64,000 nt of DNA, taken from assembly GCA_009782565.1 (NCBI GenBank), contig WRIU01000011.1:1-64000 (forward strand). The letters run 5' to 3'. The notes below the pieces were generated by a model. That model did no database searches and was not told the origin of the DNA. It saw only the letters and a list, made by a program, of their open reading frames with translations. How positions within the stretch are numbered: the first letter of the stretch is position 1; each line of letters starts with the position of its first letter. Positions 1-64,000 of the stretch are shown one piece after another. A program made the translations under genes and the position numbers. The stretch comes from Betaproteobacteria bacterium. GTDB taxonomy: Bacteria > Pseudomonadota > Gammaproteobacteria > Burkholderiales > Rhodocyclaceae.

Positions 1-248
1 TCAAGATAAACTTGATCACTAATTAAGCCTTCCCCATATACAAACTGTCCCAATGCTGTATAGCCTGTACGAGGGTCTGACGAAGTCATAGTCAACTTTA
101 CACCTAATAAAGTCTCCACTTTTCTTCGTTTCCAGGGCTCAGCATTTTCCAATTTTTGCACGAATTTTTTGAGCGCCATCTCGCTCTCTCCGCTCCAGGA
201 TGGACTCACCAGGCATCCGATAAGCAGGCTGGCCAATAGGTATTTCAT
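1..248 (-). CDS. Partial small secreted/lipoprotein-like hypothetical protein (C-terminus beyond window edge)
   Basis: Reverse strand from ATG at 248 reads MKYLLASLLIGCLVSPSWSGESEMALKKFVQKLENAEPWKRRKVETLLGVKLT..., open to the window edge, with a signal-peptide-like N-terminus and RBS-like GGAGGAAGAG upstream. Confidence 0.55.
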   Translation of the reverse strand, partial: MKYLLASLLIGCLVSPSWSGESEMALKKFVQKLENAEPWKRRKVETLLGVKLTMTSSDPRTGYTALGQFVYGEGLISDQVYL

Positions 249-412
249 CTCTCTTCCTCCTTTATTTTTCAAGGTGTCCCCGTATTCTGGAACTGCTTTT
301 TTTCTCTAGCAAAAATTCTTCCCATTCAGAACGATGATCCGTATCCCAGTGTCTTTCGTAATATTGTTGATATGTCTCAAGCTCGCGTAGAAACCCATCA
401 TTTCTACACGTA

Positions 413-570
413 GCGCGGTAGGATGGGTAGAGCTACACGTAGCGAAACCCATCATTTTTCGAGCAATCTTTTTCATCATGCTTACAGTCATTCCAAGTTC
501 AATGTTGTCGCGAAAATTGCCGTTGACATAAAAATGAAACGCGATGGGTTTCGCTACGCTCTACCCATCC
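413..570. repeat. REP-like palindromic repeat copies (GTAGGATGGGT / ACCCATCCTAC core)
   Basis: gcggtaggatgggtagagctacacgtagcgaaacccatca at ~413-453 and gatgggtttcgctacgctctacccatc at ~543-570. Confidence 0.7.
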
Positions 571-1027
571 TACACTTGCTATCCAACTGCCCGTACCGAT
601 CAAGAAACACCTCATACTTTGCCCGCAGCCTGTCGCCCGTCTGAGCGTCAAGCAAATGCAGCCGGCCATAGTTATGCGCTACGTCTGCGCGTTTCACTTG
701 CGCCGAAATTGGATTTTTCATCACTCTTGGCAGGTAACTTTCGTGGTAACTCTCACCCGGTTCATGCGTCATGGCACGGACGGCTTGAGCTATTTCTTCC
801 CCGAACTTCTCAGCGATCATCTCGAAAGAGACAATGGATCGATCCTTGCAATCCTCTACGCTATCGTGGAGCAGCCCCACGATTTCGTATTTTTCACCCA
901 AATGCCGCACCTTTTGTGCAACCGCCTTGACGTGCTCAACGTATTTCACGCCTGATTTGTCGACCTGCCCGTGGTGGGCGGTTTCCGCTAATTGAAGCGC
1001 CTCGGCAACCTTTGCATTGTCAGTCAT
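554..1027 (-). CDS. Standalone HD-domain protein resembling SpoT/Mesh1-type alarmone hydrolase
   Basis: HHGQVDKSGVKYVEHV, LLHDSVEDC and KRADVAHN motifs; start ATG at 1027 overlaps the upstream ORF stop. Confidence 0.75.
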   Translation of the reverse strand: MTDNAKVAEALQLAETAHHGQVDKSGVKYVEHVKAVAQKVRHLGEKYEIVGLLHDSVEDCKDRSIVSFEMIAEKFGEEIAQAVRAMTHEPGESYHESYLPRVMKNPISAQVKRADVAHNYGRLHLLDAQTGDRLRAKYEVFLDRYGQLDSKCRMGRA

Positions 1028-1475
1028 CCCATCCCCGCCATTTTGCTTCTTCGCGCCCCTTTTCGCGGCGCGCAATAATCACTTCAGGGGCTTCGGCTAC
1101 AATGTTTGGCGGGTAATGATTAACCTTGGTAAAATCATTGACCATTTTAGCTTTGACTGCGTCGATGCTAGACAATCCCATTGACCGAGCCGTATCACAC
1201 GCCTCCGCTTCGGTTAGTAGATGGCCGTCATGAATATCATGTTCCTCCAGATCATCTCTAAAAGAATTCAGTATTAACTTTTCATTGCGCCACCCAACTT
1301 TCTTTCGACCCTGCGTTGCGCCAAGAAGCCCCCCTGATGGCCCTTCCATCGCTACATACAGCATCGGATTATCTTTCAATCGGGTGTCGAGGTAGTAACG
1401 AAAACAATACGGCTCATTTTTGTCATCCGGGGTTGCCATTACGCGCGCAATGATTTGCTCGACCGTTTCTTTCAT
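1020..1475 (-). CDS. Hypothetical protein, overlaps the HD-domain gene by 8 nt
   Basis: Intact 151-aa ORF; ATGACTGA overlap with downstream HD gene supports translational coupling. Confidence 0.5.
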   Translation of the reverse strand: MKETVEQIIARVMATPDDKNEPYCFRYYLDTRLKDNPMLYVAMEGPSGGLLGATQGRKKVGWRNEKLILNSFRDDLEEHDIHDGHLLTEAEACDTARSMGLSSIDAVKAKMVNDFTKVNHYPPNIVAEAPEVIIARREKGREEAKWRGWDD

Positions 1476-1505
1476 TGCTGTGTCTCCTTAGTGAAGGCTG
1501 GCAGC

Positions 1506-1546
1506 GCGGTAGGATGGGTTTCGCTTCGCTCTACCCATCCTACGCG
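1506..1546. repeat. REP-like palindrome GTAGGATGGGT...ACCCATCCTAC
   Basis: Perfect 11-nt arms 1509-1519 and 1533-1543. Confidence 0.8.
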
Positions 1547-1831
1547 GGTTCAACTGCTTGGCTTCTTTCATCAAAACACCCGCTTCCCAGAAAATGACAT
1601 TATTATATCATGGGAGATGGTTGTGCAGAGTACCCCTATGGCAATTATCACTGTAGTAATGATGCTCTGGTCTGGCAAGTGCCTGTAACCGCCTCGAAGC
1701 AGCATCCCGTAGCCTGTTCCGTTTGGTCAGGGTACGGGGCTTCATGATGAAAACCTCGATGTTTCGGCGCGAAAGGAGCGATTCGACTGCTGTTACACTA
1801 GTGGTTTACGTCACACCTACTTCTTTTCCCC

Positions 1832-4165
1832 ATGCTTGTTCCAATTGAACACCGGATTGCCGATGAACTCGGCGTTTCCACACATCAGGTTGCCGCCGCC
1901 GCGCGCTTGTTCGACGATGGCGCAACGGTTCCCTTCGTCGCGCGTTACCGCAAGGAAGCCACAGGCGGGCTGGACGACACGCAGTTGCGCACGCTCGCCG
2001 AACGGCTGGCCTATCTGCGCGAACTGGAAGAGCGCCGCACGACGGTGCTGGCCTCCATCGAAGAACAGGGCAAGCTGACGGAGGAATTGCGCGAACAGAT
2101 TGAATCTGCCCAAACCAAACAGCGCTTGGAAGACCTTTATTTGCCTTACAGGCCGAAGCGCCGCACGAAGGCGCAAATTGCCCGCGAGGCGGGGCTTGCG
2201 CCGCTGGCCGGGGCACTGCTCGCGAACCCGGAGTTGGAGCCGAAACGCGCCGCGCTGGAATACCTGAATCCCGACGCGGGCTTCGGGGACGCAAAAGCGG
2301 TGCTCGACGGGGCGCGCCAGATTCTGATGGAAGAGTTCTCGGAAGACGCCTCCTTGCTGGGCGAACTGCGCCAGCTTCTCCATGACGAAGGGGAAATATG
2401 CTCTACTGTGGAAGAAGGCAAGGAAAACGAAGGGGCGAAATTCCGCGACTGGTTCGATTTCCGCGAGCCGTTTGCCGCGATGCCTTCGCATCGGGCGCTG
2501 GCCTTGTTGCGCGGGCGTAACGAAGGGATATTGAAACTCACTCTCGACCTGCCCCGCCCCGACGGCGACGCCAGTGTTCCGCATCCCTGCGAGCAACGCA
2601 TCGCGGCCCGCTTCGGCATCCGGGATGAGGGCCGACCCGCCGACAGGTGGCTCGTCGAAACCGCGCACTGGGCCTGGATGGTGAAAATATCGCTCTCGCT
2701 GGAATTCGACCTGATGGGCACATTGCGCGAATGCGCGGAAGAGGAGGCCATCCGCGTCTTCGCCCGCAATCTGAAGGATTTGCTGCTCGCCGCCCCGGCG
2801 GGCGCGCACTGTGTGATGGGGCTCGATCCGGGCATCCGCACGGGGGTGAAAGTGGCGGTAGTGGACGCCACTGGAAAACTGCTGGATACGGAAACGGTCT
2901 ACCCGTTTGAACCTCGGCGCGACCGCGCGGGGACGCTTGCCACGCTCTTGACGCTGGCGAAAAAGCATACGGTGAAACTGATCGCTATCGGTAACGGCAC
3001 GGCTTCGCGCGAAACGGACGCGCTGGTGGCGGAACTATGCGCCAGCCAGCCGACATTGCGGCTCACAAGGGTGGTAGTCTCGGAAGCGGGGGCGTCGGTG
3101 TATTCGGCGTCGGAACTGGCGGCGCGGGAATTCCCTGCGCTGGATGTTTCCCTGCGCGGGGCAGTATCGATTGCGCGGCGGCTGCAAGACCCGCTGGCGG
3201 AACTGGTAAAGATCGAACCCAAGTCGATCGGCGTGGGCCAGTATCAGCACGATGTCAATCAGGGGCGGCTGGCAAGGAGCCTGGACGCGGTCGTCGAAGA
3301 CTGCGTCAACGCGGTCGGGGTCGACGTCAACACGGCTTCCGCGCCGCTGCTGGCGCGAATTTCGGGACTCAACACGCTGCTGGCGGGAAACATCGTCGCG
3401 CACCGCGACGGCAACGGCCCGTTTCGAGATCGCCGCGCGCTGCTGGAAGTCGCCCGGCTCGGCCCGAAGACTTTCGAGCAGGCAGCGGGGTTTTTACGCA
3501 TCCCGGACGGGGATAACCCGCTGGACGCTTCAGCCGTACACCCGGAAGCCTACCCGGTCGTGGAACGCATCCTCACGAAAACCGGCAAAGGCGCGCATGC
3601 GTTGATGAAAGATGCGGCTTTCGTGAAAACGATTGACGCCGCCGAGTTCACGGACGAGCGTTTCGGCCTGCCTACGGTCAAGGACATCCTCGCGGAACTG
3701 GAAAAACCTGGCCGCGACCCGCGCCCGGAATTCCGCACCGCGAACTTCCGCGAAGGCATCGAATCACTCGCCGACCTCACTGTCGGCATGCTGCTCGAAG
3801 GGGTGGTCACCAACGTCACAAACTTCGGGGCATTCGTGGACATCGGCGTACATCAGGACGGACTGGTGCACATTTCGGCGCTGTCCGACCGTTTCGTGAA
3901 AGACCCGCACAGCGTGGTGAAGGCCGGGCAAATCGTGAAAGTGAAAGTGCTCGAAGTCGACCTGCCACGCAAGCGCATTGCGCTCACCATGCGTCTGGCC
4001 GACGAAAACCGCCGTACTGAAACGAAACACCACGAACCGAAACGTACACCTTCGCGCGCCAACTCGCAGCCTCGGAAAAACTCTCGCCCCCCGCGCGGCA
4101 ACACTCAGCCGGAAGCTGCCGAAAGCGCGCTGGCACTGGCCTTCGCCCGCGCCCTGAACAAATAG
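1832..4165 (+). CDS. tex: Tex family transcription accessory protein (S1 RNA-binding domain)
   Basis: [53 protein letters not shown] plus C-terminal S1 domain ([33 protein letters not shown]). Confidence 0.95.
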
Positions 4166-4194
4166 AACGACAAAAGCAACGGAAACCCCACGAC

Positions 4195-5049
4195 ATGAAC
4201 CCTTCTAGCGCCATCCAGCGTTTTTTGCTGGAAAACCTCGACATCCGCGGAGCCGTCGTCAAACTCACCGATGTTTGGCAAGCCCTGCAACACGAGCGCG
4301 GCTATTCCCCAACCGTTGCCGGGCTGTTGGGCGAAATGGCGGCCGTCTGCACGATCATCGCCGGGAACCTCAAACAGCCTGGTCGCCTCACGTTTCAGGC
4401 ACGGGGCAACGGGCCGGTCAAACATCTGGTGGTCGATTGTTCCGAGGCACTCAACCTGCGCGGTTACGCCATGGCCGAAGATTTCACCTTCGGAGACAAA
4501 CTGGTTTCGCTCCTTGGAGACGGACAGTTGCAATTAAGCCTGGAGACAGAAGGGCTTGAGCAGCCTTATCAAAGCATCGTCCCGCTCGAAGGCGACAACA
4601 TCGCCGAAGTGTTCTCGCACTACCTCGAACAGTCCGAACAACAGCCTGCCGGACTATGGCTGGCCTGTAGCCAGAACGCCAGCGCGGCGCTTTTCGTACA
4701 AAAACTTCCCGGCGCGGATGCGAAAGACTCCGACGGCTGGACGCGCACACTGACCCTGGCAGAGACCGTGCGCGAAGAGGAGTTGCTTGAACTGGATGCT
4801 GCCGCCCTGCTCCGCCGCCTGTTCGCCGAAGAGGATGTGCGTCTCTACCCGCCCAGAGCCGTTACGCACGACTGGCCGCGCAAGCCAGAACAAATTGCCG
4901 ACCTGTTGCTTACGCTGGGCGAAGAGGAAGTCCGTTCGATGATCACCGAAGACGGCGAACTCATCGTCCGCGATGAACTGTCGAACCATACCTATTCGTT
5001 CGACACAGCCGATGTCGATGCCCTTTTCCAGCCGCATACACTGCACTGA
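4195..5049 (+). CDS. hslO: Hsp33-like molecular chaperone
   Basis: Hsp33-type sequence ([21 protein letters not shown]...[38 protein letters not shown]). Confidence 0.88.
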
Positions 5050-5152
5050 CGGCATTTTTGCCTTGGGCTACCACGCTTAGGCTGTTTATACTCACTGCCT
5101 CGATTGCGCGCCGTAGAGCGCGCCCTGACCCGGATTCACGAGGAGAGAGCAT

Positions 5153-5974
5153 ATGCCCACACCACAGCAACTCGTCGCCGCGCGTTATGGCGACGCTTCC
5201 CTGCCTGCCCCGGCAGCATGGTCGCCCGTCATCGAACACCTGCTCGGCCACCGCTCGGTACGCGCATACCTGCCCGACCCGATCGATGACGATCAACTCG
5301 CTGCCATCATCGCTGCCGCACAATCAGCATCCAGCTCATCCAACCTGCAAGCCTGGAGCGTGGTAGCGGTGCGCGACCCGGCACGGCGGGCGAAACTGGC
5401 CGAACTGGCGGCCAAACAGGATCAAGTCGCGGAAGCGCCGCTGCAACTGGTGTGGATTGCCGACCTCGCCCGACTGGAGCGCCTGACCGAGATGACTCAG
5501 CGCCCGGACGGGGCGCTTGATTACCTCGAAGCCTTTCTCGTAGGGGCTATCGACGCGGCGCTGGCCGCGCAGAACGCGGCAGTAGCGGCAGAATCGCTCG
5601 GGCTTGGCGTGGTCTATATCGGCAGCATGCGCGACAAACCGGAAGAGGTTGCCGATTTGCTCGCGCTACCGCCCAAAACCGTTGCCGTATTCGGCATGTG
5701 CGTGGGCAAACCCGACCCGGCCCGACCCACCAGTATCAAACCGAGATTGCCGCAGTCGGTGGTGCTGCACCATGAACGTTATTCGCTCGACGCGCAAGAG
5801 TCCGGCATTGAAGCCTATAACAGCGCGATGGCACGCTTTTACGAGCAACAGAAGATGAACGTGCGCGGCACTTGGGCGGTACATTCGTCCAAGCGCATCG
5901 CGGGAGCGGAAACCCTTTCCGGACGCGACAGGTTGGTTGATTTTCTGCGGGCGCGTGGTTTCGCGCTGAAATAA
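5153..5974 (+). CDS. NADPH-dependent nitroreductase family oxidoreductase (NfsA-like)
   Basis: LLGHRSVRAYLPDPIDDDQLAAIIAAAQSASSSSNLQAWSVVAV nitroreductase FMN-binding pattern. Confidence 0.85.
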   Translation: MPTPQQLVAARYGDASLPAPAAWSPVIEHLLGHRSVRAYLPDPIDDDQLAAIIAAAQSASSSSNLQAWSVVAVRDPARRAKLAELAAKQDQVAEAPLQLVWIADLARLERLTEMTQRPDGALDYLEAFLVGAIDAALAAQNAAVAAESLGLGVVYIGSMRDKPEEVADLLALPPKTVAVFGMCVGKPDPARPTSIKPRLPQSVVLHHERYSLDAQESGIEAYNSAMARFYEQQKMNVRGTWAVHSSKRIAGAETLSGRDRLVDFLRARGFALK

Positions 5975-6012
5975 TCGCCACGCTTTCAGCTTCATTTCCA
6001 GGATGTGCCGCC

Positions 6013-7704
6013 ATGCCCAGATTTGAAGACCTACAGGTTCTCGTCATCGCCAGCAATTCAAAACTACGCGCACAACTGCGCGATATGTTGTCCTCGTTCG
6101 GGTTCGGCGTCGTGCATCTTGCCGTAACGGCGCATACCGCCCTGCGTCACCTGCGGGCACGTCATTACGAGATGATCCTGTGCGATTTTGAACTGGGGGA
6201 CAGCCAGGACGGGCAACACTTTTTAGAAGACTTGCGCCAGCACGAGATCATCGCCAGCGATACGCTGTTTGTGATGATCACGGGCGAGCGCAATTACGAG
6301 CGCGTGGTCGGAACCGCCGAATTGCTGCCCGACGACTACATCCTTACGCCCCTGGCTCCCGGCGCGCTTGAAACGCGCCTGGCGCGAATCGCAGACAGGC
6401 GCGAAGCTCTTCTTCCGGCATGGCAACTGGCTGCCATCGGCGACTGGCTCGGGGCGATTGAATACTGCCTGGAGGCGGAAGCCGCATATCCACAATACCT
6501 GTTTGATTTTCATCGGCTCGAAGCCGGGTTCTACATCGCCGCAGGTCAACTCGACGAAGCAGAGGCAATTTATCGCCAGATTACGGAGAGCCAGCACATT
6601 CCCTGGGCGCAACTGGGGTTAGCCCGCTGTCTGGCACTCAAGAAAGACTACGCGCAAGCCGATACCCTGCTCTCCGATCTCATCGTCGGAAATGACCGTT
6701 TCATGGCTGCCTACGATCTTCTCGCCCGTGTGCGCGCAGAATGCGGACAGGCCAAGGCCGCATGCGAGGTACTGCATACGGCAACTGAACACTCGCCCTA
6801 TCGACTGAGCCGTCAGCGGCGGCTCGGTGAATTGGCGATGGAAGCGAATGATGCCGCCGCCGCTGAAACGGCTCTGGCAGAAGTCGTCCGCCAAAGCGCG
6901 AATTCCGGCTTCCGCAATCCAGAAGACCATGTACGGCTGGCGCAGGCGCAACTAGCGCAAAACAAGACCGACGCCGCGCGCATCACCATCGGCGACATCG
7001 ACCGCAATCTCGGTAGCCAGCCCAATGCCGCGCTGTGCAAGGCGCTTGCCAACGCGATGTTCTACGCGCATACGGGCGATGAGCAAGAAGCGCGAACGGA
7101 ACTCAGCGCGGCCGCCAGCCTCGCGGGCACGGGCGCGATACTCTCCTCTGGCTTGTCCCGCGAACTGGTGAAAGCATGTTTCGACCACGACATGAGAGGC
7201 GCAGGCAGTGAAGTCGTCTCGAACATCCTGCGCGTGACCGGCGACGAACAAACGGTCAACGCCCTGCGTGGGCTGCTCCAGTCTCGTGGACTAAAACTGC
7301 TCTCGGAGAGCCTCGAAAAAAATATTCAGGAAGAAGTCCGCAAGCTCATCAAGGGCGGTGCCGAAAAAGCGCGCACCGGCAACTACACCGGCGCAGTCGA
7401 AGCGATGATGGACGCCGTGCGTCAGATGCCTGGCCATCCGGTAGTGCTGTTCAATGCCGCGCTCGCCCTCTTGCGCCACATCGAACATCGCGGATGGAAC
7501 CACACGCTTGCCAGTCAGGCGCGTTCCCTGATCGAGCGCGCCCGTGCGCTCGACCCCGCCAGCACTCGCCTGAGCACGCTCGCCGAATACATGCACATAT
7601 TGATTGGCCGCAACGGCATCGTTGCCGACAATTTCGCGAAACCCGCCCACCGCGCGAAACGGAATTACGCCGCCGCCAGATGGCAGAATGCCCCCTTCGC
7701 ATAA
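6013..7704 (+). CDS. Response regulator receiver domain fused to TPR repeats
   Basis: N-terminal receiver fold (MILCDFELGDSQDGQHFLEDLRQHE) followed by repeated TPR-like helices. Confidence 0.8.
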   Translation: MPRFEDLQVLVIASNSKLRAQLRDMLSSFGFGVVHLAVTAHTALRHLRARHYEMILCDFELGDSQDGQHFLEDLRQHEIIASDTLFVMITGERNYERVVGTAELLPDDYILTPLAPGALETRLARIADRREALLPAWQLAAIGDWLGAIEYCLEAEAAYPQYLFDFHRLEAGFYIAAGQLDEAEAIYRQITESQHIPWAQLGLARCLALKKDYAQADTLLSDLIVGNDRFMAAYDLLARVRAECGQAKAACEVLHTATEHSPYRLSRQRRLGELAMEANDAAAAETALAEVVRQSANSGFRNPEDHVRLAQAQLAQNKTDAARITIGDIDRNLGSQPNAALCKALANAMFYAHTGDEQEARTELSAAASLAGTGAILSSGLSRELVKACFDHDMRGAGSEVVSNILRVTGDEQTVNALRGLLQSRGLKLLSESLEKNIQEEVRKLIKGGAEKARTGNYTGAVEAMMDAVRQMPGHPVVLFNAALALLRHIEHRGWNHTLASQARSLIERARALDPASTRLSTLAEYMHILIGRNGIVADNFAKPAHRAKRNYAAARWQNAPFA

Positions 7705-7712
7705 GCCAGCCC

Positions 7713-9932
7713 CTACCCCCTTCGCGCTTCCAGCACCCCCTTCACTTCCCCGATTTGTACAAGCGCCCGCTGCAACTGCGCGATGCTGCCAACCTCCAGG
7801 GTGAAACGCATGTTCGCCATGTTCTTTTTGCTTTGGGTGTTGACCGCCGTCAGGTTGAGCTTTTCGCGCAACAGTAATTCGGAGATGTCACGCAATAACC
7901 CTTGGCGATCCATCGCCTGAACGAAAATGTCCACCGAAAAGGTGGATTGCTCCTTGTCGTAAGCCCGTTCCCCCCACTCGGCGACGGTGACACGCTCAGG
8001 GTGCTGCTCGGCGAGATGGCGAAAATCGCGGCAATCGACACGGTGGATCGACACCCCCCGCCCCCGCGTGACGAACCCCTTGATGGCATCCGGCGGAGCC
8101 GGTTTGCAGCAACGCGAAAGCGAAGTCAGCAGGTCACCCATGCCGACGATCAATACTTTGCCGGAAGTGTTGCCCGTGCGCGAACGGCTGACGACAATTT
8201 CCGGCTTGCCATCGCTTCCGGTTTCCGCCGCGTTGGAGGCTACAACCATCTCGCGCATCGCCGACTGCAAGGCGCGCGGGCCGGGTTCCCCCCTGGCAAC
8301 CGCAAGATAAAGCGCATCGGTATCCTTGAAGCCCAGGCGAGCCGCCAGGGCTTCAAGGTTGATATGCGTATGGCCGTCACGCTGCATTTCACGCGTCACG
8401 GCATTGCGCCCGCGCGTGAGCAGTTCCGCTTCGTCCAGCGTTCCGAAATACTGCCGTATCTTGCGTTTGGCCTGCGCGCTCGCCACGTAAGCCTGACGCG
8501 CATCCAGCCAATCGCGCGATGGCCCACCCTCCTTGGCCACGACGATTTCCACCGTCTGCCCGTTCTCCAGCCGGGTATTGAGCGGCACGAGATGCCCATC
8601 GACCTTGGCACCACGGCAACGATGGCCGAGGTCGGTATGCAGCCGATAAGCAAAATCGACCGGCGTCGCCCCGCGCGGCAGATCCATCACCCTGCCCTGC
8701 GGCGTGAGCACGTAAATGGTATCGCTGAGGGAAGCCAGCTTGAGCTGTTCGACCCACTGCTTTGACCCCGTCACCTCGTCGCGCCACGACAGCAGGTTTC
8801 GCAACAACGCAATCTTGTCGTCGTACTCGTTCCCCCCGATGCCCATGCCTTCCTTATAGCGCCAGTGCGACGCTACCCCCTGTTCGGCATGCTGGTGCAT
8901 GGCATGGGTACGCACCTGCACTTCCAGCGCCTTGCCGTCACCAGCCAGCACGGCGGTATGCAAGGACTGGTAATTGTTCTCCTTGGGGCGAGAAATATAG
9001 TCGTCGTATTCATCATGGATCGGCAGCCATATCTGATGCACGATGCCGAGCACCGCATAGCAGTCCCGCACTTCCTCGACCAATACCCGCAAGGCGCGAA
9101 TGTCGTAGACCTCCGAGAAACTGATCTTTTTGGAGCGCATCTTGTTGTAGATGCTGTAGATGTGTTTGGGGCGACCCTGTATTTCAGCCTGAATACCAAC
9201 CGCTTCCAATTCATCGCGTAGGCGCGCGATAGCGTTCCGGATGAATGCCTCGCGCTCGGACCGGCGTTCATCGAGCATCCCGGCGATGCGCCTGTAGGTT
9301 TCCGGCTCAAGGAAACGGAAAGACAAATCTTCCAGTTCCCACTTGAGTTGCCAGACTCCCAGGCGATTGGCGAGCGGCGCATAGATATCCAACGCCTCAC
9401 GCGCCTCGTGCCGCCGCCGTTCGTCCGGCATATCAGCGAAATAACGCAAAGTCTGTGTGCGCGAAGCCAGGCGCAACAGCACAACGCGAATGTCCTCAAC
9501 CATCGCCAGCAGCATCTTTCGCAGGGTTTCGGTCTGAACGCGAACCTCCGGCGCAGAGGCCACGGAAGCGGTCTGGGTGACTATCCGCAGACTGTTGAGT
9601 TTGCGCTGCCCCGTCACCAATCTGGCGACATGCGACCCGAAATCAGCTTCAACCCGGTCACGCGCGCCCTTGACGAATTCCTCGATGGAAAACAGCAGCG
9701 CGGCAATACGGGCATCCACATCCAGCCGTAGCGATGAGACGATCAGCGCACAACCGAGCGCATGCGTCCAAACCGATTCCCCGGTTCCGAGCATATGATC
9801 CGCGTAAGCCTCTTTAGCAAGCGCGAGCGCACGCTCGATGACAGCCCGCTCCTCCTGTGTCATCCCTTCGGCAAGCAGGTCAATGGGAAGCGTGACCGCG
9901 TCGCGGTCAACGGCATGTTTGACGGAAACCAT
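7713..9932 (-). CDS. relA: RelA/SpoT family (p)ppGpp synthetase (HD, synthetase, TGS, ACT)
   Basis: Synthetase motif GRPKHIYSIYNKM, TGS (TIYVLTPQGRVMDLPRGATPVDFAYRLHTDLGHRCRGAKV), C-terminal ACT; degenerate HD region. Confidence 0.9.
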   Translation of the reverse strand: MVSVKHAVDRDAVTLPIDLLAEGMTQEERAVIERALALAKEAYADHMLGTGESVWTHALGCALIVSSLRLDVDARIAALLFSIEEFVKGARDRVEADFGSHVARLVTGQRKLNSLRIVTQTASVASAPEVRVQTETLRKMLLAMVEDIRVVLLRLASRTQTLRYFADMPDERRRHEAREALDIYAPLANRLGVWQLKWELEDLSFRFLEPETYRRIAGMLDERRSEREAFIRNAIARLRDELEAVGIQAEIQGRPKHIYSIYNKMRSKKISFSEVYDIRALRVLVEEVRDCYAVLGIVHQIWLPIHDEYDDYISRPKENNYQSLHTAVLAGDGKALEVQVRTHAMHQHAEQGVASHWRYKEGMGIGGNEYDDKIALLRNLLSWRDEVTGSKQWVEQLKLASLSDTIYVLTPQGRVMDLPRGATPVDFAYRLHTDLGHRCRGAKVDGHLVPLNTRLENGQTVEIVVAKEGGPSRDWLDARQAYVASAQAKRKIRQYFGTLDEAELLTRGRNAVTREMQRDGHTHINLEALAARLGFKDTDALYLAVARGEPGPRALQSAMREMVVASNAAETGSDGKPEIVVSRSRTGNTSGKVLIVGMGDLLTSLSRCCKPAPPDAIKGFVTRGRGVSIHRVDCRDFRHLAEQHPERVTVAEWGERAYDKEQSTFSVDIFVQAMDRQGLLRDISELLLREKLNLTAVNTQSKKNMANMRFTLEVGSIAQLQRALVQIGEVKGVLEARRG

Positions 9933-10000
9933 ATACGTGATTATCCCATAAGGTTTCGTATCATCTCTTTTATTCTTCCACTATCCCGGTACAGGCAAAT

Positions 10001-10789
10001 ATGTTCGACAAACTGAAACGTTGGCTGGCCCTACCCGGCGGGCACGGCACACCCGTGCCCGCCGAACTGTGGGCGCACGTCGAAGCGCGCCTGCCTTTCC
10101 TCAACTGGCTCCCCTTTGAGGCGCGCGCACGGCTGCGTACCCTCAGTGAAGACTTCCTGACGGAAAAAGAGTTCTATGGTGCGCGTGACCTGCGGCTCGA
10201 CGATGAAATCATGCTCACGATTGCCATACAGGCTTGCCTGCCCATCCTCAACCACCGGGGGCTGGCCGCCTATCGCGGCTGGGTCGGCATCGTAGTGTAT
10301 CCGGGCGATTTCGTCGTCCCGCAACAAATCATGGACGAAGCCGGCGTGGTACACGAATACGAAGAAATTCTCCTCGGCGAAGCCCGCGCGGACGGGCCGG
10401 TGCTGCTGTCCTGGTTCGACAACGGCTCGCCTCCCGGCGTCAACATCGTCATCCACGAATTCGCCCACAAGCTCGACATGGCAGGCGGCAGCGCCGACGG
10501 CTGCCCTGCCCTGCCGCCCGGGATGTCCCGAAAAGCCTGGGCGAAAACGTTCTCTGCCGCCTATGAACGCCTGTGCCGATTGGAAGACGCCGGGATCGAA
10601 ACCATCCTCGACCCCTACGCCACGACCAGCCCTGGCGAATTCTTCGCCGTCGCCTCCGAAGCCTTCTTCGAGGCTCCCATAAGCTTGCGAGCCGATTTTT
10701 CCTCCGTCTACGCCCAACTGACCGCCTTCTACGGGTTGGACACCGCTACGGGCGAAGAAAAACTGCGCGGTACGCGCCTTGCCGTCTGA
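10001..10789 (+). CDS. mtfA: MtfA-like zinc peptidase
   Basis: HEFAHKLDMAGGSADGCP zinc motif and MtfA-type N-terminus. Confidence 0.85.
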   Translation: MFDKLKRWLALPGGHGTPVPAELWAHVEARLPFLNWLPFEARARLRTLSEDFLTEKEFYGARDLRLDDEIMLTIAIQACLPILNHRGLAAYRGWVGIVVYPGDFVVPQQIMDEAGVVHEYEEILLGEARADGPVLLSWFDNGSPPGVNIVIHEFAHKLDMAGGSADGCPALPPGMSRKAWAKTFSAAYERLCRLEDAGIETILDPYATTSPGEFFAVASEAFFEAPISLRADFSSVYAQLTAFYGLDTATGEEKLRGTRLAV

Positions 10790-10843
10790 GTCGTTGCCCT
10801 TCGCGGCCCGCCGCGTTTATAATGCGCCTCCTTTTTGGATCAC

Positions 10844-10917
10844 GGCGCGATAGCAAAGCGGTTATGCACCGGATTGCAAATCCGTGTAGGTCGGTTCGAC
10901 TCCGGCTCGCGCCTCCA
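10844..10917 (+). tRNA. tRNA-Cys (GCA)
   Basis: ggcgcgatagcaaagcggttatgcaccggattGCAaatccgtgtaggtcggttcgactccggctcgcgcctcca; full cloverleaf with encoded CCA. Confidence 0.95.
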
Positions 10918-10925
10918 TAAAAATC

Positions 10926-10951
10926 AAAGGGTTACGAAAACGTAACCCTTT
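10926..10951 (+). terminator. Hairpin terminator after tRNA-Cys
   Basis: AAAGGGTTACG-AAAA-CGTAACCCTTT, perfect 11-bp stem. Confidence 0.7.
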
Positions 10952-10988
10952 CGCAATTTGAGAGGGTCGCCACCCTATTGGAGCTGCT

Positions 10989-11438
10989 ATGTGGAAGGAA
11001 TTCAAAGAGTTCGCCATCAGAGGCAACGCTGTGGACATGGCCGTCGGCATTGTGATTGGCGCGGCATTCGGAAAAATCGTTGATTCTCTTGTCAAAGACA
11101 TCATGATGCCCCCATTGGGCATGCTGCTGGGCAAGGTGGATTTTTCCAACCTGTTCCTGGTGCTGGCCGACGGCAAAACGCCCGGCCCCTACTCCACCTT
11201 GATGCTGGCCCAACAGGCCGGAGCCGTGACCTTGAACGTGGGGCTGTTCATCAATATGGTGATCAGCTTCCTCATCGTTGCCCTTGCGGTGTTTATGCTG
11301 GTGCGAGGCATCAATAAATTGCGCGCGACAGCGGAAGACTCCGCGCCTGCAATCACCACAAAAGACTGCCCGTACTGTTGCAGCAACATCTCCCTGGCCG
11401 CCACCCGCTGCCCGCACTGCACATCGGCGCTGGGGTAG
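10989..11438 (+). CDS. mscL: Large-conductance mechanosensitive channel with C-terminal zinc-ribbon-like tail
   Basis: [44 protein letters not shown]; tail CPYC..CPHC. Confidence 0.95.
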
Positions 11439-11487
11439 AAAGGGTCAGAAAGTCCGGCGCTGTTTTTGATGTTGGCGTAAATCTGTT

Positions 11488-11691
11488 TTATCCCAGGTTT
11501 TTCCGAAAACAGTACGACGCAATAAAAAAACCTTCCCGGAAATAGAACCGATGCGCCCCATGGCGCATGACACCGCGCAGTTGCCGATGCACGGGTTCGG
11601 CATGAGGAAGCCATTCCGGGGCGATGATCGCGCCGGAATCGTCGGTTACGCGCAGGAACGAACACGGCAATTCCATTCTTCGGCCTTTCAC
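11488..11691 (-). CDS. Small hypothetical protein, GTGA-overlapping with rluC stop
   Basis: 67-aa ORF whose GTG start overlaps the rluC TGA stop. Confidence 0.35.
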   Translation of the reverse strand: MKGRRMELPCSFLRVTDDSGAIIAPEWLPHAEPVHRQLRGVMRHGAHRFYFREGFFIASYCFRKNLG

Positions 11692-12626
11692 TCGTCGAGC
11701 CGCGCGACGAAACTCTGCAATTCCGCAGGCAATGGCGCTTCAAACACTAATTGATTACCTTTTATCGGATGGGGAAAGACAAGTTTCGCGGCATGCAGGA
11801 ACATCCGGCGCAAACCGTCATTCACGAGCATCCGATTGAGCGCGAAATTCCCATACTTGTCGTCACCTACAATCGGAAAACCAAGATGGGAAAGGTGCAC
11901 CCGTATCTGATGGGTACGCCCCGTTTTCAGTTCAACATCAAGCAAGCTGAACTGCTGCCAGCGTTTGAGCGGGCGCACGATGCTGTGCGCGGGTTTGCCC
12001 ACCTCGCTCACCCTGACGCGGCGCTCCCCGGTCTCGGTGAGATATTTGAGCAGCGGCGCGCGCACATGCTGCAACTGATTCGGCCATCGCCCGGCGACAA
12101 GGGCGCAATAACGCTTCTCCATGCCTCTTTTACGCATCATATCCTGCAACTCGGTCAGCACCGAACGCTTCTTCGCTACGATCAGCAGGCCAGATGTTTC
12201 GCGGTCGAGCCGGTGCACAAGTTCCAGCATCTTCAATTCAGGCCGCTGGGCGCGCAATTGCTCGATCACGCCAAAACTGATGCCGCTTCCGCCATGCACG
12301 GCATGCCCGGCAGGTTTGTTCACCACTATGAAAAACTCATCCTCGAACACCACGGGCAAGGGGTTTCCCGTAGGCACGAACGCGGACACGAACGATTTGG
12401 CCAGCCTCAACGGCGGAATCCGTATCTCGTCGCCGACGGAGAGACGGTAGAGTTGCGATACCCGCCGCCCATTCACCCGCACCTCACCGTCGCGCAGAAT
12501 GCGGTAAATGTGGCTCTTCGGAACGCCCTTTGCCAGACGAAAAAAATAATTGTCAATACGTTGACCGGCGGAAGATTCGTCAATTCGCTCATATCTGACA
12601 ACATTTACTTTGCTTTGCATCATCAT
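11688..12626 (-). CDS. rluC: 23S rRNA pseudouridine synthase RluC family
   Basis: S4 domain (GQRIDNYFFRLAKGVPKSHIYRILRDGEVRVNG) and HRLDRETSGLLIVAKK catalytic motif; start placed at MMMQSKVNVVRYERID. Confidence 0.9.
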   Translation of the reverse strand: MMMQSKVNVVRYERIDESSAGQRIDNYFFRLAKGVPKSHIYRILRDGEVRVNGRRVSQLYRLSVGDEIRIPPLRLAKSFVSAFVPTGNPLPVVFEDEFFIVVNKPAGHAVHGGSGISFGVIEQLRAQRPELKMLELVHRLDRETSGLLIVAKKRSVLTELQDMMRKRGMEKRYCALVAGRWPNQLQHVRAPLLKYLTETGERRVRVSEVGKPAHSIVRPLKRWQQFSLLDVELKTGRTHQIRVHLSHLGFPIVGDDKYGNFALNRMLVNDGLRRMFLHAAKLVFPHPIKGNQLVFEAPLPAELQSFVARLDE

Positions 12627-12804
12627 CGTGAATATAATCTGCCCCGGCTTGAAATCGGTCGCGGTCGGCATGCTATGCGCCAGGAGGCGATAGAGAGTGA
12701 CGACGCTTGAGCCCGCCATGCGCGCTCCCGATTTGCCGCATGTGCTATCTACGCGCCCTTGAAAAGCGGTAATGATAGCGCAGTAACCTTTTTCTGACAC
12801 ACCC

Positions 12805-12896
12805 ATCCAGCCTAGTGGCTGGATACACAAACAACGCATAATACGCAACAACCGCAGGATCAAGTGCTCCTGCCCGCGCCCAAGGCCGAGGCAGGA
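12805..12896 (+). promoter_or_regulatory. Two stem-loops in the putative rne 5' leader
   Basis: ATCCAGCC-TAGT-GGCTGGAT (12805-12824) and TCCTGCC...GGCAGGA (12868-12896), in the ~430-bp rluC-rne divergent region. Confidence 0.4.
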
Positions 12897-13053
12897 ACAA
12901 GTGAAGAACACGACCAGCCAGCCCATCACAGCTCAAGGATTGCACTACCGGATGAAAGCAGCCCGACACAACCGCTCCTGAACCCCGGATTAGCGCGATG
13001 GCGCGCGCCGGTCGTGCCTGCCCGTGCGTATTGACGCGGGAGAACGACCCAGA

Positions 13054-15879
13054 ATGAAGCGCATGCTTTTCAACGCGACGCAGGCCGAGGAACTACGCGT
13101 CGCAATCGTCGACGGTCAAAAACTGATCGACCTCGACATCGAATCGGCCAACAAGGAAGAACGTAAAGGCAACATTTACAAGGCCACCATCACCCACATC
13201 GAGCCCAGCCTCGAGGCCGCTTTCGTCGACTACGGCTCGGAGCGGTATGGTTTTCTGCCTTTCAAGGAAATTGCCCGTTCCTACTTCAAACCCGGCGCGG
13301 ATTCCCGCGCGGGCATCCGCGAAGCCCTGCGCGAAGGCCAGGAACTGATCGTCCAGGTCGAAAAGGACGAACGCGGCAACAAGGGCGCCGCGCTCACCAC
13401 TTACGTCTCGCTGGCGGGGCGCTACCTCGTCCTGATGCCGAACAATCCGCGCGGCGGCGGCGTCTCGCGCCGCATCGAAGGCGAAGAGCGCAATGAACTG
13501 CGCGAAGCCATGGATCAGATCGAAGTGCCGCAGGGCATGAGCCTCATCGCACGCACCGCTGCCATTGGCCGGGGCGTCGAGGAACTGCAATGGGACCTGA
13601 ACTACCTGCTGCAACTCTGGACGGCCATCGAAGGCGCGGCACACGAACAGAACGGCGCGTTCCTCATTTATCAGGAAAGCAGCCTCGTCATCCGCACCAT
13701 CCGCGACTACTTCCAGCCCGACATCGGCGAAATTCTCGTCGACACCGACGACATCTTTGAGCAGGCCCGTCAGTTCATGGGTCACGTCATGCCGGCCAAC
13801 GTCAACCGCATCAAGCGTTACAGCGACGATGTCCCGCTCTTCTCGCGCTTCCAGATCGAGCACCAGATCGAATCGGCCTACTCCCGTCAGGTTTCCCTCC
13901 CCTCTGGCGGCGCGGTCGTCATCGACCACACCGAAGCGCTCGTCTCCGTCGATGTCAACTCCGGGCGAGCCACCAAAGGCGCGGACATCGAAGAAACGGC
14001 CCTGCGTACCAACCTCGAAGCCGCTGACGAAATCGCCCGGCAACTCCGTCTGCGCGACCTGGGCGGCCTCATCGTCATCGACTTCATCGACATGGAATCC
14101 GCCAAGAGCCAGCGCGAAGTCGAAAATCGCCTACGCGACGCGCTACGTTACGACCGCGCCCGTGTACAGACCAGCAAAATCAGCCGTTTCGGCTTGCTCG
14201 AACTTTCCCGCCAGCGCCTACGCCCCACGCTGGCTGAAACCAGCTACATCACCTGCCCACGTTGCACCGGGACGGGCCACATCCGAGGCACTGAATCTTC
14301 GGCTCTGCACATCCTGCGAATCATCGAAGAAGAAGCGATGAAGGAAAACACCGCCGCTGTACACCTGCAAGCGCCGGTCGACGTTGCAACCTACCTGCTC
14401 AACGAAAAGCGTGTTGACATCGCCAGGATCGAAATTCGTCACAAAATCCAACTTATCATCGTGCCCAACCGCCATATGGAGACCCCGGTGCACGAAATCA
14501 CGCGCCTACGGCACGACCAACTCAATCAGGACGACAAACTCACTGTCAGCTACCAGCTCGTACAGCAACCTGCCGAAGAAATCCCCGTCAGCAGCAACCG
14601 CAACGGCGACAAAACCGCACGGCAGGAAGCCGCCGTCAAGTACATCCCCCCCTCGCAGCCTTCGCCTGGAAAGTCTCCTGCCGGAGATGCCCCGCAAGCT
14701 CCGGGGCTTATTACGCGCTTCATGCGCTGGCTCGGAGGCGTATCCGCTGGAAGCTCCCACGAAAAAGCGAAAGAAAAAACGAAAACCGCCGTTCCTGCGT
14801 CCCGCGAGTCCCGCGCCCGTGGCGAACAGCGCAACCGCAACGGCGAACGGAGCCGCAACAATAGCAACGCCCGGAACGATAAAGGACCGCGCGGCGAACG
14901 GGAAAACAGCCGTTCCGCCCGCGCCGAAAAAAGCGCCCTTTCCTCTGCCCAGGAAAAACCACAACGTCAGGCCAAAACATCGGGGGAACGCCCTGAAACC
15001 CCGGCGCGCACATCCGGAACCGATAACGCGAAAGCCAATGCCAGCAGCAACCGCCGCCGTCGCCGGGACAAAACCGCCGACGAGGACAACGCTTCGGCCC
15101 CTACGCCCGTCCAAGCTGTTCAAGTTGCCGCACCGGAAACCCTGCCCTCCGCGCCGCAACGCCCGGACGTCGTGGAACCCATCGTAGCCGAACAAGCTGC
15201 CGCGCAAGCGCAAGCCACCGCCTTGGCTTCGGGCGAACCCGGCACTCCAGCCGCTGACGCCGAACCCTTGCCCGAAAAACGCCGCCGCCGCAGCCGTGGC
15301 AACCGTCGCGGACGGTCTGCCGAAGCTGGAGACGCCTCTCCGGAGTCCACAGAAGCTGCCGGTAGCACACCGGAAGAAACCTTGCCTGTCGCGGCAGGTT
15401 CATCTTTCGACGCTCCTCCCGAAGTACCGACTACCTCACTGGACGCGCTTCCCGTTGTCATCAGCCAGCCGTTCGAGCTTCGGCCTACGGAAGAGGCCAT
15501 CCCAGCTCCCGTATTGCGGCAGCAGGAACGCATCGGCGATGAATTGATTCCCCTGCCCCTGATCCGGGAAAACGGCCCGGCAATCGAACCACCCGCCACC
15601 ATCGCGCCCGTCATCGCAACGCCCACCGTTGTCACCCAAGCGGCAGAGACAGCGGCAGAAGCCGAGATTACGCCCGTGCCGATAGCCCCCGCGACAGCCG
15701 ATCTTTTCGGCTCGCAGGAAGAAACAACAGGGCTCGTCATGATTGAGACCAACTCGGAGAAAAAAGCCCAATTCGGCACTGGCGCACCGGAAGAACCCAC
15801 CCGCCGTGGCCGCAAACCCCGATCGGCCGCTGTGCTTGTTGACGAACCATTGCAACAGGTTGAAACGCTCAAGGACTAG
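13054..15879 (+). CDS. rne: Ribonuclease E
   Basis: [30 protein letters not shown], catalytic core, [15 protein letters not shown] zinc-link, long basic/acidic C-terminal scaffold. Confidence 0.97.
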
Positions 15880-16151
15880 ATGTTTAGGGGCACGCTGATT
15901 TATTCAGTATTTTGCTCAACCCCCCCTCGCCCGCTTGCGGGAGAGAGGTCAATACAGCCCGGATAAACCCCTCTCCCCTCGCGGGAGAGGGGGACGGAAA
16001 AAAGAGTTTAACAGTGAATTCCACTCTTTAACTTTATCCATAGAATCAGTAGGTTATTTGCTTCGTCGTTTCCCTGTGTGTAGCGTAGTGGGCTGTAGTG
16101 GCTCTCCCATTACGGCAAATTTACGGCAACCCTACATAGCAGGTGAACACA

Positions 16152-17129
16152 ATGGCATCTTTTCGCAACCGCGGCGACAAATGAGAAGCGTCGCTTTGTC
16201 TGTCTGGCATCCGGCGTTCCGCGTTGTTCCCCTCCAAGCGCGAGGCGGCAGAATGGGCGGCAGCACAGGCGGCAGCGATTAAAACGGTACAGGCCGGGGG
16301 CACTCCAGACATTCCGGTTGCGGCGCTGCTTGAAAAATACATGCAAGAGGTCACGCCCCGCAAGCGCGGGCGCGTGAAAGAGGCATTGCAGCTACAGCGC
16401 CTCATGCGCGACGAACTGGCGCAAGTGCGCCTTCCCCAGTTAAAGCCCGCGTACCTTTCGGCATGGCGTGACCGGCGGCTCTCGGAAGTCTCGGCGGCAA
16501 GCGTGCTCCGTGACTGGTCGCTGCTGTCGCATGTTTTCTCGGTGGCGGTTCGTGAGTGGGAGTACCTGCCGGGCAACCCGTTAAAGCCTGTCCGCAAGCC
16601 GAAAGCGCCTCCCTCGCGTGACCGGCGCATCTCCGAGGCGGAAATATCGCGCCTCCTGCTAGGGCTTGGCTACAGCCGGGAGGGCACGGCAAAGACCGTG
16701 AGGGCGCGTGTCGCTATAGCATTGCTTTTCGCTATTGAAACAGGCATGCGGGCAGGTGAGATACTTTCGTTGAAGTGGGAGGCAGTACGGGGCAATGTCG
16801 CACATTTACCCGTCACGAAAAACGGCTACCCGCGCAACGTCCCCCTATCGGCGGAAGCCGTGCGGCTGTTCGGGCAGCTTCCCAAAAGCGGGGCGGGCAG
16901 CGCGTTTAACCTCACCAGCGACCAGTTGAAGGGCTACTTCAGCCAAGCGAGGGAGAGGGCGCAAATTGACAACCTGCATTTTCACGACACGCGGCATGAA
17001 GCCATCACCCGGCTTGCCCGCAAGCTGGATGTGCTCGACCTTGCGCGGATGGTCGGGACGCGCGACTTAAAAATCCTCATGGTGTATTACAACGCCACGC
17101 CTTCGGAGATTGCCGCAAGGCTTGGGTAA
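16152..17129 (+). pseudogene. Tyrosine recombinase/phage integrase with in-frame TGA at codon 11
   Basis: ATG at 16152 reads MASFRNRGDK*EASLCLSGIRRSALFPSKREAAEW in the same frame as the 16224-17129 ORF; C-terminal half retains RAGEILSLKWEAV and HFHDTRHEAITRL. Confidence 0.75.
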
Positions 17130-17140
17130 ATCCCGACGCA

Positions 17141-17203
17141 ATCCAGCCCCGACCGAGACGGCGACCGCGCGCACCGGGGGCGCGGTCGCGGTCGGGGCTG
17201 GAT
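17141..17203 (+). other. Long imperfect hairpin downstream of integrase
   Basis: ATCCAGCCCCGACC-[GAGACG]-GCGACCGCGC-loop-GCGCGGTCGC-GGTCGGGGCTGGAT; 14 + 10 bp stems with a 6-nt bulge. Confidence 0.7.
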
Positions 17204-17294
17204 GCAATACGGTTTACATTGTGCCGCTCGCCCGTCATAATTTCCCCTTGTGACCTATGTCACACTTTCTTCTATCCAGTCATGAGGTGAGATT

Positions 17295-17708
17295 ATGTTT
17301 GACGCATTCCTGAAAGTTGATGGCATCCCCGGTGAATCCAAGGACGACAAGCACAAGGACTGGATTGAGATTATTGACTTTGTGCATGGCGTGAATCAGC
17401 CCTACTCCATGACCGCCAGCAGTGCGGGCGGCGCGACGGCTGAACGGGCCGACTTCGGGACGTTCAACGTCAGCAAGCTGGTTGATAGGGCCTCGCCGAA
17501 GCTGTGGGAAGCCTGTTTCACGGGCAAGCACATCAAGGAAGTGGTCATCGAGTTGTTCCGTGCGGGCGGCAAGGAATTCCCCTCTGAAACGATCAGCTTC
17601 GTACCCGCCAAGATCACCATGGACTACACGCAGCAGAGCCGCGCGGACGGTACGCCAGCCGGTCATATCTTGGCAGGGTGGAACTTGATGACAAATGCGG
17701 TGGCCTGA
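17295..17708 (+). CDS. hcp: Hcp family type VI secretion tube protein
   Basis: MFDAFLKVDGIPGESKDDKHKDWIEIIDFVHGVNQP...ISFVPAKITMDYTQQSRADGTPAGHILAGWNLMTN. Confidence 0.9.
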   Translation: MFDAFLKVDGIPGESKDDKHKDWIEIIDFVHGVNQPYSMTASSAGGATAERADFGTFNVSKLVDRASPKLWEACFTGKHIKEVVIELFRAGGKEFPSETISFVPAKITMDYTQQSRADGTPAGHILAGWNLMTNAVA

Positions 17709-17730
17709 TTTTCAATGGAAGGTGTTTATC

Positions 17731-18216
17731 ATGTTTGAATGCACTTTTACATTGAACAGCCAGCCGATGAGCCTCATCAAAGGGCTTGGCTTCCAGTATC
17801 CCGCGTACTCAGGGTTTCCAGCCTATCGCAACAAACCAACGTGGCAATGTATTCCCTATTTCGGGGCAATTCCTGTTGGTCGATATGCCATCGTGGATAA
17901 GGAAAGCGGGGGGCTGAAAAGCAAAATCAAGGATGCTATCAAGAGCGTAACCAGTGGAAGCAATCACTTTGAATGGTTCGCGCTGTATGCTTTGGATAGC
18001 CACGTAGATGACGAACTGTTTTGTGCAGGAGTCAGGCGTGGGGAATTTCGGATACATGCAGCTGGATACTTTGGGAGAAGCGAAGGGTGCATAACCCTGC
18101 CCAACCCCACAGACTTCCACATGCTGCGTAGTCGAATTCTTGTCCATAAGAACACTGCCATTCCCGGTGCGAGTATCACAGGTTACGGGGTGCTTGATGT
18201 TAAGCAGACTTTTTAA
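17731..18216 (+). CDS. Tlde1-like T6SS L,D-transpeptidase effector (DUF2778-like)
   Basis: PAYSGFPAYRNKPTWQCIPYFGAIPVGRYAIVDK and catalytic-type FRIHAAGYFGRSEGCITLP; directly downstream of hcp. Confidence 0.75.
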   Translation: MFECTFTLNSQPMSLIKGLGFQYPAYSGFPAYRNKPTWQCIPYFGAIPVGRYAIVDKESGGLKSKIKDAIKSVTSGSNHFEWFALYALDSHVDDELFCAGVRRGEFRIHAAGYFGRSEGCITLPNPTDFHMLRSRILVHKNTAIPGASITGYGVLDVKQTF

Positions 18217-18502
18217 GGTTGTCGGTTGGTTATTCTGTGTCTTCGTTGTCCATACGTTGTACTGCGCGTTTTTAGCTAACTTCACGAAGTTCCCCGCATG
18301 GGCAGAAGCCCCTGTCTATCGGTTAATACATTGGCTACAACCGAAGTTTTTCGTGGGATATGACGGCGAATCGGCTATGTTTGTAGATGAGTACATTGCG
18401 GTAGCATTTGTTGCCGCCATCCATCTTACTGTCATAGCAATAATTGTCAGCCTTGTCTATCTGGGGTTCAGAAGGTGGAAGCGCCATCGCGGGCAGCCCT
18501 GA
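18197..18502 (+). CDS. Candidate immunity protein copy 1 (type A), small membrane protein
   Basis: MLSRLFKVVGWLFCVFVVHTLYCAFLANFTKFPAWAEAPVYRLIHWLQPKFFVGYDGESAM...; start overlaps effector 3' end by 20 nt. Confidence 0.65.
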   Translation: MLSRLFKVVGWLFCVFVVHTLYCAFLANFTKFPAWAEAPVYRLIHWLQPKFFVGYDGESAMFVDEYIAVAFVAAIHLTVIAIIVSLVYLGFRRWKRHRGQP

Positions 18503-18616
18503 CAGCACAGTAATGCCTCCGGTCTTATCCTGCTTACTTCGGGGTACGCTTGCTGTGTCATTCCCGGTACGAGTATCAAAGGTTACGGGGTGCTCCATGT
18601 TAAGCAATCTTTTTAA
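18501..18616 (+). repeat. Intergenic repeat R1 with effector-tail remnant
   Basis: acagcacagtaatgcctccggtcttatcctgcttacttcggggtacgcttgctgtgtcattcccggtacgagtatcaaaggttacggggtgctccatgttaagcaatctttttaa. Confidence 0.8.
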
Positions 18617-18881
18617 GGTTGTAGGTTGGCTATTCTGTGCCTTTATTGTCTGGATACTTTACTGCATGGTTTTAGCGTACTTTACGGATTCACTACCCGC
18701 ATGGGTGGCTCCAGTAGGTTGGTTTAAGCAGAAATTCTGCGGGGAGGTTTGTGACGGTGAATGGGCTATGAATGCAGAAGATGATGCGTTGTTACTTGTA
18801 GGGGCTATTCATCTCACTGTGATAGCTATAGTTGCCTATCTTGCTTTCAGATGGCGGAAGCGCCATCGTGGGCAATCCTGA
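18597..18881 (+). CDS. Candidate immunity protein copy 2 (type B), small membrane protein
   Basis: MLSNLFKVVGWLFCAFIVWILYCMVLAYFTDSLPAWVAPVGWFKQKFCGEVCDGEWAM... Confidence 0.65.
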   Translation: MLSNLFKVVGWLFCAFIVWILYCMVLAYFTDSLPAWVAPVGWFKQKFCGEVCDGEWAMNAEDDALLLVGAIHLTVIAIVAYLAFRWRKRHRGQS

Positions 18882-18996
18882 CAGCACAGTAATTGCCTCC
18901 GGTCTTATCCTGCTTACTTCGGGGTACGCTTGCTGTGTCATTCCCGGCACGAGTATCAAAGGTTACGGGGTACTCAATGTTACGCAGATTTTTTAA
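18880..18996 (+). repeat. Intergenic repeat R2 with effector-tail remnant
   Basis: Near-identical to R1/R3. Confidence 0.8.
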
Positions 18997-19282
18997 GGTA
19001 ATCCGCTGGCTATTCTTTATCTGTATCGTCTTTATGCTGTACAGCGCGTTCATAGCGAACTTCACGAGCTTCCCTGCATGGGCAGAAGCCCCTGTCTATC
19101 GGTTAATACATTGGCTACAACCGAAGTTTTTCGTGGGATATGACGGCGAATCGGCTATGTTTGTAGATGAGTACATTGCGGTAGCATTTGTTGCCGCCGT
19201 CCATCTTGTTGTCATAGCAATAATTACCGGCCTTGTCTATCTGGGGTTCAGAAGGTGGAAGCGCCATCGCGGGCAGCCCTGA
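18977..19282 (+). CDS. Candidate immunity protein copy 3 (type A), small membrane protein
   Basis: Central ~140 bp nearly identical to copy 1 (WAEAPVYRLIHWLQPKFFVGYDGESAMFVDEYIAVAFVAA). Confidence 0.65.
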   Translation: MLRRFFKVIRWLFFICIVFMLYSAFIANFTSFPAWAEAPVYRLIHWLQPKFFVGYDGESAMFVDEYIAVAFVAAVHLVVIAIITGLVYLGFRRWKRHRGQP

Positions 19283-19397
19283 CAGCACAGTAATTGCCTC
19301 CGGTCTTATCCTGCTTACTTCGGGGTACGCTTGCTGTGTCATTCCCGGCACGAGTATCAAAGGTTACGGAGTGCTTGATGTTAAGCAAAGTTTTTAA
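19281..19397 (+). repeat. Intergenic repeat R3 with effector-tail remnant
   Basis: Near-identical to R1/R2. Confidence 0.8.
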
Positions 19398-19674
19398 GAT
19401 TGCCCGCTGGACTTTCTGCATCCTCGTTATCCACTTGCTGTATAGCTGGTTTTTGATGGCGAACTTCATGAGTTATCCAACATGGGCTGTTCCAGTAGAT
19501 TGGCTTGCACAGAAGTTTTTTTGCGGGGAGTTTTGTGACGGCGAAAGTGGCATAGATGCCGCAGAGAATGCAATGGTATCCGTCGCCGCCATCCATCTTA
19601 TTGTCATAGCAATAATTACCGGCCTTGTCTATCTGGGTTTCAGATGGCGGAAGCGCCATCGTGGGCAATCCTGA
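19378..19674 (+). CDS. Candidate immunity protein copy 4 (type B), small membrane protein
   Basis: MLSKVFKIARWTFCILVIHLLYSWFLMANFMSYPTWAVPVDWLAQKFFCGEFCDGESGID...; same C-terminal FRWRKRHRGQS tail as copy 2. Confidence 0.65.
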   Translation: MLSKVFKIARWTFCILVIHLLYSWFLMANFMSYPTWAVPVDWLAQKFFCGEFCDGESGIDAAENAMVSVAAIHLIVIAIITGLVYLGFRWRKRHRGQS

Positions 19675-19934
19675 CAAATAGCCGAACAGTATGGCGGTTC
19701 GGCTGCTGAATCCGCTTAGACAGTCAAGGGCGTTTTGTCCGTTGCGCTGTAGCGTGGTTTCGCCTTAGTATTTCTACGTAGCAATAGTCATGACGTTGCC
19801 CTGCCGTCCTGCGGACGAGACGGCGCAAGCGCACCCTTGAACTGCGCTCCGGATTGATACGCTTCCGGCCCTGCCGGGGAAGGGGTGAAACACATTCCCC
19901 GGCAGATGCCGCGCGGCGAGCGCATACTAAAGTG

Positions 19935-19955
19935 TTACAGTGTGACGCACTGTAA
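19935..19955. promoter_or_regulatory. Palindromic candidate operator upstream of rep
   Basis: TTACAGTG-TGACG-CACTGTAA. Confidence 0.4.
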
Positions 19956-19979
19956 AGCGTTTGCAACCCATTGTAAAGA

Positions 19980-21620
19980 TTGATACTTTCTCTGTATCTC
20001 TTTCATTCCAATGGGTTTTTTGTGTCCCCTCCATGTCCAGAGTTAATACATGCGGGCGTTCCGGCGCAGAGCACGCGCGCGCGCACCGACGCGGGCGCGG
20101 CGCAAAGCGCCGGGACTGGGCTTGTCTCTTCTCAAACAAGTGGAACTTCCAGAACTCAGGGGGATTTGCTCCTGATCGACCGGAAAGAGGCCCGTCTCAG
20201 GCGGATGAGGCGGCGCGTCTTGACCGGGGCGCGCCTGCACGTCTCGCAGGTGACGAAGTGGCGTCCTGCTATGCTCACTCTTACCTACCGCCCCGGCGTT
20301 GAATGGGACAAGCGCCATGTGTCCGAGTGCATCCGCCATGCCCGCCAGTGGCTCAAGCGCCGGGGCGTCCGCCTGCGCTACACATGGGCGCTGGAACTGA
20401 CCAAGGCGGGCAAGCCCCACTACCATATTGTCGTCTGGCTTCCGTGGGGGGCAAAGCTCCCAAAACTCGATGACGCCGGGTGGTGGCCGCATGGGATGAC
20501 GAAGATGGAATGGGCGCGTTGCGCGGTCGGCTATATCTCCAAGTATGTAAGCAAAGGGCAGGAGGATGTCACCCTGCCCAAAGGGGCGCGGATGTACGGC
20601 GTGGGCGGATTGGAGGGGGAAGCCCTCCAAGAATCCCGTTGGTGGGCTTTGCCGTCGTGGTTGAGGGATGAGCACAGCGTCACCAAAGACCAAACCATCC
20701 GGCGGCGCGTGGGAGGCGGCTGGATAGACCGGGGCAGCGGGGAGGTGTTCGCCTCGCCGTGGCGGGTAGTGCTCCATAAAGGGCAGGTATTCGCCTACCG
20801 CCCCGACCGTCTGGGCGATGCGGAGGCGCGGCGGCTAATCCTTGCCGGTTCGGGGGGCAAGGTCACTCTTGCGGGAGAGGGGTTTGGGGAGAGGGGGGAA
20901 GATGTTTCTGTTAGGTCGAGACTTGCCCTCTCCCTGGCATCCCCCTCACCCGCCCTACGGGGCACCCTCTCCCGCAAGAGTGACCTTGCCCCTAAAAAAA
21001 CTAAGGGGGGCTTTCGCCCCCCTTCACATATCCCTTTGCGGGAAAAACTTCAGATAACCGAATCACAAGCTCCTGTTACGGCGGCGGCGGACAACGGCAC
21101 CGATCATGCCGAGGCCGGCCAGCATCATCGCGTAGGTTTCCGGCTCGGGAATGGCAGCAGTATAAGTCGCCTGAATCGTAGCGGCGAATCCCGTTGCATT
21201 ATCCGTGTTCCAGTAAGAGCTAGGACGACCATTGTAGGTGTCGCCGCCATAGGAGTTGCTGTGGTTATTGTGAACGATGAACTCTATCGTGTTGGAACCA
21301 TCGACGTTCCAGGCAATATCGGTCAACGTGAGATGCGTATATTCCTGCGTCCAGCCGGGGTATTCTTCATGCTCTGCATTGAAACCGCTATATACAACCC
21401 CGTTGATAACGATGGCATGCAGATGGTCATCCGAAACATAGTTGATGTCCAACTTGCTGAACTCTATCGACTGGTAGCTGCCCAGCGCACTGAAATCTTC
21501 GGCATACGTTGTCACGTAGGAATAGTAACCATTCTTCCAGTACCCTTCCTTGTTGATACTTATCCAGGGAACATTGCTGTTCCAGTCGGTACCAAGATTG
21601 GATACCTTTTGCGCGGTTGA
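19980..21620 (+). CDS. Inovirus-type rolling-circle replication initiator (HUH Rep); 3' part of ORF is likely non-native
   Basis: WRPAMLTLTYRPGVEWDKRHVSECIRHARQWLKRRGVRLRYTWALELTKAGKPHYHIVVWLP (HUH) and CAVGYISKYVSK motif; recognisable homology about 20160-20860, after which the frame runs into an inverted-repeat element and antisense to the next gene. Confidence 0.75.
   Translation: MILSLYLFHSNGFFVSPPCPELIHAGVPAQSTRARTDAGAAQSAGTGLVSSQTSGTSRTQGDLLLIDRKEARLRRMRRRVLTGARLHVSQVTKWRPAMLTLTYRPGVEWDKRHVSECIRHARQWLKRRGVRLRYTWALELTKAGKPHYHIVVWLPWGAKLPKLDDAGWWPHGMTKMEWARCAVGYISKYVSKGQEDVTLPKGARMYGVGGLEGEALQESRWWALPSWLRDEHSVTKDQTIRRRVGGGWIDRGSGEVFASPWRVVLHKGQVFAYRPDRLGDAEARRLILAGSGGKVTLAGEGFGERGEDVSVRSRLALSLASPSPALRGTLSRKSDLAPKKTKGGFRPPSHIPLREKLQITESQAPVTAAADNGTDHAEAGQHHRVGFRLGNGSSISRLNRSGESRCIIRVPVRARTTIVGVAAIGVAVVIVNDELYRVGTIDVPGNIGQREMRIFLRPAGVFFMLCIETAIYNPVDNDGMQMVIRNIVDVQLAELYRLVAAQRTEIFGIRCHVGIVTILPVPFLVDTYPGNIAVPVGTKIGYLLRG
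20854..20992. repeat. 139-bp element bounded by perfect 28-bp inverted repeats
   Basis: GGGGCAAGGTCACTCTTGCGGGAGAGGG at 20854-20881 and its exact reverse complement at 20965-20992. Confidence 0.75.
21003..21024. terminator. GC-rich hairpin, possible terminator
   Basis: AAGGGGGGC-TTTC-GCCCCCCTT. Confidence 0.5.
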
Positions 21621-21875
21621 GTATCCTGAAGTGTTGAGTATCCCATTGCTGTAGGTTCGTTGGGCTGCCCAGTTAAAGGTTTCATTCGAATTGCACTGCT
21701 GAAACTGGCTATTGCAGTTGGTATTTTCCCCACCCAAGTATTTCACCTGCCAGTTACTGGCGTTCACGGTGTCGCGCAATATGCCAACAAACTCATCCCC
21801 AGTGGGATTAGCATAAGCTGGCATAGCGGACATGGTGCCCAATGCCAAAAGTGAAGTAGAAAGAAGCTTGGACAT
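21063..21875 (-). CDS. PEP-CTERM sorting domain-containing exported protein
   Basis: Signal peptide MSKLLSTSLLALGTMSAMPAYA; C-terminal AIPEPETYAMMLAGLGMIGAVVRRRRNRSL. Confidence 0.9.
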   Translation of the reverse strand: MSKLLSTSLLALGTMSAMPAYANPTGDEFVGILRDTVNASNWQVKYLGGENTNCNSQFQQCNSNETFNWAAQRTYSNGILNTSGYSTAQKVSNLGTDWNSNVPWISINKEGYWKNGYYSYVTTYAEDFSALGSYQSIEFSKLDINYVSDDHLHAIVINGVVYSGFNAEHEEYPGWTQEYTHLTLTDIAWNVDGSNTIEFIVHNNHSNSYGGDTYNGRPSSYWNTDNATGFAATIQATYTAAIPEPETYAMMLAGLGMIGAVVRRRRNRSL

Positions 21876-22170
21876 GATGAATCCTTTTTGATGAATGAGA
21901 CTACACAAAACAAACCTAGGTTATACAAGCAAAAAATAAGCCTGAATTGTATACTTTTGATTTTTCAACAGTATTTATGTGTCAATAGAGCAAAATGTAA
22001 AAAATCACGACAACTCATTGTAAATATGAACTATCGGAAAACACGTATACAAAGCATAAAACTCATGGTTATTTATTGTTGAAAATACGTAGACAGCCCA
22101 AAATTCTCATTCCTTTTTTTCTGCCATTTTGATCCTACCGGCCGGAAATTTCTCTGGGTATTCAAAGATA

Positions 22171-23106
22171 TCATCCGCGCGGGTGAAAATGCACGACGGC
22201 GCGGCCATCGGGGCGTGCCCCGGATTGCGGCTGTTTTTCCGCGCTCCCGGTTTTCCAGGCGTGACCCTGGATGATCTCGATCGTCACCGGAAGGCGTTCT
22301 TCGCGGCGACATTGTTCGTAGCGCGCTCGGGCTTGCTCCCAGGCAGTGCGTCCGGAGAGGCCGCGCGGGCGGGCAAGGGCGGCGTTGTTGGCAGCGTTGG
22401 CGCGCAGATCGGCAAAAAGCTCATCGAGGCTGCCGTAGGTGAGCGTAGCCATCTCCATGTCCATCACGGGATCGGAGAAACCCGCAGCGATGAGGGCGTC
22501 GCCCAGATCGTGCATGTCGATGAAGCGGTGCACACGCTCACCCGCGTGCGAGGGAAGAATCTCGCGCAGTTCCCGCAAGGTATCCGGCCCAAGGGTGGAA
22601 AACATGACCAGCCCGCCGGTCTCGATGACCCGGCACATTTCGCGAAAAACGGGCAAGGGGTCGTCGATGAAGGGCAGCATCAGGTTGGCCCAGACGAGGG
22701 AAACGGAACCCTCGAGAAGCGGCAAGCGCGCGGCCTCTGCGGCGGCAAGGCCGACAGCGGGCAGGCTCTTGCCGAACAGGCGGCGCAGGGGGTTGGGCGA
22801 ACCGTTTGGAGTAAGCCGCGCACGCGCGTGGAAAGGGGCAACGAGATCAAGCCCGATCCGCATGACGTCGGGATAACGCTCCCCAAGGCGCGCGAGGTCA
22901 TGACCCGCGCCGCAACCAAGGTCGAGAATGCGGCGGGGGGCGATGCGGATGAGGTCGAGCCGTTCATCCATGCGGCGGGCGATTTCGCGGGCAAGAAAAT
23001 CAGAGTCGGTTTCGCCGACCCGCACGGCAGCCTGCCGGAGCCGTCGGCGCAGCAGGGCGTGATCCAGGCGGAAGCTCTGGGGCGCAGCCGTATCGGGTGT
23101 CTCCAC
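22171..23106 (-). CDS. bioC: Malonyl-ACP O-methyltransferase
   Basis: ILDLGCGAGHDLARL SAM motif, position next to bioB. Confidence 0.8.
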   Translation of the reverse strand: METPDTAAPQSFRLDHALLRRRLRQAAVRVGETDSDFLAREIARRMDERLDLIRIAPRRILDLGCGAGHDLARLGERYPDVMRIGLDLVAPFHARARLTPNGSPNPLRRLFGKSLPAVGLAAAEAARLPLLEGSVSLVWANLMLPFIDDPLPVFREMCRVIETGGLVMFSTLGPDTLRELREILPSHAGERVHRFIDMHDLGDALIAAGFSDPVMDMEMATLTYGSLDELFADLRANAANNAALARPRGLSGRTAWEQARARYEQCRREERLPVTIEIIQGHAWKTGSAEKQPQSGARPDGRAVVHFHPRG

Positions 23107-23129
23107 GCGTCGGCTCCCGGCCCGCCAGG

Positions 23130-24128
23130 TCAGATGGAAACGAGGCCGAGGCGGGCGAAAAGGCGCATGTCGGCGTCGGTGTCAGCGTTGCCCGTGGTCA
23201 GGAGCCGTTCGCCGTAGAAAATGGAATTGGCTCCGGCCATGAAGCACAGCGCCTGCAATTCGTCGCTCATCTGTTCGCGCCCCGCCGAGAGGCGCACGGC
23301 GCTTCCCGGCATGGTGATGCGCGCTACGGCGACGGTACGGACGAAGTCGAAGGGGTCGATTGCACCACTGTCGGCAAACGGCGTGCCGGGAAAAGCGATG
23401 AGTTTGTTGATGGGCACAGATTCCGGCGGCGGATCCATATTGGCGAGTTGGGCGATGAGGCCCGCACGGCCCACTTGGCCTTCTCCCATGCCGACGATGC
23501 CGCCGGAACAGACGTTGATCCCGGCTTCGCGCACTTTTTCGATGGTGTCGAGCCGGTCTTGCAGGGTGTGGGTGGTGACGACTTCGCCGTAACGCTCGGG
23601 CGCGGTGTCGATGTTGTGGTTGTAGTAGTCAAGCCCGGCTTCGGCGAGCCGTTTGGCTTGTTCCGCCTCCAGCATGCCAAGGGTAACGCAGGTTTCCAGC
23701 CCTAGTTTCTTGACTTCCTTCACCATGTCGATGACGGCGGCGAGGTCTTTTTCCTTGGGGTTGCGCCATGCCGCGCCCATGCAGAAGCGGGAAGAACCGT
23801 TTTCCTTGGCGGCACGGGCGTGTTCCAGCACTTCGTCGAGCGGCATCAGGGCTTCGCGTTCCAGCCCCGTCTGGTGGCGCGCGGACTGCGAGCAGTAGCC
23901 GCAATCCTCGGAACAGCCGCCGGTCTTGATCGAAAGAAGGGTCGAGCGTTGCACTTCGCCAGCCTTGAAATGGGCGCGGTGCACTTCCTGCGCGCGGAAC
24001 ATCAGATCGAGGAAAGGCAGCGCGAACAGGGCTTCGATGTCGGCAATTTTCCAGCGGGCGTTGGCAGGCTCCGCCGGAGCGGATCGGGAAGGTTCGGCGA
24101 AGAACGTGACGGATGATTCGCTTGTCAT
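23130..24128 (-). CDS. bioB: Biotin synthase
   Basis: Radical [33 protein letters not shown]. Confidence 0.97.
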
Positions 24129-24149
24129 GTCGCGTAATTTGGTCTCTAA

Positions 24150-24893
24150 TTGGGAAGCTGTAATTCTCGTTCAGCGGGCAAAAGCAAGTCAAATCAGGAA
24201 CAACCCTTGGCAAGGCTGCTGTCATCCCTTCTCGATACCTTGATATCGCCAGACTGTTGTTTGTGCGGGACTCCCGTTGGGAGCGGAAACGGGGGCATGC
24301 CCGTGTGCAGCGGTTGCGCGGGCGAATTGCCGCGCCATGACGCGCCGGCCTGCCCATGTTGCGCGCGCCCCACGCCGGAGGGGCAATTTTGCGGGCATTG
24401 CCTGCGCGACCCTCCGGCGTTTGACAGTACCCGCGCGTTATATGGCTACGTCTTCCCGGCGGATGCGCTGGTGCGCGCATTCAAGTACCGTCATCGCCTG
24501 TCGCTGGTTCGGTTCTTTGTCGGCGCAGTGGGGAGTTTGCCGGAGGCCGATGTGGTCGTGCCCATGCCGCTGCATCCAAGACGTTTATCCGAGCGCGGTT
24601 TCAATCAGGCGCTGGAAATCGCCCGCCCACTGGCTCGTGCGGCCGGTTTGCCGTTGGAGCATGGAGGAGTCGCGCGCAAACGTTACACGCCACCGCAGGC
24701 AATGCTCGACCGCGAGGCGAGGCTTGCCAACCCGCGCGGCGCGTTTGTCTGCCGCCGCCGGTTCGATGGCCTGCGCGTAATGGCAATCGACGATGTGATG
24801 ACCACTGGAGCCTCGCTCGATGCGCTTGCCCGTTGCCTCAAGGCAGCCGGAGCGGCGGCGGTACACAATTTCGTCCTTGCGCGCGCAGGGTGA
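24150..24893 (+). CDS. comF: ComF family phosphoribosyltransferase-like protein
   Basis: Zinc-finger CxxC pairs, [26 protein letters not shown] PRTase motif. Confidence 0.85.
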
Positions 24894-24943
24894 TGAGGCG
24901 CTTCAGGTAGAATGCGGGCTTTTCGGCGCAACTTACGTTCAAT

Positions 24944-25609
24944 ATGGAATTTATAGCTCAGTTTATCGACATCATCCTGCATCTGGATCAGCACTTGGGG
25001 GCATGGGTCGTTCAATATGGCATATGGATCTACGCCATATTGTTTTGCATCATTTTCGCGGAAACGGGGTTTGTCGTGACGCCCTTCCTGCCGGGAGATT
25101 CCCTGTTGTTCGTGGCAGGGGCACTGGCGGCGATAGGCATGGCGGAGGCCGAGGGCGGCATGAATATCGGCTGGCTGCTGGCGGCGGTTTCCTCGGCGGC
25201 GATATTGGGCAACATGGTGAATTACCAGATAGGCCGTTTCCTCGGGCCAAAGGTGTTCCAATGGGAAGGTTCCCGCTTTTTCAACAAAAAGGCGCTTTTG
25301 AAAACGCATGCCTTCTACGAGCGGCATGGCGGCAAAACTTTGGTCATTTCCCGTTTTTTACCGATTTTCCGCACCTTCGCGCCGTTCGTGGCAGGCGTAG
25401 GCGCAATGGACTATCCCCGGTTTTTCCTGTTCAACCTGGCGGGGGGGTTAGGATGGTGTTTTTCGCTCACGCTGGCAGGGTACTGGTTCGGCAATCGGCC
25501 GTGGGTAAGACAGAATCTTTCCCTGCTGATCGTTGGGATCATTCTCGTTTCCCTGCTGCCGATGCTGATTGCGTGGCTGATGCGGGACAAGGAAGGGGAA
25601 CAAGCATAG
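24944..25609 (+). CDS. DedA family membrane protein
   Basis: FAETGFVVTPFLPGDSLLFVAGALAA ... RFLPIFRTFAPFVAGVGAMDYPRFFLFN. Confidence 0.9.
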   Translation: MEFIAQFIDIILHLDQHLGAWVVQYGIWIYAILFCIIFAETGFVVTPFLPGDSLLFVAGALAAIGMAEAEGGMNIGWLLAAVSSAAILGNMVNYQIGRFLGPKVFQWEGSRFFNKKALLKTHAFYERHGGKTLVISRFLPIFRTFAPFVAGVGAMDYPRFFLFNLAGGLGWCFSLTLAGYWFGNRPWVRQNLSLLIVGIILVSLLPMLIAWLMRDKEGEQA

Positions 25610-25670
25610 GCTGATGCCGTGCAATCTGTTTTTTTGAGCATTCATTTTTTAATCCACTGGCGCGACTGCA

Positions 25671-27203
25671 ATGTTTCTCAAAGTTCTGATAATGGCGGCG
25701 TTCATCGCCGTGACGGTCTATATCGGCTTCTATGCCCGCAAGCATGCGCGGGATGTCGAGGGCTTCGTGCTCGGCGGGCGCAAGGTCGGGGCGTGGTTTT
25801 CCGCGTTTGCTTACGGCACCACGTATTTTTCGGCAGTGGTCTTCATCGGTTACGCTGGGCAGTTCGGCTGGAAATACGGCATGGCGGCGTTCTGGATCGG
25901 ACTGGGCAACGCGTTTATCGGCAGCCTGCTGGTCTGGTATGTGCTCGGGGCGCGAACGCGGGCAATGACGCATCACCTGCGGGCGCACACCATGCCGGAA
26001 TTCTTCGGCGCGCGCTTTTCAAGCCCGAGCCTACGCATTGCCGCCGCCGCGATCATTTTCATTTTTTTGATTCCCTATACGGCCAGTGTCTATAACGGCT
26101 TGTCGAGGCTCTTCGACATGGCGTTCGGCGTACCTTACGAATGGTGCATCGTGGTCATGGCGATACTGACCTGTGTCTACGTGGTCATGGGCGGCTACAT
26201 GGCAACCGTCATCAACGATCTGGTGCAGGGCTGCGTCATGCTGTTCGGCATCGTTGCCGTCATCGCCACAGTCCTGATGAAGCACGGCGGTTTCACGCAG
26301 GCGATGCTGACGCTCTCGCAGGTGCCGAGCGACGCACCGGGCATGGAGCAGATGCAGGGAGCCTACGTTTCGATCTTCGGGCCTAACCTGCTCGATCTCG
26401 TGGGCGTGCTCGTGCTGACTTCACTGGGCACATGGGGACTGCCGCAGATGGTGCAGAGGTTCTATGCAATCAAAAGCACCGACGCAATCAAGCGCGGAGC
26501 CATCATTTCGACCCTGTTCGCGGTAGTGGTGGCGGGAGGCAGTTATTTTCTGGGCGGGTTTGGCCGGCTGGCTGCGGACAGTATCGCGCTTTCGCCCAGC
26601 GGCGCACCCGTCTACGATTCGATCATTCCAACCATGCTCATGGATATGCCGGATTTGCTCATGGGGCTGATCGTGGTGCTGGTGTTGAGCGCCTCGATGT
26701 CGACCTTGAGCGCGCTGGTGCTGACTTCGAGTTCCACGCTGACGCTGGATTTTCTCAAGGGCAATTTCATCCGGGAAATGAACACCAGGAACCAAGTTAC
26801 GGTTATCCGGCTGCTCATCGTCGTTTTTGTGCTCATTTCGATGGTAATCGCGCTCGTTCAGTACAATTCGCCGATGATATTCATCGCGCAACTCATGGGG
26901 ATCAGTTGGGGGGCGCTTGCGGGTTCGTTCCTCGCGCCTTTCCTCTACGGGCTTTACTGGCAGCGCACGACCACGGCAAGCGTGTGGGCATGCTTCATCT
27001 TTGCGGTCGGTTTGGTGTGCGGGAACTTGATGCTTGGCAACGTAATCTCGCCCATCAACGCGGGCGCGCTGGCGATGCTCGCGGGGCTGGTGATCGTGCC
27101 GGTGGTCAGTTGGCTCACGCCGCGCCCGGATGCCGAGCGGACGAGCGCGCTCTTCAGGGAGTCGTACCTGAACCTGCACGATATAAAGATCGACGCGGAC
27201 TGA
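25671..27203 (+). CDS. Sodium:solute symporter family protein
   Basis: Multi-TM SSS-type: GGRKVGAWFSAFAYGTTYFSAVVFIGYAGQFGWKYG. Confidence 0.88.
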   Translation: MFLKVLIMAAFIAVTVYIGFYARKHARDVEGFVLGGRKVGAWFSAFAYGTTYFSAVVFIGYAGQFGWKYGMAAFWIGLGNAFIGSLLVWYVLGARTRAMTHHLRAHTMPEFFGARFSSPSLRIAAAAIIFIFLIPYTASVYNGLSRLFDMAFGVPYEWCIVVMAILTCVYVVMGGYMATVINDLVQGCVMLFGIVAVIATVLMKHGGFTQAMLTLSQVPSDAPGMEQMQGAYVSIFGPNLLDLVGVLVLTSLGTWGLPQMVQRFYAIKSTDAIKRGAIISTLFAVVVAGGSYFLGGFGRLAADSIALSPSGAPVYDSIIPTMLMDMPDLLMGLIVVLVLSASMSTLSALVLTSSSTLTLDFLKGNFIREMNTRNQVTVIRLLIVVFVLISMVIALVQYNSPMIFIAQLMGISWGALAGSFLAPFLYGLYWQRTTTASVWACFIFAVGLVCGNLMLGNVISPINAGALAMLAGLVIVPVVSWLTPRPDAERTSALFRESYLNLHDIKIDAD

Positions 27204-27209
27204 TTCGGG

Positions 27210-28097
27210 CTATCCGTGTTCTTCGTGGTGTGCCAGGGCTTCGTCGAACTGGTAAATCAGATCGTCGGCGATGTCGTCCAGGTCTGAGGCGGCATAGCCC
27301 AGGCAAACGGAGACGGCTTCGCGCGCCCGCATCCATTCCGCGTCCTGCACCGTGCGAAGGTGGGTGCTTGCGGCATACTCGGCCATTACGTTGATGGCGA
27401 TCAGGCGATGCGCTTCACTATTGATGTGTCGCGGGTCTTCGAGTTGGGCGTAGTCATGATGACAAAGAATGCCTTGGGTGATCGCATCCGCCAAACCCCA
27501 GGCGCGCGCGAGGTAATAGCCGATGATCGCATGGCTGGTTTCAAAGGCTTCTTCTTCGACGTCGGTGAATATCCGTTTGGTGTCCTTGTTGGCTTCGCGC
27601 AGGACGCCCTTGTATTCCGGATAGCGTTGCGTGAGCAAGGGAATGCCACAATCGTGAAACAGCCCGAAGGTATAGGCGGTATCCGGGTTGACCCGGCCTA
27701 CAATGGAAGCCAGGCGTTTCCCGGCTATGGCGGTATAACGGGAGTTGTCCCAAAAACGGTCGAGCGAAACGTTGTTGCCGTTGATGGAGTCTTGCAGGAG
27801 GGCTTCCCGCACCAGGTTGGTCAGGGAATCGTAACCAAGCGTATCGATCGCGTCCGAGATGGAAGAGATACGGCAGCCATTGCCGAGGAGCGGAGAATTG
27901 GCCATGCGGATAACGATGGCGGAAATCCCCGCGTCCTGGCTGACGAGTCCGGCGATCTTTTTGCTGTTGGTGGGCGTACTCTTCAGTTCGTCCATCAACT
28001 GAGTGAGAGTAGTCGGGCAAGCCGGGATGCTAACTCCGCGCAGAACCCTGTTTTCGATCTCGTTCATGTTGTAGAAATTTTTGTTTGCGCTCAACAA
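27210..28097 (-). CDS. HDOD domain-containing signalling protein
   Basis: LPACPTTLTQLMDELKS-type HDOD start, VSQDAGISAIVIRMANSPLLGNG. Confidence 0.85.
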   Translation of the reverse strand: MLSANKNFYNMNEIENRVLRGVSIPACPTTLTQLMDELKSTPTNSKKIAGLVSQDAGISAIVIRMANSPLLGNGCRISSISDAIDTLGYDSLTNLVREALLQDSINGNNVSLDRFWDNSRYTAIAGKRLASIVGRVNPDTAYTFGLFHDCGIPLLTQRYPEYKGVLREANKDTKRIFTDVEEEAFETSHAIIGYYLARAWGLADAITQGILCHHDYAQLEDPRHINSEAHRLIAINVMAEYAASTHLRTVQDAEWMRAREAVSVCLGYAASDLDDIADDLIYQFDEALAHHEEHG

Positions 28098-28262
28098 AAC
28101 GGATTGGCAAAGTCTAGTGCGCGCTTACCGCGCATGCCGAGCACAATGTCGCATTCAGGAAAGGAATCCCTTATAAAAGAAGTATTTGTGTCAATATGAA
28201 TAAAAAGACATGGAACGGCTGTTTTCACCCTTACCCGCATCGCCTGATCGGAGGCATGAATC

Positions 28263-29354
28263 ATGGAATGGCTTGAATCCTGGCTTGAGCGGCTCGCCGG
28301 TGGAGATACCATGACGCTGTTTTCCCTGCACGCGCTGCTGGTCGTGCTTGCCATCGTGATTTTCAACGCCGTGACGCACCGAGTGCTGGCCCGGTTCGGC
28401 AAGGCGGCTCATAAGGCGGGCACCTTCTGGGAACTGGCCTTGGCGGCGTCTGCCAAGCGTCCGCTATCCATATTGGCCTGGGTGGTCGGCATCTCGTTTG
28501 TCGGCCAGATGGCACAGGAGCAAACGGATGCCGCCATTCTCGCGTTTATCCATCCCGTGCGCGTCATCGGAGTCATCGTTTGCCTGGGCTGGTTCCTGAC
28601 GGGATTCATCGGCAACGTGAAAGACGCGATCATCCAGCGGCGGACCGCGCGCGGCGCGGAAGTCGACCGGACGACAGCCGAAGCGATTGCCCAGCTTTTA
28701 CGAATCACGGCATGGATCACGACATTTCTGGTCATCCTGCAAAGTTTGGGATTTTCGATCGAGGGGGTATTGGCGTTCGGCGGCATCGGCGGGATTGCCA
28801 TCGGTTTTGCCGCCAAGGACTTGCTGGCCAATTTCTTCGGCAGCCTGATGATCTATTTCGACCGCCCGTTTGCCGTCGGCGAGTGGATACGTTCGCCGGA
28901 CAAGCAGATTGAAGGCACGGTCGAAGACATCGGCTGGCGCCTGACCCGCATCCGCACTTTCGATAAGCGCCCCCTGTATGTGCCCAACTCGATATTTACA
29001 ACCATCACGGTCGAGAACCCATCGCGAATGAGCCACCGCCGCATCAATGAAACCATCGGCCTGCGCTACGACGACATCGGCAAGATCAAGGCCATCGTCG
29101 GGGACATCCAGGCCATGATGCGCGCGCACCCGGAAATCGACCAGAAGCAACCCGTGGTCGTGAATTTCGATAAGTTCAACGATTGTTCGCTCGACATCGT
29201 GGTGCGCGCACTCAGCCATGTGACGGCAGGCGCGGAATTCCAGCGGGCCAAGGAAGGCATCCTGCTGAATATCGCCGACATCATCAATCGTCATGGCGCG
29301 GAAATCGCATTCCCGACGCGCGTCAACCTTACCCGTCCCCTGCCGCCTGTATAG
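28263..29354 (+). CDS. MscS family mechanosensitive ion channel
   Basis: GIGGIAIGFAAKDLLANFFGSLMIYFDRPFAVGEWI. Confidence 0.92.
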   Translation: MEWLESWLERLAGGDTMTLFSLHALLVVLAIVIFNAVTHRVLARFGKAAHKAGTFWELALAASAKRPLSILAWVVGISFVGQMAQEQTDAAILAFIHPVRVIGVIVCLGWFLTGFIGNVKDAIIQRRTARGAEVDRTTAEAIAQLLRITAWITTFLVILQSLGFSIEGVLAFGGIGGIAIGFAAKDLLANFFGSLMIYFDRPFAVGEWIRSPDKQIEGTVEDIGWRLTRIRTFDKRPLYVPNSIFTTITVENPSRMSHRRINETIGLRYDDIGKIKAIVGDIQAMMRAHPEIDQKQPVVVNFDKFNDCSLDIVVRALSHVTAGAEFQRAKEGILLNIADIINRHGAEIAFPTRVNLTRPLPPV

Positions 29355-29399
29355 CCGCAACGCTCGCCACGCTTTTTCCTCTCCCGCAAGAGGGGAGTT

Positions 29400-29422
29400 G
29401 CGGGCGGCATTTTGCCGCCCGC
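29400..29422. terminator. Bidirectional hairpin terminator between mscS-like gene and hemB
   Basis: GCGGGCGGCA-TTT-TGCCGCCCGC. Confidence 0.65.
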
Positions 29423-29453
29423 TTTCACTGCACAGGATTAAACAGAAACTGCT

Positions 29454-30536
<1,083 letters not shown>

Positions 30537-30650
30537 TTAGATCGTACCCGCATACGGGATGCCAAGCGCCCTTATTCACAGTCTGTATAATCTATCGCAC
30601 CCCATCGAGGATTTCAGCATTTCATTATTCCACTATTTTCTCATTACATC

Positions 30651-31409
30651 GTGGACGACTCCCAACTACGCCGTTACAGCCGCCACATTCTGCTCGATGA
30701 GCTAGGCATCGCGGGGCAGGAACGCATCCTGCAAAGCCACGCGCTCGTCATCGGCGCGGGCGGCCTGGGTTCCCCCGCTGCGCTGTACCTGGCTTCCGCT
30801 GGGGTCGGCACACTGACGCTGGCCGATGGCGACACGGTCGACGCAAGCAACCTGCAACGCCAAATCCTGCATACGGAAGCGCGGATCGGTCAGGCCAAGG
30901 CAAGCTCCGGCGCGCAATCGCTGGCACAGATCAACGCTACCGTGCGGGTCGTCCCGCTCCATGAGCGGCTGGAAAGCGAAGCGCTGGAAGCCCATGTGGC
31001 AGCCGCCGATGTGGTGCTCGACTGTTCCGACAATTTCACCACGCGCTATGCGATCAACCGCGCCTGCGTCCGGAGCCGGACGCCGCTCGTCTCCGGCGCG
31101 GCAGTGCGCTTCGGCGGGCAAGTGAGCGTTTTCGACTTTTCGCGCCCGGACTCTCCCTGCTACCACTGCCTGTTCCCGGATGGCCAGCCTGTGGCGGAAG
31201 AACGCTGTGCCGTCACCGGCGTATTCGCACCCCTCACCGGCGTCGTCGGCAGCCTGCAAGCGGCGGAGGCCCTGAAACTGCTCGCCAACATCGGTACGCT
31301 GCTCACCGGGCGGCTGTTGCTGATCGACGTCCTCTCCCAGACCTTCCGTACCGTCACTTTTGGCAAAGACCCGGCTTGCCCGGCCTGCAGTAACGAAACC
31401 ACATATTGA
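30651..31409 (+). CDS. moeB: Molybdopterin-synthase adenylyltransferase (MoeB/ThiF family), GTG start
   Basis: RYSRHILLDELGIAGQERILQSHALVIGAGGLGSPAALYLASAGVG; C-terminal CPAC. Confidence 0.88.
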   Translation: MDDSQLRRYSRHILLDELGIAGQERILQSHALVIGAGGLGSPAALYLASAGVGTLTLADGDTVDASNLQRQILHTEARIGQAKASSGAQSLAQINATVRVVPLHERLESEALEAHVAAADVVLDCSDNFTTRYAINRACVRSRTPLVSGAAVRFGGQVSVFDFSRPDSPCYHCLFPDGQPVAEERCAVTGVFAPLTGVVGSLQAAEALKLLANIGTLLTGRLLLIDVLSQTFRTVTFGKDPACPACSNETTY

Positions 31410-31511
31410 CTTTCAAGCTTGCAATCTGTCCCATCATTAAGTTAATAAGGCAGTTTGTTATGATTTGAATCGCCTCTGCCGAAAGATTTGGGATTCCTCG
31501 ATGTAATTAAA

Positions 31512-31543
31512 AAGAGGATGCTGAGTTAAGAGGATGCTGAGTT
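31512..31543 (+). repeat. 16-bp tandem duplication of RBS plus start region before modB
   Basis: AAGAGGATGCTGAGTT repeated directly at 31512-31527 and 31528-31543. Confidence 0.9.
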
Positions 31544-32232
31544 CGTCTGATCGAATAATGGATAGTTCCAGCCTCACGGCCATTTGGCTCACCTGCAAAC
31601 TGGCAACGCTGACAACCGCGCTCCTGCTTCTGATCGGGACGCCTATCGCTTGGTGGCTGGCCAATACCCGATCGCGCCTGAAAGGGCCGGTGGGCGCGCT
31701 AGTCGCCCTTCCGCTGGTGTTGCCGCCCACAGTGCTCGGGTTCTACCTCTTGGTCGCGTTCGGGCCACACGGTTTCATTGGGCGGGCGATGGACGCGCTG
31801 AATCTGCAACGGCTCCCCTTCACCTTTGCCGGACTGGTGGTAGCTTCCGTCCTGTATTCGCTCCCATTCGTGGTGCAACCCATCCAGAACGCGTTCGAGG
31901 CCATCGGCAAACGCCCGCTGGAGGCGGCAGCCAGTTTGCGGGCATCTCCCCTTGACGCGTTTTTCAGCGTCGCCCTGCCGCTGGCCCGCCCAGGCTTCGT
32001 GACCGCCGCCGTCCTGGGCTTCGCGCACACGGTGGGCGAATTCGGCGTGGTGCTGATGATCGGCGGCAACATTCCCGGCAAAACCCAGGTGCTGTCGGTC
32101 AAGATTTTCGACTACGTGGAAAACACCAACTACACGCAGGCGCACTGGCTGGCTGGCGGCATGGTGTTTTTCAGCTTCATCGTCCTGCTGCTGCTCTACA
32201 GCCGCCGCAAACAGGTAGGCTGGAACTGGTGA
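31534..32232 (+). CDS. modB: Molybdate ABC transporter permease
   Basis: [39 protein letters not shown]. Confidence 0.93.
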
Positions 32233-33296
32233 TGATCGGGCGTTTCCATATCGGCTACCCCGGCTTCACGCTGGACGTCGACCTGTCCGTGCCGGAGGCA
32301 GGCATCACGGCGCTGTTCGGTCCGTCCGGCTCCGGCAAAACTACGATCCTGCGCTGCATGGCCGGGCTGGAACGATCAAGGGAAGGCTTTTTGTCCGTTG
32401 CGGGCGAGGTGTGGCAGGACGAACGGCGCGGTATTTTCCTGCCTACCCACAAACGCCCGCTGGGGCTGGTGTTCCAGGAAGCAAGCCTTTTCCCTCACCT
32501 GTCCGTCCGGGAAAACCTCCGATACGGCATGAAGCGGGCGGGCAACGGCGAAGGGTTCGAAGCCATGCTCGACCTGCTGGGCATCCGCCCCCTCCTCGAC
32601 CGCGCCCCCGGCAGCCTTTCCGGCGGCGAGCGGCAGCGGGTCGCCATCGCGCGCGCGCTCCTTACTCGCCCACGGCTGCTACTGATGGACGAACCGCTCG
32701 CCGCGCTCGATATGAAGCGTAAGCTGGAAATCCTGCCCTATCTCGAAAAACTGCGCGACGAGCTTTCCATCCCCGTGCTCTATGTCAGCCATTCCCTGGA
32801 TGAAGTGGCACGGCTCGCCGACCAACTCGTGCTCATCGAAAACGGCCATGTCACGGCAAACGGGTCACTCACGGACATCCTGTCGCGGCCCGACCTCGCC
32901 GCCGCTTTCGCCGGGGAAACCGGCGCGGTGCTGGAAACGACAGTGGCCGAGCGCGAGGCGGATGGCCTCACACGGCTGGAATTCCCCGGCGGAAAACTCT
33001 ACATCGCCGGGGACGCGCACGCACCCGGAAACCGTTTGCGCTGCCGCATTCACGCCAGCGACGTCAGCCTCTCCTTGAGCGCGCACACGGACACCAGCAT
33101 CCTGAATACCCTGCCCGCCACGGTCGCCGCCATCGTCAACGCCGATACGCCCGGACATGTGCTCGTACAACTGCAACTCATGAATGGAGAAACCCTACTG
33201 CTGGCGCGCGTCACCGAACGATCCCGGCAGGCACTGGCTATCACGCCCGGACTCCCCGTCATTGCACAGGTAAAATCCGTGGCAATTCTGCGCTGA
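32229..33296 (+). CDS. modC: Molybdate ABC transporter ATP-binding protein
   Basis: [33 protein letters not shown]-terminal Mop domain. Confidence 0.93.
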
Positions 33297-33499
33297 TTTT
33301 CAATCACGTATGAACAGAAACTTTTCTCGCGCCTAAAATTACCAACGGAAAATCTGTGTTATTTGTCCGCAAAAACTCACAAACTCAATAAATTAGTTGT
33401 ACGATTTTCCGGAAGAGGATTTTGAGCCGATGATACTCTTAGAAGGTAGCGCATAGCGTCGTCGGCAAACGTAGCATAAAAATACCGTCGAGCTTTCGG

Positions 33500-33524
33500 G
33501 CAAGGTATGTGGCGCAAGGTATGT
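33500..33524 (+). repeat. Short direct repeat upstream of chemosensory-like operon
   Basis: GCAAGGTATGT at 33500-33510 and 33514-33524. Confidence 0.5.
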
Positions 33525-33557
33525 AGCATTTGACACCTCTTTATATGGAGCATTCAA

Positions 33558-35813
33558 ATGGATGACAAAAGCAGCATATTCTTCAAATATCGCAAGATCA
33601 TTCTTGCCGTAATCCTGTTCATGGTGGCAGACGCGATCGTCATCGGCATCAATTTCTACAACACTTACAAAGCCGATGAATCCGCCGTGTCGATCAACCT
33701 GTCCGGTCGGCAGCGGATGATGTCGCAACGCATGACCAAGGCGCTCCTGACAATGGACCGCAGCCTGGAAACAGGGGATGAGGATGGCGTCAAAACCAGC
33801 CTGAAGGAACTGACGCTGACCGTCAGGCGTTTCGACAGGACCCTGATGGGTTTCCGCGATGGCGCTATGGTCACTGGTGGCGACGACAACCCCACGTATC
33901 TTACTCAGGTTGATACGGACAAATCCCGGCAGTTCGTAGCGGACGCCTACGAGATATGGACTCCTTACATGAAGTGGCTGAAACCGCTGCTGAACGGCGA
34001 CAGGGAATCCTTCCTGGACGAAAGGTTCAAGCAAAAGCTGACGGATACACAAACACTGGAAGAAGTGAAAAACAAGTTCAAGGCGGAGGAGGCTTTCACC
34101 GATGAGGAATTCGCAAAGAAACTGGAATACATAAAGAACGACCCTGACGCATTCAGAGCCGATCTCAAGGCAGCAGTAGACTTCGCACTGGAAAAAAACC
34201 CGACACACAGTGAGCCGCAGAACAATCGGGCCGTCCTGAAGCTCATGAACGCCCTGACCACCGACCTGGAACACGTTGCCAATGAGCGAGCCGCGACTTT
34301 GCGGATCGTGCTGGTCGTCGGCATCCTGTTCGCGCTCTTTAACTTTAGCTACACCGTCGTCGTTTCGATCCGGGATTTGATAAGAGGCGACAGAAATCTT
34401 GCCCAAGCCCGTAAAGAGACGGCAGAAATTCTATCTACCGTGCGCGAAGGGCTATTCTTGCTGGACAAAGAAAAAAGGATCGGAACGCAGTTCTCGGAGT
34501 CTCTACCCGATATATTGAGAAGGGATATTGTACCGGGTTCGGATTTTCTGCCTCACCTCGAAGCAATCGCCCCCAGGAACATTTACGAAGCCGCCATGGA
34601 CTATATTGATCTGCTCCTCGGCGACAGGGTCAAGGAAGCCCTGGTGACCAGCCTCAACCCCCTCACAAACGTACCCGTCCTTGCTACCGACGTACGTGGC
34701 AACACCCAGACACGCTATCTGTCCTTCTTCTTCAACAGGGTCGTTGCGGAAGAGAAAATCTCGCACTTGCTGGTCACGGTACAGGATGTCACCGACAAGG
34801 TCGTGCTCACGCAACAAGTCGAGCAAGCGAAGAACCAGGCAAAAATCGAGGTCGAAACCCTGCTGCGGCTGGCAAGCAGCGATTTCGATTCGCTCAAGCA
34901 ATTCATTGACGGCGTTGGAGAATCGCTGGCACAAATCAACGAGAAGATGAGTACGCCCCATGACGATTCTCGTGAGCGCCTGCATACCCTGAACTACATC
35001 ATGCGTATCGTGCACAGCGTCAAGGGCGAAGCGGCGGCACTCGGCATCGACGTGCTGGAGGCCTACGCGCATGAATGCGAAAAGGAAATGGTCGCCATGC
35101 GCGAAGAGGATTCGCTCAGCGGCGATCAGATGTTGCGGCTGGCCGTGTTGCTGGAAGGCTTCTACCAGCGCCATTCCTCGCTCGCCCAGATCGTCTCCCG
35201 CCTTGGCAACGCGCTCGGCAAGACGCAGACTGCGGGTGAATGGACTGCCCAGAAACACCCGTTCGCGGATCACATCACCGCGCTCGCGCAGCGGATCGCT
35301 GTGGATCATGGCAAGCAGATCGAAGTCTCCTGCCAGTTTGAAAGATTCTTCTCCCTGCCCAAAGCCACGACAAAGGAATTACAGGACATTTCCATTCAAC
35401 TCGTGCGAAACGCCATGACGCACGGTATCGAAGTACCCAACAAGCGGACTGTTAACAACAAGCCGCCAACCGGCGCGCTAAGCCTCTGGTGTGAATACCT
35501 GGGCCACGGCCAGTACACCTTCACAGTGCGGGATGACGGATGCGGCATCGTCCCGGAGCGCCTGCGCGAGCATTTCGTGAAAAAGAACATCATAAGCCCA
35601 GAGGAAGCGGCTGCCCTGAGCGACCATGAAATAGCCAACCATCTTTTCCAACCGGGCATTTCGACCTCAGAGGCAGCCGATCAGGATTCCGGGCACGGTA
35701 TCGGGTTGGATGTAGTATTGGAAAAAGTGAGGGACATGGGCGGGTACATGCTGGTCAAGAGCCGCCCGAACCAGTTCACCGAATTCAGCATCCAGTTCAG
35801 CACGGTACATTGA
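33558..35813 (+). CDS. Membrane sensor kinase: PilJ/NarX-like sensor domain, cytoplasmic domain, Hpt, CheA-type ATPase
   Basis: SINLSGRQRMMSQRMTKALL P-box-like motif; second TM ~LRIVLVVGILFALFNFSY; Hpt HSVKGEAAALG; LVRNAMTHGIE and DDGCGI, GHGIGLDVV ATPase boxes; no CheW-like domain seen. Confidence 0.8.
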   Translation: MDDKSSIFFKYRKIILAVILFMVADAIVIGINFYNTYKADESAVSINLSGRQRMMSQRMTKALLTMDRSLETGDEDGVKTSLKELTLTVRRFDRTLMGFRDGAMVTGGDDNPTYLTQVDTDKSRQFVADAYEIWTPYMKWLKPLLNGDRESFLDERFKQKLTDTQTLEEVKNKFKAEEAFTDEEFAKKLEYIKNDPDAFRADLKAAVDFALEKNPTHSEPQNNRAVLKLMNALTTDLEHVANERAATLRIVLVVGILFALFNFSYTVVVSIRDLIRGDRNLAQARKETAEILSTVREGLFLLDKEKRIGTQFSESLPDILRRDIVPGSDFLPHLEAIAPRNIYEAAMDYIDLLLGDRVKEALVTSLNPLTNVPVLATDVRGNTQTRYLSFFFNRVVAEEKISHLLVTVQDVTDKVVLTQQVEQAKNQAKIEVETLLRLASSDFDSLKQFIDGVGESLAQINEKMSTPHDDSRERLHTLNYIMRIVHSVKGEAAALGIDVLEAYAHECEKEMVAMREEDSLSGDQMLRLAVLLEGFYQRHSSLAQIVSRLGNALGKTQTAGEWTAQKHPFADHITALAQRIAVDHGKQIEVSCQFERFFSLPKATTKELQDISIQLVRNAMTHGIEVPNKRTVNNKPPTGALSLWCEYLGHGQYTFTVRDDGCGIVPERLREHFVKKNIISPEEAAALSDHEIANHLFQPGISTSEAADQDSGHGIGLDVVLEKVRDMGGYMLVKSRPNQFTEFSIQFSTVH

Positions 35814-35828
35814 AAGAAAATCACAGAA

Positions 35829-36197
35829 ATGAAACTCCTGATCGTCGATGACTCCGCGCTCATCAGAAGCCGTATCGCCCGCATTCTGAATGACCCGAGG
35901 CTGAACACCATCCAGCTTCTGGGCATGGCCAGGAACGGCAAGGAAGCCATCATGCTCTTCCTGCAACACATGCCTGAGCTTGTAACAATGGACATCACCA
36001 TGCCCGAAATGGATGGAATAGAGTGCACGGAGAAAATGATTGAACTCCGCCACGATTGCAGCATACTTGTCATCTCCGCGTTGAGCGACAAGGCTACAGC
36101 CCTGAAAGCGCTGAAAAAAGGTGCGCGTGGATTCCTCTACAAACCATTTTCCGACGAAGACCTGATCGCGGCATTTTTGGAGCTTACAAGTCCATGA
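35829..36197 (+). CDS. CheY-like single-domain response regulator
   Basis: MKLLIVDDSALIRSRI...VTMDITMPEMDGIE...VISALSDKATALKALKKGARGFLYKPF. Confidence 0.92.
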   Translation: MKLLIVDDSALIRSRIARILNDPRLNTIQLLGMARNGKEAIMLFLQHMPELVTMDITMPEMDGIECTEKMIELRHDCSILVISALSDKATALKALKKGARGFLYKPFSDEDLIAAFLELTSP

Positions 36198-36691
36198 AAG
36201 GCATCAACGAAAAAGACATCCATATTTTCGTGGACGCGGTCAGCAACTTTTTCTTCCACGCAACCCAAGAAAAAGTAGAGATCAAAACCGCGTACCTGCT
36301 GGAAAACGATGTCCCGTCCTCCACATACGACCTGACCAGCTACATTACGCTGTCCGGAAGTTTCACCGGGCGCATCTATTTCTCCGCGCCGCGTACCATG
36401 CTGACTCATCTGCTGGTCGCGATGGGCGAGCAGACACGGGACAACGACCGCCTGCTCGATGCCGCCGGAGAAATCGCCAACACAATTTCCGGTAATGCAC
36501 GCAAACACTTCGGCGAAACAATGGAAATTTCGGTGCCAACCGCGCAGGCAACGGATCCCGATTGGCTGAAAACCGTCGTCTCACCACACTCCTACATCAT
36601 TCTCGTGAAATGGAAGCACTACCGGGCTTCCGTCGTTGTGGATATCCAGCGCGCCGATGTCCCGCTCATCGTACCGAAAGCGGAAAATTAA
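36194..36691 (+). CDS. CheX-like chemotaxis phosphatase domain protein
   Basis: LLDAAGEIANTISGNARK (D/S-x3-E-x2-N phosphatase-type motif); ATGA overlap with the CheY-like gene. Confidence 0.75.
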   Translation: MKGINEKDIHIFVDAVSNFFFHATQEKVEIKTAYLLENDVPSSTYDLTSYITLSGSFTGRIYFSAPRTMLTHLLVAMGEQTRDNDRLLDAAGEIANTISGNARKHFGETMEISVPTAQATDPDWLKTVVSPHSYIILVKWKHYRASVVVDIQRADVPLIVPKAEN

Positions 36692-36769
36692 CAGCCAAGT
36701 TATCCTATCCAGAACTCAAAAAAGCTATCTGGAGTTTACGTGCTCTCTCGTGGGTACGCCTCTGTTTTT

Positions 36770-36783
36770 TTGATATAAATCAA
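36770..36783 (+). promoter_or_regulatory. FNR/ANR box upstream of napF
   Basis: TTGAT-ATAA-ATCAA perfect consensus; -10-like TAGTAT at 36805-36810. Confidence 0.8.
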
Positions 36784-36858
36784 GGTTGTCCTCAGCCCAC
36801 AGGTTAGTATGGAATTCTATATACTTATTAATTATATTCCTGAAATGGGAGAGGGTTT

Positions 36859-37431
36859 GTGGATATGGGTCGCCGCGCTTTCCTGCGCGGCCAGCGTTTG
36901 TGCAGGATCGTGGCGCCATACCGTCCCCCTTGGGCAATGGCCGAGGCGTTTTTTACACGCGCCTGTACTCGTTGCGGCGCTTGCGTGATGGCGTGCCCCA
37001 CCGGGTTGCTCACACAAGGCACGGGAGGGTTTCCAGAAGCCAATTTCCAGCGGGCGCGTTGTACATTTTGCGCGGACTGCGCCCATGCCTGTGCGGAAAA
37101 CGCCCAACAAAGCACGTCACCCCAGCCACCGGCCTTGGCCTTTTCCCCCGATCTTCCGCCTTGGACGCTCCATGCCACGGTTAGCTCGGCCTGTCTGCCT
37201 CACCGGGGCGTATTGTGCCGTTCCTGCGAAGGCCATTGCGAGGCGGGAGCCATCCGCTTTGTCCCGCGCCCAGGCTCTCCCGCACAGCCGGACATCACAG
37301 GATCACATTGCACCGGCTGCGGCGAATGCGTGGCATCCTGCCCGGTTCATGCCATTTCCATGCAGGCTTTTCCGCCACACAATCCATCTGGCCTACATTC
37401 AACCCCTTTCCCGGAAAAACCCCCTCAATGA
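36859..37431 (+). CDS. napF: Ferredoxin-type protein NapF
   Basis: Multiple 4Fe-4S motifs CTRCGACVMACP, CTFCADCAHAC, CTGCGECVASCP; directly upstream of napD. Confidence 0.88.
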   Translation: MDMGRRAFLRGQRLCRIVAPYRPPWAMAEAFFTRACTRCGACVMACPTGLLTQGTGGFPEANFQRARCTFCADCAHACAENAQQSTSPQPPALAFSPDLPPWTLHATVSSACLPHRGVLCRSCEGHCEAGAIRFVPRPGSPAQPDITGSHCTGCGECVASCPVHAISMQAFPPHNPSGLHSTPFPEKPPQ

Positions 37432-37679
37432 AAATCGTCAGCCTCGTCCTGAAGTTCATGCCAGACTATGCCGATGAAATAAAAGCCGCCGTCGAAACCG
37501 TACCCGGAGCCAGTGTGGCAGCCGATAGCGGCGACGGGCGTATGATTGTTTTGCTGGAAGACGGCCCGGACTATGCCGTCTCCGACTCCATCATCCAAGT
37601 CCACCAAATCCCCCAAGTGATGTCTGCAACCCTTTCCTACGAATATTCGGATGAAGTACACGCTCTCGAGGAGAACTGA
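37428..37679 (+). CDS. napD: NapD chaperone
   Basis: Small NapD-like protein between napF and napA; ATGA-type overlap. Confidence 0.85.
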
Positions 37680-37680
37680 A

Positions 37681-40221
37681 ATGACCAACCGCCGCGACTT
37701 TCTGAAAACCCAAGCTGTTGCCACCGCTGCTGCGGCAGCCGGCATGACACTGCCTGTCACTAAAGCCATCGCCGACGATAACATCCGCTGGGACAAAATC
37801 CCCTGCCGTTTTTGCGGTACGGGCTGCTCAGTGCTGGCAGGCGTGCAGGGAGGCAGACTGGTTGCCACGCAAGGCGACCCGGACTCGCCCGTGAATCGTG
37901 GGTTGAACTGCATCAAAGGATATTTCCTGTCCAAGATCATGTACGGCAAGGACAGGCTCACGCAGCCCCTGCTGCGGAAGAAAGGCGGCAAATACGACAA
38001 GAATGGCGACTTCACGCCCGTTTCATGGAAAGAAGCCTTCGACATCATGGAACAAAAATGGAAAGAAGCCCTGAAGAGTTCCGGGCCGACCTCCGTCGCT
38101 ATGTTCGGTTCGGGGCAATGGACGATCTGGGAGGGTTACGCCGCTGCGAAACTGTACAAGGCCGGTTTCCGCTCCAACAACATCGACCCGAACGCCCGTC
38201 ACTGCATGGCTTCCGCCGTGGTCGGCTTCATGCGGACCTTCGGTATTGATGAACCGATGGGCTGCTATGACGACATCGAGAACGCCGACGCCTTCGTGCT
38301 CTGGGGCGCCAACATGGCGGAAATGCACCCGGTACTGTGGTCGCGCGTCACCGACCGCCGCCTGACCCACAAAGGCTGCCAAGTCCATGTGCTGTCCACC
38401 TTCGAGCATCGTTCGTACGAACTGTCCGACAACTCGATGATATTCCATCCGCAATCCGACCTGGCCATCCTGAACTTCGTCGCCAACTACATCATTCAGA
38501 GTGGCAAAGTTGACAAGACTTTCGTCGACAAGTGCGTCAACTTCAAGAAAGGCGTCACCGACATCGGCTACGGCCTACGTCCCGGTCATGACCTTGAGAA
38601 AAACGCCACCGCCAACGGCTATCCCGGCGCTGACGACAAACCCAAGGGCGACCCCGGCAAATCCGAGCCCATCAGCTTCGAGGAATACGCCAAGTTCGTC
38701 TCCGAATACACGCTGGAAAAAGCCGTTCAACTCTCCGGTGTACCTGCCGACAAACTCAAGAAGCTGGCCGAACTGTTCACCGACCCGTCCAAGAAAGTGG
38801 TCTCCTTCTGGACGATGGGCGTCAACCAGCACGTGCGCGGCACCTGGGTCAACAACCTGATCTACAACATCCACCTGCTCACCGGCAAGATTTCCAAGCC
38901 CGGCAACGGCCCCTTCTCCCTGACCGGGCAGCCTTCGGCCTGTGGCACGGCGCGGGAAGTCGGCACCTTCGCGCACCGGCTGCCCGCCGACATGGTGGTT
39001 GGCAATCCGGAGCATCGGAAATTGTCAGAGACCCTCTGGAAACTGCCCGAAGGGACAATCCCTGAGAAGGTCGGCCTACACGCCGTAGCGCAAAGCCGCG
39101 CCCTGAAGGATGGCAAACTCAAGTGCTACTGGACGTCCACAACCAACAACATGCAGGCCGGGCCAAACATCAACGGGGAAATTCTCCCCGGCTGGCGCAA
39201 CCCCAACGCCTTCGTAGTGGTCTCCGACGCCTATCCCACGGTATCCGCGCAATCTGCCGACCTGATCCTTCCCACGGCCATGTGGGCAGAGAAGGAAGGA
39301 GCCTACGGCAATGCCGAGCGGCGCACCCAGTTCTGGCGCCAGCAGGTCAAGGCACCAGGCGAATCCCGTTCCGACCTCTGGCAATACCTGGAATTCTCCA
39401 AGCGCTTCAAGGTGGAAGACGTCTGGCCGGCCGACCTGATCGACAAGAAGCCAGAATACAAGGGCAAGACCCTGTTCGATGTCCTCTTTGCCAACGGCGC
39501 TGGCAACAAGTTCCCCAAGGACAACGTAGCTGCCGTTGCAGCCAAGGCAACAAAGAACGTTTTCAAAGGCTACACCAACGACGAATCCGAATACTTCGGC
39601 TTCTACGTGCAGAAAGGCCTGTTCGAGGAATACGCGGCCTTTGGCCGGGATCATCATCACGACCTGAACGAGTTCGACACCTATCACCAATCGCGCGGCC
39701 AGCGCTGGCCTGTCAAGGATGGCAAGGAAACCTTGTGGCGCTTCAACGAGAAATACGACCCCTACGTCAAGAAGGGCGAAGGTATCAGGTTCTACGGGCA
39801 GAAAGACGGCAAGGCGAATATTTTCGCCCTGCCCTACCAACCGCCCGCTGAATCGCCGGACAAGGAATACGACCTCTGGATGTGCACGGGCCGTGTGCTG
39901 GAACATTGGCACACTGGCTCCATGACCCGCCGCGTTGAAGAGTTGCACCGCGCCGTACCGGAAGCGCTCGTCTACATGCACCCGGAAGACGCCAAGGCGC
40001 GTGGCCTGCAACAAGGCTCCAGGGTCAAGGTCATCTCCCGCCGGGGCGAGATCATGTTGCAAGTCGACACGAAAGGACGCAACAAGCCGCCTCGCGGCCT
40101 GGTGTTCGTACCCTTCTTCGACGAGCAAAAACTCGTCAACAAGCTCATCCTTGACGCCACCTGTCCGCTTTCCAAAGAAACGGACTTCAAAAAGAGTGCC
40201 GTCAAAGTGGTGAAAGCCTGA
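37681..40221 (+). CDS. napA: Periplasmic nitrate reductase catalytic subunit
   Basis: Tat signal [33 protein letters not shown] Fe-S motif, molybdopterin oxidoreductase. Confidence 0.98.
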
Positions 40222-40248
40222 GAAGTTTTTCGCTGAAAGCGCCAGGCC

Positions 40249-41181
40249 ATGAACGCGGAGAAAGCCGTTGAACGCGCCAAAACCCCGGAGAAACCCACGG
40301 TTTCTCCGGGGCGGCGGAAATTCCTCTCCGGAATGGCCGGGGCGGCTGGTGGCGGCTGCCTCATGGCAATGGGCGTTGGTATCTACTCCCGTCAGGCCAG
40401 TGCGCTCCCCGCGCTGGCTCTGCGGCCTCCCGGCGCACTGCCGGAGGCGGAATTTCTCGCAGCCTGCACACGTTGCGGCCTGTGCATCCGGGACTGCCCT
40501 TACGACATTTTGAAGCTCGCCGCACCGGGCGACCCCGTACCGACCGGGACGCCGTACTTCACGGCTCGAACCGGCCCATGCGAGATGTGCGAGGACGTTC
40601 CCTGCATCAAGAACTGTCCCACGGGCGCGCTCGACCCAAAGCTGCTGGTCGACGACGCCGACAAAGCGTCCGACGCCAAGCCCGACATCAACAAGGCGCG
40701 CATGGGGCTGGCCGTCCTTGTCGACCAGGAAAACTGCGTTGCTTTTCTCGGGCTGCGTTGTGAAATTTGCTATAACGCCTGCCCGCTTATCGGCAAGGCT
40801 ATTACGCTGGAAAAACGTCACAACCCCCGCTCCGACCGTCATGCCATGCTTCTGCCTGAGGTGCATTCGGAATACTGCACCGGCTGCGGCCTGTGCGAAA
40901 AATCCTGCATCCTGGAAGAAACAGCTATCAGGGTGCTGCCGCCCACACTGGCTCAAGGCAAGGGTGGCGAACATTACCGCAAGGGATGGGAAGAACGGGA
41001 AAAACACGGCGGCTCGCTGATCGGCGACCAGTTGGAACTCCCGGTACGCGGGCTGGAACACAAGCGATTCGGGGATACCCGTGTCTACGAGGACACGCCC
41101 ACGGACACCGGCCCCGGCATTGACCCTCCACCCTTTGATCCGAGTTTACTCAACGGTTCTGATCCGGAGGCCAAGCCATGA
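40249..41181 (+). CDS. napG: NapG ferredoxin-type quinol dehydrogenase component
   Basis: CTRCGLCIRDCPYDIL, CEMCEDVPCIKNCPTGAL, CTGCGLCEKSC; Tat-like N-terminus. Confidence 0.95.
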   Translation: MNAEKAVERAKTPEKPTVSPGRRKFLSGMAGAAGGGCLMAMGVGIYSRQASALPALALRPPGALPEAEFLAACTRCGLCIRDCPYDILKLAAPGDPVPTGTPYFTARTGPCEMCEDVPCIKNCPTGALDPKLLVDDADKASDAKPDINKARMGLAVLVDQENCVAFLGLRCEICYNACPLIGKAITLEKRHNPRSDRHAMLLPEVHSEYCTGCGLCEKSCILEETAIRVLPPTLAQGKGGEHYRKGWEEREKHGGSLIGDQLELPVRGLEHKRFGDTRVYEDTPTDTGPGIDPPPFDPSLLNGSDPEAKP

Positions 41182-42176
41182 GCGCCAGCAGCCAGAACAG
41201 GCCCGGACAGGACGCCATCGCCAGCAAGGGCTGGCTTGCGGCTCACAAGTGGCTGCTATTGCGTCGTATCAGCCAGTTGTTCATCCTGGCTCTCTTCATG
41301 ATCAGCCCGTGGCTCGGCATCTGGATCAGCAAGGGCAGTTCCTCCTCCAGTTCCGAACAAGAGGCTTTGTCCCTGGTCAATACGGGCAATCTGGTCTCCA
41401 GCATACCCACCGGTCTTACACAGAAGGCTCCGCCCTCAACCGATGTTTTCTGGATCATCAAAGGCAACCTGTCCTCCAGTCTCTTGCTGGACACTGTGCC
41501 CCTGACCGACCCCTACATCTTCCTGCAAATGCTTGCAGCGGGCTTCCTGCCTGCCGCGACAGCCGTTATCGGCGCGCTCATCCTGGCCGCCTTTTACATG
41601 CTCATCGGCGGGCGTGTGTTCTGTTCCTGGGTTTGCCCGGTCAACATGATTACCGACGGTGCCTCATGGGCGCGTCGGCGCTTCAATATCAAATCCAACC
41701 ACGCACCCCACGCTAATACCCGCTATTGGTTCCTGGCCGGAACGTTCGTTGCTGCCGCGATTACCGGAACCTTGGCCGTGGAATGGGTCAACCCGGTCTC
41801 AATCGCCCATCGCGGCCTGTTTTTCGGCATGGGCGCGGGGCTGTGGATTCTCGTTGCCCTGTTTCTTTACGATTTGTTCGTCGCCAGCCGAGGCTGGTGC
41901 GGTCACCTTTGCCCGATGGGCGCGTTCTACAGCCTGCTCGGCAAAACCGCCCTGCTGCGCGTGGCGGCTCCCCTCCGGGATGCCTGTGACGACTGCATGG
42001 ACTGTTTCGTTATCTGCCCTGAACCTCAGGTCATTCGTCCTGCACTCAAAAAAGTGGGGCAGAGCACCCCTGTCATTCTCGATTCCCGTTGTACGACCTG
42101 CGGACGCTGCATAGACGTTTGCAGCAAACAGGTTTTCAGACTCACCCATCGCTTCGACCAGAGGAGTTCATCATGA
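41178..42176 (+). CDS. napH: NapH quinol dehydrogenase membrane component
   Basis: CSWVCPVNMITDGASWARR, CGHLCPMGAFY, C-terminal CTTCGRCIDVC. Confidence 0.95.
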   Translation: MSASSQNRPGQDAIASKGWLAAHKWLLLRRISQLFILALFMISPWLGIWISKGSSSSSSEQEALSLVNTGNLVSSIPTGLTQKAPPSTDVFWIIKGNLSSSLLLDTVPLTDPYIFLQMLAAGFLPAATAVIGALILAAFYMLIGGRVFCSWVCPVNMITDGASWARRRFNIKSNHAPHANTRYWFLAGTFVAAAITGTLAVEWVNPVSIAHRGLFFGMGAGLWILVALFLYDLFVASRGWCGHLCPMGAFYSLLGKTALLRVAAPLRDACDDCMDCFVICPEPQVIRPALKKVGQSTPVILDSRCTTCGRCIDVCSKQVFRLTHRFDQRSSS

Positions 42177-42628
42177 AAAGACGCTTCCTTGCTATCGTCC
42201 CGACTGCCGTACTAGCAACGAGTTTGATGTTGCTCACCGGCATTTCCCAAGCAGCAGATGACGGCGGTCTTGCTACGTTGCGTGGCGCACCCGTTTCGGC
42301 GGCGGAGAAGTCGCCCACTGGCGACGGGCTCAAGAAGGCGCTCGAAACCGCGCCGGTGGATCGTAATTTTGAGGATCAACCGCCATTGGTGTCGCACGCG
42401 GTGGATGAGTATCCTGTCACCAAGGACTTCAACAAGTGCATGGACTGCCACTCCGAAGCGAATTACAAAAAGGAAAAGGCCACCAAAGTCGGAAGTTCCC
42501 ACTACAAGGATGCAGCCGGAAATCAGTTGAAAGCCATTTCATCTCGCCGCTACTTCTGTGTGCAGTGCCATGTTCCCCAGGTTGATGCCAAACCACTGGT
42601 CGGTAACACCTTCACAGGCCCGAAATAA
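42173..42628 (+). CDS. napB: NapB diheme cytochrome c
   Basis: CMDCH and CVQCH heme motifs, RRYFCVQCHVPQVDAKPLVGN. Confidence 0.95.
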   Translation: MKRRFLAIVPTAVLATSLMLLTGISQAADDGGLATLRGAPVSAAEKSPTGDGLKKALETAPVDRNFEDQPPLVSHAVDEYPVTKDFNKCMDCHSEANYKKEKATKVGSSHYKDAAGNQLKAISSRRYFCVQCHVPQVDAKPLVGNTFTGPK

Positions 42629-42654
42629 TCCCCTATCAACTGTCAGGCGCATAG

Positions 42655-43347
42655 ATGATGGATACCGATCAACCTGATAACGCTCCCGCTCCCGCCCAGA
42701 AAACGAAACGACGGCGGAAGCGGGAGAAGAAACGCCTCGTGTCGGTTTCCGTCGTAGTGGCCTTCGTTTTGGGCGTCCTGTTCCTGGGTATTTTCAACAC
42801 AGTGCTGGACTGGGCATACACGGAAGAGTTCTGTATCAGTTGTCACGAAATGAAGGACAACGCGTATCAGGAATACCAGTACAGCGCCCACTTCACCAGC
42901 CGTAGCGGTGTACGGCCAACTTGCAAGGATTGCCATCTACCGGAGAAAGGTCTCTTCAAGATCATCCGCAAGATTGAGGCGTCCAACGATATTTGGCATA
43001 ACCTGTTAGGTTCCATCAACACGCCTGAAAAGTACGAGGAAAAACGCGCGGTATTGGCACAAAGAGAATGGCAGCGCATGAAAGCCAATGACTCGCAGGG
43101 ATGCCGTAATTGCCACGATCCAAACTCTTTCGACTTCAGCAAGCAAGGCTACCGTTCCGTCCAGCAGCACGAAGACGGGTTGTTGTTGAAAGGGCAGACC
43201 TGCATCGATTGTCACAAAGGCATCGCGCATCGCCTGCCGAGAATCGACCAGAAAATCAACCAAGCCGATCCGCCAGGTATCTTGGAGGAGATTTTCCGGT
43301 CTATCGCCGTTCAGAAAGAAGAAACCTCCAACGAACAAACAAAGTAA
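42655..43347 (+). CDS. napC: NapC/NirT family tetraheme cytochrome c
   Basis: Four heme motifs CISCH, CKDCH, CRNCH, CIDCH; N-terminal TM anchor. Confidence 0.93.
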   Translation: MMDTDQPDNAPAPAQKTKRRRKREKKRLVSVSVVVAFVLGVLFLGIFNTVLDWAYTEEFCISCHEMKDNAYQEYQYSAHFTSRSGVRPTCKDCHLPEKGLFKIIRKIEASNDIWHNLLGSINTPEKYEEKRAVLAQREWQRMKANDSQGCRNCHDPNSFDFSKQGYRSVQQHEDGLLLKGQTCIDCHKGIAHRLPRIDQKINQADPPGILEEIFRSIAVQKEETSNEQTK

Positions 43348-43366
43348 GAGCATTCACTGAGGTGAT

Positions 43367-44416
43367 GTGATGCGCGATCCGCAGAGAGCGATGCCTTGTC
43401 TCGACAATTTGCAGCGCCCTCTGCGCGATCTGCGGATTTCCGTGACGGATCGCTGCAACCTGCGCTGTACGTACTGTATGCCAGGCGAGGTTTTCGGGCG
43501 GGATTTCGTCTTCCTGCGCCATGCCGAACTTCTGAGTTTTGAAGAAATCGTCCGTGTTGCCAAGCAAAGTATCGGGCTGGGCGTACGCAAGATACGCCTC
43601 TCCGGCGGCGAGCCGTTGCTGCGGCACGGCATCGAGCGGCTGGTCGAGATGCTGGCCGGACTGCATGGCGACGATGGCAAGCCCATCGAACTCGCCATGA
43701 CGAGCAACGGTACACTGCTGGCGAAAAAGGCTCGCACCCTGAAAGATGCGGGCCTGAAGCGGCTGAACATCAGCCTCGACGCACTGGATGAAAACATCTT
43801 CCGCCGCATGAGCGGCAGCAACGTCTCGCCCGAAATCGTGCTCGAAGGCATTGCTGCCGCGCAGTCTGCGGGGCTGACGCCGGTCAAGGTCAACGCGGTC
43901 GTCAAACGGGGCATCAACGAGGGCGAAATCCTGCCGCTAATCCGCCATTTTCGCCATACTGGCGTCATCATGCGTTTCATTGAGTACATGGATGTCGGCA
44001 ACACCAACGGCTGGCGGCTCGACGACGTGGTAACGGCCAGGGAAATTCTGGCTCGGATCAACCAGGAGCACCCACTGGCCCCCATCGACCTTCACGCCCA
44101 AAATGAGGTGGCGCAACGATGGGCATTTCAGGACGGGGGAGGTGAAATCGGCGTCATCACCTCGGTCACGCAGACGTTCTGCCATACATGCAGCCGTCTG
44201 CGGCTTTCCACGGACGGCAAGCTCTACACCTGCCTCTTTGCCACTGAAGGCGTTGACCTGCGCGCTTTCCTGCGCGCCCAATCCGGCGACGATGCGGCAT
44301 TACGGCAACGCATCGCCGCCACTTGGCACTGCCGCACCGACCGCTATTCCCAACTGCGTCACGAAATGACCGAGGCGCTTCCCGGAAGAATAGAAATGTC
44401 GTATATCGGAGGCTGA
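43367..44416 (+). CDS. moaA: GTP 3',8-cyclase
   Basis: Radical SAM CNLRCTYCMP, RLSGGEPLLR, MRFIEYMDVG. Confidence 0.97.
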   Translation: MMRDPQRAMPCLDNLQRPLRDLRISVTDRCNLRCTYCMPGEVFGRDFVFLRHAELLSFEEIVRVAKQSIGLGVRKIRLSGGEPLLRHGIERLVEMLAGLHGDDGKPIELAMTSNGTLLAKKARTLKDAGLKRLNISLDALDENIFRRMSGSNVSPEIVLEGIAAAQSAGLTPVKVNAVVKRGINEGEILPLIRHFRHTGVIMRFIEYMDVGNTNGWRLDDVVTAREILARINQEHPLAPIDLHAQNEVAQRWAFQDGGGEIGVITSVTQTFCHTCSRLRLSTDGKLYTCLFATEGVDLRAFLRAQSGDDAALRQRIAATWHCRTDRYSQLRHEMTEALPGRIEMSYIGG

Positions 44417-44420
44417 ACCT

Positions 44421-44460
44421 AAGGAAGCACTGATTTATTTCCGTGCCTCCCTCTCCCATC
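44421..44460. repeat. Degenerate intergenic motif AAGGAAGCACTGATTTATT...CCCTCTCCC
   Basis: Shared with 15885-15925 and 54413-54450. Confidence 0.45.
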
Positions 44461-44500
44461 CCTTCATAGCATCCTCCCCCACTTCCGGAAAGGAGCCTCC

Positions 44501-45028
44501 TTGGACGAACCCGGTAACTTAAGCCATTTTTCCGCCACGGGCCGCGCCCGTATGGTCGATGTCTCCGCCAAGCCGGATGGCAAACGCTCCGCGACCGCAA
44601 GCGGCATCCTGCGGATGCGCCCGGCAACCCTGGAACGCATCCGCGCCGGTACACTCGCCAAGGGTAATGTGCTCGCCGTTGCAGATGTCGCGGCAGTCAT
44701 GGCCGCCAAGCACACCCCCGACCTGATCCCGATGTGCCACCCTCTGCCGCTGTCCGGCGTTGAAGTTGAATTTTGTGAAATTCTCGTAGCAGACGCCAAA
44801 GGCTGCATCGGCATTCAAACCAGGGTCACAGCCCATTGCACCGGCCCGACCGGAGTCGAAATGGAAGCCCTCACCGCCGCCGCAGGGGCATTGTTGACCA
44901 TCTACGACATGTGTAAGGCCATCGACCGGGGCATGCACATCGAAAACATCCAACTGGAAGAAAAAAGCGGGGGCAAGAGCGGCACATGGCGGCGCAACGC
45001 GCCCACCGGGGAAACATCGCATGATTAA
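44501..45028 (+). CDS. moaC: Cyclic pyranopterin monophosphate synthase
   Basis: LIPMCHPLPLSGVEVEF, MEALTAAAGALLTIYDMCKAID. Confidence 0.97.
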   Translation: MDEPGNLSHFSATGRARMVDVSAKPDGKRSATASGILRMRPATLERIRAGTLAKGNVLAVADVAAVMAAKHTPDLIPMCHPLPLSGVEVEFCEILVADAKGCIGIQTRVTAHCTGPTGVEMEALTAAAGALLTIYDMCKAIDRGMHIENIQLEEKSGGKSGTWRRNAPTGETSHD

Positions 45029-45263
45029 CGTGCTCTTTTTCGGCCCGGTCGCTGAACGTGCCGGAGTACGCCAGATCAGCCTGAATTTCCGGGAAGGCTT
45101 GCGCTGGCAGGATGTGCGTGACACCCTGCGGGTACGCCATCCCGAAGCCTTCGAGATTGTCTCCATCGTGGCAGTCAATGGCCAAAGAGTCGGCGAACAA
45201 GACGCATCTTTGCTCGCCGACGGTGCCGAAGTCGTTTTCATGTCAGCCTTTTCCGGAGGATGA
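45021..45263 (+). CDS. moaD: Molybdopterin synthase sulfur carrier subunit
   Basis: Ubiquitin-like, C-terminal FSGG. Confidence 0.93.
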   Translation: MINVLFFGPVAERAGVRQISLNFREGLRWQDVRDTLRVRHPEAFEIVSIVAVNGQRVGEQDASLLADGAEVVFMSAFSGG

Positions 45264-45697
45264 AACCCTTGATGATCGACGCCGTCCGCCTGCAAACGGA
45301 AGATTTTTCCCTCGATGCGGAGGTCGCCACCCTGCGCGCGGGCTCGAAACGCATCGGCGGCATCAGCACTTTCCTTGGCTGCGCGCGCGATTTTTCCGGA
45401 GAACGTGAAGTCCACGAAATCGCGTTCGACGCCTATCACGGCATGGCGCTTGCTGAACTGACGCGCATACGCGATGAGGCCATTGCGCGGTTCAGCCTCA
45501 TCGACGCGCGCATCGTCCACCGCCTTGGCACTGTGCGCGCAGGGGAAAACATCGTCCTCATCGTCGTGGGTGCGGAACACCGCGCTCCCGCGTTCGACGC
45601 CTGCCGCTGGTTGATCGACGAACTCAAGGCGCGCGCCCCAATATGGAAAAAAGAAGTCTCTCCCCAGGGCGAATCCTGGGTCACACCCCATCCTTAG
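45260..45697 (+). CDS. moaE: Molybdopterin synthase catalytic subunit
   Basis: GGISTFLGCARDFSGEREVHEIAFDAYHGMALAEL, APIWKKE. Confidence 0.95.
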   Translation: MKPLMIDAVRLQTEDFSLDAEVATLRAGSKRIGGISTFLGCARDFSGEREVHEIAFDAYHGMALAELTRIRDEAIARFSLIDARIVHRLGTVRAGENIVLIVVGAEHRAPAFDACRWLIDELKARAPIWKKEVSPQGESWVTPHP

Positions 45698-45711
45698 AAC
45701 CTCAAAAAAAC

Positions 45712-46212
45712 ATGTCTCCTCCCGTTTTCATCTTCGTCGGACACTCCAATTCCGGCAAAACTACCCTCATCGAACGGCTCATCCCGGAACTGGCTCGCCG
45801 GGGAATACGCGTCGCCACCATCAAACACGCCCATCACAAAGTCCAACTCGATACCGAAGGCAAGGACAGTTGGCGCTACAAGAACGCAGGCGCCGCCCTC
45901 AGCATGCTCGTCACCACAAACGCGCTGCAACTGGTGGCGGATGCCGACGAAAAGCGCGAACCGGTACAACTGGCCATGCGCTTTCTGGGTGAAGCCGATA
46001 TTGTGCTGGCCGAAGGTTTTTCGCACGCGCCCGGCCCGAAGATCGAAGTCCTGCGCCGTGGGCTCGGCAAACCGCCACGTTGTGAAATCGGCGACGGCCT
46101 GATCGCCATCGCAACCGATTGCCCTGAGGTTTACCCGGAACTTCCGCATTTCACGCTCGACGACCACGAAGCGCTGGCTAATTTCCTTTTGCAATACACC
46201 GTCCGGGCATGA
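45712..46212 (+). CDS. mobB: Molybdopterin-guanine dinucleotide biosynthesis protein B
   Basis: FVGHSNSGKTTLIERLIPELARRG P-loop, VATIKHAHH, DSWRYKNAGA. Confidence 0.94.
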   Translation: MSPPVFIFVGHSNSGKTTLIERLIPELARRGIRVATIKHAHHKVQLDTEGKDSWRYKNAGAALSMLVTTNALQLVADADEKREPVQLAMRFLGEADIVLAEGFSHAPGPKIEVLRRGLGKPPRCEIGDGLIAIATDCPEVYPELPHFTLDDHEALANFLLQYTVRA

Positions 46213-46799
46213 TTTCGGACTGTACGGCGCTGATTTTCGCGGGAGGCGATTCTCGCCGGATGGGGCGCGAAAAACTTTCCCTGCAACTCGGCGGGCAAAG
46301 CCTGCTCCAACGCATGCTCGACTTGACGCAGGCGCTTTTCCCTACGGTACTGGTCAGCGTCCAGCATCCCCGCGACGACATCGATGCGCCGCAGGTCTGC
46401 GACGAAATCCCCGGAGCCGGACCGCTCGCCGGACTGTGCGCGGGGCTGCAACACGCCACGACCCCTTGGGTTTTCGCCGTGGCCGCAGACATGCCCTACC
46501 TGTTGCCGGAAGTCATCGAGCGGCTGGCCGCCAACCGCGCCGGATACCAGGCCGTCGTACCTGTCATTGATGGGCAAGCCTACCCTCTCACGGCGTTCTA
46601 CGCCGCCTCGGCCCTACCTACGTTGCGCGACATACTGGCCCGCCCCGGAAAACCCGGCCTGTTCGCGGCGCTCCCATTCCTGACCACCTGCCGTATCGAC
46701 GAGCGCCATCTGACCGATATTGACAAGGATTTTCGTAGCTTCATCGACGTTGATACCCCGGAAGACGCCGCAAAAGCACTACGGCACTTTGGAAACTGA
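46209..46799 (+). CDS. mobA: Molybdenum cofactor guanylyltransferase
   Basis: ALIFAGGDSRRMGREK, VAADMPYLLPEVI. Confidence 0.94.
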   Translation: MISDCTALIFAGGDSRRMGREKLSLQLGGQSLLQRMLDLTQALFPTVLVSVQHPRDDIDAPQVCDEIPGAGPLAGLCAGLQHATTPWVFAVAADMPYLLPEVIERLAANRAGYQAVVPVIDGQAYPLTAFYAASALPTLRDILARPGKPGLFAALPFLTTCRIDERHLTDIDKDFRSFIDVDTPEDAAKALRHFGN

Positions 46800-46806
46800 A
46801 AGCACC

Positions 46807-48087
46807 ATGAACCCACCCATCGAAACCCCGCAAGAACCCACCATAGCCATCGGCCTGTCCGTCCCGGAAGCGCAAGCCTGCATCCTCGACAGGATCATTC
46901 CCCTGGAAGCGGAGGAAATCGAACTCGCGCAGGCGCTTGGCCGGGCGCTTGCCGAAGAAGTCTACGCCAACCGCGACCTGCCGCCCTACGACGTTTCCGC
47001 GATGGACGGCTACGCCGTGCGCGCCGCCGACCTCACTGAACTCCCTCGGACACTGCAAGTCATCGAAGACATCAAGGCGGGCGACATGCCCCGTTTGTCC
47101 CTTCAACCCGGCCAGTGCTCCAGGACCATGACCGGCGCGCCGCTGCCTTCCGGCGCGGATACCATCGTCCGTGTGGAAGACACTCGCCCACTGGAAAACG
47201 GCAAAGCCGAATTTCTCGTCCCCACCAAACCGGCGACAGATATTCGCCTGCGCGGCGAGAGCATGCGCCAGGGCGACGTCGTCCTCCAAGCCGGAGAAGA
47301 AATCACCCCCGCCACGGTCGGCGTACTGGCTACGGTCAAGCGAGCCAAAGTAAAAGTGGTTCGCAAACCGCGCGTCGCCATCCTGTCGAACGGCGACGAA
47401 CTCGAAGCCCTGAATGAGCCGTTCGACCCTCGCAAAATCCCAGACTCCAACAGCCATGTCCTCATGGCGCAGGTGCAAGCCCTGAGCATCGAACCCGCGC
47501 TTCTCGGCATCGCCCACGATAATCCGGACGAACTGACCCGTTTCATCGAACGCGGGCTTGAATACGACGTATTGCTCATCTCCGGCGGAACCTCCGTCGG
47601 CGACTACGATTATGTGCGCCCCACGCTCGCGGCCCTAGGCGTCACCATGCGCTTCTGGCGCGTCGAAATGCGCCCCGGCCACCCTGTAGCGTTCGGCACT
47701 TCGGAACACACCCTCGTGTTCTGCCTGCCCGGCAACCCCGTCTCCAGCATGGTCTGCTTCGAGCAATTCGTCCTGCCCGCGCTACGCCGCCTCATGGGGC
47801 ATCGCCGCCTGTTCCGCCGCACGATCCCCGTCCGTCTGGCTCAGGCAGTCAAGTCCAGGCAGGGGCGCGCCGAATTCGTTCGCGCAACGCTCTCCCGCGA
47901 CACATCGGGAGCCTACGTAGCAACGCCCGTTGCGTCACAGAGCAGCGGCGACATCCTCGCCATGGCACGCGCCGACGCCCTGCTAGTAGCTCCAAGCGGG
48001 CGCAACGGCCTTGTCACAGACGAAATCGCGCAAGTGCAGCTTCTGGAAACCGCCTCCTGGCAACACTTGCCGGATACGGAAAAATAA
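46807..48087 (+). CDS. moeA: Molybdopterin molybdenumtransferase
   Basis: DLPPYDVSAMDGYAVRAAD, ISGGTSVGDYD, LPGNPVSSMVCFE. Confidence 0.97.
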   Translation: MNPPIETPQEPTIAIGLSVPEAQACILDRIIPLEAEEIELAQALGRALAEEVYANRDLPPYDVSAMDGYAVRAADLTELPRTLQVIEDIKAGDMPRLSLQPGQCSRTMTGAPLPSGADTIVRVEDTRPLENGKAEFLVPTKPATDIRLRGESMRQGDVVLQAGEEITPATVGVLATVKRAKVKVVRKPRVAILSNGDELEALNEPFDPRKIPDSNSHVLMAQVQALSIEPALLGIAHDNPDELTRFIERGLEYDVLLISGGTSVGDYDYVRPTLAALGVTMRFWRVEMRPGHPVAFGTSEHTLVFCLPGNPVSSMVCFEQFVLPALRRLMGHRRLFRRTIPVRLAQAVKSRQGRAEFVRATLSRDTSGAYVATPVASQSSGDILAMARADALLVAPSGRNGLVTDEIAQVQLLETASWQHLPDTEK

Positions 48088-48278
48088 TGTAGCGAAAATT
48101 TAGCATGACCCTTTGCAACTTCATAAACAAAAGAGTATGGTCGGAAAAAGTTCTGGTTCTTCCTGACAGGGAAGGGAGCCTAAGACAACGGAGCGTCCGT
48201 TTTGTTCCCGCAATTCGGTGCTTTCTCTTGAGCTTCCGGCAAAACTTGATGGCGAACCAGTTGTGAAAGGAGGGTCAC

Positions 48279-48887
48279 ATGTCCGAGCAGTCGTCTTGTG
48301 GTTTTTTTAAAGGCATTCTCAATGCCATACCGAACAAGCTCATCATCCCGCTGTTTCTGCTTGGCGGAATTGCGGCAGGGCTTGCTCTCTACAGCATGTA
48401 CGCATCGCGCGTATTCTCGTACCTCAGCGATGATCCCGCCGCCTGCGTCAACTGTCACATCATGTCCGCAGCCTACAAGTCGTGGGAAAGGAGTTCGCAC
48501 TCGAAGTGGACAAATTGCAAGGACTGCCACGTCCCGCAACACAACAAGCTGGCTGGACTACTGTTTGAAGCGAAGGATGGGCTACACCACGCTGCCGTGC
48601 TCCTCACAGGAAGAGAGCCGTCCGCTCCGCGCCCGCTCGCAGCGGCGGCGAAGGTCATCCAAAGCAACTGCGTCCGCTGCCATACCCAGCTCACCTCAGA
48701 ATTCGTGAGAGTAGGCAAGGCGACAATCTCCGACTTCAGACATAACGAGGAGAAGGCTTGCTGGGACTGCCACAGGCATGTTCCGCATACCAAGAACAGC
48801 GGATTAGCTTCAGCGCCGAACGCCTCTAACGTGCCCGTACCGCCCGCTTCGCCCGTGCCGGACTGGCTCAAGAACATACTTAAGTAG
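48279..48887 (+). CDS. nrfH: Cytochrome c nitrite reductase small subunit (tetraheme)
   Basis: CVNCH, CKDCH, CVRCH, CWDCH; immediately upstream of nrfA. Confidence 0.95.
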   Translation: MSEQSSCGFFKGILNAIPNKLIIPLFLLGGIAAGLALYSMYASRVFSYLSDDPAACVNCHIMSAAYKSWERSSHSKWTNCKDCHVPQHNKLAGLLFEAKDGLHHAAVLLTGREPSAPRPLAAAAKVIQSNCVRCHTQLTSEFVRVGKATISDFRHNEEKACWDCHRHVPHTKNSGLASAPNASNVPVPPASPVPDWLKNILK

Positions 48888-48937
48888 CAAACGTGGTAAC
48901 ACGCTAAGACTCTTCGACTCAAAGGGAGTATGACATC

Positions 48938-50704
48938 ATGAGTGAAACCAAACGCAGCCCCTTCGTCGGCTGGCTTATTTTTCTCGTCGCCTTGGTAGTT
49001 GTTTTCGTGCTCGGGTTGCTCGCAGCCGGCATCACGGAAAAGCGCGCGGAAGTCGCTTCTGTCTTTAATAACCAAAGGACAGAGATTCCCAGCACCAAGC
49101 CCACTTTCGTTGCTTCCAAGATGCCTTCTAAAGAGCATGAGAAGATGAAAGTGGAAATCGCCCCCTCCACGCCTGCCATTGATGGGCGTAACGATGTGTG
49201 GGGGAAAGACAATTTCCCACGGGAATTCGACTCCTGGAAGAAAACCAGGGAAACCACTGGAAACAACGAGTTCAAGAGCAGGTATCTCGGCAACAACGAG
49301 GAAGACGTGCTGCAAGAACGGCCGAACATGGTCATACTTTGGGCCGGATACGCGTTCTCCCGTGATTACTCTGCTCCGCGCGGTCACTGGTATACGCTAC
49401 ACGACATGCGTAAATCGCTTCGTACGGGCGCGCCTGGTGTAGCGAAAGATAAAGAGGGCAACCTTCTTCCAGCCGGGATTGGGCCAGGCAAACAAGATTT
49501 GCAGCCCGGAACCTGCTGGACCTGCAAGAGCCCGGACGTACCGCGCATGATGCAGGAAATCGGCCTCGAGAAATACTACGGTTCTTCGTGGAGCGACCTT
49601 GGGAAGGAAATAGTCAATCCTTTGGGTTGCGCGGATTGTCATGATCCCAAGACGATGAACCTCTCTATCTCCCGTCCGGCGCTGGTCGAAGCTTACAAAC
49701 GGGGCGGCAGGGACATCACCAAGGCCACGCCGAACGAAATGCGTTCCCTCGTCTGCGCCCAATGCCACGTCGAGTACTATTTTGCCGAAGGCGGCAGCAG
49801 GTACCTGACGTTCCCGTGGGATCTGGGCAATTGGAAGAAGGAAGGCGACCCCTTCATCAGCGTCGAGGAAATGGAAAAGTACTATGATCAGCCTATTTTC
49901 GGCGAAAACCAAAAGCCTTACGCTGACTGGACGCACGCATTGAGCAAGGCACCGATGCTCAAGGCGCAACATCCGGACTGGGAACTTTGGGCCATGGGTA
50001 CACACGGCAAGCGCGGTGTTTCATGCGCCGACTGCCACCTGCCTTACGTAGTTGAGGGCGGCGTCAAGTACACTGACCACCAGATCATGAGCCCGCTCAA
50101 GAACGTCGCCAGAACTTGCCAGACCTGTCACCGTGACAGTGAAGAGAAGCTCAAAGGCTACGTCTATGACCATCAGGACAAAATCCTTGAGATACGTGAC
50201 CGCGTCGAGCTCGAACTCGCCAAGGCGCACATCATGACCAAGGTGCTGCTGGATAGCGGAAAAGTGACTGCTGACAGCGCGGAGATCAAGCCCGTGCATC
50301 AACTGCTCCGTGAGGCTGGCTGGCGTTGGGACTATGGTGTCGCCTCTCACGGTGGCCCCTTCCACGCGCCAGTAGAAACGGCTCGCATCCTCTCGGCCGC
50401 CCTTGAAAGGAGCCTGCTCACGCAGATTGAAGTGCAAAAGCTGCTCACCAAGTACGAGGTCACGGTAACATTCCCCGACCTCTCCACCAAGGCGAAAGCG
50501 CAAGCCTACGTCGGCCTCAACATGGAAAAACTCAGAGCAGAGAAGGCTGAGTTCATGAAGACGGTCGTTCCTCAGTGGATCGAAGACGCCAAGGGCAGAG
50601 GCAAGGTGTCTGATCCCGACCTGCTGAACCAGTACAAGAACTATGAATACCGCCAGGTAGATGGCCCGCCTAGCCATCCAATACCGACTGTTCAGCCTCA
50701 ATAA
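48938..50704 (+). CDS. nrfA: Ammonia-forming cytochrome c nitrite reductase (pentaheme, CXXCK)
   Basis: CWTCK active-site heme motif plus four CXXCH (CADCH, CAQCH, CADCH, CQTCH). Confidence 0.97.
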   Translation: MSETKRSPFVGWLIFLVALVVVFVLGLLAAGITEKRAEVASVFNNQRTEIPSTKPTFVASKMPSKEHEKMKVEIAPSTPAIDGRNDVWGKDNFPREFDSWKKTRETTGNNEFKSRYLGNNEEDVLQERPNMVILWAGYAFSRDYSAPRGHWYTLHDMRKSLRTGAPGVAKDKEGNLLPAGIGPGKQDLQPGTCWTCKSPDVPRMMQEIGLEKYYGSSWSDLGKEIVNPLGCADCHDPKTMNLSISRPALVEAYKRGGRDITKATPNEMRSLVCAQCHVEYYFAEGGSRYLTFPWDLGNWKKEGDPFISVEEMEKYYDQPIFGENQKPYADWTHALSKAPMLKAQHPDWELWAMGTHGKRGVSCADCHLPYVVEGGVKYTDHQIMSPLKNVARTCQTCHRDSEEKLKGYVYDHQDKILEIRDRVELELAKAHIMTKVLLDSGKVTADSAEIKPVHQLLREAGWRWDYGVASHGGPFHAPVETARILSAALERSLLTQIEVQKLLTKYEVTVTFPDLSTKAKAQAYVGLNMEKLRAEKAEFMKTVVPQWIEDAKGRGKVSDPDLLNQYKNYEYRQVDGPPSHPIPTVQPQ

Positions 50705-50763
50705 GTGACAAACACCGCCGTACTTGACTGTGCGGCGGGTTGTCCTTCTTGATAAGTAGTCAT

Positions 50764-50793
50764 GAATACCCGCCGAAAGGCGGGTATTCTTTT
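50764..50793 (+). terminator. Intrinsic terminator downstream of nrfA
   Basis: GAATACCCGCC-GAAA-GGCGGGTATTC-TTTT, perfect 11-bp stem. Confidence 0.88.
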
Positions 50794-50807
50794 CCATCGG
50801 CAAAAAC

Positions 50808-52118
50808 ATGACTTTCCCCCTCTCTCAGCCTTCGCATGGCCATTCCATGACAAGAAAACTTTGGCAATTCCCGTGGGGATACCCGGAAGCCGCCCTATTC
50901 GTCGCGGGCATTGCCATGGTCGGTTTCTTACTACAACTGACCGTCGGCCATTTCAACTTCATTCTTCTGTACTTCCCGTCAAACCTCATCGCCCTCGCGG
51001 TTCTGATTGGGCTCATCACCCTCGGCACCTGCTTTCAAAACAACCCGTTTATGCGCTGGGTTGCGGGCATTCCGCTGGCCGTCACGCTCACCGTGGCGCT
51101 GCTCATCCTCGGCCTCTACATGGAACTGACCCCACAGCTTCCCCGGTTGCCGTCGCAAACGCTTGACCTCACCTCCCGGCTCGGATTCAGGATGGTCACG
51201 TCTTCGTGGCCCTTCGTGCTCCTGTACACCATGACGCTCATCGCCTTAGGGCTTACCACCTTCAAGCGTCTGCTGCGCTTTTCCCGGCGGGACATCACTT
51301 TTCTCTGTAACCACCTGGGGCTATGGATATTTCTCGTCTCGGCCGGATTCGGCGCAGCGGACATGGTGCGTGTCGTCATGCATGTGGAACTCAAAAGAAC
51401 CCAATGGCGCGTTTTCAACAAGGACAACAAAGCCCTGGAACTGCCTATCGCCTTCACTCTCAATAAATTCACGATAGAAGAATACCCACCCAATCTGACG
51501 ATCATTGACCGAAAGGATGACCCCGATCCTCTATCCGAAAGCAAGCCCTTACCCCAAAACAAACAGAAGTTTTTCCAGATCGACCCTAAACGTCCCAAAG
51601 GGCGCATCGGCGACTGGGCTATCACGCTTGATGAATACCTGCATACCGCCGTGTTCGTCCAGGGTGAATATCGCTTTAACCCAATGCCTCAATCCTTCCC
51701 TGCCGCAAAAATCACTGCACGAAACCTTCTCACCGGAAAAACCCAAACGGGTTGGGTCTCCACCGGTGGCAATGTTCGCGGGTTTTCCTCGGCACTATCC
51801 CTGGGCGACCATCACCTCCTCGTCATGACGCAGCCGGAACCCAAACGCTACGCCTCGGACATCACCGTCATCCCGAAAGACGGCAAACCCTTCGACGTCA
51901 TATTGGAAGTCAACAAACCCGTTTCCGTCGGCAACTGGATGGTCTACCAGTACGGCTACGAGACCGAACTTGGAAAACTGTCCTCCACGAGCGAACTGGA
52001 ACTAGTTTACGACCCTTGGCTGCTACCCGCCAAAATCGGCATGGGACTCATGGCGGTTGGGGCACTCCTGCTGGCATGGAATGGTACGGGCGCGAGCAGA
52101 CGGAGGAAGGACAAATGA
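50808..52118 (+). CDS. ResB/CcsB-like cytochrome c biogenesis protein (start may be 50847)
   Basis: Multi-TM protein with large periplasmic region, adjacent to CcsA-like gene. Confidence 0.8.
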   Translation: MTFPLSQPSHGHSMTRKLWQFPWGYPEAALFVAGIAMVGFLLQLTVGHFNFILLYFPSNLIALAVLIGLITLGTCFQNNPFMRWVAGIPLAVTLTVALLILGLYMELTPQLPRLPSQTLDLTSRLGFRMVTSSWPFVLLYTMTLIALGLTTFKRLLRFSRRDITFLCNHLGLWIFLVSAGFGAADMVRVVMHVELKRTQWRVFNKDNKALELPIAFTLNKFTIEEYPPNLTIIDRKDDPDPLSESKPLPQNKQKFFQIDPKRPKGRIGDWAITLDEYLHTAVFVQGEYRFNPMPQSFPAAKITARNLLTGKTQTGWVSTGGNVRGFSSALSLGDHHLLVMTQPEPKRYASDITVIPKDGKPFDVILEVNKPVSVGNWMVYQYGYETELGKLSSTSELELVYDPWLLPAKIGMGLMAVGALLLAWNGTGASRRRKDK

Positions 52119-52909
52119 GCCTGAGTTGGAACGAATTCCCCTTCATCGCGCTCCCCGCCGCCCTGTGCTGGCTCGCCGCCGGTCTGCTCGCCTGCCGCCG
52201 CGCCCAATCGCCCCGTTCGAGATACGTGGTCGACGCGCTGGCAATCATCGGCATCACCCTCTTCGCCGCCTTCATCATTGCCTTCTGGAATGCCCTGTCG
52301 CGCCCGCCGTTACGCACGATGGGCGAAACCCGGCTTTGGTACGCCCTTTTCATGATCCTTGCCGGATACGTCATCTACCGCCGCTGGAACTACCCGTGGC
52401 TACTGCTCCTATCGGCCATCGTGGCAACGGCATTCACCGCCATCAACCTACTGAAACCGGAAATTCACTCCATCGCGCTGATGCCCGCCCTGCAAAGCTT
52501 TTTCTTTATCCCGCACGTCATCATCTACATCATCGCCTACGCCCTCTTCGGCGTTGCCACGCTCGCCGCTGGCGCGCTGCTCGTCCAGCGCAGGAAAAGC
52601 AGCGACGATCACGGCCTGTTCGACTTTATCGACAACCTCGTCTATATCGGCTTCGGCTTCCTCGTGCTCGGGCTATTGCTCGGCGCAATCTGGGCAAAGG
52701 ATGCGTGGGGCCACTACTGGTCATGGGACCCAAAAGAAACGCTCGCCTTCATTACCGGCGCGGCTTACCTCGTCTACATCCACCTGCGGCACCAGGGTCG
52801 GAAAGATAAGCTCGCCATCTGGACGCTCCTTGGCGGCTTCCTGCTGCTACTGCTATGCTGGTTCGGCACAGCACTCTTCCCCGGAAGCAGCCTCCACCTC
52901 TATTCTTGA
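52115..52909 (+). CDS. ccsA: CcsA-type cytochrome c assembly protein
   Basis: WGHYWSWDPKETLAFITGAAYLVYIHLR tryptophan-rich heme-handling motif; ATGA overlap with upstream gene. Confidence 0.93.
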   Translation: MSLSWNEFPFIALPAALCWLAAGLLACRRAQSPRSRYVVDALAIIGITLFAAFIIAFWNALSRPPLRTMGETRLWYALFMILAGYVIYRRWNYPWLLLLSAIVATAFTAINLLKPEIHSIALMPALQSFFFIPHVIIYIIAYALFGVATLAAGALLVQRRKSSDDHGLFDFIDNLVYIGFGFLVLGLLLGAIWAKDAWGHYWSWDPKETLAFITGAAYLVYIHLRHQGRKDKLAIWTLLGGFLLLLLCWFGTALFPGSSLHLYS

Positions 52910-52924
52910 CGGACAGTTTCCTGC

Positions 52925-53470
52925 ATGAACAACGACATCCGCATCGGCATCCTCACCGTCTCCGACCGAGCTAGCCAGGGCGAATACGAAGACAAGGGCG
53001 GCCCCGCCATCCGCGACTGGCTCACCCTGGCAATCAAAGGCTCCTGGGAAGCCGTCGCCCGCATCATCTCCGACGATGAAGCGCTGATCGAAACCACGCT
53101 GCGGGAACTCAGCGACCGCGAGAGGTGCTGCCTCATCATCACCACCGGAGGAACCGGCCCCGCTCTGCGCGACGTCACGCCGGAAGCCACCGAAAAGGTG
53201 TGTTCCAAGATGTTGCCAGGCTTCGGCGAACAGATGCGCGCGGCCTCGCTCGCCTCCGTCCCAACAGCGATTCTCTCCCGGCAAACAGCCGGTATCCGGG
53301 GTCAGAGCCTCATCATCAACCTACCCGGAAAACCGGCGGCCATCGCCGAATGCCTCCATGCCGTCTTCCCCGCCGTACCCTACTGCATCGACATCATCGG
53401 CGGCCCGTACCTCGAAACCCACCCGGATTTCTGCGCGGCTTTCCGTCCGGTCGGCGCAAAGCGCGGGTAA
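52925..53470 (+). CDS. mog: Molybdopterin adenylyltransferase (MogA-like)
   Basis: IRIGILTVSDRASQGEYEDKGGPAI, TTGGTGPALRDVTPEAT. Confidence 0.92.
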   Translation: MNNDIRIGILTVSDRASQGEYEDKGGPAIRDWLTLAIKGSWEAVARIISDDEALIETTLRELSDRERCCLIITTGGTGPALRDVTPEATEKVCSKMLPGFGEQMRAASLASVPTAILSRQTAGIRGQSLIINLPGKPAAIAECLHAVFPAVPYCIDIIGGPYLETHPDFCAAFRPVGAKRG

Positions 53471-53559
53471 AACCAGCCTCTGCTTGACCAAGGTAAAGTA
53501 AAAAAGCATAATACAAACGCAAACATTACTATGCTTTTGACTCATCCCAAGGAAAAACC

Positions 53560-54045
53560 GTGGCGATAAGACCTTCTTTTTTGACGATGTGGTCGAGATT
53601 CATCGAAATCTACGGCGACGGGGAAATCACCAGTGTAGGTAAAAAAATCGGCGGAAAGGTTGAGGAAAACATTAATCTTGGCATTACGAGCCCAGACTTG
53701 GGCTTCACAAATGCTTGTGCCATTCGCATGAGTTACGCCCTGAATTATTCTGGAGTTATGATAACTCATGGCACCTGGAATACCGTATCTGGAAAGGATA
53801 AAAATTGGTACATCTATCGTGTTAAAGACATGACGAAATTCTTGACCCATAGCTTCGGGAAACCAGACATTGTCAAAAGAAATCCGCAGCAGAACGACTT
53901 TATCAACCAGAAGGGGATTATTGTATTCAACGTCGGAGGTTGGGGAGATGCAAGCGGGCATACCACCCTCTGGAATGGGAACAGTTGTTCCGACAGGTGC
54001 TATTTCCCTCTCGCGGCAGAGGCTTCACTATGGCTTTTAAAGTAG
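53560..54045 (+). CDS. tae4: Type VI secretion amidase effector, Tae4 family
   Basis: NACAIRMSYALNYSG (Cys) and GIIVFNVGGWGDASGHTTLWNG (His) motifs. Confidence 0.88.
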   Translation: MAIRPSFLTMWSRFIEIYGDGEITSVGKKIGGKVEENINLGITSPDLGFTNACAIRMSYALNYSGVMITHGTWNTVSGKDKNWYIYRVKDMTKFLTHSFGKPDIVKRNPQQNDFINQKGIIVFNVGGWGDASGHTTLWNGNSCSDRCYFPLAAEASLWLLK

Positions 54046-54404
54046 TTGCATTCGTAAGCTTGTTATCCTTTTCCTGTATTGCATCAGGAGAGGAACAATA
54101 CGAGCGCGTCGAATATTCACCTATCGAGTTCTTCAAGAACTATGCCCTCAGTGCCTGTATTGCGAGAGGCTATTCATCGAAAGAAGTCATTGACGATGCT
54201 ACTGCTTCGGCAAGAGGGTATCTGGAACTTGGCGATCATCCTGTTGAGGCATATAATGAAGTTGTCATTCTTGGTAAAGAATTTCTAAAAAAAGAATATA
54301 AGAGTCATTTGTCTGACGAGCGCTTGATTCTCATGAAATGTATTGATTTCTATCACAGCAAGGAACTGGACAAGCTTGCCCGTAAATACTGCAGCAATAA
54401 ATGA
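54030..54404 (+). CDS. tai4: Tai4-like immunity protein (periplasmic)
   Basis: Signal peptide MAFKVVAFVSLLSFSCIASG; Tai4-like body; overlaps tae4 by 16 nt. Confidence 0.8.
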   Translation: MAFKVVAFVSLLSFSCIASGEEQYERVEYSPIEFFKNYALSACIARGYSSKEVIDDATASARGYLELGDHPVEAYNEVVILGKEFLKKEYKSHLSDERLILMKCIDFYHSKELDKLARKYCSNK

Positions 54405-54434
54405 TGATTTTTTTAGGGAAACCCTGATCTACCT

Positions 54435-54473
54435 CCGCCGATCCCTCTCCCCTTACAGGAGAGGGATCGGCGG
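54435..54473. terminator. Perfect 16-bp hairpin between tai4 and htpG
   Basis: CCGCCGATCCCTCTCC-CCTTACA-GGAGAGGGATCGGCGG. Confidence 0.7.
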
Positions 54474-54480
54474 CTAACGC

Positions 54481-56403
54481 TTACGCGCCGCTCACCGCCA
54501 GCATCAACTGGTTGATCCTCTTCACGAAACTTGCCGGATCATCGAGTGTGCCGCCTTCGGCAAGCAAAGCCTGGTCGAAGAGCACTGCCGCCCAATCGTC
54601 AAACTGTTTTTCTTCGGCCTTGAGCCGCAGCACTGCCGGGTGATGCGGGTTGATCTCAAGGATGGGTTTGGAGTCCGGGGCGTCTTGCCCCGCTGACTTG
54701 AGGATGCGGCCCAGGTTCATGCCGAGGTCGTGCTCGTCGGCGACGAGGCAGGCCAGGGAATCGGTGAGGCGGAGCGTAACGCGCACTTCCTTGACCCGCT
54801 CGCCGAGGCTGGCTTTCATTTTTTCGAGCAAAGGCTTGTATTCGTTGGCAGCCTGCTCAGTCTCTTTCTTCTCGGCCTCGTCTTCAAGCTTGCCAAGATC
54901 AAGCCCGCCACGCGCGACAGAAACCAGCGGTTTTCCGTCGAATTCGGTGAGGTTGCCCGTCACCCATTCATCGACGCGATCCGAGAGCAGCAGGACTTCG
55001 ATGCCTTTCTTGCGGAAAATTTCAAGGTGCGGGCTATTGCGCGCGGCATTGAAACTCTCGGCAGTCACGTAATAAATCTTCTCCTGCCCTTCCTTCATCC
55101 GCGCGATGTAGTCCTTCAATGAGACGGTTTCATCGGTCGTATCGGCATGGGTAGACGCGAACCGCAGCAAGGCGGCGATTCTTTCCTTGTTGGCGAAGTC
55201 CTCGCCCACGCCTTCCTTGAGCACACGCCCGAATTTCTTCCAGAAGGCGGCGTATTTTTCCTTCTCCGCCGCTTCCTCGCTCTCGGCAAGGCCTTCCAGC
55301 AGGCCAAGCACTTTCTTGGCGCAACCCTGGCGGATGGCGTCGATATCTTTCGATTCCTGGAGAATTTCGCGCGAAATGTTCAAAGGAAGATCGGCGGAAT
55401 CCACAACCCCGCGCACGAAGCGCAGATAGAGCGGCATGAGTTTTTCAGCGTCATCCATGATAAAGACGCGCCGCACGTAGAGCTTGACGCCGTGGCGGGC
55501 GTGGCGATCCCAGAGGTCGAACGGGGCATGCGCGGGGATGTAAAGCAGTTGGGTATATTCCTGCCGCCCTTCGACTTTCGCATGCGCCCAGGCAAGCGGC
55601 TCTTCAAAGTCATGGCCGACATGCTTGTAGAACGCCTTATATTCGTCATCGCTGATTTCATTGCGGGGACGCGCCCAGAGGGCGTTGGCCTGATTGACGG
55701 TTTCTTCTTCTTCGGCCAGGACTTGCGCTTTTTTCTCTTCGTCCCATTCTTCCTTTTTCATCAAGATGGGCTGGACGATGTGGTCGGAATACTTGCGGAT
55801 GAGGCTCTTCAGCCGCCAACTGGAGAGGAGGTCTTCCTGGCCTTCGCGCAGATGAAGCGTGATCTCGGTTCCCCGCGCGGCACGCTCGGTAGCCTCTACC
55901 GTATACGCGCCCGCAGTATCGCCGCTCATGGTGCATTCCCAGCGCACCGCGTCCGTGGCAGGCAACCCGGCGCGGCGGGTAACGACGGTCACTTTGTCGG
56001 CAACAATGAAAGAAGAGTAGAAACCGACACCAAACTGGCCGATCAAGTGCGCGTCTTTTTGTTTGTCGCCGGTCAGGCTGCCGAAGAATTCGCGCGTACC
56101 GGATTTAGCGATGGTTCCCAGATTGACAATGGCTTCTTCACGGCTCATGCCGATGCCGTTGTCGGTGATGGTGATGGTCTTGGCTTCGGCATCGAAAGCG
56201 GCGCGGATTTTCAGTTCGCCGTCGCCTTCCAGCAATGCGGGCTGGTCGATGGCTTCAAAGCGCAGCTTGTCGCAAGCGTCCGACGCATTCGAGATCAGTT
56301 CGCGCAGGAAAATCTCGCGATTGGAGTACAACGAGTGAATCATCAGGTGAAGCAGTTGTTTAACTTCGGCCTGGAAATTGAGGGTTTCTGCGCTCTGGGT
56401 CAT
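54481..56403 (-). CDS. htpG: Chaperone HtpG (Hsp90)
   Basis: [42 protein letters not shown]. Confidence 0.97.
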
Positions 56404-56473
56404 GGGGATGCTCCGTAAGGTTTGCGTGGGCTCGTGTGGCCGCATAGTTGGGGGTGACAGGCGCAAATTTCAA

Positions 56474-56544
56474 GTAGGGGACGCCGTCCTCGGCGTCCCG
56501 TGGAAAGCGTTGCGACAATTTACGCCGAGGACGGCGTCCCCTAC
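56474..56544. repeat. Inverted repeat with perfect 23-nt arms between htpG and lpdA
   Basis: GTAGGGGACGCCGTCCTCGGCGT at 56474-56496, exact reverse complement at 56522-56544. Confidence 0.85.
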
Positions 56545-56640
56545 GCCTGTTTCGCGCGCAACCGGCATTCTGGAAGCATGGTACGATCTGATAGATCGTT
56601 GAACCGCGCAAACGTTTGCGCTACCCAACAAGGCTCAATC

Positions 56641-58101
56641 ATGACCAATATCGACATCAAAGCGCCCAATATCGGCGACTCTTCCGCCCTCGAATGCGAC
56701 CTGCTCGTCCTCGGCGGCGGCCCCGGTGGCTATTCCGCTGCTTTCCGCGCCGCCGACCTGGGCCTGAAAGTCATTCTCGTCGAGCGATACCCCACCCTTG
56801 GGGGCGTCTGCCTCAATGTCGGCTGCATCCCCTCCAAGGCGCTGCTGCATGTCGCAGCCGGCATCGAAAATGCTGAACACCTCGAAGCCTGCGGTGTGCG
56901 CTTCGCCGCCCACACGCTCGACCTCGACAAACTGCGTGCCCATAAAAACGGCATCGTCAAAAAACTCACCGACGGCCTCGCGGGCATGGCAAAAGGCCGC
57001 AAAGTGCAACACCTGCAAGGCGAGGGGCAATTCATCGACCCGCACCGGCTCGAAGTCACCATCGCCAGCAATGAAAAACAGGGCGAAACCGTCACCGTAA
57101 CATTCGCTCAAGCCATCATCGCCGCCGGGTCACGCGCTGTAAAACTGCCCTTCATGCCAACGGACGCGCGCATCATCGACTCCACCGGGGCGCTCGCGCT
57201 CGGCGCCATCCCCAAAAAGATGCTCGTCATCGGCGGCGGCATCATCGGGCTGGAAATGGCCACCGTCTACAGCACCTTGGGCGCGCGCGTCACCGTCGTG
57301 GAACTTGGCGACCGTCTCATGCCCGGCACGGATCGCGACCTCGTGAAAGTCTGGGAAAAGAAAAACGCCCACCGCTTCGACCGCATCTTGCTCAACACCG
57401 GCGTCACCGCCGCAAACGCCACGGCGGCGGGCATCGAAATCACCACCAACACCGGAGAAAAGGAAACCTTCGACCTCGTGCTCGTCGCAGTAGGCCGCGC
57501 GCCCAATGGCAAAACGATCTCTGCCGAAAAAGCGGGCGTACTCGTCACCGAGCGCGGTTTCATCGACGTCGACCCTCGGCAGCGCACCAACGTAGCGCAC
57601 ATCTTCGCCATCGGCGACATCACCGGCAACCCGATGCTCGCGCACAAGGCCGTACACGAAGGCCATGTCGCCGCCGAAACTGCCGCTGGCCTCAAAACCG
57701 CGTTCGACGCCCTGCAAATTCCCGGCGTTGCCTACACCCACCCCGAAATTGCCTGGGCGGGGCAAACCGAAGAAACCCTCAAAGCAGAAGGCCGCGCGTT
57801 TCAAAAAGCCGTCTTCCCCTGGGCCGCGAGTGGGCGGGCCATCGCAAACGGCGCGGAAGAAGGCTTTACGAAGCTCCTGTTCGACACCGGGACGCACCGC
57901 ATCTTGGGCGGAGGCATCGTCGGCACACACGCGGGCGACCTGATCGGAGAAATCTGCCTCGCTATCGAAATGGGGGCAGACGCAACCGACATCGCCAAAA
58001 CCATCCACCCGCACCCCACCCTGTGCGAATCCGTCGGCATGGCGGCGGAAGTCGCGGAAGGAAGCTGTACGGATTTACCGGCGGCAAGAAAAAAGGCGTA
58101 A
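56641..58101 (+). CDS. lpdA: Dihydrolipoyl dehydrogenase
   Basis: LLVLGGGPGGYSAAFRAADLGLKVILVERYPTLGGVCLNVGCIPSKALLH. Confidence 0.96.
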   Translation: MTNIDIKAPNIGDSSALECDLLVLGGGPGGYSAAFRAADLGLKVILVERYPTLGGVCLNVGCIPSKALLHVAAGIENAEHLEACGVRFAAHTLDLDKLRAHKNGIVKKLTDGLAGMAKGRKVQHLQGEGQFIDPHRLEVTIASNEKQGETVTVTFAQAIIAAGSRAVKLPFMPTDARIIDSTGALALGAIPKKMLVIGGGIIGLEMATVYSTLGARVTVVELGDRLMPGTDRDLVKVWEKKNAHRFDRILLNTGVTAANATAAGIEITTNTGEKETFDLVLVAVGRAPNGKTISAEKAGVLVTERGFIDVDPRQRTNVAHIFAIGDITGNPMLAHKAVHEGHVAAETAAGLKTAFDALQIPGVAYTHPEIAWAGQTEETLKAEGRAFQKAVFPWAASGRAIANGAEEGFTKLLFDTGTHRILGGGIVGTHAGDLIGEICLAIEMGADATDIAKTIHPHPTLCESVGMAAEVAEGSCTDLPAARKKA

Positions 58102-58121
58102 AAACAGAAGCGGTGTCTCGC

Positions 58122-58316
58122 TCACGCCCATGTATTGACCATCCCCCCCACCGTTCCGGAGGACATCGCAGGCGGCGCGGGAATAGCCTGTACGAGCGCC
58201 AATGCGCCAGCGGCTTCAATGTCTATGGCTTTCTTGAGTACGCTCAAGCCAACCGCCTCCTGTGTCAGTCCAGCAGAGTTGGCGGAAGCTGTAGCGGCAA
58301 TCGGCATAATATCCAT
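58122..58316 (-). CDS. YjfB-like putative motility protein
   Basis: MDIMPIAATASANSAGLTQEAVGLSVLKKAIDIEAAGALALVQAIPAPPAMSSGTVGGMVNTWA matches the small YjfB-type pattern (VLKKAxDIxAxGALALxQAIP). Confidence 0.8.
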   Translation of the reverse strand: MDIMPIAATASANSAGLTQEAVGLSVLKKAIDIEAAGALALVQAIPAPPAMSSGTVGGMVNTWA

Positions 58317-58365
58317 GAAAAGCGTTTTCTCGCGTCAGTGAGTCCGGAGAACCGGGGACGCTCCG

Positions 58366-58392
58366 GTAACGGCAGCGAAGCTGCAAACTTGA
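58366..58392 (-). promoter_or_regulatory. Near-consensus sigma-28 (FliA) promoter upstream of yjfB-like gene
   Basis: Minus strand TCAAGTTT-N11-GCCGTTAC; consensus TAAAGTTT-N11-GCCGATAA. Confidence 0.7.
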
Positions 58393-58453
58393 GCGGATTC
58401 AGTTCAGGTCAAGTAAGCCAGATCCCGACGAACGCCGTCTGTGCGGCCAAGGA

Positions 58454-58843
58454 CTAACGCCCATAGTCAAGCAAGCTCTGGCAATTTTCCTCGCGCTCGG
58501 TGATGCGGCTGAAGCGACTCAACCGTTCGCGCACGAAATTATCGGACACTTTTTTATTCGAGCAGTATTCGCGCAGGATCATCGCCTGCACCATGTTTTG
58601 CGCTGCCGCAATCGTATCTGCCAGTGCAGGAAATGGGTAGCCGGAGGTATCGCGCCAGCCTTTCCCGGATGAGACATTGGGCGTTTTGGCTTCGTCCGAA
58701 TCGTCCACAGAAGCGGCATCGCTCTCTACCGTTGCGGCGGGCACCGTATCAGGCACGGACTGCCCCGCCCCCAAACCAGGCATGAAAAGCAGCAGGAATA
58801 CAAGGAAAATACGGAAAAACATCGTGCTGATTTTTGTTCCCAA
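58454..58843 (-). CDS. Hypothetical exported protein
   Basis: Signal peptide MFFRIFLVFLLLFMPGLGAG; intact ORF. Confidence 0.5.
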   Translation of the reverse strand: MGTKISTMFFRIFLVFLLLFMPGLGAGQSVPDTVPAATVESDAASVDDSDEAKTPNVSSGKGWRDTSGYPFPALADTIAAAQNMVQAMILREYCSNKKVSDNFVRERLSRFSRITEREENCQSLLDYGR

Positions 58844-58866
58844 GTATCAGCACGATATGACAAACA

Positions 58867-59724
58867 TCAATCCACTGTAATCCGCATCCGCTGCCTGAGC
58901 GTGATCTTTTTCCCCGATCCCTGACGGAAAAAGCTGAAAGGCAACGATTCCTGCCTCACGACGCCATCCGCCCCGATGCGCGCCCGTCGCAGGTCGAAAT
59001 GCAGGTGCGGCCCACCGGCATAGCCAGAACTGCCGGATTTGCCGACCATCTGCCCCGCTTCGACCCGCTCGTCGGGACGCACCAACACGCTATGCGGGGC
59101 AAGATGCGCGTATTGGGCGAAAGTGCCATCGGAATGAACAATGGAAACCAGATTGGTTTTTTCGGCGAGTTTCGGGTCGAACCGCCCTTCGTCGAAAGTA
59201 TCCCTGATTTCAATCACGATTCCCGCGCGCGCGGCAAACACAGGTGTTCCCTGGGGGACGCTGAAATCGACAGCATAACGGCTCAGGGCATCCTTATGGG
59301 TCGTCAAAACACCATTGGGTTCCTGGGTAACACGAACGACAGTGCCTTTCTTAAAAGGCAAGCGATACCGATAATGCCGGTCAGGCACGGCGAACGCATT
59401 GCCGACACTGTGCGAGTAAGTCATCTCTACCCGGCAAGGCTCTTTATTTTCTTTCGCGACAATCCGGGCAATTTCATGGGTGGAATTCGGCGCAATCACT
59501 TCATACAAAGGCCATGTTCGATCAGATCGATATTGAGCGCCTTTGGCAATCCTGAGCGCTGCGGTGATCGGCGCAACGCTTTTGTTGACCGCGACAATCC
59601 AGCACACCGACCCGGATTCGATTTTGTCGATCCGGAAGGCAGCCTCTTCTGCGCTTTGCACCAAAGATACCGGCATCGCGCAGGTAAGCAGGATTGGAAT
59701 AAACAAAGAGTTTCTCAATGGCAA
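58867..59724 (-). CDS. M23 family metallopeptidase (LytM-like)
   Basis: RYAVDFSVPQGTPVFAARAGIVIEI ... YAHLAPHSVLVRPDERVEAGQMVGKSGSSGYAGGPHLHFDLR. Confidence 0.92.
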   Translation of the reverse strand: MPLRNSLFIPILLTCAMPVSLVQSAEEAAFRIDKIESGSVCWIVAVNKSVAPITAALRIAKGAQYRSDRTWPLYEVIAPNSTHEIARIVAKENKEPCRVEMTYSHSVGNAFAVPDRHYRYRLPFKKGTVVRVTQEPNGVLTTHKDALSRYAVDFSVPQGTPVFAARAGIVIEIRDTFDEGRFDPKLAEKTNLVSIVHSDGTFAQYAHLAPHSVLVRPDERVEAGQMVGKSGSSGYAGGPHLHFDLRRARIGADGVVRQESLPFSFFRQGSGKKITLRQRMRITVD

Positions 59725-60053
59725 TCCTCATTTATCGCGCTGGAAACCGGGCACGGCCGTAGACGATACCAAAGCAGCCCGCAAATGCCCATTGCTTCAG
59801 CACATCCAGCTTCGCCAGGTTAGCGGCTAAAAAAATTTACGCACTCGTAAAGATACTGTTTGGCGGCTCATTTATGCCACGATATACTAGAGAAAGGACT
59901 CGTTTATCAAGATGAGATGTTTTGGCCGTCCAGACCTTCTCGGCCAGTGATTCTTCGATACGGTTTTACCTCCTCTTGAGGGAAATATCCGAAGGGGCGG
60001 AGAAAGTTTTATCCTGTCACGAACGATGGAACCGCACCCGACACTTGCTTCAA

Positions 60054-61082
60054 ATGAAATACCGGCTACCAATTCTCCTCTGCATCCTGCTGCTGACCGC
60101 AATCGGCATTTTCTGGGTTCAACCCAAGATTGAGTCGGTAAAGCCGTCTTCCATTACGGCAAATTGCAGCAGGGTAAAACAATGCCTCAGGACTGAAGTC
60201 GCGTGGCCTCCAGGCATGGAGTCCTGCCCAAAACTACTGGCTCCGGAAACAGTCAGAAGCCGTAGCAAGGATGGCAAATGGGGCTACTCGATAAATTTTG
60301 GGGAATGCAGCAATGACTCGATCATTGCGCCAAAATTCGATGCCGCAGAGAAATTTGGGTACAACGGACTGGCAAAAGTCAGCCAAAACGGCAAATGGGG
60401 CTATGTCAACCTCAAGGGTGAAGACATCATTCCGCTGCACTTCGACGAAGTGGGCGATTTCGATTATGGTCTGGTTCCCGTCAAATTGAACGACAAATGG
60501 GGTTACTTCAATGCCCAAGGGCAACTCATGGGCTCCATCAACTTCGACGCTGTATCGAGTATCTGGCGTGATGAACTTTCAGCAGTGCAACTCCAAGGGA
60601 AATGGGGTTACGTCAACCCTCTGGGCGAAACCGTCATCAAACCCGGTTTCGACAAGGTGACAGAATTTCGGAATAAATTGGCCAAAATCGAAGTAAACCG
60701 GAAATGGGGCGTCATCGACACCGCCGGTAAAGTCATCATTGCGCCAACCTTCGATGCCGTTTTTTCAACAAACGACCCCCAACTGCTGTTGGTCGCTCTC
60801 AACCGGAAATATGGTTATTTCGATAGCAGGGGCAAGGAAATCATTCCCCCTCTCCTCGTCAAGCCGGTTCAAGCAAGAATCGAAGGGGGCGTCCAGATTC
60901 TCCTCAACACAGCCGCGCTAACACCAACCGGCAACGCCACCCCCTCCCCCTCCCCAGACGTGCGCCTGAACCGATGGTATTTCCTTGGCACGGAACTACG
61001 TTTCGACGAAAACGGCAAGGCACAGTTTCAGCGCAATGGGGAATGGTTCCATATCAGCCAAAATGGCATGCTGCTGAAATAA
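60054..61082 (+). CDS. WG repeat-containing protein
   Basis: Repeated KWGYxN / KWGYF units (GKWGYVNLKGEDIIPLHFDEVGDF). Confidence 0.9.
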   Translation: MKYRLPILLCILLLTAIGIFWVQPKIESVKPSSITANCSRVKQCLRTEVAWPPGMESCPKLLAPETVRSRSKDGKWGYSINFGECSNDSIIAPKFDAAEKFGYNGLAKVSQNGKWGYVNLKGEDIIPLHFDEVGDFDYGLVPVKLNDKWGYFNAQGQLMGSINFDAVSSIWRDELSAVQLQGKWGYVNPLGETVIKPGFDKVTEFRNKLAKIEVNRKWGVIDTAGKVIIAPTFDAVFSTNDPQLLLVALNRKYGYFDSRGKEIIPPLLVKPVQARIEGGVQILLNTAALTPTGNATPSPSPDVRLNRWYFLGTELRFDENGKAQFQRNGEWFHISQNGMLLK

Positions 61083-61139
61083 AAACAGGCTCCCGCGAGG
61101 GGAGAAGGGAGTTTTGTGTACGTCTGAACCAAAGCCGCT

Positions 61140-62102
61140 CTAGCCGGGCTTTCTTACCATCGTCCGCTTCAGTTTGGGCGGGCGTTCCCTTTCAGACCCG
61201 ATCTTTTTCGGCGCGGGCAGCCCCGCCAGACGGCAGGTATCGGCTTCCGGCATTTCCATCCACATGCCGCGCTTGAGCCTGGGCGGCAGTTCAACCGGGC
61301 CGTAGCGCACCCGCATCAACCGGCTCACGGTGAAACCGATGGCCTCGAACATGCGGCGCACTTCGCGGTTACGGCCTTCCGGGAGAACGACCCTGTACCA
61401 GCGATTCACTCCCTCCCCCCTTTCCTGTCGCAAGGAGCTGAAACGGGCGTGGCCGTCTTCGAGCGCGATGCCTTCAGTCAGCGCCCGGATGTGCTCGTCG
61501 CCGAGTTCTCCCAAGAGTCTCACCGCGTATTCGCGCTCAAACCCGTAACGCGGGTGCATCATCCGGTTGGCAAGGTTGCCGTCGTCCGTGAAGAGCAGCA
61601 GCCCGGAAGTGTTGAAATCCAGCCGCCCGATGGCGAGCCAGCGCCCGCGCCGTAAAGCGGGCAGGCGCTCGAACACCGAAGGACGGCCTTCCGGGTCATT
61701 GCGGGAAACGATCTCGCCCTCGGGTTTGTGATAGATCAGCACTCTCGGCGCGCGCGCGCCGAAGCGTAATTGAACCAGGCGGCCATTGAGTTTGACCCGG
61801 TCGCCGGGGCCGACTTTCTGGCCGAGGCTGGCAGGCTGGTCATTGACCAGGATACGGCCTTCTTCCACCCACTCCTCAATCTGGCGGCGAGAAGCCACAC
61901 CCGCGCGGGCAAGCACTTTTTGCAAGCGTTCCGGTTCGCCGCCGTCGCGCGGGAAGCGCGCGCCGCGACGGACGGTACGCCCGCCACCCGCCGGGCCGTC
62001 ATCCGGCTTGCCCGGTTCCAGGTCAGACCCGTCATGACGTAAAAATTTATTCTTGCTCGGCGCCCGCAGGGGCGTCCGCTTCGATGTTCGTGGTGTCGAC
62101 AA
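61140..62102 (-). CDS. rluB: 23S rRNA pseudouridine synthase RluB family
   Basis: [47 protein letters not shown]. Confidence 0.92.
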
Positions 62103-62721
62103 GTTCCATCATCCTTTCAATTTCGGGCAAGGCTGGCAATTCGGTCAGGCTGCACAAGCCCATGTCGTCGAGAAAACGCTTGGTCGTGGCGAAAAGCGCC
62201 GGACGGCCCGGTGTGTCGCGATGGCCTACGACGTCGATCCAGCCACGCGATTCCAAGGTCTTGAGCACGTTGGGCGAGACGGCTACGCCGCGTATCTCCT
62301 CGATGCCGCCCCGCGTAACCGGCTGGCGATACGCAATGATCGCCAGCGTTTCCATGACCGCCCTTGAATAACGCGGCGGCTTTTCGTTCTTCAGCCTGTC
62401 CAGGTAAGGCTGTAATTCGGCGCGCGTCTGGAAGCGCCAACCGCTGGCCGTTTGTACAAGCTCTATGCCCCGCCCCGCCGCTTCCCAATCCGCGCGCAAT
62501 TCGTCGAGCAGGCGGCGCACGATATCAGAGCCGGGGTCTTGCGCGAACAACTGGCGCAGGACATTCACAGGCAGCGGCGCGGCGCTGGCAAAAAGCGCCG
62601 CTTCGAGGACGCGCTTGACATCCGCCGGGACGTTCAACTCCGCCGCCACGACAGGCGCGGAGGTTTCTCCGTCCGGCAAGCTTTTTTCCTCCTGCGCGGG
62701 AATGCTCTCTTCAATGTTCAC
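62047..62721 (-). CDS. scpB: Segregation and condensation protein B
   Basis: [18 protein letters not shown] ... [24 protein letters not shown]. Confidence 0.94.
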
Positions 62722-63571
62722 TATCGGCCAGCTTTACGTAAATCGGCGCGAACGCCTCATTCTGGGTCACAACTACCAGGGCTTCCTTGACCAGTTCCAG
62801 CATGGCAAGAAAACTCACCACCAACCCGGCGGCCCCTTTTTCCAGATCAAGCAGCGTATCAAAAACAACGAACGCGCCGCCATGCAGTTTCCTCAGAATG
62901 AGCGACATATGTTCGCGCACCGATAACTTCTCGCGCTCGACATGGTGATGCTGCACGAGCCGCGCCCGCTTCATCAGCCGCAACCAGGCCAGTTGCAAAT
63001 CATGCAGGCTCACTTCCGGCATGCGTTCGACGATTTTTTCCGTCACAAACACGCCAACCCTTTCAAAATTCCGCCCCTCCCTGGGCAGGGCATCGAGCCG
63101 CGCAGCAGCAAGTTTAGTCTGTTCGTATTCGAGCAGCCGACGCACCAGTTCGGCCCTGGGGTCGATCTCGATGGCTTCCTCGCGCGGCGGGCGCGGCAGC
63201 AGCATACGCGACTTGATTTCCAGCAACATCGCGGCCATCAGCAGATACTCCGCCGCCAGTTCCAGATTGCTTGCGCGCATGGCTTCCACATATTCGAGAT
63301 ACTGCACAGTCAGCGGAGCCATTGGAATGTCGAGCACGTCGATGTTGGCGCGGCGGATCAGATAAAGCAGCAGATCGAGCGGCCCCTCGAAGGCTTCCAG
63401 AAACACGCGCAGCGCATCGGGTGGAATATATAAATCCTTGGGCAATTCCAGCACAGGCTCGCCGTAGAGACGGGCCAGTGCGTCGTTCGCCGCCTCGTTC
63501 GCTTCGCGCGGGGCCGGACAAGGCTCTTCCGACAGGCTATGGCTTTCCATCATGATCGTCTCAGCGCCCAA
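62711..63571 (-). CDS. scpA: Segregation and condensation protein A
   Basis: [36 protein letters not shown]. Confidence 0.95.
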
Positions 63572-64000
63572 ACAACTTCAGCAAACCAAACAAAAAAACA
63601 TCCAGCAACGGCCAAAGGATGACGCCAAGCGCGCCGGTCGCAATCAGGACGAGCAAAATAAGGAAGCCGAAAGGTTCGATACGCGCGTATTTCCAGGCCA
63701 GACGATTCGGCAGCAGGCTAACCGCGATACGCCCGCCATCGAGCGGCGGTATCGGCAGCAGGTTCAGTAAGAGCAACGCGCCATTGATGGTCATTCCGGC
63801 TACGGCCATCGAAACATAGATTTGCGGCACTTTTCCGGCGATGAGCGCGAAGATCATCGCCCAGATCACCGCCATGACCAGATTGGCAAAGGGACCCGCT
63901 GCCGCTACCCAGAGCATGTCTGATTTGGGATTACGCAAGCGGTTGAAGTTGACCGGAACCGGCTTCGCCCAACCGAACGTCCATGCCATACCGGAAAGCA
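63561..64000 (-). CDS. Site-2 protease family protein (5' end truncated by window edge)
   Basis: AWTFGWAKPVPVNFNRLRNPKSDMLWVAAAGPFANLVMAV ... LNLLPIPPLDGGRIAVSLLP. Confidence 0.9.
   Translation of the reverse strand, partial: LSGMAWTFGWAKPVPVNFNRLRNPKSDMLWVAAAGPFANLVMAVIWAMIFALIAGKVPQIYVSMAVAGMTINGALLLLNLLPIPPLDGGRIAVSLLPNRLAWKYARIEPFGFLILLVLIATGALGVILWPLLDVFLFGLLKLFGR

Follow-up and report, generated by a model that had tools for sequence, protein, structure and literature searches.

Accounts of how proteobacteria sense nitrate usually center on NarX/Q-NarL/P, NasS-NasT, NasR and nitrate chemoreceptors. One such chemoreceptor, McpN of Pseudomonas aeruginosa (PA2788), has a PilJ periplasmic domain and signals via the Che pathway; the N-box motif published for PilJ domains that bind nitrate is [IVL][ND]xAGxQRML[ST]Q, and R61 of McpN makes hydrogen bonds to nitrate (PMC6381276). 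NarX and NarQ likewise place a PilJ-type periplasmic nitrate sensor on a membrane kinase, share the nitrate contact motif G-x-x-R, and act through HAMP, GAF-like and DHp domains and the DNA-binding NarL or NarP (PMC8199190). NasS-NasT is a soluble sensor/RNA-binding pair found in nitrate-assimilation operons (PMC3795266).

We analyzed a sensor kinase, a CheY and a CheX-like phosphatase (the trio) carried on a 64,000-nucleotide stretch of DNA, referred to as the window, and compared them with these systems. The kinase has a PilJ periplasmic domain with an N-box like that of McpN, but it is fused to Hpt and ATPase domains and has no MCP domain. It resembles NarX and NarQ in its sensor, whereas its remaining parts and partners are an Hpt, a CheA-type ATPase, CheY and CheX. 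P1 (Hpt) and P4 (ATPase) are common to the kinase and CheA by sequence, and P4 also by fold; unlike CheA, the kinase lacks both P3 and the CheW-like P5 and has its own transmembrane sensor. The CheX-like protein has the Pfam domain (PF13690) and ExxN motif of the CheX family of CheY-P phosphatases, and its activity is predicted here; unlike that family, it is paired with a CheY of its own within a non-canonical trio. Like NasS-NasT, the trio occurs in nitrate-assimilation operons, many of them headed by a nasT-like gene, but it is predicted to be a membrane phosphotransfer system. These results suggest a widespread nitrate-signalling module in which a nitrate sensor is joined to a CheA-like kinase that lacks CheW. 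If this is true, the chemotaxis-style trio in Comamonadaceae, Methylotenera and other nas operons would be an added route that has no DNA-binding output.

Architecture and conservation of the trio

The first-pass annotation had described a nitrate-type sensor joined to an Hpt and a CheA-type ATPase with neither CheW nor DHp, followed by CheY and, in ATGA overlap, by CheX. We found that this unusual system is real, and that its neighbors are modBC and napF as claimed (Table 1). All four domains proposed for checking were matched in Pfam: PilJ (6.7e-9, residues 36-104), Hpt (6.3e-8, 446-519) and HATPase_c (2.6e-13, 610-747) in the kinase, and CheX downstream. PilJ, Hpt (PF01627) and HATPase_c (PF02518) were present in 42/42 aligned kinases, and neither CheW (PF01584) nor H-kinase_dim gave a Pfam match in the window kinase or in any of the 42 aligned relatives. 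The CheA dimerization domain P3 (PF02895) had no match in the 42 members, and the structural model has no separate P3 hairpin. By NCBIfam the C-terminal half of the kinase is nearest to CheA (CheA_Halo, 3.5e-38) but scores well short of the thresholds for calling it CheA. The kinase and CheY genes are 15 nt apart, and the ATGA at 36194-36197 is the CheY stop overlapping the CheX start. The trio encodes no DNA-binding output, as had also been proposed: its CheY is a single-domain receiver.

Table 1. Features of the trio and its surroundings, in window coordinates
Feature	Position	Strand	Description and basis
modB-modC	31534..33296	+	molybdate transporter, upstream of trio; names from similarity and context
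Sensor kinase ORF, 751 aa	33558..35813	+	two TM, PilJ-type periplasmic domain, PAS-like, Hpt, CheA-type ATPase
Nitrate box INLSGRQRMMSQ, residues 46-57	33693..33728	+	conservation, match to published motif
Cytoplasmic PAS-like domain (predicted), residues 298-410	34449..34787	+	AlphaFold secondary structure, strong family conservation
Hpt/P1 four-helix bundle, residues 443-552	34884..35213	+	Pfam, model, invariant H486
CheA P4-type ATPase, residues 569-748	35262..35801	+	Pfam, conserved motifs, Foldseek
CheY, 122 aa	35829..36197	+	single receiver domain, Response_reg 2.2e-25 (Pfam)
CheX-like phosphatase, 165 aa	36194..36691	+	CheX PF13690 4.6e-16 (Pfam), ExxN motif E93/N96
Perfect FNR-like box TTGATATAAATCAA	36770..36783	+	upstream of napF
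napF-D-A-G-H-B-C	36859..43347	+	periplasmic nitrate reductase operon, downstream; context

An AlphaFold model built from the 42-sequence kinase alignment had a mean pLDDT of 85 and a pTM of 0.51, the latter too low to fix the inter-domain arrangement. In order along the chain, it places two TM-containing helices around a helical sensor bundle, then the PAS-like domain, a signalling helix (412-440), the Hpt bundle and, after a brief linker of low confidence, the ATPase, where the chain ends. The PAS label follows from strand and helix order and is a putative assignment, with no Pfam PAS match for residues 298-410. Foldseek confirmed the CheA P4 fold for the ATPase (E about 1e-12). With the sensor-domain model alone it returned no PDB match below E 0.001, and NarQ and other helical sensor domains were among those listed. 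The family profile matches P1 and P4 of CheA as well as 6gcv, the nitrate-binding domain of McpN (3.3e-7).

Residues expected of a phosphotransfer chain are fully or almost fully conserved. The putative phospho-acceptor H486 (codon 35013-35015) is invariant in the family, and the ATPase residues N618, D659-D660-G661 and G712/G714/G716 are invariant or nearly so. CheY D55 and K105 are kept in all relatives compared; in CheX, which has diverged from solved CheX structures (best E 0.13), E93 is found in 90/91 relatives and N96 in 91/91. From these residues, both phosphotransfer and phosphatase action are predicted.

Relatives that cover the kinase core were found in about 15 of the 399 genomes of the order, and named genomes of Beta- and Gammaproteobacteria contribute at least 80 loci. 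Among 88 loci whose flanks are long enough, 87 have CheY and CheX after the kinase; the three genes are thus a conserved unit. A plasmid search gave distant matches only, none reaching 80% query cover, and a role in anti-phage defence was rejected after PADLOC gave no match. In the open-access literature searched we found no description of the trio or of its linkage to nitrate operons; an Alteromonas paper with cheX in a nitrate context was set aside, as cheX appears there in an orthogroup table only. As this search covered mainly open-access papers, the novelty of the trio is provisional.

The nitrate box and the ligand

The assignment of a nitrate-type sensor held up: in addition to the PilJ match, the contact residues of the N-box are kept, with G50 and R53 of the window kinase matching the G-x-x-R of McpN and NarX. 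The window box fails the strict N-box at two conservative positions (A to S and L to M), and the strict pattern is found in 32/80 relatives. The GRQR contact core is present in 73 of 87 distinct kinases, and conservation averages 3.2 bits in the box vs 1.6 across the whole periplasmic sensor domain. Family f44, Dechloromonas and some other members keep the kinase with the box lost or altered. In family f44, genome G168 has two diverged kinase copies (L042 and L043), and neither has the nitrate box.

Kinases with the GRQR core lie beside nitrate or N-oxide genes in 36/73 cases vs 1/14 for the others (Fisher p=0.003, a value that is too optimistic, as the sequences are related and ancestry is uncorrected). 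Because the core is kept in an otherwise variable sensor domain, and because kinases without it are rarely nitrate-linked, nitrate as the input of the trio is well supported by sequence comparison. The repeated linkage to nas, nrt and nir operons described below lends this earlier reading independent support. It is unlikely that the ligand is instead a different small anion or a by-product, such as nitrite, an NO-related species or sulfite: NarX and NarQ also bind nitrite and sulfite (PMC6381276), one member of the family stands beside a nor-type cluster and some clades have lost the box, but the box is of the McpN type, which is specific for nitrate, and nitrate is what the majority of the linked genes act on.

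Linkage to nitrate genes

The linkage of the trio to nap that the first-pass annotation had noted did not hold as a general rule. Linkage to nap was seen only in the window and in one further locus (L051), from a metagenome bin labelled Azoarcus, and the kinase of L051 (8001-10145) reads GRQG, with the contact Arg lost. The sensor of L051 may be degenerate or re-specified. In the closest relative (L050), from another Azoarcus bin, the modC-trio order is kept, the modC end preceding the trio is 77% identical to that of the window, and nap lies elsewhere in the genome. In the window itself, nap is probably transcribed from a separate promoter rather than as the tail of a trio operon, because the perfect FNR-like box falls between cheX and napF, within the 167 bp that separate them. 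The host genome encodes Crp/Fnr-type regulators, and the position of the box is not conserved in L051. When one mismatch is tolerated, FNR-like boxes number 11 in the window vs 1.7 expected in shuffles; several of these 11 lie within genes.

Elsewhere in the window, moa genes lie downstream of napFDAGHBC. A cytochrome c552 of the NrfA type follows nap and moa (48938-50704) and suggests that the host reduces nitrate to ammonium, and an HDOD-domain protein is encoded upstream of the mod/nap region (27213-28097, minus strand).

The commonest context of the trio is a nitrate-assimilation operon of the order nasT-nrtA-nrtB-nrtCD-[kinase-CheY-CheX]-nirB-narK-nirD-nasA, found in Polaromonas, Ramlibacter, Methylotenera and others. 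In these operons HMM matches identified nrtB, nrtCD, nirB, nirD, a narK-family gene and the nasT-like ANTAR regulator, and nrtA and nasA were named from similarity and position. Judged from the kinase tree, linkage to nas is not a single inherited accident, because well-supported branches force at least seven changes of this linkage. The NrtA/NasS homologue in nas-linked operons nearly always has an export signal, and therefore no cytoplasmic NasS is adjacent. One trio copy adjoins the nor-type cluster mentioned above. The matched records include named isolates (Polaromonas sp. JS666 and several Ramlibacter), which makes direct testing possible.

Output of the trio

Taken together, we consider it likely that the three proteins form a self-contained phosphotransfer module for nitrate sensing, with an output at the protein level. 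By analogy with McpN and NarX, periplasmic nitrate would bind at the interface of the dimer, in the N-box of the PilJ-type helical bundle; we infer both this ligand and the direction of the response to it. The signal would then pass from TM2 through the PAS-like domain and the signalling helix to Hpt H486, which the attached CheA-type ATPase would phosphorylate with neither CheW nor a separate receptor. The phosphate would move from H486 to CheY D55 and be removed by CheX, and CheY~P would act by binding a protein target. Candidate targets are the machinery of type IV pili or, for those members linked to nas, the control of nitrate uptake and assimilation.

The first-pass annotation had proposed an output to motility or to protein-protein interaction. 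The second part stands as our best inference; flagellar motility as the output fared poorly. CheY~P could in principle bind the flagellar switch and drive nitrate taxis, given that the host genome carries flagellin genes and, at other loci, clustered CheW-domain genes, and that a PilJ N-box is able to drive nitrate taxis in McpN (PMC6381276). Yet no FliG is encoded in 25 of the 51 trio genomes, some of them drafts but two (G130 and G202) single contigs, and the trio contains neither the signalling domain of an MCP nor CheW, CheR or CheB, so that we regard flagellar taxis as very unlikely. Overall, the comparison across genomes makes a nitrate input more credible, and a nap-specific role and a flagellar output less so.

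An output to type IV pili, in which CheY~P would tune extension or retraction in response to nitrate, is a tentative possibility. PilT-family ATPases are present in 52/52 trio genomes vs 323/399 across the order, a comparison weakened by the high background (81%) and by the relatedness of the trio genomes. The host genome has a Pil-Chp-like cluster, but in the loci examined pil genes do not recur next to the trio. Two PilJ-domain proteins only are encoded in this genome: the window kinase and the presumed Pil-Chp receptor, which adjoins a ChpA-like 2,000-aa gene. Beside trios outside nitrate operons, no common output gene was found in the loci examined.

In nas-linked operons, where NasT is present and the NrtA/NasS homologue nearly always carries an export signal, the trio might supply the nitrate signal. 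That the output is nitrate uptake or assimilation, for example via NasT or a transporter with the trio replacing NasS, seems rather doubtful overall: the trio does sit inside nasT-nrtA-nrtB-nrtCD-nirB-narK-nasA operons that have no NasS of the cytoplasmic kind beside it, but the NasT receivers of these operons are without the phosphorylation lysine and acidic pocket, which makes direct phosphotransfer unlikely. NasT was accordingly rejected as a direct phospho-target, and any link between the trio and NasT would have to run through protein binding, since the NasT receiver does not look phosphorylatable. In the window host NasT cannot be the output, because its genome has no ANTAR protein; the same search was positive in 34 other trio genomes. 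A more specific proposal is likewise doubtful: that CheY~P, together with a CheA-like receptor kinase free of CheW, exerts direct control over nitrate uptake or assimilation, or over NasT antitermination, replacing NasS, with no transcription-factor response regulator.

Two further features of the nas-linked loci were observed alongside the protein-level module favored here. The NasT-like ANTAR proteins (L066:2370-2945 and other nas-linked loci) combine degenerate receivers with the lack of an adjacent cytoplasmic NasS. A PP2C phosphatase-Ser/Thr kinase fusion is encoded in or near trio-bearing nitrate-assimilation operons (L066:14968-16665 and 15 further loci from one gene cluster).
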